Below are positions 1-34,007 of a stretch of 34,007 nt of DNA, piece by piece. How positions within the stretch are numbered: the stretch's first letter is position 1; each line of letters starts with the position of its first letter. The notes under the pieces are model-generated. The model was not told the origin of the DNA. It did not search any database and saw only the letters and a list, made by a program, of their open reading frames with translations. Position numbers and translations under genes: made by a program. Source of the DNA: Porticoccaceae bacterium (GTDB lineage: Bacteria; Pseudomonadota; Gammaproteobacteria; Pseudomonadales; Porticoccaceae); assembly GCA_012960115.1 (NCBI GenBank), contig DUBX01000029.1:18028-52034 (forward strand). Reading direction: 5' to 3'.

Positions 1-242
1 CCCAATAATTTTTGGTTCCAAATCAGCATTTGCCGCTCAAATGAACGAAATCCGCTGCAAATACACAGGTCGAACCCTTGTTTTTTCGCTTCGGCCTTTA
101 AGTCTAAAAAAGGTGTAAGCGCCTTTTGATGAACCAAAACACTTTTTTGGGAAAGGGAATTCTGACTAAGAGCAACATCCACTAAATGCCGATCGGTGAG
201 GCCGGTCAAAATATCAGCAGCAACTTGCTCTAACTCAGCCAT
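1..242 (-). CDS. M15 family D-alanyl-D-alanine carboxypeptidase (LdcB/VanY-like), N-terminal part
   Basis: The reverse strand from 242 reads an open frame that runs off the left edge of the window, leaving about 80 residues. The segment ending in SGFRSFERQMLIWN matches the N-terminal part of M15B peptidases (LdcB/VanY), where the SGFRS arginine region precedes the zinc site. These enzymes trim D-Ala or L,D-linked residues from peptidoglycan peptides in the periplasm or at the membrane. The zinc ligands (HxxxxxxD and H) lie outside the window, so activity cannot be judged. No signal peptide is visible at this start, as in cytoplasmic or short forms. The gene diverges from the Rieske gene at 445. 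Confidence 0.75.
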   Translation of the reverse strand, partial: MAELEQVAADILTGLTDRHLVDVALSQNSLSQKSVLVHQKALTPFLDLKAEAKKQGFDLCICSGFRSFERQMLIWNQKLL

Positions 243-323
243 ATTAGGAGTAGACCTTAATGATAAAGTGATGGAATGCTGAGTTTATACCTCTATGAGG
301 ACAAATAATCAAAATGTGTGTCG

Positions 324-350
324 AAATCGATCGATTAGTAACATCGATTT
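324..350. repeat. Overlapping inverted repeats in the divergent promoter gap
   Basis: A perfect 12-bp palindrome (AATCGATCGATT, 325-336) sits inside a longer arrangement. AAATCGAT at 324-331 is the exact reverse complement of ATCGATTT at 343-350. The site lies between two divergent genes (starts at 242 and 445) and could be an operator. No regulator is identified. Confidence 0.35.
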
Positions 351-444
351 AACTGCCAGACGTTAATATTTACCTAAATAAAGGCTTTTACGCAAAGACG
401 CTATGCGGCATGATGCGAGAAGCTCTCGATCGACAATAAAGATT

Positions 445-840
445 ATGCATAACCAAGATATTTTTCTTTGTAATTTGGACGACCTTGCCGAACAAGAGGC
501 TATAGAGCTCAGCGTTGAGCAGTGTTCCCTATTTGCTGTGCGCCATAATGATAACCTTTATGCCTACTGGAACAGCTGCCCTCATGTCGGTGTGCCGCTG
601 AATTGGATGCCCGGAAAATTTCTCGACATTGACAAAACCTTTATCCAATGTTCATCCCACGGGGCGATATTCGGAATCGACAGTGGTAAATGTGTTTCGG
701 GGCCCTGCGTGGGTGATCACCTAAGTCCCGTTGCATTAAAACAAAAAGACAATGACTTTTATGTCGCCGCAGACCAACGCCTACCCAAGCCACCGATTAA
801 CCTTCGCGCTCAAGCGTTGGCAGATCTTGAAGACAGTTAA
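445..840 (+). CDS. Small Rieske [2Fe-2S] protein
   Basis: A 131-residue soluble protein consisting of little more than one Rieske fold. The cluster ligands are plain: C45-P-H47 (CPHVGVPLNW) and C69-S-S-H72 (CSSHGAIF), separated by 21 residues. The sequence then runs on into a short tail (GPCVGDHLSP), as in ferredoxin-type subunits of dioxygenases and NirD-like proteins. No signal peptide or membrane anchor is visible, so it is probably cytoplasmic. An in-frame ATG at 403 would add 14 residues. I prefer 445 because MHNQDIFLCNLDDL matches the usual family beginning; neither start has a strong Shine-Dalgarno. Its electron-transfer partner is unknown. The last 44 bp overlap the end of sfsA on the other strand. 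Confidence 0.85.
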   Translation: MHNQDIFLCNLDDLAEQEAIELSVEQCSLFAVRHNDNLYAYWNSCPHVGVPLNWMPGKFLDIDKTFIQCSSHGAIFGIDSGKCVSGPCVGDHLSPVALKQKDNDFYVAADQRLPKPPINLRAQALADLEDS

Positions 841-1573
841 TCGACTTATGTAATACAATTTCTTCTGCACTTATCTTGGCACCCCAAGCCATTACTTCAA
901 CACCTCTAGATATTGCGAGCGTCAGCGTCTGTGCATAGACTGGATCGATATCTGCCGCCACCTCCATTCGCTCGACATTGGTTAACTGAACACAGAACAA
1001 TAAGATAGCGCGATGCCCGCTCTCTGCCATTGAGATCAATTCGCGAAGGTGTTTAGTACCGCGACTGGTGACTGAATCAGGAAAGGTTGCAAGCCCCTTT
1101 CCCATATCCATAGTCACACTCTTAACTTCTACATAACAATCCCGAAGACCGCCAGCACTATCCTTGAGTAAAAAATCAATACGACTTTTCTCTTCACCAT
1201 AGGGCACCTCTGCCGTCACTTGATCGTAGCACGCTAATTCTTCGATGACCCCACTATCTATGGCCTGACGCACTAAATGATTCGCGCGCACAGTATTTAC
1301 TCCAGCTAAATTACCATAGCTAGTGGTTACTATCTCTAAGGTTCCTGGTAATTTCCGCTTGGGATTATCAGATAGCGAATACCAGCAAGATGAGCCCTCG
1401 ACCTGACAACACTTCATTGACCCAGTGTTTGGGCAATGCAAAGTTACAAGATCACCCTGACAATCAATAACGTCAGCAAAAAACCGCTTGTAGCGCTTCA
1501 CAAAAGTTGCAGGAAATAGCGTTGGGAGTGTTGGGAGTGTTGGGAGTGTTGGGAGTGTTGGGAGTGTTGGCAT
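797..1573 (-). CDS. sfsA: SfsA, DNA-binding protein / sugar fermentation stimulation homolog
   Basis: The body of the protein (FPATFVKRYKRFFADV, HCPNTGSM, the PNTG and EVKSVT segments, TKHLREL) is a full SfsA. SfsA is a nuclease-fold protein that binds DNA non-specifically in E. coli; its cellular role is not settled. The length is 258 residues, against roughly 230-245 for the family. The excess is an N-terminal PTL repeat (six copies) directly after the ATG at 1573, encoded by a 9-bp tandem repeat. A TTG at 1588 is in frame upstream (TTG AGC CTA GAA TTG ATG) but has no Shine-Dalgarno, so the ATG is preferred. It is divergent from dksA, and its 3' end overlaps the Rieske gene by 44 bp. Confidence 0.92.
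   Translation of the reverse strand: MPTLPTLPTLPTLPTLPTLFPATFVKRYKRFFADVIDCQGDLVTLHCPNTGSMKCCQVEGSSCWYSLSDNPKRKLPGTLEIVTTSYGNLAGVNTVRANHLVRQAIDSGVIEELACYDQVTAEVPYGEEKSRIDFLLKDSAGGLRDCYVEVKSVTMDMGKGLATFPDSVTSRGTKHLRELISMAESGHRAILLFCVQLTNVERMEVAADIDPVYAQTLTLAISRGVEVMAWGAKISAEEIVLHKSINCLQDLPTLEREG
1517..1570 (-). repeat. 9-bp tandem repeat (six units) encoding PTL repeats in SfsA
   Basis: On the coding (minus) strand the unit CCAACACTC occurs five times without a mismatch, followed by one variant CCAACGCTA. Each unit encodes Pro-Thr-Leu, and the array begins immediately after the ATG at 1573. Because the unit is a multiple of three, copy-number changes keep the frame. Without the repeat the protein would begin MPTLFPATF, close to the usual SfsA start. 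Confidence 0.95.
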
Positions 1574-1693
1574 CAATTCTAGGCTCAATTGTCAGATTTG
1601 TTCGTACTTTATCACCATAAGATAAGGGTAAAGTAACGATAATTAAACTCTTATTGCAACCATGGTCTACTATTACTTGAATCCCAATAAGTA

Positions 1694-1721
1694 CTTTTTA
1701 ATCAATTAATTGATTAAAAAG
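1694..1721. repeat. Perfect 28-bp AT-rich palindrome upstream of the dksA promoter
   Basis: The two 14-bp halves (CTTTTTAATCAATT / AATTGATTAAAAAG) are exact reverse complements with no spacer. The site is centred about 24 bp upstream of the putative -35 box of dksA and about 120 bp upstream of the sfsA start, in a divergent intergenic gap. The symmetry suggests a dimeric regulator's operator. As RNA it would be an A-U-only stem without GC, so a terminator is unlikely. Confidence 0.6.
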
Positions 1722-1731
1722 AAAGTTTTTC

Positions 1732-1771
1732 TTGATAAAGGGCGCAAATTTCTTTATAAACGCGGCTCGCG
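1732..1771 (+). promoter_or_regulatory. Putative sigma-70 dksA promoter with GC-rich discriminator
   Basis: TTGATA (1732-1737), a 17-bp spacer, then TATAAA (1755-1760), followed directly by CGCGGCTCGCG (1761-1771). A G/C-rich discriminator between -10 and the start site is characteristic of promoters repressed by ppGpp and DksA. In E. coli dksA itself is under such negative feedback. The predicted start is near 1767, giving a leader of about 38 nt. Confidence 0.65.
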
Positions 1772-1804
1772 ATTTTAGGTCAATCTCAACAGCGGATTTA
1801 ATTC

Positions 1805-2290
1805 ATGGCTACGGTATACGCAAAAGTTAATACAAAGAACACGAGTAAGTCGAAGGGAAAAGCTCCGGGATCGGTAACACTTCACGGATTAAGCCCCTAT
1901 GTGGAAAAGAAAAACGAAGAGTTTATGAACCAAAATCAGCGTGAGCACTTCAAGCTTATTTTGAAGGCATGGCGCCATGAATTAATGGAAGAAGTAGACC
2001 GCACCGTGACCCACATGAAGGACGAAGCTGCTAATTTCCCTGATCCTGCCGATCGAGCAACTCAGGAAGAGGAGTTTAGTCTAGAGCTTCGAACCAGAGA
2101 TAGGGAACGCAAGCTCATCAAGAAAATTGACAAGACTTTGATAAGAGTCGAAGAGGACGACTATGGTTTTTGTGATCAGTGCGGTATCGATATAGGTATT
2201 CGAAGACTAGAAGCTCGTCCAACAGCAGACCTTTGCGTTGACTGTAAAACCCTTGATGAAATTAAAGAAAAGCAGCTAACTGGGCATTGA
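1805..2290 (+). CDS. dksA: RNA polymerase-binding transcription factor DksA
   Basis: A 161-residue DksA. It binds the secondary channel of RNA polymerase and, with ppGpp, represses rRNA/ribosomal promoters and activates amino-acid promoters. The coiled-coil region (about residues 45-115) carries the tip motif DPADRA with its two acidic residues, and ends in the four-cysteine zinc finger C123-x2-C126-x17-C144-x2-C147. This is a classical cysteine-type DksA, not a cysteine-poor paralog. The N-terminus has a lysine/serine-rich extension of about 10 residues relative to E. coli (151 aa). It is followed after 60 bp by gluQ, the usual partner gene. Confidence 0.98.
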   Translation: MATVYAKVNTKNTSKSKGKAPGSVTLHGLSPYVEKKNEEFMNQNQREHFKLILKAWRHELMEEVDRTVTHMKDEAANFPDPADRATQEEEFSLELRTRDRERKLIKKIDKTLIRVEEDDYGFCDQCGIDIGIRRLEARPTADLCVDCKTLDEIKEKQLTGH

Positions 2291-2298
2291 TGCTGGGC

Positions 2299-2350
2299 AG
2301 TCTAGCGCTCAGTGCAAGCCATCCTGAACTAAGGCTAGCAGGCCTAGACT
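2299..2350 (+). promoter_or_regulatory. Possible RNA pairing element in the dksA-gluQ gap
   Basis: AGTCTAG (2299-2305) is the exact reverse complement of CTAGACT (2344-2350), the seven bases directly before the gluQ ATG. If it pairs in the transcript it would enclose 38 nt and occlude the gluQ start region. No Shine-Dalgarno is visible for gluQ. The stem is short and may be chance. Confidence 0.25.
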
Positions 2351-3244
2351 ATGTCAACAGAAAAGATAGTAGGCCGCTTTGCGCCCTCTCCTACAGGACC
2401 ACTCCATTTCGGGTCTTTATCGTGTGCCTTAGCGAGCTATTTAGATGTCAAAAATCTTGGTGGTAAATGGTTGGTTCGAATTGAAGACATAGACCCTCCT
2501 CGCGAGATTAAAGGAGCGAGCAGCCACATCTTAGGCCAGCTAGAAGCCCACGGATTGTGTTGGGATGATAAAGAACTATATCAAAGTACTCGCCTGGACG
2601 CATACCAAGACTCATTAGATATTCTCAAACAACATAATCTGGCCTATCATTGTGAATGTTCACGCCAGCGTGTCAATTCACTAGAGGGCATTTATGATAA
2701 TCGTTGCCGACTGTCGCATCTACCGTCAACAGACAATGCCACCCGTTTGCAGTTGAATCAGCCTTATCAATTAGTCGAATTCGTTGACAAAATCGCTGGC
2801 CGATATGTTCAATCATTAGCTAAAGATGTCGGTGATTTTGTTATTCGCCGTAGAGACAATTTATTTTCTTATCAGTTAGCTGTAACCGTTGATGATCAAT
2901 ACCAAAGTGTAACTCACGTGATGCGAGGTTCAGATCTCTTAGATTCCACGCCAAAACAAATTTATTTACAACATTGCCTAGGCTTCAGTCAGCCACAATA
3001 TGCTCATTTACCAATAGCTACCAGCCCCTTAGGCCAAAAATTAAGTAAGCAAAACCTCGCTTCGAGCCTGATCACTGGCCAGGAGGCACTTAATATTTGG
3101 TCTGCACTAAACTGGCTAAATCAATCTCCGCCCAACGACTTACAAAAATGGTCGGTTAGTGAAATTCTAACCTGGGCTATTTCTCACTGGGACTCCACTA
3201 ATGTTAAACGCGCTTTAACCATGCCGGCGCCAGAAGGATTTTAA
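2351..3244 (+). CDS. gluQ: Glutamyl-Q tRNA(Asp) synthetase
   Basis: A 297-residue GluRS paralog lacking the anticodon-binding domain. It attaches glutamate to queuosine at the wobble position of tRNA-Asp. Class I signatures are present: the HIGH-like RFAPSPTGPLHFGSL near the N-terminus and a KMSKS-like KLSKQN in the C-terminal part. The zinc site is complete: CECSRQRV followed by Y-D-N-R-C, i.e. the C-x-C-x11-Y-x3-C pattern of GluQ-RS. It lies 60 bp downstream of dksA, the usual operon partner in gammaproteobacteria. Confidence 0.96.
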   Translation: MSTEKIVGRFAPSPTGPLHFGSLSCALASYLDVKNLGGKWLVRIEDIDPPREIKGASSHILGQLEAHGLCWDDKELYQSTRLDAYQDSLDILKQHNLAYHCECSRQRVNSLEGIYDNRCRLSHLPSTDNATRLQLNQPYQLVEFVDKIAGRYVQSLAKDVGDFVIRRRDNLFSYQLAVTVDDQYQSVTHVMRGSDLLDSTPKQIYLQHCLGFSQPQYAHLPIATSPLGQKLSKQNLASSLITGQEALNIWSALNWLNQSPPNDLQKWSVSEILTWAISHWDSTNVKRALTMPAPEGF

Positions 3245-3270
3245 TCGTGTTGTCTCTGTATATCGCTATG

Positions 3271-3294
3271 GGTAGTTTGCTTTACCAAGCTACC
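3271..3294 (+). promoter_or_regulatory. Stem-loop between gluQ and cbrX, without U-tract
   Basis: GGTAGTTTG (3271-3279) pairs with CAAGCTACC (3286-3294) over 9 bp with one G-U, and the loop is 6 nt. It begins 26 bp after the gluQ stop. No run of T follows, so it is at best a weak terminator or an mRNA 3'-end stabiliser for dksA-gluQ. Confidence 0.35.
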
Positions 3295-3313
3295 TTGCAT
3301 AACATCACCAGTT

Positions 3314-3342
3314 CTGTCATTTTCAGGCACAAATTTTAGAAT
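3314..3342 (+). promoter_or_regulatory. Putative sigma-70 promoter for cbrX-cbrA-cbrB
   Basis: CTGTCA (3314-3319), a 17-bp spacer, then TAGAAT (3337-3342). Initiation 6-7 bp downstream would fall at about 3349, only a few bases before the cbrX ATG at 3352. The transcript would thus be almost leaderless. This rests on sequence match only. Confidence 0.35.
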
Positions 3343-3351
3343 GCACTGCTT

Positions 3352-3528
3352 ATGTTTAATTATCGATTAGTCGCAACGCTACTTTTACTTTCCATTGTAG
3401 TGTTCCCCCTCGCTACTCAGTGGGCACTGGAACTTGACGGTGGCTGGTTTAGGCCTTTCTTGGTATGGGCGTTACTCATATTTGCCACGTACATATTACA
3501 GCGCGAACGGACGACTGATGAGCAGTAA
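3352..3528 (+). CDS. cbrX: Small two-helix membrane protein, CbrX position
   Basis: A 58-residue protein with two hydrophobic helices (about residues 5-22 and 34-49) linked by a short polar stretch (ELDGGWFRP), and a charged C-terminal tail (QRERTTDEQ). It lies between gluQ and cbrA, the place where pseudomonads carry the small gene cbrX that is cotranscribed and translationally coupled with cbrA. Its stop codon (3526-3528) lies downstream of the cbrA ATG (3518), giving an 11-bp overlap that implies coupling here too. The name rests on position, size and membrane topology. Its molecular role is unknown. Confidence 0.75.
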   Translation: MFNYRLVATLLLLSIVVFPLATQWALELDGGWFRPFLVWALLIFATYILQRERTTDEQ

Positions 3529-6409
3529 TATAGGCATTTTGACTCTTTTAGCGCTGATCACAGCGTGCGTTCTATCTAGAACTATAGCGTCTAGTACTGA
3601 TCGCTTGAGTCAAAATGTAATATTATCTCTGGCGTTACTTGCTAGTACCGGCGTTTTACTCGCCACCGGCGCCATCGAAATGACCGGGCGCTATGGCTAT
3701 AGCGCCATTTTTGCGTTGTTCGCGTTCTCTTTAGTCTTTGTCATTGCACCATTGATTTTGTTTCCTATCCGGCGTCTCAGTGGCGTGGTTAGATTAGCCA
3801 CCTCAGTGGACTTCTTGACCTTTCGTTATCGCGGTAAAAGTGTTGCCATTTGGGCCTGTGGCGCGACCATTTTAGCGGTCATTCCACTGCTAGTGGCACA
3901 GCTGTTATCTATAGAGTCGGTGGTCCATTTCATCTTTGGGGAAAACAAGACAACTGCCGGCATGCTGGTAACACTCGGAATCATCAGCCTAATATCTTGG
4001 AATTCCATACAATCTGGAGTGAGCAAACACCTTAGGTGGTTGCTAGCAGCGGCAGGACTTTTATTGCTCTGCGCTATGGGCTTATCCACATGGATTGTCA
4101 CAGACGCAGTCTTTGGTGGCGTCAGCGAAATGAATCAGTGGTCTGTTGAGAGCAATCAGCACAACATTATTAAGAGGTTTAACTCATCATACAGCCTATT
4201 TATTGTGTTTCTTGCTGCCAGTCTTTCTTATCCTGTAAATTTCAATATGCTCATCTCTGAAGAAATTTCCGATCGTCAAGCGAGTATGTCATCTTGGGTT
4301 TATCCTCTTTTAATACTATTAGTCAGTATCCCCCTAATACCCCTACTATGGAGTGGCCTAGCGCTTCAACCGTCGTCTTCACTGCAACAGTATCTATATA
4401 GCATGCCACTGTTGGCCGGGCACCCTCTCGTCTCAAGCCTGGGGGCCGCCAGTATCCTCTTATTAGGCATTACGTTGTCTAGTGGCTTGACCATCTTGTC
4501 GGCAAAAATGGTTCTTAACAGTGTTGTATTGCCCGATAAAAATCTATATCAACAAAAAAACCTAACCCAGTGGATCAACCAGCGCACCTTTATCGTCTCA
4601 CTCGGTCTGATTTTGTTCAGTATCGCACTTTGCTTGAACATCAAAAGCCGCAGCATAACCGATCTATATTTAGTCGGCTTTACCGGCCTGGCACAACTAA
4701 CGCCAGGTATAATTGCGGCAATGTATTTACCCAAAGTATCACGCCATGCCTTTATCGCAGGACTTGCTGGCGGTCTACTTGTTTGGTTGGTGACTTTAGC
4801 GTTGCCGATGCTATTTGGTGATTGGAGTTGGTATATACCCCTGCTGGACAAAACACTTCTTTTTGGCATGCAGGCCTGGGAAGTTTGGTCTATTGAAGCA
4901 CTGCTTCTGAACATTACACTTTGCACTCTTATTTCCCTTTTTGGCAAAATGGATAAGCAGCAAAAAACCTTTGCGTCTATTTGCATGGCCGACAATGTTT
5001 ATATTCCTGTTCGCGTCGAGATTGACCAAAAAACCGTTGCCGAGTTAACCGAGAGACTCGCTTTATCCTTGGGAGACGAAGCCCATGTCGAAATTGAATC
5101 AGCCCTAACGTTATTAGGATTTGATAGCCGAGAAATTAGGCCGGCCTCTTTGCGACAGTTACGCGACTCCATTAACGCGTCTTTAAATTTACGCTTTGGT
5201 ATTCTCGCCGCAGAACGGATTATGAGCCACTCTCTGCCGAGGACAATTTCGAATCAGTCTGATCCTGAGGATATTTACCTTCTTGAGTCAGTCCTTGCTG
5301 TTCACGGAGATCAATTGACTGGCATTGCAAGTGAATTAAATAAATTGAGGGTGCATCATCGAGAAATGTTGGATAAGTTGCCCATAGGGATTATTTCTCT
5401 CGATCAAAATGGCGAAATTTTAAAATGGAATACTGCCATATCTCGATACACAGGCATTGATAAAGATGCTGCCTTGGGAAGTTCGATTACAGATTTCCCT
5501 GAACCGTGGAAATCTAATATTAGAGACTTCCTAGTTAGTGACGACAAAGCTAGAGATAGTGTCCGCTTAGAAGGCGCAAATAGTGTCAGGTGGTTTAGTT
5601 TTCAGAAATCAACTGAAGGGACGCTTGAAGATCTTAATAACGACGTTATATTACTAATAGAAGAACAAACTCAAGCTGTATTGCTGACACAAAAGTCGAT
5701 CGACAACGAAAGATTGGCCTCTATTGGGCGCTTGGCCGCGGGTGTAGCCCATGAAATAGGAAATCCCGTTACTGGTATTGCATGTCTTGCTCAGAACTTA
5801 CAGCATGAAAGTGAGCCCAGCCAAATCCTTGAGTCTGCGCAACATATTTTATCTCAAACTGATCGTATTAATCGGATCGTAGAATCCCTAATTAATTTTT
5901 CCAAAGGTGATAAATCAAAGCAAGAGTTATTTTGTCTGGTTAACTTACGCAAAGTCATCGAAGAAGCTATCCAACTTTTAACCCTTGGGGATATAGAGCC
6001 TAAGGTCATCTTTACTGCTGACATTAGCCCTGATATGGACGTCTTAGGTGATTACCACCAACTGGTCCAAATCTTTCTCAATTTGCTCAGTAATAGTCGC
6101 GATGCGTCACCCTTACGTAGCCAAGTAACCATTTTAGCCAAGCGTGACTCACAAACTATTAGAGTTACCGTCAACGATTCAGGAACAGGCATAGATCAAG
6201 GGCTTCAATCGCAGTTATACGAGCCCTTCGTAACCACCAAGGAACCAGGGCAAGGAACGGGCCTAGGTCTCTGGATAGTATTTAAACTCGTCAAGGGTCT
6301 TGGAGCTGATATTTCAATATCAAGCCCAGCCGAAAATAGCACACGCGGCACAACAGTGGCTCTCAACTTCAAAGCGTACACTTCTGACGCGGTTGAGGAT
6401 GCCTCATGA
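3518..6409 (+). CDS. cbrA: CbrA-type sensor histidine kinase with SLC5 transporter domain
   Basis: A 963-residue hybrid of a Na+/solute symporter-like membrane module and a kinase, as in CbrA, which controls carbon/nitrogen balance and takes up histidine in Pseudomonas. About residues 1-485 form a multi-helix SSF/SLC5 region (including LTPGIIAAMYLP and AFIAGLAGG). A soluble linker follows, then a PAS domain (about 620-700, LDKLPIGIISLDQNGEI), HisKA with H745 (AAGVAHEIGNP), and a HATPase with N-box (NLLSNSRDAS), G1 (DSGTGID) and G2 (GTGLGLW). The kinase looks intact. An upstream in-frame start at 3434 would add 28 polar, non-conserved residues lying inside cbrX, so the ATG at 3518, overlapping the cbrX stop, is preferred. 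The stop overlaps the cbrB start by 4 bp. The first transmembrane helix is weaker than in Pseudomonas CbrA. Confidence 0.92.
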   Translation: MSSNIGILTLLALITACVLSRTIASSTDRLSQNVILSLALLASTGVLLATGAIEMTGRYGYSAIFALFAFSLVFVIAPLILFPIRRLSGVVRLATSVDFLTFRYRGKSVAIWACGATILAVIPLLVAQLLSIESVVHFIFGENKTTAGMLVTLGIISLISWNSIQSGVSKHLRWLLAAAGLLLLCAMGLSTWIVTDAVFGGVSEMNQWSVESNQHNIIKRFNSSYSLFIVFLAASLSYPVNFNMLISEEISDRQASMSSWVYPLLILLVSIPLIPLLWSGLALQPSSSLQQYLYSMPLLAGHPLVSSLGAASILLLGITLSSGLTILSAKMVLNSVVLPDKNLYQQKNLTQWINQRTFIVSLGLILFSIALCLNIKSRSITDLYLVGFTGLAQLTPGIIAAMYLPKVSRHAFIAGLAGGLLVWLVTLALPMLFGDWSWYIPLLDKTLLFGMQAWEVWSIEALLLNITLCTLISLFGKMDKQQKTFASICMADNVYIPVRVEIDQKTVAELTERLALSLGDEAHVEIESALTLLGFDSREIRPASLRQLRDSINASLNLRFGILAAERIMSHSLPRTISNQSDPEDIYLLESVLAVHGDQLTGIASELNKLRVHHREMLDKLPIGIISLDQNGEILKWNTAISRYTGIDKDAALGSSITDFPEPWKSNIRDFLVSDDKARDSVRLEGANSVRWFSFQKSTEGTLEDLNNDVILLIEEQTQAVLLTQKSIDNERLASIGRLAAGVAHEIGNPVTGIACLAQNLQHESEPSQILESAQHILSQTDRINRIVESLINFSKGDKSKQELFCLVNLRKVIEEAIQLLTLGDIEPKVIFTADISPDMDVLGDYHQLVQIFLNLLSNSRDASPLRSQVTILAKRDSQTIRVTVNDSGTGIDQGLQSQLYEPFVTTKEPGQGTGLGLWIVFKLVKGLGADISISSPAENSTRGTTVALNFKAYTSDAVEDAS

Positions 6410-7665
6410 CAACGCTTAGTAAAAGAATATTGGTGGTCGAAGATGAAGCTATCATCCGCGGTTCATTGACTAAATTACTGGAAAGGCATGACTACGAAGT
6501 TTCCGACGCGGTCAGCGTAAAGGCGGCAATCACTAAATTCAATCTTAACGAATTTGACTTAATTATTAGTGATCTCAGATTGCCGGGAGGTTCTGGCGCG
6601 GAGCTTATTAGCCTGGCGGGAGCAGTTCCTGTTCTTATTATGACGAGCTATGCAAGCCTGCGCTCCGCCGTTGACATCATGCGACAAGGGGCCGTAGATT
6701 ACATTTCCAAACCTTTTGATCACGAAGAATTAATGCAATCGATCAATCGTATTATCGGTGATCATCAACAAAGAAAATTGGCCAATATTAATGATGACCA
6801 GCCTTTGCTCGGCAATAGCCCTGAGATTCTTCATATTATTCAAACAATCCGTAAGTCGGCCCCTACTGCTGCCCCAATACTTATTTTAGGTGCCAGCGGC
6901 GTTGGAAAACAGGTCATTGCTAAGACCATCCATAATGCTGGTGTATCATCAGATAAACCTCTCATCACCATTAACTGTGCCACTATCGATGAAGATCAAC
7001 TCAAAAAAACTTATCGCTTGGCCGAAGAGGGCAGCATCGGCAGCTTGTTTCTGAGTAACATTGGCGAGCTACCTATGATTTTTCAAAAAACGATGTGCAA
7101 CCTAGTTAAAGACAAATCATTGCGCTGCCTTGCCTCAGCCAAGACTGATTTAAAAGAGCGTTGCGAGCAAGGAGAATTCTGTGAAGACCTTTACTTCGCC
7201 ATCAGCGTCGTCACCATTAAAGTGCCTGCTCTGCGTGAGCATAGCTCTGATATCCCTCAACTTACAGACTACTTTCTGGATCGTTTTTCAGTTGAACTTG
7301 GGATTCAGGTCGCGATTTCCCCTGAGGGTATGAGCGCACTGATACAGTACGATTGGCCTGGGAATGTTCGCGAACTTAAAAATGCACTCTATCAAGCGTC
7401 TATATTGGCAGACCCTGAGACACTGATTTCAGAGGCCATGCTAGGCTTGGCCTCTGAAGACCACACTGACACTCAGGCCTTAACTAACAATAGCTCCGTT
7501 ATACCGGTCACTGCTGATTTATCTTTGGAAGATTATTTTACTAACTTCGTACTAGATAATCAGGCGCATATGAGCGAAACAGCCCTAGCCAAAAAACTAG
7601 GTATTAGCCGTAAGAGCCTATGGCAACGCCGTAGTAAGTTAGGCATTAGTAGAAGCAAGATATGA
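6406..7665 (+). CDS. cbrB: CbrB-type response regulator with degenerate AAA+ domain
   Basis: A 419-residue regulator, about 60 shorter than Pseudomonas CbrB. The receiver (1-120) is intact: acidic pocket VEDE, phospho-acceptor D56 (ISDLRLPG), the T in IMTSYAS, and K in SKPFD. The AAA+ domain (about 135-350) is eroded. Walker A survives as GASGVGK (162-168), but Walker B GxLFLDE has become GSLFLSN (S217, N218). The ELFGHEKGAFTGA segment is missing, the sensor I strand is shortened, and the FRxDLYxRL arginine positions read FCEDLYFAI. The WPGNVRELKNAL motif remains. The Fis-type HTH (about 370-419, LAKKLGISRKSLWQRR) matches CbrB closely. It should still bind DNA under CbrA control but should not remodel sigma-54 polymerase. 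Overlap with cbrA is 4 bp (ATGA). Confidence 0.93.
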   Translation: MTTLSKRILVVEDEAIIRGSLTKLLERHDYEVSDAVSVKAAITKFNLNEFDLIISDLRLPGGSGAELISLAGAVPVLIMTSYASLRSAVDIMRQGAVDYISKPFDHEELMQSINRIIGDHQQRKLANINDDQPLLGNSPEILHIIQTIRKSAPTAAPILILGASGVGKQVIAKTIHNAGVSSDKPLITINCATIDEDQLKKTYRLAEEGSIGSLFLSNIGELPMIFQKTMCNLVKDKSLRCLASAKTDLKERCEQGEFCEDLYFAISVVTIKVPALREHSSDIPQLTDYFLDRFSVELGIQVAISPEGMSALIQYDWPGNVRELKNALYQASILADPETLISEAMLGLASEDHTDTQALTNNSSVIPVTADLSLEDYFTNFVLDNQAHMSETALAKKLGISRKSLWQRRSKLGISRSKI

Positions 7666-7758
7666 TGGACCGCCTCATTTTTGACGACTAAATTTTAAGT
7701 GTGACCTTAAGTAATCATAGCTGGATACCCGTTAAAAAGTAAATAGTTCAATAATTGC

Positions 7759-7786
7759 TTGATGTTAATCTATTTCTATTTAGAAT
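7759..7786 (+). promoter_or_regulatory. Putative sigma-70 promoter of the crcZ-like sRNA
   Basis: TTGATG (7759-7764), 16-bp spacer, TAGAAT (7781-7786). No GG-N10-GC sigma-54 element is seen between 7666 and 7811. The AT-rich tract upstream (7690-7758) could hold a CbrB site. Initiation is expected near 7793. Confidence 0.55.
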
Positions 7787-7792
7787 GGTCTC

Positions 7793-7919
7793 TTCTAGAT
7801 TAAGTGTCTGGATAATAATAAAAATAAATAATAATAATAATGTTTGATTACGAGGGTTCGATAGACTTCTGTCTTAAGGCTCATTGAAAGGGAATGTCCA
7901 AAGGCATTCCCTTTTTATT
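7793..7919 (+). ncRNA. CrcZ-like A-rich small RNA (Hfq/Crc decoy candidate)
   Basis: The 369-bp gap between cbrB and pcnB has no convincing reading frame but has all the parts of a small RNA: a promoter at 7759-7786, an A/U-rich single-stranded core, a small stem-loop (AGAC-TTCT-GTCT, 7863-7874) and an intrinsic terminator. The core at 7814-7840 contains six overlapping matches to AAnAAnAA in two runs (7814-7827 and 7827-7840). That is the catabolite-activity motif bound by Hfq with Crc. In Pseudomonas exactly this slot holds CrcZ, which titrates Hfq/Crc when CbrAB is active. This RNA would be about 127 nt, much shorter than the roughly 400-nt CrcZ of P. aeruginosa. Start and end are predicted, not measured. 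Confidence 0.7.
7887..7916 (+). terminator. Intrinsic terminator of the sRNA
   Basis: AAAGGGAATG (7887-7896) and CATTCCCTTT (7905-7914) form a perfect 10-bp stem with an 8-nt loop. The stem's 3' arm runs into a T tract (CCCTTTTTATT). It ends the crcZ-like transcript about 118 bp before pcnB. Confidence 0.9.
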
Positions 7920-8034
7920 GCCTGTTCAATCACTTAGAAAATCGTCGAGATGCGCCATCTTGCCAATAAGTCGCGTCTATATTGCCGTCATCTGATAAAC
8001 TCTTATTTCAAATTAACCCACTGGTAATCCATAG

Positions 8035-9399
8035 ATGCTTGAACGCATTATTAAATTTTTTGACAAAAAACGATCTCAATCTGATTTTTCAGATCGGACT
8101 GTCTTCGATGCCGGACAATACGGCCTCACGTCTAAAATGATTAGTCGCAATGCGTATCAAGTGGTGGAAACACTTCAAAATGCCGGATTTGAGGCCTATG
8201 TTGTGGGCGGTTCTGTACGCGATCTTTTGTTAGGGTTAAAACCAAAAGATTTTGATGTGGCCACCAATGCAGAACCAATGGAGGTTAAATCACTATTTCG
8301 GCGCTCCAGAATCATCGGCCGACGATTCCAAATAGTCCATGTTCAATTCAGTCACGAGCTAATCGAGGTTACAACCTTTCGTTCAAATCAAGATAGCGAT
8401 GTTAAAAAATCGAAAAAGAACACACCTCTGCGACAGCAAAGTAAGAGTGGTATGTTAACGCGAGATAACGTGTTTGGCTCAGTCACCGATGATGCAGAGC
8501 GAAGAGACCTTACCGTTAATGCCCTTTATTACGATCCCAGTGACAATACTATTCACGATTTTACTGACGGACTGCAGGATATAGACAAACGCACAATACG
8601 AATAATTGGCGACCCCGCAACACGCTTTAGAGAAGACCCTGTACGCCTTCTTCGTGTAGCGAGATTTACCGCAAAGCTTGGATTTAGTATCGAACCTCGC
8701 ACTGCTAAACCAATGAGCAAGCTTGCCGGTGATCTCGCTCATGTCTCCCCACCACGATTTTTTGACGAAACGCTTAAACTCTTTATGAGTGGCAATGGTG
8801 CCTCAACATACAAGCTACTTTGCGAGCACCAACTGTTCGATCAACTGGCTCCCCAAGTTGCTCATTTAATCAAAGATGGTAGTAATCATGCTGCTAGGTT
8901 AATAGAGCAAGCATTTATTAACACTGACATTCGTATTAGTTCAAACAAAAGAGTGACCCCTGCATTTATCTATGCCGCTTTACTGTGGCCAGCCGTTGAA
9001 AAACTCGCTGCACACTATACTGATCGAGGTAATTCTCAGACTTACGCCCTAAGCAAAGCCGCAGGTGAAGTGATCGCTAAGCAAATTACAGTGACTGCGA
9101 TTCCTCGCCGTTTTACTATGCCGATGCGAGAAATATGGGACTTGCAGTTACAACTGCCACGTCGTGGCGGACATCGCGCCAAACGCTTATCAGAAAATCC
9201 ACGTTTTCGTGCAGCCTATGACTTTATTCTGTTGCGTGAACAGGCTGGGGAAGATTTGGCCGGGCTCGGTGATTGGTGGACTCAATATCAGGAGGCTGAC
9301 GAAGAGCAGAAACTAAAAATGTCTGAGCTACTAAGCAACGCTGGTAACAAGAGGCGTCGCAGTAGAGGTCCGCGACACAAAAAGGATCGCCAAGACTAA
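8035..9399 (+). CDS. pcnB: Polynucleotide adenylyltransferase (poly(A) polymerase I)
   Basis: A 454-residue class II nucleotidyltransferase that adds poly(A) tails to RNA 3' ends, promoting decay. The catalytic signature is clear: VVGGSVRDLLLG (about 56-67), followed by the acidic pair KPKDFDVATNA (D72, D74). Further motifs are RRDLTVNALYYD and the RFREDPVRLLRVARF helix that separates PAP and CCA-adding enzymes from other nucleotidyltransferases. The C-terminus is arginine/lysine-rich (NKRRRSRGPRHKKDR), as in bacterial PcnB, and is expected to bind RNA. Poly(A) polymerase is preferred over CCA transferase because of this basic tail and the pcnB-folK-panB context. The stop overlaps the folK start by one base (TAATG). 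Confidence 0.95.
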   Translation: MLERIIKFFDKKRSQSDFSDRTVFDAGQYGLTSKMISRNAYQVVETLQNAGFEAYVVGGSVRDLLLGLKPKDFDVATNAEPMEVKSLFRRSRIIGRRFQIVHVQFSHELIEVTTFRSNQDSDVKKSKKNTPLRQQSKSGMLTRDNVFGSVTDDAERRDLTVNALYYDPSDNTIHDFTDGLQDIDKRTIRIIGDPATRFREDPVRLLRVARFTAKLGFSIEPRTAKPMSKLAGDLAHVSPPRFFDETLKLFMSGNGASTYKLLCEHQLFDQLAPQVAHLIKDGSNHAARLIEQAFINTDIRISSNKRVTPAFIYAALLWPAVEKLAAHYTDRGNSQTYALSKAAGEVIAKQITVTAIPRRFTMPMREIWDLQLQLPRRGGHRAKRLSENPRFRAAYDFILLREQAGEDLAGLGDWWTQYQEADEEQKLKMSELLSNAGNKRRRSRGPRHKKDRQD

Positions 9400-9887
9400 T
9401 GAAAGCGGTCTACATCGGCTTGGGCAGTAACCTTACTGGTGTGATGGGTGAGCCAAAAGAACAGCTAGAACACGCTCTCAAGGCCCTAGCAAGTCATAGC
9501 CAGATAGCACTGATGGACGTTTCCTCTAACTACAAAACTAAAGCCATTGGCCCTGGGTCTCAACCTGACTATATCAATGCTGTAGCACTTATACAGACGA
9601 CACTTGAACCTCTAGCCTTGCTAGACCATTTGCAATTCATCGAGCTAAAACATGAGCGAGAACGGACGATTCACTGGGGCGCAAGAACCCTTGATCTAGA
9701 CATCCTGATGTACGGCACCCTCACAATTGAAACCCCAAGACTCACAGTCCCCCACCCCAGAATAAAAGAGCGCGCCTTTGTCTTGGCACCTCTTTTAGAC
9801 CTTAATCCAGATTTATTGCTCCCTAATGGCCAAAGTATCGCCAAGCTCTTGGCAAACTGTCCTGAGCAGGGTATCTTTAAGCTGTAG
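9399..9887 (+). CDS. folK: HPPK, 6-hydroxymethyl-7,8-dihydropterin pyrophosphokinase
   Basis: A 162-residue enzyme that transfers pyrophosphate from ATP to 6-hydroxymethyl-dihydropterin, the step before dihydropteroate synthase in folate synthesis. The N-terminal YIGLGSNL and the signature HWGARTLDLDILMYG (about 92-107) with its Mg2+-binding DxD, plus PHPRIKERAFVLAPL, are intact. The ATG overlaps the pcnB stop (TAATG), so translation is probably coupled. This is the conserved pcnB-folK pair. Confidence 0.97.
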   Translation: MKAVYIGLGSNLTGVMGEPKEQLEHALKALASHSQIALMDVSSNYKTKAIGPGSQPDYINAVALIQTTLEPLALLDHLQFIELKHERERTIHWGARTLDLDILMYGTLTIETPRLTVPHPRIKERAFVLAPLLDLNPDLLLPNGQSIAKLLANCPEQGIFKL

Positions 9888-9918
9888 GTTTTTACCCTAA
9901 GAGCAACCGAGGTTAACC

Positions 9919-10626
9919 GTGGAAGAAAGTCTATTTAAGAATTTAGATATTGAAATTTCTACTGCATCGCTACCCAATTACATAGCCGTTGAAGGGCCTA
10001 TCGGTGCTGGCAAAACCACTTTAGCAAAACGCCTAGCCACTTCCTTTAATTATGAAACATTGCTTGAAGAGGCAGAAACAAATCCATTTCTCGAACGGTT
10101 TTACAGAGACCGTCGCACCCATGCGCTGCCGGTTCAGTTACATTTTTTATTTCAAAGAATGCAAAAACTACAGGCCCTACGCCAAGGCGATATATTTCAG
10201 CAAGTTCGTGTGTCAGATTTCTTAATCGAAAAAGATCCCTTATTTGCTAGAGTGACATTAGATGACGATGAATATCGTCTTTATCAAACAGTCTACGATA
10301 ATATTATTTCTGATCTCCCAAAACCAGACCTAGTCATTTACTTACAAGCTCCCACCTCGACACTTTACGAACGTCTACAAAAGCGCGGCAATGCGATTGA
10401 GAAGCCCATTGAGCGATCCTATTTACAACAACTTAATGACGCCTATACGCAATTTTTCTATCATTATGATGATACCCCTTTATTAATTGTTAATACCTCC
10501 GTAATTAATTTATCCACGGGCGAAGATGACTATCAAAATCTGGTGAGATATATATTGCAGACTAAATCAGGTCGACACTACTACAATCCGCATTCCCTCG
10601 AAGGGAAACTCGCCTTGTCATCGTAG
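9919..10626 (+). CDS. Deoxynucleoside kinase (dCK/dGK family)
   Basis: A 235-residue P-loop kinase. The Walker A is EGPIGAGKTT (25-34). Downstream are the family's ETNPFLERFYRDR substrate-binding segment, the VSDFLIEKDPLFA segment that replaces the usual DRS/DRY region, and a lid-like ERLQKRGNAIE with two arginines. Such enzymes phosphorylate deoxynucleosides for salvage; substrate preference cannot be read from the sequence. The start is GTG, with CGAGG about 6 bases upstream. It lies between folK and panB, and a deoxynucleoside kinase in this neighbourhood is common in gammaproteobacteria. Confidence 0.87.
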   Translation: MEESLFKNLDIEISTASLPNYIAVEGPIGAGKTTLAKRLATSFNYETLLEEAETNPFLERFYRDRRTHALPVQLHFLFQRMQKLQALRQGDIFQQVRVSDFLIEKDPLFARVTLDDDEYRLYQTVYDNIISDLPKPDLVIYLQAPTSTLYERLQKRGNAIEKPIERSYLQQLNDAYTQFFYHYDDTPLLIVNTSVINLSTGEDDYQNLVRYILQTKSGRHYYNPHSLEGKLALSS

Positions 10627-10678
10627 TCGAAACTAAGTACTGTTGCCGACCCTACCAAGCCAGAGGAGTTAGTAAGTA

Positions 10679-11470
10679 ATGAAAACGATCTCCATAAGCA
10701 GTTTAAATGGAATGAAAATCAGTGGCGAAAAGTTTGCCGCCATTACAGCTTACGACTATACCTTTTCACGACTCATCGAAAATTCAAGCATTGAAGTATC
10801 GCTGGTGGGCGATTCATTGGGTAACGTCATCCAAGGGAGAGATAGCACCATTCCTGTGACAGTTGATGAAATGGCTTATCACACGGCATCTGTAAAACGA
10901 GGCAACAATAGATCTTTACTCATTGCCGACATGCCTTTCATGTCGTATTCCACCGAAGTCAAAGCGCTGGATAACGCTGCTATATTGATGCAGGCCGGAG
11001 CCCAGATGGTTAAAGTAGAGGGAGGAGAATGGCTCTCTGATACGGTTTACTTATTAAGCGAAAGAGGAATTCCTGTTTGTGGCCATGTGGGGCTAACACC
11101 TCAGTCAGTACATAAATTAGGTGGCTACAAAGTACAGGGCAAAGAAGATCAAGCCGCTAGTCAGATGATTGAAGAAGCAAAAATACTAGAGGAAGCCGGC
11201 GCTGATTTAATAGTTGTCGAATGTGTGCCCTCCAAACTCGGTGGTGACCTATCTGCGGCACTATCTATTCCAGTGATTGGTATTGGTGCAGGTCCAGACA
11301 CCGACGGGCAGGTGCTGGTATTACATGATATGTTGGGTATTTCTCAGCGACTCCCTCGCTTTACTAAAAACTTTCTTGATGGCAATAATAGTATTCAAGA
11401 AGCCATCACCGCCTATGGCAACGAAGTCAGAGAGGGTACTTTCCCGTCACAAGATCATTGCTTTAAATAA
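10679..11470 (+). CDS. panB: 3-methyl-2-oxobutanoate hydroxymethyltransferase
   Basis: A 263-residue PanB, which makes ketopantoate from alpha-ketoisovalerate and 5,10-methylene-tetrahydrofolate, the first committed step to pantothenate and CoA. Family segments are present: KFAAITAYDYTFSRL, EVSLVGDSLG with the metal-binding Asp, MPFMSY, VKVEGG with the catalytic-site Glu/Lys region, CGHVGLTPQS, and PVIGIGAGPDTDGQVLVLHD. A clear Shine-Dalgarno (AGAGGAG) precedes the ATG. In Pseudomonas panC follows; here a glutathione peroxidase does. Linkage to folK fits the folate-dependent reaction. Confidence 0.97.
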   Translation: MKTISISSLNGMKISGEKFAAITAYDYTFSRLIENSSIEVSLVGDSLGNVIQGRDSTIPVTVDEMAYHTASVKRGNNRSLLIADMPFMSYSTEVKALDNAAILMQAGAQMVKVEGGEWLSDTVYLLSERGIPVCGHVGLTPQSVHKLGGYKVQGKEDQAASQMIEEAKILEEAGADLIVVECVPSKLGGDLSAALSIPVIGIGAGPDTDGQVLVLHDMLGISQRLPRFTKNFLDGNNSIQEAITAYGNEVREGTFPSQDHCFK

Positions 11471-11493
11471 TATAGTCTTTAAGGACGTTCAAT

Positions 11494-11979
11494 ATGAGCC
11501 AAAATAATTCAATCTATGATTTCAGTATTAATACCGGTACTGGAGACACAAAAGCGCTAGAAGACTATCGTGGAAAAGTATTACTTATCGTTAATACCGC
11601 GAGTAAATGCGGGTTTACGCCGCAATATAAAGGCTTGCAGGCGCTTCATGATAAATACCAAGAGCAAGGCCTAGTGACCATTGCCATGCCCTGCAATCAA
11701 TTTGGCGCTCAGGAACCAGGCAGTGACTCAACCATTCAAGAGTTCTGCCAACTTAACTACGGGTTGAGTTTTCCCGTGATGGCAAAAGTTGATGTTAACG
11801 GAAGCGACCAACATCCGCTTTACCGTTACCTAACGAAACAGGCTGGAGGCTTAATAACTGACAGTATTAAATGGAATTTCACCAAATTTCTCGTAGACCG
11901 AGAGGGCAATGTCAAAGAACGGTTTGCACCGCTAACCAAACCTGAATCCATTGAAAAGCACATCGAGAATTTGCTTTAG
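11494..11979 (+). CDS. Glutathione peroxidase family thiol peroxidase (BtuE-like)
   Basis: A 161-residue thioredoxin-fold peroxidase that reduces peroxides. The catalytic tetrad is recognisable: Cys39 (ASKCGFTPQ, cysteine rather than selenocysteine), Gln in PCNQFG (about 66-71), and Trp127-Asn128 (KWNFTKFL). A second cysteine, C85 in EFCQLNYG, sits where the resolving Cys of thioredoxin-dependent bacterial and plant types lies. The reductant is therefore more likely thioredoxin than glutathione. No signal peptide. Shine-Dalgarno AAGGA precedes the ATG. It may be cotranscribed with panB (23-bp gap), but no functional link is evident. Confidence 0.93.
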   Translation: MSQNNSIYDFSINTGTGDTKALEDYRGKVLLIVNTASKCGFTPQYKGLQALHDKYQEQGLVTIAMPCNQFGAQEPGSDSTIQEFCQLNYGLSFPVMAKVDVNGSDQHPLYRYLTKQAGGLITDSIKWNFTKFLVDREGNVKERFAPLTKPESIEKHIENLL

Positions 11980-11994
11980 CAGACCCCTAAAATC

Positions 11995-13380
11995 CTACTT
12001 GTCTAGATTATCTAATTTAGCGAAGTAGGCTTTTGCCGCACGATTAACCTTAGGTGACAAATAAAGCGCAGAGATCATGGTGGGGATTGCCATAGTAGCG
12101 TAGGTCGCCAAGATCAAACCATTGACTATATCCATAGACACCACCGCACCACCCAACAGCAAGGCTATATAGATAGGGGAATACCAATACTGGCGTTTCG
12201 TTCCAAACAAGAAACCCATGCATTTCACCCCATAAAACCACATGGTAACCATGGTACTAAAACTCAGCAAACCAACCATGACCAGCAACAGGTACATACC
12301 CGTCACTGGAAAGACCTGCTCAATCGCTCGGGCCGTTAGCGTTACGCCCTGAACCCCAGCGTCGGTTTCCCACACGCCGGTAAGCAAAATAATTAAAGCA
12401 GTGCAGGTGCAGACCACCAGAGTATCAATAACCGGCCCAACCATCGCAACGATTCCTTCACGAATAGGCTCAGTTGTCTTGGCCGCGCCATGAGCCAGTG
12501 ACTCAGTGCCAATGCCTGCCTCATTGGAGAATGCACCACGGCGCACACCAATCAAAATAACTGCACCTATAGAGCCTCCGGCTGCGGCCTCGCCGGTAAA
12601 GGCATCAGTCACAATTAATAATAGTGTTGCTGGAATATCAGCGACAAAGGTGTACAAGACAGAAACTGTCATAAAGAGATACAACAGCACCATTGAGGGC
12701 ACGAGACGCACGGTTAGACGACCAATTCGCTCAATACGACCAGCAATCACTAGACTGACCAAAATTGCCACCAGTGAACTGGCCACAAGGTCAAACGTAA
12801 AATGTTGGTCAGGGCTCGCCCAGCCAGCTGGAATTGCAACGACGTCGCGCAATAATTGAATAAATTGATTAGCTTGGAAAATAGGCAATGCGCCAATGAG
12901 ACAGGCGCCGGCAAACAAGGCGGCCAAGGGGTACCAGCGTTTACCCATGCCCTCCATGATTACGTACATGGGCCCGCCATGTAATATTCCTGATGAATCT
13001 TTTCCCCGATACATTACGGCAAGAGACGCGGTATAAAACTTTGTTGCTACACCCACAATAGCGGTTACCCACATCCAAAATACGGCGCCCGGACCACCAA
13101 TACTGATAGCAATAGCTACGCCAGCAATATTACCTAGCCCCAAGGTACCTGATAGTGCAGTGGAAAGCGCTTGAGAATGAGGGATGTGCCCAGGATCATT
13201 GGGATCACTGTGTTTGCCGCGCAAAAGATCAATCGCATGACCGAAGTAACGGTACGGTTGAAAGCGCGAATAGACCATAAAGAATAAACCGCCGCCGACA
13301 AGTAACACCACCAATGGCGTACTCCACATCATATCGGCCCACGCGTTAAAAAAGTCTTCTAGCTGCTGCAGAGTTACCAT
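11995..13380 (-). CDS. Alanine/glycine:cation symporter (AGCS family)
   Basis: A 461-residue inner-membrane protein with about 10-11 helices. AGCS hallmarks include LSTALSGTLGLGNIAGVA near residues 70-85, GGPGAVFWMW, the GGPMYV segment, and RRGAFSNEAGIGTESLAHGAA. It imports alanine or glycine with Na+. It is convergent with the peroxidase gene (15-bp gap, no hairpin seen) and lies 44 bp downstream of fur on the same strand, so it may be transcribed from fur. The leader carries two overlapping AAnAAnAA motifs (reported separately), which would fit catabolite control of an amino-acid transporter. Confidence 0.93.
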   Translation of the reverse strand: MVTLQQLEDFFNAWADMMWSTPLVVLLVGGGLFFMVYSRFQPYRYFGHAIDLLRGKHSDPNDPGHIPHSQALSTALSGTLGLGNIAGVAIAISIGGPGAVFWMWVTAIVGVATKFYTASLAVMYRGKDSSGILHGGPMYVIMEGMGKRWYPLAALFAGACLIGALPIFQANQFIQLLRDVVAIPAGWASPDQHFTFDLVASSLVAILVSLVIAGRIERIGRLTVRLVPSMVLLYLFMTVSVLYTFVADIPATLLLIVTDAFTGEAAAGGSIGAVILIGVRRGAFSNEAGIGTESLAHGAAKTTEPIREGIVAMVGPVIDTLVVCTCTALIILLTGVWETDAGVQGVTLTARAIEQVFPVTGMYLLLVMVGLLSFSTMVTMWFYGVKCMGFLFGTKRQYWYSPIYIALLLGGAVVSMDIVNGLILATYATMAIPTMISALYLSPKVNRAAKAYFAKLDNLDK

Positions 13381-13408
13381 AAGCGTGAATTCAGCTCATC
13401 CATTTGCG

Positions 13409-13419
13409 TTTTTGTTATT
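13409..13419 (-). promoter_or_regulatory. AAnAAnAA (Hfq/Crc-type) motif pair ahead of the alanine symporter
   Basis: On the minus strand, 13419 to 13409 reads AATAACAAAAA, which contains AATAACAA and AACAAAAA, both matching AAnAAnAA. It lies between the fur stop and the symporter ATG (13380), roughly 30 nt upstream of the start, a little farther than typical Hfq/Crc sites. A match of this size can arise by chance in A-rich DNA. Confidence 0.3.
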
Positions 13420-13424
13420 GGGAA

Positions 13425-13838
13425 TTAGTCTTGCTTAAGCGGCTTCACGTACAATACTAAGCTATGGCCTATCACTTGAAATCCGTTTTCCCGGGCAATT
13501 TGCTCTTGCCTCTTTTGGATTTCAGGATCGTGAAACTCAACAACTTTCCCCGTTTCTGTGCAAACCATATGATCATGGCCATCACCCTTATCTAACTCAT
13601 AAATGGCAGGGCCACTATCGAAATTATGTCGTGTAATGAGTCCAGCCGCTTCAAACTGAGTTAAAACGCGATATACCGTCGCTATGCCAACATCTTCCTG
13701 AGCATCACGTAAAGTTTGGTAGATATCCTCGGCGGTCATATGCCAATCAGGGCAGTCCTCTAAAATCTGTAAGATCTTTATTCGGGGCAATGTAACCTTG
13801 AGCCCAACCTTTTTTAGTTCTTGATCTTTTTGATTCAT
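13425..13838 (-). CDS. fur: Ferric uptake regulator Fur
   Basis: A 137-residue metal-dependent repressor of iron acquisition genes. The N-terminal winged helix contains LKVTLPRIKILQIL and the recognition segment EDVGIATVYRVLTQFEAAGL. The C-terminal half holds the metal-site residues: HMTAEDIY, GDGHDHMVC, and EFHDPEIQKRQ. The zinc CxxC pair of E. coli is reduced to one cysteine (MVCTETGK), the same state as I recall for Pseudomonas Fur. Divergent from bamE (69-bp gap), the classical fur-omlA arrangement. AAGAAGAG before the ATG is a good Shine-Dalgarno. GATAATAAC in the gap resembles half of a Fur box, but no full site is seen. Confidence 0.97.
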   Translation of the reverse strand: MNQKDQELKKVGLKVTLPRIKILQILEDCPDWHMTAEDIYQTLRDAQEDVGIATVYRVLTQFEAAGLITRHNFDSGPAIYELDKGDGHDHMVCTETGKVVEFHDPEIQKRQEQIARENGFQVIGHSLVLYVKPLKQD

Positions 13839-13907
13839 GTTTGCTCTTCTTTATAGTGCGCTAATTGGTTATTATCACCCTTCCCGACACTAACTGGAAG
13901 CCCGTCA

Positions 13908-14255
13908 ATGCGAAAACTTACCCTCAGCCTAATCTTATTGTCTGCACTTAGCTCTGGCTGCAGTTGGATTAAATTTCCTGGCGTGCATAAAGTAGATATT
14001 CAGCAAGGTAATATTCTCGACCAAGGCATGATTAATAAGCTATTGCCAGGTATGACTAAATCGCAGGTCAGGTTTGTCCTAGGCACGCCTTTAATTTCGG
14101 ATACATTTAATCAAGGTCGGTGGGATTACATTTATCGCCGAGTCTCTCCATCTGGAGAGAAAACCGAAGAGAACGTGACTATTTACTTTGACAACGAAGG
14201 TAACCTAGAACGCCTTACTGGCGACTATGCACCCGCACAGTCATCGTTAGAATGA
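13908..14255 (+). CDS. bamE: Outer membrane assembly lipoprotein BamE (SmpA/OmlA)
   Basis: A 115-residue lipoprotein of the BAM complex, which inserts beta-barrel proteins into the outer membrane. A short signal peptide ends in the lipobox LSSGC with C18 as the lipidated residue. The mature part has the BamE fold motifs: VDIQQGNILDQ, INKLLPGMTKSQVRFVLGTPL, and the RWDYIYR segment. Length is normal for the family. Its divergent position next to fur is conserved in pseudomonads. It is convergent with rnfH, and the 30-bp gap contains no clear terminator hairpin. Confidence 0.96.
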   Translation: MRKLTLSLILLSALSSGCSWIKFPGVHKVDIQQGNILDQGMINKLLPGMTKSQVRFVLGTPLISDTFNQGRWDYIYRRVSPSGEKTEENVTIYFDNEGNLERLTGDYAPAQSSLE

Positions 14256-14285
14256 CCGCCACAAAAATAGTATTTCCATAAAAGC

Positions 14286-14627
14286 TCAATCCTTTTTTTT
14301 GCTTTTAGCTTGCTCGGCTCGGCGGCGGCGAATTTCTTTTGGATCTAACAGTAACGGTCGGTAGATCTCTACCCTATCTAATGCCTTAAGCTCATATACG
14401 TCTGCACTGGCAAGCCCTTTGGTTCCTAATACCTGCGAAAATATGCCCACCTTACTTACCGTCAGGTCGATTTCAGGAAATTTATCCAGTACACCAGATT
14501 GACTTATAGCATCCATAGCAGTGGTGCCCTGAGACACTACAACCTCAAGCAAAATTTGCCTGTCAGGCAACGCGTAAGCAACTTCGACAGTCATCATAGG
14601 CGAGTCTTTAGTCATTTTTAGACCCAT
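14286..14627 (-). CDS. rnfH: RnfH/RatB family ubiquitin-like protein
   Basis: A protein of up to 113 residues of the RnfH (UPF0125, PasI) family with a beta-grasp fold. Recognisable segments are [26 protein letters not shown] and [22 protein letters not shown], with a basic C-terminal tail. Function is poorly known; the E. coli homolog is encoded beside RatA/PasT. The start is ambiguous: ATG at 14627 (inside ratA), 14615, or the ATG pair at 14597/14594, which would give the usual beginning [10 protein letters not shown]. No strong Shine-Dalgarno decides it. It follows ratA, overlapping by up to 20 bp. Confidence 0.9.
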
Positions 14628-15051
14628 AAACTTGGTTAGCTCGCTGACACAAAGAATCTACCAAATTGTTTGCAACCCCCGAAAAAAGATTGGATGCCGC
14701 AAAGCTTAACCCTCTGCTCTTGAAATCAAATTCTAAATCTAGCTCCACTTTACAGGCACTTTCTGTTAGCGCCGTAAATACCCAGTCGCCTCGAAAGGTT
14801 TTGAAAGGTCCATCTTCCAGCGTCATTTTTATTTGCGAAGGCGCCTGTAACTGATTGCGTGTCATTAGGCTAAGACTCACCCCCGCTTTTTTTAAATCCA
14901 GCCGCGCAAGCATCGTCCGGCCAGTATGTTCAAAAACCTCTACGCCGCAACAGCCCTCCATAAAAGAGGGATAATTAGACACATCATTGACCAAATCATA
15001 CATTGAGCGATCAGAGTGAGATACTAATGCTGAGCGTTTAATTCTAGTCAA
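14608..15051 (-). CDS. ratA: RatA/PasT-type START-domain protein (Coq10-like)
   Basis: A 147-residue single-domain protein of the Coq10/START superfamily. Matches include [23 protein letters not shown] at the start, the [15 protein letters not shown] strand pair and the C-terminal helix [12 protein letters not shown]. In E. coli the homolog was described as a 50S-binding toxin (RatA) and also as PasT, which supports respiration and stress tolerance; ubiquinone binding is a competing view. It precedes rnfH on the same strand. In most relatives smpB lies next to it in divergent orientation; here a transporter gene separates them. Confidence 0.93.
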
Positions 15052-15064
15052 AAAATATCACCTA

Positions 15065-16438
15065 TCAGACGAAAAATTTGTCGTAAACGCCCATCATAAA
15101 TACTACTGCAATGGCAGCCGGAGCAATATACCTGATGGTCATCTGCCACAACGCTAACAATTGCGGTGACGTACCCTCCATCTCAACGTTAATCACATCC
15201 TTTTTAAGTACATAACCCACAAACAGGGTAATGAGTAACCCACTTATCGGCAACATAATATTGGCGGTAACAAAGTCTAGAAAATCAAAAAAGTTAAACC
15301 CAGCTACCTTGTAGTCTGCCCAAATATTAAACGAGAACACGCTCCCTAAACCCAACACCCAGGCAGTACCAGCGATGACGATATTAGCGCGAGCTCGTCC
15401 TATATTTTTTGCTTCCATTAACCAAGCGACACAGGGCTCTAGCAACGATATAGCCGAGCTCCATGCTGCGATTGATACTAAGACAAAGAAGATCGCCCCA
15501 ATCAAAAGACCACCAGGCATGCTGCCAAAGGCGACCGGCAAACTAATAAACATCAGCCCAGGACCTTCGGTAGGCTCAATTCCAGGTGTAGCAAAGACAA
15601 TGGAGAAGATAATCAAACCGGAAATAATAGCTACCGAACTGTCGAATAAAGCCACAATTAAAATGGTCTTACCTATATTGGCATTCTGTGGCATATAAGC
15701 ACCATAGGCCATAATGGCGCCCATACCTATACTTAGCGTGAAGAAAGCCTGGCCCATTGCTTCTAGAATACCGCGCCAAGTCAATGCCTCCAGGTCAAAA
15801 CTAAACAGAAAGTTCACAGCGGCGCTAAAATTGCCTTTTAAAATACTAAAGATTAACAGTAATAACAGCATTCCAAACAACAGGGGCATCAACGTCTCAA
15901 CGGCTATTCCAAGGCCCTTTTTAACGCCACCCACAACGACAGCCACACAAAGAACCATAAAGACAGATTGCCACATGATCAATCGACTAGGGTCGGCCAA
16001 TAACTCTGAAAATTTACCGCTAGCCGCAGCACCATTAATCCCCTGTAAATCTCCAGAGGAGATAAGAAAGATGTAATCTAAAGCCCAACCTGCAATAACA
16101 GAATAAAATGACAATATGAGCATGCCCGCGAGCACCCCAAGCCACCCGACAACTTGCCATCTACTATTGGCACCACTGTCGGTAACCGCCTCACGCATAG
16201 AGTTAATAGGGCTCTGCCGACCATGGCGGCCAATTAGAACCTCTGCCATCATCACTGGAACGCCTATCAATAAGATACACCCAAGGTAAACCAGCACAAA
16301 TGCTCCACCGCCATTACTACCGGCAACATAGGGAAATTTCCACATGTTTCCAAGTCCAACCGCGGATCCGGTAGCTGCCATGATGAACGTCCAACGGCTA
16401 GCCCAAGCCCCATGCATCCCTTTTTGTTGCAATCCCAT
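15065..16438 (-). CDS. Neurotransmitter:sodium symporter (NSS/SNF) family transporter
   Basis: A 457-residue LeuT-fold transporter with about 11-12 helices. The first helix carries the NSS signature ATGSAVGLGNMWKFPYVAGS followed by NGGGAFVLVYL, which forms the Na+ and substrate sites. Bacterial members move amino acids or tryptophan-like substrates with Na+; the substrate here is unknown. A start at 16486 would add 16 residues. The ATG at 16438 is chosen because GGAGA stands 6 bases before it and the protein then begins MGLQQKGMHGAWASRWTF, typical of the family. It sits between ratA and smpB, interrupting a usually contiguous pair. On the minus strand TACAAT (16471-16466) could be its -10 box. 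Confidence 0.93.
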   Translation of the reverse strand: MGLQQKGMHGAWASRWTFIMAATGSAVGLGNMWKFPYVAGSNGGGAFVLVYLGCILLIGVPVMMAEVLIGRHGRQSPINSMREAVTDSGANSRWQVVGWLGVLAGMLILSFYSVIAGWALDYIFLISSGDLQGINGAAASGKFSELLADPSRLIMWQSVFMVLCVAVVVGGVKKGLGIAVETLMPLLFGMLLLLLIFSILKGNFSAAVNFLFSFDLEALTWRGILEAMGQAFFTLSIGMGAIMAYGAYMPQNANIGKTILIVALFDSSVAIISGLIIFSIVFATPGIEPTEGPGLMFISLPVAFGSMPGGLLIGAIFFVLVSIAAWSSAISLLEPCVAWLMEAKNIGRARANIVIAGTAWVLGLGSVFSFNIWADYKVAGFNFFDFLDFVTANIMLPISGLLITLFVGYVLKKDVINVEMEGTSPQLLALWQMTIRYIAPAAIAVVFMMGVYDKFFV

Positions 16439-16541
16439 AAGAGTATCTCCATTAAACGAGACGGAATTGTACGCACTCGCCACCAACTAACCTAATCATT
16501 GGCCCATCTATTTAGTATTTAGGGACAATTAACAATAATTC

Positions 16542-16569
16542 ATGACAAACGACAGGTGCAACGTATAAT
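16542..16569 (+). promoter_or_regulatory. Putative smpB promoter positioned for leaderless initiation
   Basis: ATGACA (16542-16547), 16-bp spacer, then a perfect TATAAT (16564-16569). Only seven bases (TCACCCC) separate the -10 box from the A of the smpB ATG at 16577. Normal initiation distance therefore places the start site at or next to that A. Confidence 0.65.
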
Positions 16570-16576
16570 TCACCCC

Positions 16577-17053
16577 ATGACTAAAAAAACCTCCAAGCAA
16601 CAATCAAGCACCATCGCGCTAAACAGAAAAGTAAAGCACGACTATTTTATCGAAGAGAAGTTCGAGGCCGGTCTAGTGCTGCTGGGTTGGGAAGTCAAAA
16701 GCCTACGTGAAAGTAAAGTTAACCTCACCGACACCTACGTATTTGTTCGCGATGGCGAAGCCTGGTTAATCGGCACAAACATCACACCACTTTTGTCAGC
16801 CTCTACTCACTTTGTTACTGATGCTAAGCGAACACGCAAGTTACTACTTAATCATCGTGAGTTGCAAAAACTTGAAGAGGGCGTTAATCAAAAAGGCCAC
16901 ACCGCTGTTTGCACCGCGCTGTATTGGAAAAATCACCTAATTAAGTGTGAGATCGCTCTTGCCAAGGGCAAGGCATCGTATGACAAACGCATGGACGACA
17001 AAGAACGTGACTGGAATCGCCAAAAACAGCGTTTAATGCGTCATTCCGGATAG
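16577..17053 (+). CDS. smpB: SsrA-binding protein SmpB
   Basis: A 158-residue partner of tmRNA that brings it to stalled ribosomes for trans-translation. Conserved segments are present: [48 protein letters not shown], and the C-terminal helix region KGKASYDKR followed by [14 protein letters not shown], which enters the decoding centre. A GTG at 16556 would extend the protein by seven residues (MQRIIHP), but those codons overlap the TATAAT promoter box, so the ATG at 16577 is chosen. There is no Shine-Dalgarno, in keeping with a leaderless mRNA. The ssrA gene is not in the window. Confidence 0.96.
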
Positions 17054-17105
17054 TATTTATCTATACTAAAGCTTAGATTCTAAGAATAAAATACAACAAA
17101 CACGT

Positions 17106-17126
17106 AATCCATAAATGTTATGGGTT
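17106..17126 (+). promoter_or_regulatory. 9-bp hairpin ahead of the small glycine-rich gene
   Basis: AATCCATAA (17106-17114) pairs with TTATGGGTT (17118-17126) over 9 bp with one G-U and a 3-nt loop (ATG). It ends 7 bp before the GAGGA Shine-Dalgarno (17134-17138) of the 62-residue gene. There is no T tract, so it is not an evident terminator for smpB. It may only be a chance AT-rich stem. Confidence 0.3.
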
Positions 17127-17147
17127 AGCGACTGAGGACTAAGTGAC

Positions 17148-17336
17148 ATGCTCCACAATGACAAACGGCCCAGCATTAAACCTGAATCCACTGCCATTGC
17201 CCTCGGTACGTCTTTAGGCATTATCATCGGTGCTACAATTGGCGCTATTAAAGGTGATGTGGGATTTTGGGTCACTATGGGCATCTGTTTTGGAGCCGCA
17301 TTTGGCTCATCGATCTCTTGGTTCATGTCCAAGTAA
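17148..17336 (+). CDS. 62-residue glycine-rich membrane protein, unknown function
   Basis: A small protein with a polar N-terminus (about 16 residues) and two hydrophobic helices rich in spaced Gly/Ala (ALGTSLGIIIGATIGAIKG, then WVTMGICFGAAFGSSISWFM), a glycine-zipper-like pattern that favours helix packing in membranes. A real gene is supported by GAGGA at 17134-17138 (9 bases before the ATG), by the strongly membrane-like composition, and by its position in an otherwise empty gap between smpB and cysZ. I do not recognise a named family. It could be a small membrane protein with a regulatory or stress role; this is only inference. Confidence 0.7.
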   Translation: MLHNDKRPSIKPESTAIALGTSLGIIIGATIGAIKGDVGFWVTMGICFGAAFGSSISWFMSK

Positions 17337-17389
17337 AATTCCGGGGAGAAGTAATTGCTCCATCTAAAAAGTTTATTAAGGTCCTCATT

Positions 17390-18127
17390 GTGATACCTGC
17401 AGAAACTCACGGCCCCACTCTCATCTTTGAGGGCTTTAAACTGTTATGGCGGCGGGATATTCGCTGGTTGGTCATCATTCCGTTATTGATCAATATTGCC
17501 CTCTTTGCCTCGGCGACAGGTTTTGCTGCCAATTGGCTACAAAACTGGATCACCACAATCACTACGTCAATTCCCGAATGGTTACAGTGGCTCTCATGGA
17601 TAATTTGGCTTTTGTTTGCGATCTTGGCGCTGGCTATTTATGCTTTTACCTTCACTATTTTAGCTAACCTTATTGGGTCGCCATTTTATGGTGTGATAGC
17701 CCAAAGGGTGATTGCTGCAGAAACTCATACTATCGCAGGGCCAACCAATGCTACCGCGTCGGCGTGGCAAAGTGTGGTTAGAGAGGTGCAGCTGATTATC
17801 TATTTTGTGCCGCGAACACTGGGTATTGGGGTTGTTGCTTTAATACTGAGTTTTATCCCAGTGGTGAATTTACTAGCGCCAATAATTGCAGCAAGCTGGG
17901 CGGCTTGGTGCTTGTGTTTACAGTATTTAGATTATGCTGCGGACACTGAAGGCGTATCCTTTGTAGCTTTACGTAACAAGGTTAGTGCAAATCGGCTAAG
18001 TTCAATGGGTTTTGGGTTTACTGCTATGGTAGCGTCGGCGGTGCCGGTGGTTAATCTTGTGATGTTGCCAGCATCAGTGGTTGCCGGCAGCCTATTATGG
18101 TGCCGACAACATCGCGATATTGGTTAA
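17390..18127 (+). CDS. cysZ: CysZ/EI24 family inner-membrane protein
   Basis: A 245-residue membrane protein close in length to E. coli CysZ (253), a sulfate-uptake protein. Features are the N-terminal FEGFKLLWRRDIRWLVIIPLL, four or more hydrophobic helices, the conserved NLIGSPFYGVIAQRV segment, and C-terminal repeats of VPVVNL-type helices. An open frame extends upstream to 17267, overlapping the 62-residue gene, but has no ATG. The GTG at 17390 (protein start VIPAETHGPTLIFEG), with AAGG 7-8 bases upstream, fits the family. No cys genes are nearby, so a specific sulfate role is inferred from family only. The 3' end overlaps rhlB (convergent) by 4 bp. Confidence 0.87.
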   Translation: MIPAETHGPTLIFEGFKLLWRRDIRWLVIIPLLINIALFASATGFAANWLQNWITTITTSIPEWLQWLSWIIWLLFAILALAIYAFTFTILANLIGSPFYGVIAQRVIAAETHTIAGPTNATASAWQSVVREVQLIIYFVPRTLGIGVVALILSFIPVVNLLAPIIAASWAAWCLCLQYLDYAADTEGVSFVALRNKVSANRLSSMGFGFTAMVASAVPVVNLVMLPASVVAGSLLWCRQHRDIG

Positions 18128-19617
18128 AGCGCGGTTTCTTCTGGCGCGTCTTTTACAGGTGCGTCTTTTACAGGTGCGTCTACTTTTGATTTAGTTTCTT
18201 TCGGCGCTTTTGGTGTGGTTTTTGTCTGCGATTTTAGTTTAGACGCTTCAACTTTCGGCACATCTACTTTAGGATCGCTCGCAGGCTTTTTCTTGGCTGG
18301 GGGCCTGAGTGCTACCACTGGCTGAATAAGGTTTTCTTCAGGCATGGTGCATGGCAGTTTCATATCTAATAGTTTTTCTATGGGCTCTAACAGAAAAGCA
18401 TCGTCTTCGCAGGCAAAGCTAATGGAGATACCTGTTTTACCAGCGCGGCCTGTGCGACCAATGCGGTGTACGTAATCTTCGGGCTCTTCGGGCAGGGTGT
18501 AGTTAATCACGTGGCTAACGCCATCGACATGAATACCACGGCCCGCAACATCAGTTGCTACCATGACTTTTAACGCACCAGACTTGAAAGAATCAAGTGC
18601 TCTCATGCGCCGATTTTGAGGCACATCACCGGACAAAAGCCCTACTTTGAACCCCTGTCGTTTGAGCTTTTCATGAAGAGTTCGGCAAATGTCTCTGCGA
18701 TTGGCAAAGACCATAACGCTTTCAACATTGTCGCCCAACAGTATGTTGTTCAAGACGGTAAACTTTTCTTTGGCGGTGGTAATTAATACCTGCTGGTCGA
18801 CGGTGTCGGTGGCAACTCGCTCAGCACCAACTTCAACGGTCACTGGCTTGTCTGTCCAGGTTTCAGACAGTCGTAGTACTTCAGGTGTAAAGGTTGCCGA
18901 AAACAACAGCGACTGACGGTCTTCGCGCTTAGGCGTTAAGTTGACTAGACGACGGACCTGCGGAATAAAGCCCATGTCGAGCATACGGTCAGCTTCGTCG
19001 ATGACGAGCACTTCAACGCGATCAAGATAAATATCTCGGTTATTAGCAAAGTCCAACAACCGACCGGGTGTGCCCACTAAAATATCACAGTCATGCTTCT
19101 GCATTTTTTGCAGTTGCTTACCATAGTCCATGCCACCGACCAGTGTATGAGCGGTTAGCTTGGTATGCTTTAACAGTTGGGTGGCGTCATCGCCAATTTG
19201 GATGGCGAGTTCTCGTGTTGGCGCTAAAATTAGAGTTCTCGCTTCACCGAGAAAACGCTGGTCTTCCACAGGGTGATTAAGTAAATCAGTAATCATGTTG
19301 ATTAAAAATGCTGCCGTTTTACCGGTACCCGTTTGTGCTTTACCAACAATATCATGACCATTAAGCGTATGCGGCAGCGAGGCGGCTTGAATAGGCGTGC
19401 AGTATTCAAAACCCGCATCTTGAATGCCACGCATCAATTCTAGTGGCAAATCAAAATCATGGAATCGAGCCTTACCCTTTTCCGGTGAAACTTTAAACTG
19501 CGAAAGATCCCAAGACTTGTTGTTACGACTTGGAGTTCGAGTAGTTGGTTTCTTTTTCTGCTCAACAGCAACATCAGATGTTTCAGCGGCAGGTGTTTCT
19601 AGTTTTTGTTCAGTCAA
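18124..19617 (-). CDS. rhlB: DEAD-box ATP-dependent RNA helicase RhlB
   Basis: A 497-residue helicase with all core motifs: Q motif with CTPIQAASLP, motif I KAQTGTGKTAAF, Ia PTRELAIQ, Ib TPGRLLDF, II DEADRMLDMGF, III SATFT, V VATDVAGRGIH, and VI HRIGRTGRAGKTG. The N-terminal KGKARFHDFDLPLELMRGIQDAGF matches RhlB of pseudomonads, which unwinds RNA for decay by the degradosome. The start is TTG at 19617; no ATG lies before the core, so the non-standard start is well supported. The C-terminal tail of about 80 residues is low-complexity and K/P/A-rich, with a repeat APVKD (15-bp DNA repeat at 18146-18180). Confidence 0.94.
   Translation of the reverse strand: MTEQKLETPAAETSDVAVEQKKKPTTRTPSRNNKSWDLSQFKVSPEKGKARFHDFDLPLELMRGIQDAGFEYCTPIQAASLPHTLNGHDIVGKAQTGTGKTAAFLINMITDLLNHPVEDQRFLGEARTLILAPTRELAIQIGDDATQLLKHTKLTAHTLVGGMDYGKQLQKMQKHDCDILVGTPGRLLDFANNRDIYLDRVEVLVIDEADRMLDMGFIPQVRRLVNLTPKREDRQSLLFSATFTPEVLRLSETWTDKPVTVEVGAERVATDTVDQQVLITTAKEKFTVLNNILLGDNVESVMVFANRRDICRTLHEKLKRQGFKVGLLSGDVPQNRRMRALDSFKSGALKVMVATDVAGRGIHVDGVSHVINYTLPEEPEDYVHRIGRTGRAGKTGISISFACEDDAFLLEPIEKLLDMKLPCTMPEENLIQPVVALRPPAKKKPASDPKVDVPKVEASKLKSQTKTTPKAPKETKSKVDAPVKDAPVKDAPEETAL
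18146..18180 (-). repeat. 15-bp tandem repeat in the rhlB tail
   Basis: GCGTCTTTTACAGGT occurs at 18146-18160 and 18161-18175, followed by a third partial copy (GCGTC). It encodes KDAPV-type repeats in the disordered C-terminal tail and keeps the reading frame. Confidence 0.85.
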
Positions 19618-19684
19618 GGTTATTTACACAGTAATTTACAGAAATTTATTGGGCCAAGAGTAATTCAGCCTCTCGCGGTCGCGG

Positions 19685-19693
19685 AGTGTACCA
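19685..19693 (-). promoter_or_regulatory. Possible extended -10 promoter for rhlB
   Basis: On the minus strand TGG-TACACT (19693 to 19685) fits the extended -10 pattern TGnTAnnnT, followed by a G/C-rich CCGCGACCGCG. No good -35 is seen at 17 bp. It would give a leader of about 60 nt. The rest of the 221-bp divergent gap (19618-19838) shows nothing distinct. Confidence 0.35.
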
Positions 19694-19838
19694 GAATTGT
19701 TATTTACTCGCTGATAATAAATATTAACCCTATACAGGCTTGCCATGAGTCGCCTAATTATAACAATCGACGAAATTTAACTTTCTTTGAATTGCTCATT
19801 CAAGGAAGATAGCCACCTACATAGAAAAAGATACCTCA

Positions 19839-21227
19839 ATGTCCATTCCAGCGACCCATTCAGCAATATCTCAGCCAAGGTTTATTGATAATGCGCTAAC
19901 ACTATTGCGACTGGCAGCGCCTTTAATTATGGGCCAGATTGCGGTGGTTGGAATGACCGTTACCGACATCTATATGGGGGGGCAGGTTGATGCAGATACC
20001 TTAGCCGCATTGCAACTCGGTGGTAGTGTCTGGTCAATGATAAATTTGATGGTGATTGGTATTATGATCGCCAATAGCCCGATCGTTGGGAATTTTTGGG
20101 GTGCTGGCCAACCAGGAAAAATCCGTTTTCAGTTTCAACAGGTTCTCTGGTTAGCTCTGCCATTGGGTGTGCTGGTCATTAGCGCAGTATTATTGGGTAT
20201 CCACCTTGTCGGCCAGCTAGATATTTCAGCAAATGTGTACCGCATAACCGTTGGTTATCTTTATCCCTTTTTAATCACCGGTTTTATGTTTCCTGCATTC
20301 TTTGCATTTCGCACCACATTCGAGGGTATAGGTGATACCAGGCCCGTGCTTGTCTTTAATGGCGTCGCTTTTGTGTTAAATGGTATTCTTGATTACGCCC
20401 TAGTCTTTGGTAAGTTTGGTCTGCCCGCCTTAGGCGGTATAGGTGCCGCTTGGGCGACGGTCGTCGTCATGACTTTTTTAGTCACCTGCATGGCCCTCTA
20501 TGCTCGCCATTCAGCAACCTTAGAAAGCCTCAACCTATACCATAAATTTGCCGCACCCAACCTTAAAGCTATGACAGATACGCTGCGCCTAGGGATCCCT
20601 ATTGCCCTAAACATAGCAGCAGAATTTAGTTTTTTTGCTATTATTCCATTTATGATCGCTCACCTGGGTTCGGAAATGTTGGCGGCTCATGCTATCGCGA
20701 TCAATATCGACTCACTCGCCTTTATGGTGCCGCTTGGTATTGCCCAAGCACTCACTATTAAGATTGCTCATGCGCAAGGAAGAAGGAATCCTCATGAAGC
20801 GAGGATGATCTGTTTAGTGGGGTTTAAACTGGTATTAATACTTGCCCTTATAACGAGCTCTTTAAAGGTTCTGCTGCGCAACGATATTGCCTTACTTTTC
20901 AGCGCAGATCCAGGCGTGCAAGTTATCGCAGCCAACTTGTTTTTCTTTGCCGCTACCCTAGGCTTAGTAGACTGCCTACAAATGGCTTGTAGTGGCGCCC
21001 TGCGCGGTTATAAAGACGCGAGAATACCTCTTATTATTCAAGTTATCGCCTTTTGGGTGATTGCATTTCCTATCGCTTACAGTATAGCTTTAACCGACTT
21101 TTGGGGCCCACCCTTAGGTATCTATGGATTTTGGATGGGCACCGTTATTGCGGCATCTATTGCTGCCACCTGCTTGATTTATAGGTGGAACCTAGTGTCG
21201 AAAAATGAAATACGAAAACTTACTTAG
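19839..21227 (+). CDS. MATE family multidrug/Na+ antiporter (NorM-like)
   Basis: A 462-residue protein with 12 predicted helices in two halves of six. MATE features are the N-terminal LAAPLIMGQIAVVGMTVTDIYMGG, ALQLGGSVW, the LNGILDYALVFGKFGLPALGGIGAAWAT segment (about 180-205), the C-half entry LGIPIALNIAAEFSFF, and AHAIAINIDSLAFMVPLGIAQALT. Such exporters use Na+ or H+ to expel cationic drugs or metabolites. It is convergent with prmC, overlapping by 8 bp, and divergent from rhlB. The Shine-Dalgarno is weak (GAAAAAG about 8 bases upstream). Confidence 0.93.
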   Translation: MSIPATHSAISQPRFIDNALTLLRLAAPLIMGQIAVVGMTVTDIYMGGQVDADTLAALQLGGSVWSMINLMVIGIMIANSPIVGNFWGAGQPGKIRFQFQQVLWLALPLGVLVISAVLLGIHLVGQLDISANVYRITVGYLYPFLITGFMFPAFFAFRTTFEGIGDTRPVLVFNGVAFVLNGILDYALVFGKFGLPALGGIGAAWATVVVMTFLVTCMALYARHSATLESLNLYHKFAAPNLKAMTDTLRLGIPIALNIAAEFSFFAIIPFMIAHLGSEMLAAHAIAINIDSLAFMVPLGIAQALTIKIAHAQGRRNPHEARMICLVGFKLVLILALITSSLKVLLRNDIALLFSADPGVQVIAANLFFFAATLGLVDCLQMACSGALRGYKDARIPLIIQVIAFWVIAFPIAYSIALTDFWGPPLGIYGFWMGTVIAASIAATCLIYRWNLVSKNEIRKLT

Positions 21228-22083
21228 CCTCTGGAAAACAACCCAGCGTGACGCGCTCAAGGCCGTTGTAGTCGACATGAGTGGCCATCTCTGTAAATCC
21301 CGCAGTTGTAAATAAACTGCGCACTGCGGTTCCCTGTTGATAACCATGCTCTACCAAAAGATGGCCATTAGGCTGCAAGTACATTGGGCTTTGTCCAATC
21401 ACAATTTTCAAATCATCTAAGCCATCTTGGCCAGAAACCAGTGCCGTGGCAGGTTCAAAACGCACATCTCCCTCTGACAGATGCGGATCATTGATTTCGA
21501 TGTAGGGTGGATTACTGATAATTAAATGGTATTGCGGCGCGTCGATCGGTCTCGGCACCTGGCTAAACCAATCACTCTGATAGATGCTGACATTGTCTAG
21601 CTGACAATGCTGACGATTAATCTCGGCTAAATTGACGGCTGCTATTTGAGAATCTACCGCAGTCAGCTGCCAATCAATACGCTCGCTGGCCAATGCTAGG
21701 GCTATGGCGCCCGTACCCGTGCCTAAATCAAGAACGCGAGCGGCTTTAGGTGCATCCAACCCTAAGGCTATTTCAACTAATAACTCAGTTTCCGGCCTTG
21801 GAATTAAAGTGTCTGCCGAGACTTTTAAGTCTAATGTCCAAAATCCTTGGCGACCAATAATGAAGGCAACCGGCTCGCCTATCAGCCGCCGTGCAAAAAG
21901 GGTTTCGAACTGTTTAACTTGGGCAGCTTCGGGTTGATGGTCAGGCCAAGTTTTAAGCCAAGTTCGATCAACATCCAACGCAAAACAGAGTAATAATTCA
22001 GTATCCAGCAAAGCAGTGTCACTCACGCTTTTCAGTTGGTCGCTGTACTGTAAAAGTCCATTAACAGAAGTTATAAGAGACAT
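21220..22083 (-). CDS. prmC: Peptide chain release factor N5-glutamine methyltransferase
   Basis: A 287-residue SAM-dependent enzyme that methylates the Gln of the GGQ motif in release factors. The N-terminal helical region is followed by the SAM site VLDLGTGTGAIALALA (about residues 115-132) and the catalytic NPPY motif (ISNPPYIEIND). The GEPVAFIIGRQGFWTL segment is typical of PrmC. It lies 10 bp downstream of prfA, its substrate gene, in the common prfA-prmC order. Confidence 0.96.
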   Translation of the reverse strand: MSLITSVNGLLQYSDQLKSVSDTALLDTELLLCFALDVDRTWLKTWPDHQPEAAQVKQFETLFARRLIGEPVAFIIGRQGFWTLDLKVSADTLIPRPETELLVEIALGLDAPKAARVLDLGTGTGAIALALASERIDWQLTAVDSQIAAVNLAEINRQHCQLDNVSIYQSDWFSQVPRPIDAPQYHLIISNPPYIEINDPHLSEGDVRFEPATALVSGQDGLDDLKIVIGQSPMYLQPNGHLLVEHGYQQGTAVRSLFTTAGFTEMATHVDYNGLERVTLGCFPEAK

Positions 22084-22093
22084 TGACCCACCA

Positions 22094-23176
22094 TTACTGA
22101 GCCAGTTGCGCTAACTGTTCTGCCTGAAATTCATTAACCAAAGGCTCGACAATCTCGCTAAGAGAGCCTTCCATGATCTCACTTAACTTATATAAAGTAA
22201 GGTTTATACGATGGTCCGTGACTCTACCTTGAGGGAAGTTATAGGTTCGAATACGCTCTGATCGATCACCACTACCGACCAAACTTTTACGTTGATCTGA
22301 CTGTTCTTGAGCAGTCGCATCATCCTGTGCTGCGGTTAACCGAGCTTGCAGTACTGACATCGCTTTAGCTCGATTTTTATGTTGTGACCGCTCATCCTGG
22401 CACTCAACTACCAACCCTGTTGGTAAATGGGTTAAACGGATGGCTGAATCGGTTTTGTTAACATGCTGGCCACCAGAGCCAGAGGCTCGAAAAGTATCAA
22501 CACGCAGGTCACCCTTATTGATCTCAATAGCATCTTTCTCATCAGCTTCTGCCATAATCGCTACAGTACAGGCTGAGGTATGGATTCGACCCTGGGACTC
22601 TGTGTCTGGCACTCGCTGCACGCGATGAGCTCCAGATTCAAACTTAAGCTTTGAGTAAACGCCCTGACCAACGACTCTTACAATAATTTCTTTATAACCA
22701 CCATGGTCGCCCTGATTTTCACTGATCACCTCAACCTTCCAGCGATTAGATTCTGCGAACTTGCTATACATGCGAAACAAATCGCCAGAAAAAATAGCCG
22801 CCTCATCTCCACCGGTGCCGGCTCTGATTTCCAAAAAGACATTTTTACCGTCGTTGGGATCCTTAGGTAATAACAGGCGCTGTAAGTCAAGCTCTAGCAA
22901 GTCCAATTGTGTTTGACCTTCACGCACTTCTTCGTTTGCCATCTCTCGAATATCAGGATCGGCATCTTTAAAAAAGTTCTTGGCTTCGTTGATGTCAGAC
23001 ATAACCTGCTGAAAACTGAGATAGGCTTTTACCACAGGTTCAAGCTCAGCATATTCTTTAGACAGTTCTCGAAACTTGTCTTGATTTGCAATAGTTTCAG
23101 CATCGCTTAACAGCGCACCAACTTCTTCATGTCTCTCAGCAAGCAGATCTAGTTTACCTAAAATTGATGCTTTCAT
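22094..23176 (-). CDS. prfA: Peptide chain release factor 1
   Basis: A 360-residue RF1 that recognises UAA and UAG. The GGQ catalytic motif is present ([18 protein letters not shown]). The stop-codon recognition region reads [17 protein letters not shown], i.e. a PxT tripeptide with Asp in the middle (PDT) where E. coli has PAT; the recognition threonine is kept. RF1 rather than RF2 is supported by this PxT, by the length and by the hemA-prfA-prmC context. The GGQ glutamine is the substrate of the adjacent prmC product. Confidence 0.97.
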
Positions 23177-23229
23177 TCAGTTTTAAAGCCTAGTTTATGA
23201 TTAATTGGTTGAACGTCGATGATGACGTC

Positions 23230-24489
23230 TCAATGTTTCTTCTTGTTTAAATCAAACAGTTCATTGGTCGCATGAATGGCATCTTCACGGCCCTCTTCAC
23301 CCGCCTGCGCAAGTCGCTTAGTAGGCTTATGCAGTAACTTATTGGTCAAATTGCGCGCCAGCGTATTAATCACTTCCACTGAATTTTGACCTCGTTTCAG
23401 TGAGGCAAGTGCTCTTTCGACCTCGTCATCACGAATAGTTTCGACACTGCTACGAAAGGCTCGGATCGTATCCACTGCAGCCAATGCACGATTCTGCCTA
23501 GACCAACTTTCCACCTCTTCGTCAATAATGTGCTGGGCCATATCGGCAGCAGAACTTCTGGCACGAATATTATCTTGAACCACCTCCTCCAAATCATCCA
23601 CCGTATAAAGGTAAACATCTGAAAGCTCTTCGACTTCAGGCTCTATATCTCTTGGCACCGCTATATCAACTAGAAACATCGGTTTGTGTTTGCGTTTTTT
23701 AAGGGCCGACTCCACCGCTCCTTTACCCAGTATAGGTAGCTGGCTAGCGGTGGAAGAAATAATAATATCGGCGTTGGGTAAAAAGTCATGAATGTCAGAC
23801 AATAAAATAACGTCGGCGGAATAATCTTCGCCCAGTTGTTGGGCTCGACTTAATGTTCTATTAGCCACCGTCATACGCCCAATATTCTTTTCTTTAAGAT
23901 GTTTTGCAACAAGATCGATGGTTTCTCCGGCACCTATTAACAACGCATGGGCATCACTTAGGTTGCTAAATATTTGCGCGGCCAAACTGACCGAGGCATA
24001 AGCAACAGAAACAGGGTTCTTGCCAATGGCAGTTTCAGATCGCACTCGTTTGGCCGCTAAAAAAGATTGCTGAAAGGCCTGATTAAGCGATGTCGATACG
24101 GTTCCCGCTTCACGCCCCACGGCATAAGCCGATTTTATCTGCCCAAATATTTGCGGTTCACCCAGTACAAGCGAGTCCAGCCCGCTAGCGACACGCATCA
24201 TATGGCTGATGGCCTGGTTGTCTCTATGACAGTAATAGCAATCTTGGAGTTGATTTAACTCAACACTCTTCGTGACCGCCAGCCAATCCAGTAACTGCTC
24301 ATCGCTGCAATCGCCTTGAAGATAAATCTCAGTGCGATTACAGGTTGATAAAAGTGCTATTTCCTGGACGTCTAATTTAGAACGAGCATCTTGCAAGGAC
24401 GAAACCACTATTTCAGGGGCGAACGCAATCCGACCGCGGAGGTCCACAGATGCCGATTTATGATTGATACCGAAAGCCAAAATACCCAT
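23230..24489 (-). CDS. hemA: Glutamyl-tRNA reductase
   Basis: A 419-residue enzyme that reduces glutamyl-tRNA(Glu) to glutamate-1-semialdehyde, the first step of C5 heme synthesis. Key segments are the N-terminal GINHKSASVDLRGRIAF, catalytic cysteine in LLSTCNRTEIYL, SGLDSLVLGEPQIFGQIK, and the NADPH domain (LLIGAGETIDLVAKHL, VANRTLSRAQQL). The open frame extends to 24519, but those ten residues (starting MQKKERFL) are not family-like. The ATG at 24489, giving MGILAFGINHKSA, is preferred. It leads hemA-prfA-prmC and diverges from the TPR-lolB-ispE unit, as in pseudomonads. On the minus strand TGTAAA-17-GATAAT is a possible promoter. Confidence 0.96.
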   Translation of the reverse strand: MGILAFGINHKSASVDLRGRIAFAPEIVVSSLQDARSKLDVQEIALLSTCNRTEIYLQGDCSDEQLLDWLAVTKSVELNQLQDCYYCHRDNQAISHMMRVASGLDSLVLGEPQIFGQIKSAYAVGREAGTVSTSLNQAFQQSFLAAKRVRSETAIGKNPVSVAYASVSLAAQIFSNLSDAHALLIGAGETIDLVAKHLKEKNIGRMTVANRTLSRAQQLGEDYSADVILLSDIHDFLPNADIIISSTASQLPILGKGAVESALKKRKHKPMFLVDIAVPRDIEPEVEELSDVYLYTVDDLEEVVQDNIRARSSAADMAQHIIDEEVESWSRQNRALAAVDTIRAFRSSVETIRDDEVERALASLKRGQNSVEVINTLARNLTNKLLHKPTKRLAQAGEEGREDAIHATNELFDLNKKKH

Positions 24490-24684
24490 AGCAGTCAGAA
24501 AACGTTCCTTTTTTTGCACGCGTAAGGCTTATTAACACCCATTATCGTTGCGAGATGCTAATTTTACACGACTATTTCGTTGGATAGGAATTTATAGAAC
24601 AATGTTTTATCAACAATAGGCTAAATTAAAGAAACTTTGACACTAGCAATTGTCTTAGACTCTGTTATCTAAGAGAATAGCAGA

Positions 24685-26430
24685 ATGAATAACTTATCTA
24701 GAATCACCTTAATACTGCTATCCTTTGGAATCGCAAGCTGCGTTGCAACGACCCAGGCCATCGACGACACATTAAAGGCTGTTAGCGTAGAGTCGAATGA
24801 AACCCAGTCTGAACCCGTCGAGCAACAGATCAAACCTATTGCCATTGAAACTCTTTATGACCTCCTAGTCGGTGATGTTGCTCTAGCCCGCAATCAATTT
24901 GACATAGCACTTGATAATTATAGCCGCCAGGCACGACTAACCGCTGACAAAGAGGTCATTGCGCTAGCCCATCGAATTGCCGAATATGTACGCAACCAAA
25001 CTGTCCAGATGGAGATGGCTCTTTTATGGGTAGACACTTCTCCGGATGACTCTGAGGCGCATAAGGCCGCTCTTCAAGCTTATCTAAACCAAGGTAATGC
25101 GCAGTCTGCACTCACGCATGCTAGTTGGCTCTATCAACATCACAATGATCTAGATTCCTTACTATTAATGACAACCACCGCCTTTGAATCACTGAGCCAG
25201 ATAGCTAGCCTGATTGATTCCGTAAAAAAGTTGCCTTTTAGTCGGGAAAAACAAGCTTCCACTCACCTTTTAACCGCTGTACTTGAGCAGAAACACGGCC
25301 AACTTAAGGAAGCAGAGCGCGATGCTAGGGCATTTTTAGCCGCAGTACCCGCCGATCAACGCGGACTACTATTGCTGTCTCAACTACTACATCAACAGAA
25401 CCGTAGCGATGAAAGCATCGAGTTACTAATCAATGCACTAAAAGATAAGCCCAAAAATAGGCCGCTCCGTCTTCAATATGCACGCTTTTTGACCACCAAC
25501 ACACCTAAAAAAGCGATCGCACAATTTGAAATCTTGCGCGATGACAATCCGAAAGATCAAGAAGTAAACTTTCTACTCGCATTAATGCAGCTTAGCCACG
25601 GTGACATTACAACTGCTGAAAACTTATTTGAACAAGCATCTGCCAAGCCAAGTTTACGTTCCGATGCGCAATATCATTTGGGAGCCATCTCTGAGCAAAA
25701 AGGAGATATAGCTGGCGCAATGAGTCGTTACACTCAGGTTCGTTTTGGTCGCAACTATATTGCCGCGGCATCGCGTTTGAGTGCGCTGCTGGCTAAACAT
25801 CGAAGTATGAGCCAAGCACAGCAGTACCTGCAACGCATGCGTTCAAACCAACCCACACAGGCGGTGATACTTTTCCAAGTCGAATCCAACTTGCTCCTCA
25901 ACGCTCAAAAACCATCTCAGGCGTTAGTCGTTCTATCTTCAGGGCTGGATTATTTCCCTAATGATCCGCAACTACTTTATGCGCGTTCTATGGTCGCTGA
26001 GCAACAGGATGATTTTGTTCTAGCCGAACAGGACTTGCGTGCGATATTATCGCAAGATCAAAACAATGCCACAGTTTTAAACGCTCTAGGGTACACGATG
26101 ATTTTACATACGGATCGTCGCGAAGAGGCGTTCGAACTAATCACTAAAGCCTACCAATTAGAGCCTAAGGACCCATCTATTATTGACAGCATGGGCTGGG
26201 CGTTATTTAAATTAGGCAAAACGGAACAGGCCCTAGACCTTCTCAAGCAAGCCTTTGAGATAATGCCTGATCCCGAAATTGCTGCTCATTTAGGAGAGGT
26301 TCATTGGACTCTAGATAACCACAAAGACGCATCCATAATATGGCAGCAGGGCCTGCAATCGACACCGGACCATAAAGGTATCATTAATACCATGCTGCGC
26401 CTCAGCGTTCCTGAGGCGATCGAGCAATGA
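24685..26430 (+). CDS. TPR-repeat outer-membrane lipoprotein, lolB-linked
   Basis: A 581-residue protein with a signal peptide ending in the lipobox GIASC (C19 lipidated), then a linker and tetratricopeptide repeats over most of the length. Clear units include LLVGDVALARNQFDIALDNYSRQA, the QYHLGAISEQKGDIAGAMSRY repeat and, near the C-terminus, NALGYTMI followed by DSMGWALFKLGKTEQALDLLKQAF. The same gene sits upstream of lolB in pseudomonads. It probably acts as a scaffold at the periplasmic face of the outer membrane; a role in lipoprotein or envelope assembly is inferred from position. It overlaps lolB by 4 bp (ATGA). The 195-bp gap upstream shows a TTGACA (24637-24642) without a well-spaced -10. 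Confidence 0.9.
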   Translation: MNNLSRITLILLSFGIASCVATTQAIDDTLKAVSVESNETQSEPVEQQIKPIAIETLYDLLVGDVALARNQFDIALDNYSRQARLTADKEVIALAHRIAEYVRNQTVQMEMALLWVDTSPDDSEAHKAALQAYLNQGNAQSALTHASWLYQHHNDLDSLLLMTTTAFESLSQIASLIDSVKKLPFSREKQASTHLLTAVLEQKHGQLKEAERDARAFLAAVPADQRGLLLLSQLLHQQNRSDESIELLINALKDKPKNRPLRLQYARFLTTNTPKKAIAQFEILRDDNPKDQEVNFLLALMQLSHGDITTAENLFEQASAKPSLRSDAQYHLGAISEQKGDIAGAMSRYTQVRFGRNYIAAASRLSALLAKHRSMSQAQQYLQRMRSNQPTQAVILFQVESNLLLNAQKPSQALVVLSSGLDYFPNDPQLLYARSMVAEQQDDFVLAEQDLRAILSQDQNNATVLNALGYTMILHTDRREEAFELITKAYQLEPKDPSIIDSMGWALFKLGKTEQALDLLKQAFEIMPDPEIAAHLGEVHWTLDNHKDASIIWQQGLQSTPDHKGIINTMLRLSVPEAIEQ

Positions 26431-27041
26431 ACTCATTCTCGAGTTCGAGTCGTTGGCTAGAGCGAGGACTTTGTATTTTATTATTTGTCAGTGGCTGCTC
26501 TACTATTCCAAATAACGATTCAACCAGACAGACATGGCAAGAACACCAGCTGAAAATCGAGGAAATAGTAAACTGGCACATTAAAGGTAAGTTAGGATTT
26601 AAGTCTTCTAATCAAGGAGGCAGTGCCAATATCGATTGGCTACAACGCGAAGAGCAATATCAAATTTCCATGAGCGGCCCCTTTGCCGCTGGTCGTGCGA
26701 CTATTAAAGGTGATAAACGGGTCGCCCATATGCAACGCGGAAAACAAAACTATAGTGATACTCCGCAGGGCCTCGCTTTGCAGCTAACAGGTCTCTCACT
26801 GCCGGTGAATGATCTTGTTTGGTGGGCTAAGGGAATACCCTCACCGCATCAAGCTTTAATTAATAATTTGAACCTTACGCCAAATGGTGTTGCAACTAAG
26901 TTCGAGCAAAATGGTTGGCAACTCATTTTTTCCAGCTACCAAGTTACCGGTCAAGGCAACCTACCTAAAAAAATAATCGGTCAACGAGGGCAGCAAAGCT
27001 TTACACTAGTCATATCAAGCTGGCGTTTTCCAAGTAACTAA
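26427..27041 (+). CDS. lolB: Outer-membrane lipoprotein receptor LolB
   Basis: A 204-residue lipoprotein that accepts lipoproteins from LolA and inserts them into the outer membrane. The lipobox is FVSGC with C24 as the acylated residue. Typical LolB features follow: the WHIKGKLGFK strand, ANIDWLQREEQYQISMSGPF, and the LPVNDLVWWAKG loop with exposed hydrophobics, then KFEQNGWQLIFSSY. Length is normal. It is translationally coupled to the upstream TPR gene and followed after 22 bp by ispE. Confidence 0.94.
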   Translation: MNSFSSSSRWLERGLCILLFVSGCSTIPNNDSTRQTWQEHQLKIEEIVNWHIKGKLGFKSSNQGGSANIDWLQREEQYQISMSGPFAAGRATIKGDKRVAHMQRGKQNYSDTPQGLALQLTGLSLPVNDLVWWAKGIPSPHQALINNLNLTPNGVATKFEQNGWQLIFSSYQVTGQGNLPKKIIGQRGQQSFTLVISSWRFPSN

Positions 27042-27063
27042 CACAAGAGCCAAGATAATTACC

Positions 27064-27939
27064 GTGAAAACCATGTCGACTCTGACCTTACCTTCACCGG
27101 CAAAAATCAATTTGTTTTTGCGAATCACCAGCCAGCGGCCAGACGGCTATCATAATCTCCAAACGCTATTTCAGTTGCTGAATTTCGGAGACACTCTGAG
27201 TTTTACCTCTAATTTTTCAGAGGAAATTACGATCGGCTCAAAAATAGACGGTATTGCTACAAAAGATAATTTAATTTTTCGTGCGGCACTTATATTGCAA
27301 CAGTATGTCGGCACCAAGCACGGCTGTACTATTTCGCTCAACAAAAAACTGCCCATGGGTGCAGGTTTAGGCGGTGGCAGTAGCAATGCAGCAACTACGC
27401 TCGTTGGCTTAAATTCCCTTTGGCAATGCGGTGTTCCCTTGATTGAGCTGGCAAAATTAGGACGTAAATTGGGCGCTGATGTCCCCGTTTTTGTTCTCGG
27501 TGAAAGCGCCTTTGGCGAAGGAATTGGCGATCTATTAACGCCAACAAAACTGCCTAAGCGTTGGTTTTTAGTGGTAACTCCCGATTGTCATGTCCCAACC
27601 GCTGAAATTTTTTCAAATCCTCAATTGACAAGGAACTCTTCACCGATCAAAATACGCGCCCTCGCAGGGGAGCAGTACAGTAATGACTGCCAAAGTGTGG
27701 TTTTAGAACTCTATCCAGCAGTTAAACAAGTGCTAAAATGGATGGAAAACTTTGCTACCCCTTTGGTGACAGGAACTGGTGCTAGCGTATTTTGTAGCTT
27801 TGACAACCAACTAGAGGCCGAGGAGGCCCTTGGTCAGGTACCAAAGCAATGGAAAGCATTTACAGCCCAGGGGGTAAATCACTCTCCACTGCATCAACAA
27901 ATGAGGAAGTTTTTTACTGGGGCGTGGCCAAGCGGTTAA
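27064..27939 (+). CDS. ispE: 4-diphosphocytidyl-2-C-methyl-D-erythritol kinase
   Basis: A 291-residue GHMP kinase of the MEP isoprenoid pathway, phosphorylating the 2-OH of CDP-ME. It has the N-terminal [26 protein letters not shown], the ATP-binding [17 protein letters not shown] (about residues 97-113) and the late VTGTGASVF glycine loop. The start may be GTG at 27064 or ATG at 27073; neither is favoured by a strong Shine-Dalgarno. The last eight codons and the stop codon run into the tRNA-Gln gene, so the C-terminus ending GAWPSG is largely written by the tRNA acceptor and D-arm. The family core ends near GVNHSPLH, so these residues are an added tail. Confidence 0.96.
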
Positions 27940-27992
27940 GGCAACGGGTTTTGATCCCGTCATCGGAGGTTCGATCCCTCCCGCCCCAGCCA
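27918..27992 (+). tRNA. tRNA-Gln (anticodon TTG)
   Basis: The acceptor arm TGGGGCG (27918-27924) pairs with CGCCCCA (27982-27988), followed by discriminator G and an encoded CCA (27990-27992). The D-arm region GGCCAAGCGGTTAAGGC, the anticodon loop TTTTGAT with TTG flanked by ACGGG/CCCGT, and the T-loop GTTCGATCC are all present. The first 22 bases overlap the ispE reading frame, and the gene is followed 33 bp later by prs. It must therefore be cut from a mixed mRNA-tRNA transcript or have an internal promoter within ispE. Confidence 0.97.
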
Positions 27993-28025
27993 TTTTCAAC
28001 TATCACGAGCAATAGGAATACTAAC

Positions 28026-28967
28026 GTGGCTAGATTAATGGTGTTTACCGGAAACGCAAATCCGGACTTAGGAAATGAAATTGCCCGATCGCTGGGAGTG
28101 ACTCCAAGTAATGCACTAGTTGGGCTCTTCTCAGACGGGGAAATCAATGTTGAAATTCGCGAGAATGTTCGTGGGCATGATGTATTTATTGTGCAACCTA
28201 TCTGTGCGCCGACCAATAGAAATCTGATGGAATTGGTGCTTATGATTGACGCTCTGCGACGTGCGTCAGCAGGACGAATCACAGCAGTAGTACCCTACTT
28301 CGGTTATGCTCGTCAAGATCGTCGGGTAAGGTCAGTGCGAGTTCCTATTAGCGCTAAGGTAGTGGCTGACATGCTTTCAAACGCAGGTGTAGATCACGTC
28401 CTCACTGTAGATCTGCATGCTGAGCAAATACAAGGGTTCTTTAACTGTACCGTCGATAATATCTATGGCGCTCCAGTTCTACTGGACCATATTGAACGTC
28501 AAAACCATAAAAATTTGCAGGTTGTATCACCTGATATTGGCGGTGTTGTTCGAGCTCGCGCTGTCGCTAAACAATTAGGATGCGACTTAGCCATTATTGA
28601 TAAACGACGCCCTTCAGCCAATGAAAGTGAAGTGATGAACCTCATCGGTGAGGTTGCTGACCGTACCTGTGTGCTGGTTGATGATATGGTCGATACTGCA
28701 GGCACGCTGTGTAAAGCAGCCCAAGCACTTAAAGAGAAAGGCGCGAGTAAAGTCGTAGCCTATGCAACACATGCCGTATTATCAGGTGCTGCAATTGATA
28801 ACATTACAAATTCAAAACTCGACGAATTGGTTGTCACTAATAGTGTTCCTCTCAGCGAGGAAGCCAAACAGTGCAGTAAAATTAAAGTTCTTGCTATAGG
28901 TCCGCTGCTCGCTGAGTCGATACGCCGCATTAGTAATAAAGAATCTATCAGTGCCATGTTTTTATAA
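28026..28967 (+). CDS. prs: Ribose-phosphate pyrophosphokinase (PRPP synthetase)
   Basis: A 313-residue enzyme making PRPP from ribose-5-phosphate and ATP for purine, pyrimidine, His, Trp and NAD synthesis. Segments include [42 protein letters not shown], the metal-binding [13 protein letters not shown], and the PRPP loop [12 protein letters not shown]. The open frame extends to 27849 through the tRNA, but the GTG at 28026 (AGGA 9 bases upstream) gives the family start [10 protein letters not shown]; the ATG at 28038 is a weaker alternative. It follows the tRNA-Gln directly. Confidence 0.96.
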
Positions 28968-28984
28968 CAGGGCTTGATGTAACC

Positions 28985-29003
28985 GCCTCATAAAGAGGCT
29001 TTT
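28985..29003 (+). terminator. Weak intrinsic terminator after prs
   Basis: GCCTC (28985-28989), loop ATAAA, GAGGC (28995-28999), then TTTT. The 5-bp stem and short T-run suggest partial termination between prs and rplY. Confidence 0.55.
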
Positions 29004-29008
29004 AAACT

Positions 29009-29039
29009 CCATTGCAGGTCTGGTCGCGGTCTGCAATGG
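29009..29039 (+). promoter_or_regulatory. 9-bp stem-loop in the rplY leader
   Basis: CCATTGCAG (29009-29017) and CTGCAATGG (29031-29039) form a perfect 9-bp stem closed by a 13-nt loop. It ends 9 bases before the GGAG Shine-Dalgarno of rplY, with no T tract. L25 represses its own translation in E. coli, so this could be a control element; the mechanism here is unknown. Confidence 0.5.
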
Positions 29040-29058
29040 CATAACTTTGGAGACTATT

Positions 29059-29742
29059 ATGTCTACTGATTTTACTCTACACGCGAAAGGTCGCGAGGAT
29101 ACAGGGAAAGGTGCGAGCCGCCGCCTGCGTCGTCTGGCCGGAGAAATACCCGCTATTGTCTATGGCGGAAAGAAAGATCCAGCAATGTTGACTCTGTTAC
29201 ATAAAGATGTGGCTAAGGCCTTGGAAAACGAAGCCTTTTACTCACACATTGTCACATTGGATATTGATGGCTCATCTGAAGATGTTATTTTAAAAGACGT
29301 GCAACGTCATCCTGCTAAGAAGCAAATTCTGCATTTGGATTTCTTCCGCGTTAATAAAACAACTAAGTTGCATACGAAAGTTCCCCTGCACTTCATCAAT
29401 GAAGATAGCAGTATTGGTGTTAAAACGGGCGGTGGTATTGTTGCGCATACGATGACCGAACTCGACATTATGTGTCTGCCAAAAGATCTACCTGAATATA
29501 TCGAAGTTGATATGGCAGATATTGATCTTGGCCAGATTGTGCACATCTCAGGCATTAAGCTACCTAAAGGTGTTGAGAGTGTTGCATTAAGCCACGGTTC
29601 TGACCATGATCTGTCAGTTGCTACAATTAATAAGCCCAAAGCAGCTCCAGTTGACGAAGATGCTCCGGCAGTTGATGCTGATGCTGATGCTGATGCTACT
29701 GAAGGCAGTGATGATAGTGATGAGGGTGCAAGCGAAGAGTAA
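29059..29742 (+). CDS. rplY: 50S ribosomal protein L25/general stress protein Ctc
   Basis: A 227-residue long-form L25 (L25 domain plus C-terminal TL5-like domain) that binds 5S rRNA. The N-terminal KGASRRLRRLAGEIPAIVYGG and the RHPAKKQILHLDFFRV segment are typical; the second domain includes FINEDSSIGVKTGG and LPKDLPEYIEVD. The tail is highly acidic (VDADADADATEGSDDSDEGASEE), partly written by four GATGCT hexamers (29674-29697). The start is ATG at 29059, with GGAG six bases upstream; a TTG at 29047 precedes the Shine-Dalgarno and is rejected. It is followed by pth after 32 bp. Confidence 0.96.
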   Translation: MSTDFTLHAKGREDTGKGASRRLRRLAGEIPAIVYGGKKDPAMLTLLHKDVAKALENEAFYSHIVTLDIDGSSEDVILKDVQRHPAKKQILHLDFFRVNKTTKLHTKVPLHFINEDSSIGVKTGGGIVAHTMTELDIMCLPKDLPEYIEVDMADIDLGQIVHISGIKLPKGVESVALSHGSDHDLSVATINKPKAAPVDEDAPAVDADADADATEGSDDSDEGASEE

Positions 29743-29774
29743 GCTTCCGTCTTGCCCACCATGAGGCCCTGACA

Positions 29775-30359
29775 TTGGATACACCCGTTGAGTTAATTGT
29801 AGGACTGGGAAACCCCGGTCCTACCTACGAACGAACGCGTCACAATGCTGGGGCCGACTTGGTTCTGGATTTGGCAAAATCACTTAATGTCGAACTCAAA
29901 ATAGAGTCAAAGTTCTTTGGCGATACGGCTAAAGTTACTTTGGATGGACAATCTCTAAGACTCCTTATTCCAAGCACTTTTATGAACCGCAGCGGTCAAT
30001 CAGTGGCGGCACTATCTCGGTTTTATCAGATTTCTTGTGAACGTATCCTAATCGTCCATGACGAGCTTGATCTGCCACCTGGCATTGCTCGGTTTAAAAA
30101 AGCTGGCGGGCATGGCGGGCATAATGGATTACGAGATACGATCAAGTGTCTTGGAAATAATAGTGACTTTGCTCGCCTTAGAATAGGTATAGGTCACCCA
30201 GGGAATGTCAAACAAGTTGCAGACTATGTGTTAAAAAAGGCCTCTCCTAAAGACCAAGATCTCATCAATAACAGTATGGATGATGCTATTCGCTCTCTAC
30301 CCCTGGCAGTAACAGGCCAATGGGAAAAAGCCATGAATGGTCTTCACTCTGCTGATTAA
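29775..30359 (+). CDS. pth: Peptidyl-tRNA hydrolase
   Basis: A 194-residue enzyme that frees tRNA from peptidyl-tRNA dropped by ribosomes. Signatures are [18 protein letters not shown] with the catalytic His, [21 protein letters not shown] with the active-site Asp, and [14 protein letters not shown]. The start is TTG at 29775, placed 8 bases after GAGG (29763-29766). No ATG lies between it and the conserved IVGLGNPG, so a non-standard start is well supported. Gene order rplY-pth-ychF is conserved in gammaproteobacteria. Confidence 0.96.
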
Positions 30360-30409
30360 ACCGTACCCGAGTTCCATCGAATACACCAAACAAGCACAAG
30401 GATTTTAAT

Positions 30410-31501
30410 ATGGGTTTTAACTGTGGCATTGTCGGCCTACCCAACGTTGGTAAGTCAACCCTGTTTAACGCGCTAACCAAGGCGGGTATCAGTGCAGAAA
30501 ATTTTCCCTTTTGCACAATCGAGCCTAATACTGGCGTGGTTCCCATCCCGGATGCACGGCAAGATAAAATTTCTGTGATCGTTAATCCCGAGCGGGTAGT
30601 CCCTACCAGTATGGAATTTGTGGATATTGCTGGGTTAGTTGCCGGAGCATCCAAAGGCGAAGGGCTAGGCAATCAGTTTCTTGCTAATATTCGCGAGACC
30701 GATGCTATTGCCCATGTTGTGCGTTGTTTTGAAGATGAAAATGTCATTCATGTTGAAGGTAAAATCAGCCCACCCGATGATATCGACGTTATAAACACCG
30801 AACTCGCCCTAGCAGATCTTGAGAGTGTCGAAAAAGCCTTATTAAGAGTAGCTAAAGCAGCTAAAGGAAAGGAGAAAGACTCAGTTGCTCTGCAAGAACT
30901 CCTAGAGAGGATTTTGCCACACCTCAACGAAGCAAAACCACTACGCTCTTTCGGCCTCACTGAGGACGAACTAAAGTTGCTCAAGCCCCTGAGTCCGCTG
31001 ACACTAAAGCCAACCATGTATATTGCTAATGTCGATGAAGAAGGTTTTGAAAACAATCCTCATCTTGATGCAGTTAGAGTGATCGCTGAACAAGAAGGTG
31101 CAGTGGTAGTTCCTATATGCAATAAACTCGAAGCGGAAATTGGTGAGCTTGAAGATGACGAGCGTGACGAGTTCCTTGAAGAGCTAGGCATGGAAGAACC
31201 TGGCCTTAATCGCGTCATTCGGGCTGGGTACAGTCTATTAGGCCTACAAACCTACTTTACCGCAGGTGTTAAAGAAGTGCGTGCTTGGACTGTCCCTGTA
31301 GGTGCCAGCGCCCCGCAGGCTGCAGGTAAGATTCACACGGATTTTGAAAAAGGTTTTATTCGCGCTGAAATTGTTGGCTACGATGACTACATTGCTGGCA
31401 ACGGTGAACAGGGTGCGAAAGATGCTGGGAAATGGCGTCTTGAGGGAAAAGATTATATCGTCAAAGATGGTGATGTAATTCATTTTCGGTTCAATGTTTA
31501 G
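30410..31501 (+). CDS. ychF: Ribosome-binding ATPase YchF (OLA1-type)
   Basis: A 363-residue Obg-related P-loop ATPase that binds the ribosome and is linked to stress and translation control. It has the G1 loop [14 protein letters not shown], the Switch regions ([18 protein letters not shown]), and a G4 motif that reads NVDE instead of NKxD, the mark of ATP rather than GTP preference. The C-terminal TGS domain includes [21 protein letters not shown] and the [12 protein letters not shown] end. Shine-Dalgarno AAGGA precedes the ATG. It follows pth after 50 bp. Confidence 0.97.
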
Positions 31502-31519
31502 TTGCACGGCCATCCTTAG

Positions 31520-32434
31520 ATGAGGCAACTCTCAGGCCGCTGGAAGCTCGGTTTATTGTTGGCCGCAAGCACCGCATTGATGTGGGGTGTTCTACCCGTT
31601 ATGTTGTCGGGTTTACTTAACACTCTAGACCCCATCACCACCACTTTCTTTAGGTTTTCTGTGGCGGCGATACTTATTACCCCCTATTTGATTGTTCAGC
31701 GAAAACTGGTCAATCTTCGCAAAATAGCCTCATTTAATTTAGTGTCGCAACTTTTGTCTGCCGGATTACTCCTAACTATTAACTATGCCCTTTATATTTT
31801 GGGTCTTGAAAAAACCTCTCCAGAAGCATCTCAGGTAATGATGCAAATCGCCCCCGTACTGCTTTTGCTAGCAGGTGTTTGGGTCTTTAAAGAACAGTTT
31901 TCCCTTCTACAATGGGTTGGTTTTATTATCTTTGTCAGTGGTCTAATCATGTTTTTCAGCCCACGATTTGACGATGTTCTTATCTCTCTTAGCGATTACG
32001 GTATCGGATTATTAATGCTCATGGGCGCGGCAGTGAGTTGGGTGGGTTACGCGATTATTCAAAAAGTGTTGCTACGGGAATTTAACGCCGAAGAAACGAT
32101 GCTAGTGTTCTACTGGATCGGCGCCCTTGTGTTTTTACCTTTCTCAAGCTTCGACAGCTTGGACCAATTAACCTCCCTTCAATGGTTACTGTTACTTCTT
32201 TGTGGTTGTAATACGCTTATAGCTTACGGCTGTTTCTCTGAAGCGATGGTGCATGTCGAAGCATCAAGAGTGAGTGCTGTTATTGCGATGACACCACTGG
32301 TGACTGTCTCTATTGTTCAACTTATTCCCATACCTGGCATTACTGCTGAACCTCTCTTTGTCATCTCTCTGTTCGGAGCTCTCTGCGTTGTCGGCGGTTC
32401 AGTTATCACCGCAACCGGTAAAATCAAACCCTAG
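31520..32434 (+). CDS. EamA/DMT superfamily permease
   Basis: A 304-residue membrane protein with ten predicted helices arranged as two EamA repeats. The first begins LLAASTALMWGVLPVMLSGLL with TTFFRFSVAAILITP; the second begins IGLLMLMGAAVSWVGYAIIQKVLL. These drug/metabolite transporters usually export amino acids or metabolites; the substrate cannot be deduced. It begins 18 bp after ychF and is probably read through from it. It also marks the end of the conserved core block. Confidence 0.9.
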   Translation: MRQLSGRWKLGLLLAASTALMWGVLPVMLSGLLNTLDPITTTFFRFSVAAILITPYLIVQRKLVNLRKIASFNLVSQLLSAGLLLTINYALYILGLEKTSPEASQVMMQIAPVLLLLAGVWVFKEQFSLLQWVGFIIFVSGLIMFFSPRFDDVLISLSDYGIGLLMLMGAAVSWVGYAIIQKVLLREFNAEETMLVFYWIGALVFLPFSSFDSLDQLTSLQWLLLLLCGCNTLIAYGCFSEAMVHVEASRVSAVIAMTPLVTVSIVQLIPIPGITAEPLFVISLFGALCVVGGSVITATGKIKP

Positions 32435-32461
32435 TTTTAAAATTCAATCCTGGTCCACACG

Positions 32462-32475
32462 CGTTATAAATAACG
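32462..32475. repeat. Short inverted repeat upstream of the oxygenase gene
   Basis: CGTTAT-AA-ATAACG (32462-32475) is a 14-bp near-palindrome with a 2-bp centre in the 137-bp gap between the EamA permease and the oxygenase-like gene. It could be an operator. No other structure was seen in this gap. Confidence 0.3.
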
Positions 32476-32571
32476 TTTTGTCGCAAACAGGTATTCCCAA
32501 AATCTGAAAATTCGTTAGCATGAGAGCAAATATAAATAGCTGACACCTGCCGGCTAACAGAGGGCGTCACC

Positions 32572-33573
32572 ATGAGCACTGGCTTTAATGCATTAGCTTT
32601 TCCTAGTGAGTGCCCATCAGAATACGTTCCTCTAGATAGTGAACCCCCATTTATTGCCGCTAAACATCTGTTATTAGAGTTCCCAGACGCAATTTTTTCG
32701 CTACACGATCTTGGCTACTGCGACCAAGACATAGCCACGTGCGAGTCGTCGTTCGGTTACTGTAATGCTTTTCGTATTCTGTCTGATGAAGGTGTTGCCC
32801 TGATGGAAAATACTTGTAAACGCATTTATCACAACCGTAATTCCTGCGCAGGAACAGGCGCTAACCGGCTCGGCAGTTATGCGCGTGGTGCCGGTTATCG
32901 TTCCAAGTTTATTCGCGATTTTTGCGATAGCCCAGAACTCGCAGCCCATTTATCTGCTATTGCCAATATCACCCTAGGGCGCCACTCAGTGCCCGCTGTT
33001 GCGTGCGGTATTAACTACGCCCCTGATGATATTACCAAAGCTGTGGATAATTGGCATGTCGACTCAGTGAGTTACGATATCGTGATGATGTTGTCTGACC
33101 CGAATCAGATAAGAGGTGGTGAGTTCCAGATTTTTAGTGGTACTAAGCAAGAGGGAAGAGAGATATTAGGCATTAGTGGCGAAGAAGGTATGGACACTCA
33201 GTTGCCTGAGGATCGAGTCATTACCCTGCCGTTTCCCGCTGCCGGTTATGGTTTTCTACAGCAAGGCAATATGATCTTTCACCGCGCTTGTCGGCTGCAA
33301 GAGAAAGCTGATCGAATTACCATGGTCCCCTCCTTCGAGGTCCTGCCTCGGAGTGCAATGGATGCAACCAATTCAATTAACATGTCTAGCTGGGCCGACC
33401 CAGGTATACAACAGGAGTTGACACGCCATGAAATTTGGCGAGCTTCAGCGCGTCTTGATAAATTACTCGACGAAGTCAGCCTTAACGACAACCCAACAAA
33501 ACTAGCCGCCAATATTGAAAAGGCCATCGGTAAACTACTAGCCTTCAAAAATAACCTTGAGGAACACCATTAA
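32572..33573 (+). CDS. 2OG-Fe(II) dioxygenase-like protein
   Basis: A 333-residue soluble protein with no signal peptide. Residues about 140-255 show the double-stranded beta-helix signature of Fe(II)/2-oxoglutarate oxygenases: H162-x-D164 (NWHVDSVSYD), a GGEFQIF strand, the distal H237 (MIFHRAC), and R248 eleven residues later (DRITMVPSF), the usual place of the 2-oxoglutarate-binding Arg. The N-terminal 130 residues are cysteine-containing and unfamiliar, and the C-terminal 60 are helical. I do not recognise a named family or substrate. The stop overlaps the next gene's ATG (TAATG), so it is coupled to the epimerase and may modify the same metabolite. Confidence 0.75.
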   Translation: MSTGFNALAFPSECPSEYVPLDSEPPFIAAKHLLLEFPDAIFSLHDLGYCDQDIATCESSFGYCNAFRILSDEGVALMENTCKRIYHNRNSCAGTGANRLGSYARGAGYRSKFIRDFCDSPELAAHLSAIANITLGRHSVPAVACGINYAPDDITKAVDNWHVDSVSYDIVMMLSDPNQIRGGEFQIFSGTKQEGREILGISGEEGMDTQLPEDRVITLPFPAAGYGFLQQGNMIFHRACRLQEKADRITMVPSFEVLPRSAMDATNSINMSSWADPGIQQELTRHEIWRASARLDKLLDEVSLNDNPTKLAANIEKAIGKLLAFKNNLEEHH

Positions 33574-34007
33574 TGAGCGATCTATCTCACCTTGAGGGGC
33601 GGGCAGTGCTAGTGACTGGAGCGGCCGGCTGTATTGGCGCTTGGACGGTTAAGCTACTGACAGAAATAGGAGCCGTCCCAGTGGTCTTTGACCTCACCGA
33701 CAATCGACAGCGCTTAGAGTTGATTATGGATGATGCCGAGTCAGTGACTTGGGAGTTAGGTGATATAACCGATTTTGAACGGCTCCAAGCGGTCGCTGAA
33801 AAGCATAATATCGAGGCTATTATTCACTTGGCCGCACTTCAGGTGCCCTTTTGTAAAGCTGACCCCGTTGGCAGCACCAAAATTAATATCATTGGCAGCA
33901 CGCACATTCTAGAACTGGCGCGCCTGAGAGGAATTACACGGCTAAGTTATGCCAGTTCCATTGCCGCCCAAGCTATGGGTGATAATGAATGGTTAGCCAC
34001 CCTGTAT
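33573..34007 (+). CDS. NAD-dependent epimerase/dehydratase, N-terminal part
   Basis: The frame is open to the right edge (145 residues). It begins with a Rossmann fold: VLVTGAAGCIGAWTVKLL contains the GxxGxxG dinucleotide motif, followed by VVFDLTD (an acidic residue after strand 2, favouring NAD over NADP), GDITDF, and IIHLAALQVPF with the HLAA segment of extended SDRs. The YASS segment near the right edge precedes the expected YxxxK catalytic site outside the window. The ATG overlaps the stop of the oxygenase-like gene. Substrate unknown: a sugar nucleotide or another hydroxylated metabolite. Confidence 0.88.
   Translation, partial: MSDLSHLEGRAVLVTGAAGCIGAWTVKLLTEIGAVPVVFDLTDNRQRLELIMDDAESVTWELGDITDFERLQAVAEKHNIEAIIHLAALQVPFCKADPVGSTKINIIGSTHILELARLRGITRLSYASSIAAQAMGDNEWLATLY

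Follow-up and report, generated by a model that had tools for sequence, protein, structure and literature searches.

The CbrB ortholog encoded in the 34,007-nt stretch of DNA analysed here (the window) has a degenerate AAA+ domain, and we consider it quite likely that this protein is a receiver-controlled, sigma-70-type activator that no longer remodels sigma-54 RNA polymerase. Judged by its sequence, it is a CbrB ortholog by descent and not a sigma-54 activator. GAFTGA-less NtrC proteins acting with sigma-70 were already known; what is new is a CbrB variant of such proteins.

The cbrB locus

The window carries the cbrA-cbrB-sRNA-pcnB order of the CbrAB-CrcZ system. This order, together with the matching receiver pocket and CbrB-type HTH, bears out the first-pass annotation of ORF 6406-7665 as a CbrB homolog. 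The kinase ORF (3434-6409) overlaps the cbrB ORF by 4 bp, and cbrA orthologs adjoin cbrB in the genus and in the outgroups. The downstream ORF at 8035..9399 is what we take to be pcnB. The features of the locus, all on the + strand, are:

3434..6409 (+), cbrA-like sensor kinase gene (ORF, 991 aa, TTG start as listed; HisKA, HATPase_c and PAS)
6406..7665 (+), cbrB ortholog (419 aa, ATG start, ORF open throughout), by sequence no longer a sigma-54 activator
6406..6759 (+), receiver domain, residues 1-118 (Pfam Response_reg 8-113; pocket residues)
6571-6573 (+), predicted phospho-acceptor D56 (receiver pocket alignment)
6805..7233 (+), degenerate AAA+ core, residues 134-276 (alignment; model without the L1 loop)
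6889-6912 (+), Walker A, retained (alignment)
about 7029/7030 (+), point of the GAFTGA loop deletion (alignment)
7054-7059 (+), Walker B SN (alignment)
7177-7203 (+), arginine-finger region (alignment)
7234..7467 (+), AAA+ lid, residues 277-354 (Pfam AAA_lid_14)
7519..7662 (+), Fis-type HTH region, residues 372-419 (conserved alignment block; HTH_8 below Pfam's cut-off)
7759..7786 (+), predicted sigma-70-like promoter of the sRNA, TTGATG-N16-TAGAAT (pattern)
7793..7916 (+), predicted CrcZ-like sRNA with 5' hairpin, AAU/ANR tract and terminator (model R1)
8035..9399 (+), pcnB, downstream syntenic marker (ORF; orthologs adjoin cbrB)

Degeneration of the AAA+ domain

We aligned the window's CbrB with a reference set of 13 CbrBs belonging to other families within the order (the outgroups). 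Pfam's Sigma54_activat match is split into two stretches. Walker A is present (GASGVGKQ, residues 162-169), the sensor II arginine is retained, and the receiver keeps its pocket (E/D, D, D56, T, K). Sixteen alignment columns (about 16 aa) holding the L1/GAFTGA segment are missing between residues 208 and 209, and the Walker B motif LFLDE reads LFLSN, with S217 and N218 replacing both acids. At residues 258-266 FREDLYYRL has become FCEDLYFAI, which leaves neither arginine finger in place. The first-pass annotation had read these three changes from the single sequence, and the alignment confirms each of them, along with the preservation of the receiver (D56) and the Fis-type HTH, whose block is conserved. 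It had also called sensor I shortened. The deletion is real (13 aa), but it lies in the pre-sensor-I loop; sensor I itself is present and changed, with alanine in the window's CbrB versus threonine in the outgroups. Because the Walker B acids and arginine fingers are lost, ATP hydrolysis by this protein is predicted to be absent.

Thirty-five genus genomes, the window's included, were first searched, and CbrB was extracted from 31 of them; none was found in G008, G014 and G028, and G034 lies outside the extracted set. Counts for the AAA+ domain leave out five AAA+-less proteins and G012, which meets a contig end, giving 25 readable orthologs (window included). None of these 25 retains GAFTGA or either Walker B acid and all 13 outgroups do, so the change is not local decay. 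The second arginine finger is lost in 24/25, and the first in only 4/25, the window's among them. In five species from two separate clades the AAA+ domain is absent, and 183-191-aa proteins of receiver plus HTH remain.

A pseudogene or assembly error confined to this copy is ruled out by an ortholog with 92 per cent identity (G003) that shares the GAFTGA and Walker B losses, as do 23 further readable genus proteins. The survey of relatives proposed in the first-pass annotation, for the same deletions and for rpoN, thus found the losses genus-wide and rpoN in place; close relatives with an intact GAFTGA, coupled with a frameshift in the window's copy, were looked for and did not turn up. Loss of rpoN as the cause is ruled out by its presence. 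It is retained despite the AAA+ losses, and an NtrC-like protein with GAFTGA is retained too.

Mean pairwise identity in the AAA+ domain is 0.48 in the genus (22 proteins) versus 0.70 in the 13 outgroups. The corresponding values are 0.73 versus 0.67 for the receiver and 0.82 versus 0.75 for the HTH; AAA+-less proteins, partial proteins and G005/G010 are left out of these figures. Receiver dN/dS is at most 0.13 in 16/17 pairs (0.25 in the G005-G010 pair), HTH dN/dS is at most 0.11 in 16/16 computed pairs, and some purifying selection still acts on what remains of the AAA+ domain. The protein alignments indicate two independent excisions of the AAA+ domain, with the receiver and HTH staying under purifying selection. 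Some reduced genomes lack CbrB; in G005 and G010 it is present, CbrA is missing and the receiver pocket is degraded.

Promoters downstream of cbrB

In the CbrAB-CrcZ system, crcZ is preceded by CbrB subsites and a sigma-54 promoter; such a promoter is absent from 30/30 genus members. A strict sigma-54 promoter lies 3' of cbrB in 8/13 outgroups versus 0/30 genus members (G012 left out; under 400 nt available for G004 and G009), and a relocated one gave no strict match in the spacers of these 30. One loose match was found among the 30 spacers, in G013, with 0.065 expected by shuffling. In 27/27 genus members a TTG precedes a -10-like hexamer at a spacer of 16 or 17, the -10 positions having been placed by eye on the alignment; this table leaves out 4/31, namely G001, G023 and G031, which have no sRNA at this place, and G012. 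For Azotobacter crcZ/crcY, one report describes predicted sigma-70 promoters as ruled out experimentally (PMC6292655).

With the losses genus-wide, the AAA+ domain excised twice and the sigma-54 promoter gone despite rpoN, there is strong support for the first-pass suggestion that this CbrB is uncoupled from sigma-54. The retained rpoN and GAFTGA-bearing NtrC-like protein would fit a CbrB that still works with sigma-54 indirectly, for instance by joining intact NtrC rings or from solution, and DNA-binding mutants of the GAFTGA-less Caulobacter NtrC are reported to raise some sigma-54 genes (PMC12421884). Such a role is very improbable given that the whole AAA+ domain is gone in five species, that strict sigma-54 promoters after cbrB number 0/30, and that none of 35 TonB2-type operons (see below) has a sigma-54-like site.

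In most genus members the sigma-70-like promoter is followed by a short sRNA resembling CrcZ. The window's copy resembles CrcZ in position, ANR tract and terminator; Rfam gave no CrcZ match for it and two weak matches, both below cut-offs. Model R1 finds this copy with an E-value of 1.9e-18, the copy being among the model's own 26 building sequences (the RNA alignment also leaves out G009). The RNA search covered 50 genomes under strict filters, with at most 68 candidates scored per genome, so weak copies may be missed. Under these filters the sRNA was not found in nine CbrB-bearing genomes, plus G012 (contig end), and it was present in five genomes without a CbrB match. The only Exo_endo_phos protein found in the window's genome is presumably XthA-like, so that, as far as a search at the level of this family shows, Crc seems absent.

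A palindrome of CbrB half-sites

The palindrome TGTTAC-N5-GTAACA occurs at 54 distinct places in the 50 genomes, where reversing the pattern as a control gave 11 matches; TGTTAC/GTAACA is the published CbrB half-site consensus. Thirty-five of the places lie before a TonB2-type operon (ttpB-ttpC-exbB-exbD-tonB-ttpD), 12 before the sRNA and 7 elsewhere. The palindrome's centre is 55-57 bp upstream of the -35 in 35/35 operons, including that of the window's genome, and 54-57 bp upstream in 10/11 recognisable sRNA sites. Two unrelated transcription units thus share one near-constant distance between palindrome and sigma-70-like promoter. In the window's species it is recognisable at the operon, elsewhere in the genome, and not at the sRNA beside cbrB, where the best match in the window's clade has 3 mismatches. 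A palindrome with 2 or fewer mismatches is absent from the sRNA promoter in 16/27 genus members, the window's included.

The first-pass annotation had envisaged a phosphorylation-controlled sigma-70 activator or repressor with its HTH specificity kept. Consensus half-sites at a fixed distance from sigma-70-like promoters point to such a regulator, and promoter patterns and site geometry fit sigma-70-type action as far as sequence can tell. In the subsite layout, on the other hand, a single compact N5 palindrome has taken the place of three spaced subsites. Phosphorylation control is suggested by the conserved receiver pocket. Between the two modes, an activator is favoured, given that the midpoint of the site falls about 90 bp before the predicted start. 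CbrB could instead have turned into a sigma-70 repressor that holds down the uptake operon and the sRNA from its retained sites; the GAFTGA-less Caulobacter NtrC is reported both to repress and to activate at sigma-70 promoters (PMC10274813, PMC12421884). We regard this as unlikely, since at about -90 the palindrome lies clear of the polymerase footprint and its spacing is nearly constant at both units, and reviews describe outgroup CbrB as an activator.

The palindrome might also belong to another regulator, with the AAA+-dead CbrB acting elsewhere or on its way out. The half-sites are short, the reduced genomes lack CbrB or combine it with a missing CbrA and a degraded pocket, and the palindrome stands before the operon in two genomes without a CbrB match, G028 (97 per cent complete, with a contig ending 159 nt upstream of pcnB) and G067 (73 per cent complete). 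In 5/42 CbrB-bearing genomes it precedes neither operon nor sRNA. Against this, receiver and HTH dN/dS are low, and the half-sites are the CbrB consensus and are found at the sRNA adjoining cbrB. Six genomes without a CbrB match have no palindrome anywhere, counted whether or not the operon is present, and the same is true of three CbrB-bearing ones. Moreover, G008/G014 lack both CbrB and the sRNA palindrome that their sisters G005/G010 retain. A different owner of the site is, in our judgement, quite unlikely.

Comparison with known systems

The locus resembles the Pseudomonas/Azotobacter CbrB system (CbrAB-CrcZ-Hfq/Crc) in its cbrA-cbrB-sRNA-pcnB order, receiver, conserved HTH, TGTTAC/GTAACA half-sites and an sRNA with A-rich Hfq-type motifs. 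Unlike that system, the genus lacks GAFTGA, the Walker B acids and the sigma-54 promoter, and has the compact N5 palindrome rather than three spaced subsites; the sRNA is shorter and unmatched by Rfam CrcZ, and no Crc was recognised in the window's genome.

RegA/PrrA/ActR regulators consist of a receiver and a Fis-type HTH in about 185 aa, with a run of prolines between the domains. The AAA+-less CbrBs of five species are likewise receiver plus Fis-type HTH, a likeness of architecture only, with HTH_8 below Pfam's cut-off. Their linkers, in contrast, have no proline run, and they originated separately, via AAA+ loss. Because they descend from CbrB, we do not file them as RegA/PrrA/ActR members.

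NtrC of Rhodobacter capsulatus and Caulobacter and VspR of Vibrio cholerae are NtrC-family proteins that likewise have no GAFTGA. These proteins are reported to work at sigma-70 promoters (PMC10274813), in line with the first-pass statement that some NtrC relatives without GAFTGA do so. With its L1 loop deleted and its receiver and HTH retained, the window's CbrB has the make-up of this type. According to the same report, Caulobacter NtrC must both bind and hydrolyse ATP, and R. capsulatus NtrC must bind it. The genus CbrBs differ from these two NtrCs in belonging to another lineage, in having lost Walker B throughout and in the removal of the domain in five species.

By Pfam, the operon has the gene set and order of Vibrio TonB2 (ttpB2-ttpC2-exbB2-exbD2-tonB2-ttpD2), with DUF3450 first (PMC6957404). 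For V. vulnificus TonB2 that report gives a Fur site and iron control; upstream of the genus operon there is a CbrB-type palindrome.

Proposed mechanism and implications

We propose that CbrA still phosphorylates D56 and that phospho-CbrB would then pair up, its HTHs binding TGTTAC-N5-GTAACA. From about -90, on a fixed helix face, CbrB would help sigma-70 RNA polymerase in a class I-like manner. Its target would be the TonB2-type uptake operon and, in part of the species only, a second one, the CrcZ-like, probably Hfq-binding sRNA adjoining cbrB. Because five species manage with no AAA+ domain, the remnant may be at most a scaffold or an ATP-binding platform for dimerisation.

We lean towards the view that one marine genus preserves the whole path from a sigma-54 enhancer-binding regulator to a RegA-type sigma-70 regulator, starting with the intact CbrB of related families and passing through a dead AAA+ domain with a sigma-70-like target promoter (in the window) and two excisions of that domain to the loss of CbrB, with a carbon-starvation signal wired to a TonB2-type nutrient uptake operon via a compact palindrome. 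Moves of regulators between sigma-54 and sigma-70 have mostly been argued from isolated cases; here the protein and promoter changes can be read together across dozens of related species. These include natural controls: the AAA+ domain was lost twice, the receiver decayed where the kinase is gone, and regulator and palindrome are absent together in a few related cases. Since SAR92-clade isolates are reported in culture (PMC10746254), the proposal may be testable. It predicts a CbrAB regulon outside the Pseudomonadaceae, the family to which the literature consulted confines the system, and would make TonB-driven uptake in ocean bacteria responsive to carbon limitation. A carbon-starvation switch in these bacteria thus seems to have been rewired to ordinary RNA polymerase, one class of regulator turning into another.

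Results

The CbrB gene lies in the order cbrA-cbrB-sRNA-pcnB. The assembly is 2.43 Mb in 54 contigs, and the closest named relative is 'SAR92 clade bacterium isolate NIOZ-UU62' (locus L080, 92 per cent identical). The relevant features are:

3434-6409, CbrA-type kinase gene, sharing 4 bp at its 3′ end with cbrB
6406-7665 (+), cbrB, open ORF of 419 aa
G000:C25:78488-78504 (contig C25 of the same genome, loci L219 and L238, outside the window), perfect palindrome 183 nt before the TonB2-type operon

The long N-terminal part of CbrA (3434-5300) had no Pfam match at E 0.1; Pseudomonas CbrA is described as carrying an SLC5-type transporter domain there (PMC7096432). A 369-nt gap separates cbrB from pcnB, and the matching gap in an outgroup genome (G054) contains an Rfam CrcZ (306.8 bits). 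Elsewhere in the window, a tRNA-Gln (TTG) gene (27918-27992) overlaps the ends of two mechanically called ORFs (27064-27939, 27849-28967), whose real termini or start sites are therefore probably elsewhere.

We compared CbrB from thirty-one genomes of the genus, including the window's, with thirteen outgroup CbrBs drawn from other families in the same order. The first-pass annotation had proposed a dead AAA+ domain, likely uncoupled from sigma-54, and all the features it listed are present, save that what it called a shortened sensor I is a 13-aa deletion in the pre-sensor-I loop, and sensor I itself is there but altered. Every genus CbrB with a readable AAA+ domain (25/25) lacks GAFTGA and the two Walker B acids, which rules out decay confined to one gene. 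The second arginine finger is lost in 24/25 and the first in 4/25, and Walker A Lys has become Arg in five, whereas the motifs are intact in all outgroups (13/13). The phospho-acceptor Asp is kept in 31/31 genus proteins and the complete receiver pocket in 28/31, the exceptions being G001 (N-terminus cut), G005 and G010 (pocket degraded). The last two (loci L044, L049) have no detectable CbrA, their pocket Lys is Gln and the acidic pair is gone; the HTH is still conserved and they have a perfect palindrome at the sRNA, so this is possibly a phosphorylation-independent version.

Five species (G006, G020; G017, G018, G033) carry a CbrB of only 183-191 aa, comprising receiver, short linker and HTH, and no others were found among the forty-two genus genomes with a CbrB match. 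In a CbrA + PcnB tree (35 genomes, 1420 columns) the two sets fall in separate clades among AAA+-bearing relatives (supports 94-100), so two independent excisions would be the simplest reading. In three pairs of these short proteins dN/dS is 0.05-0.10, a sign of purifying selection. Mean pairwise identity of the AAA+ core is 0.48 among AAA+-bearing genus proteins versus 0.70 in outgroups, while neither the receiver (0.73 versus 0.67) nor the HTH (0.82 versus 0.75) is more divergent in the genus. Comparing the window's CbrB with that of its nearest species gives dN/dS values of 0.10 for the receiver, 0.32 for AAA+ and 0.06 for the HTH; across fourteen pairs the AAA+ values range from 0.06 to 0.37, indicating a domain that is relaxed yet constrained. 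An AlphaFold model (mean pLDDT 79.3, pTM 0.57, alignment of 19 rows) retains the strands of the AAA+ core and has a short loop in place of L1; its best solved structure matches are NtrX, then NtrC1.

The loss affects CbrB and not the sigma factor, as rpoN is present in 53/56 genomes searched, including the window's. That genome has a single full-length strong Sigma54_activat match, an NtrC-like protein that carries GAFTGA, alongside two weak matches, both in long ORFs. CbrB might act as a helper beside this NtrC, which we consider less likely. In the 400 nt that follow cbrB, 8/13 outgroups have a strict sigma-54 promoter, versus 0/30 genus members. We tabulated ten outgroup promoters from nine genomes, including one near-match: a CbrB half-site (TGTTAC/GTAACA) lies 79-82 bp upstream in 8/10, and all three half-sites, near -122, -101 and -80, in 4/10. 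This spacing agrees with the TGTTAC-N12-14-GTAACA-N15-19-GTAACA published for CbrB (PMC8871633).

Most genus members have a small RNA gene downstream of cbrB, made up of a 5′ hairpin, an AAU/ANR tract and a terminator and measuring 117-157 nt when trimmed for alignment. A covariance model found it in 37/50 genus genomes, in single copy, with a contig-split second piece in G009. Its putative promoter has a TTG separated by 16 nt (22 cases) or 17 nt (5 cases) from a hexamer resembling a -10 box and placed by eye (27/27; background TTG rate 0.019). Hfq was found in 49/50 genomes, making a CrcZ-like, Hfq-binding role plausible. The sole Exo_endo_phos protein of the window's genome (L207, G000:C31:88890-89663) is one we take to resemble exonuclease III, so Crc, the partner of Hfq, is apparently absent there, though Hfq and the sRNA are present.

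Searching fifty genus genomes for the palindrome TGTTWC-N5-GTAACA gave fifty-four distinct places: thirty-five before the TonB2-type operon (35/50 genomes), twelve before the sRNA and seven elsewhere, versus eleven matches for a reversed control. The operon (ttpB-ttpC-exbB-exbD-tonB-ttpD, with ttpC and ttpD presumptive) comes after thyA and folA by Pfam in the window's genome, with the same layout in the other loci inspected. Its products, DUF3450, two MotA/ExbB proteins, ExbD, TonB and a TPR protein, correspond to the TonB2-type set of Vibrio (PMC6957404). The centre of the palindrome precedes a TTG by 55-57 bp, this TTG having spacer 17 to TA(C/A)AA, and is 180-184 bp from the start codon (both 35/35), and no sigma-54-like site was found at the operon (0/35). 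The corresponding distance at the sRNA is 54-57 bp in 10/11 recognisable sites and 45 bp, about one helical turn shorter, in G002. The palindrome's conservation follows from the search; its position and distances do not. Repression by CbrB from such sites is, in our view, less likely than activation. All five AAA+-less species also have a perfect operon palindrome.

The palindrome stands before the operon or sRNA in 37/42 genomes with a CbrB match and at neither in the other five. Six of the eight genomes without a match have no palindrome anywhere, and two have the operon site (G028, whose contig stops 159 nt upstream of pcnB, and G067, 73 per cent complete). G008 and G014 have neither CbrB nor the sRNA palindrome; their sisters G005 and G010 keep the latter. 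Such contrasts are not numerous, and they are phylogenetically linked. Five genomes without a CbrB match retain the sRNA (G008, locus L047; G014, L053; G059; G063; G064), which is thus transcribable without it. Nine CbrB-bearing genomes have no sRNA match (G001, G023, G031, G056, G057, G061, G062, G065, G070; also contig-cut G012); these nine retain the operon palindrome, and cbrB and pcnB are close together in the three examined. The window's own sRNA has no convincing site. The sRNA kept without CbrB and lost with it, the five site-less genomes and the window's site-less sRNA argue against a tight CbrB link. We hold it less likely that the palindrome belongs to another regulator.

Discussion

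By sequence, this CbrB has lost the parts required for sigma-54 remodelling while receiver and HTH persist, and the promoters that are candidates for its targets look sigma-70-like and carry the half-sites at a single distance. Phosphorylation would drive dimerisation, the dimer would bind the palindrome, and CbrB at about -90 may give class I-type help to sigma-70 polymerase. Caution on predicted promoters alone comes from Azotobacter crcZ/crcY, where predicted sigma-70 promoters were reportedly excluded and RpoN favoured (PMC6292655). The CbrAB system is described as confined to Pseudomonadaceae (PMC6296734, PMC8871633), and our literature search, with most subscription papers outside its coverage, turned up no description of a CbrB lacking GAFTGA. 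The principle is already known, as R. capsulatus NtrC, Caulobacter NtrC and VspR are described as GAFTGA-less and acting at sigma-70 promoters (PMC10274813, PMC12421884). The novelty lies in the CbrB lineage, in Walker B being lost throughout, in two AAA+ excisions, most simply independent, and in a matching promoter change.
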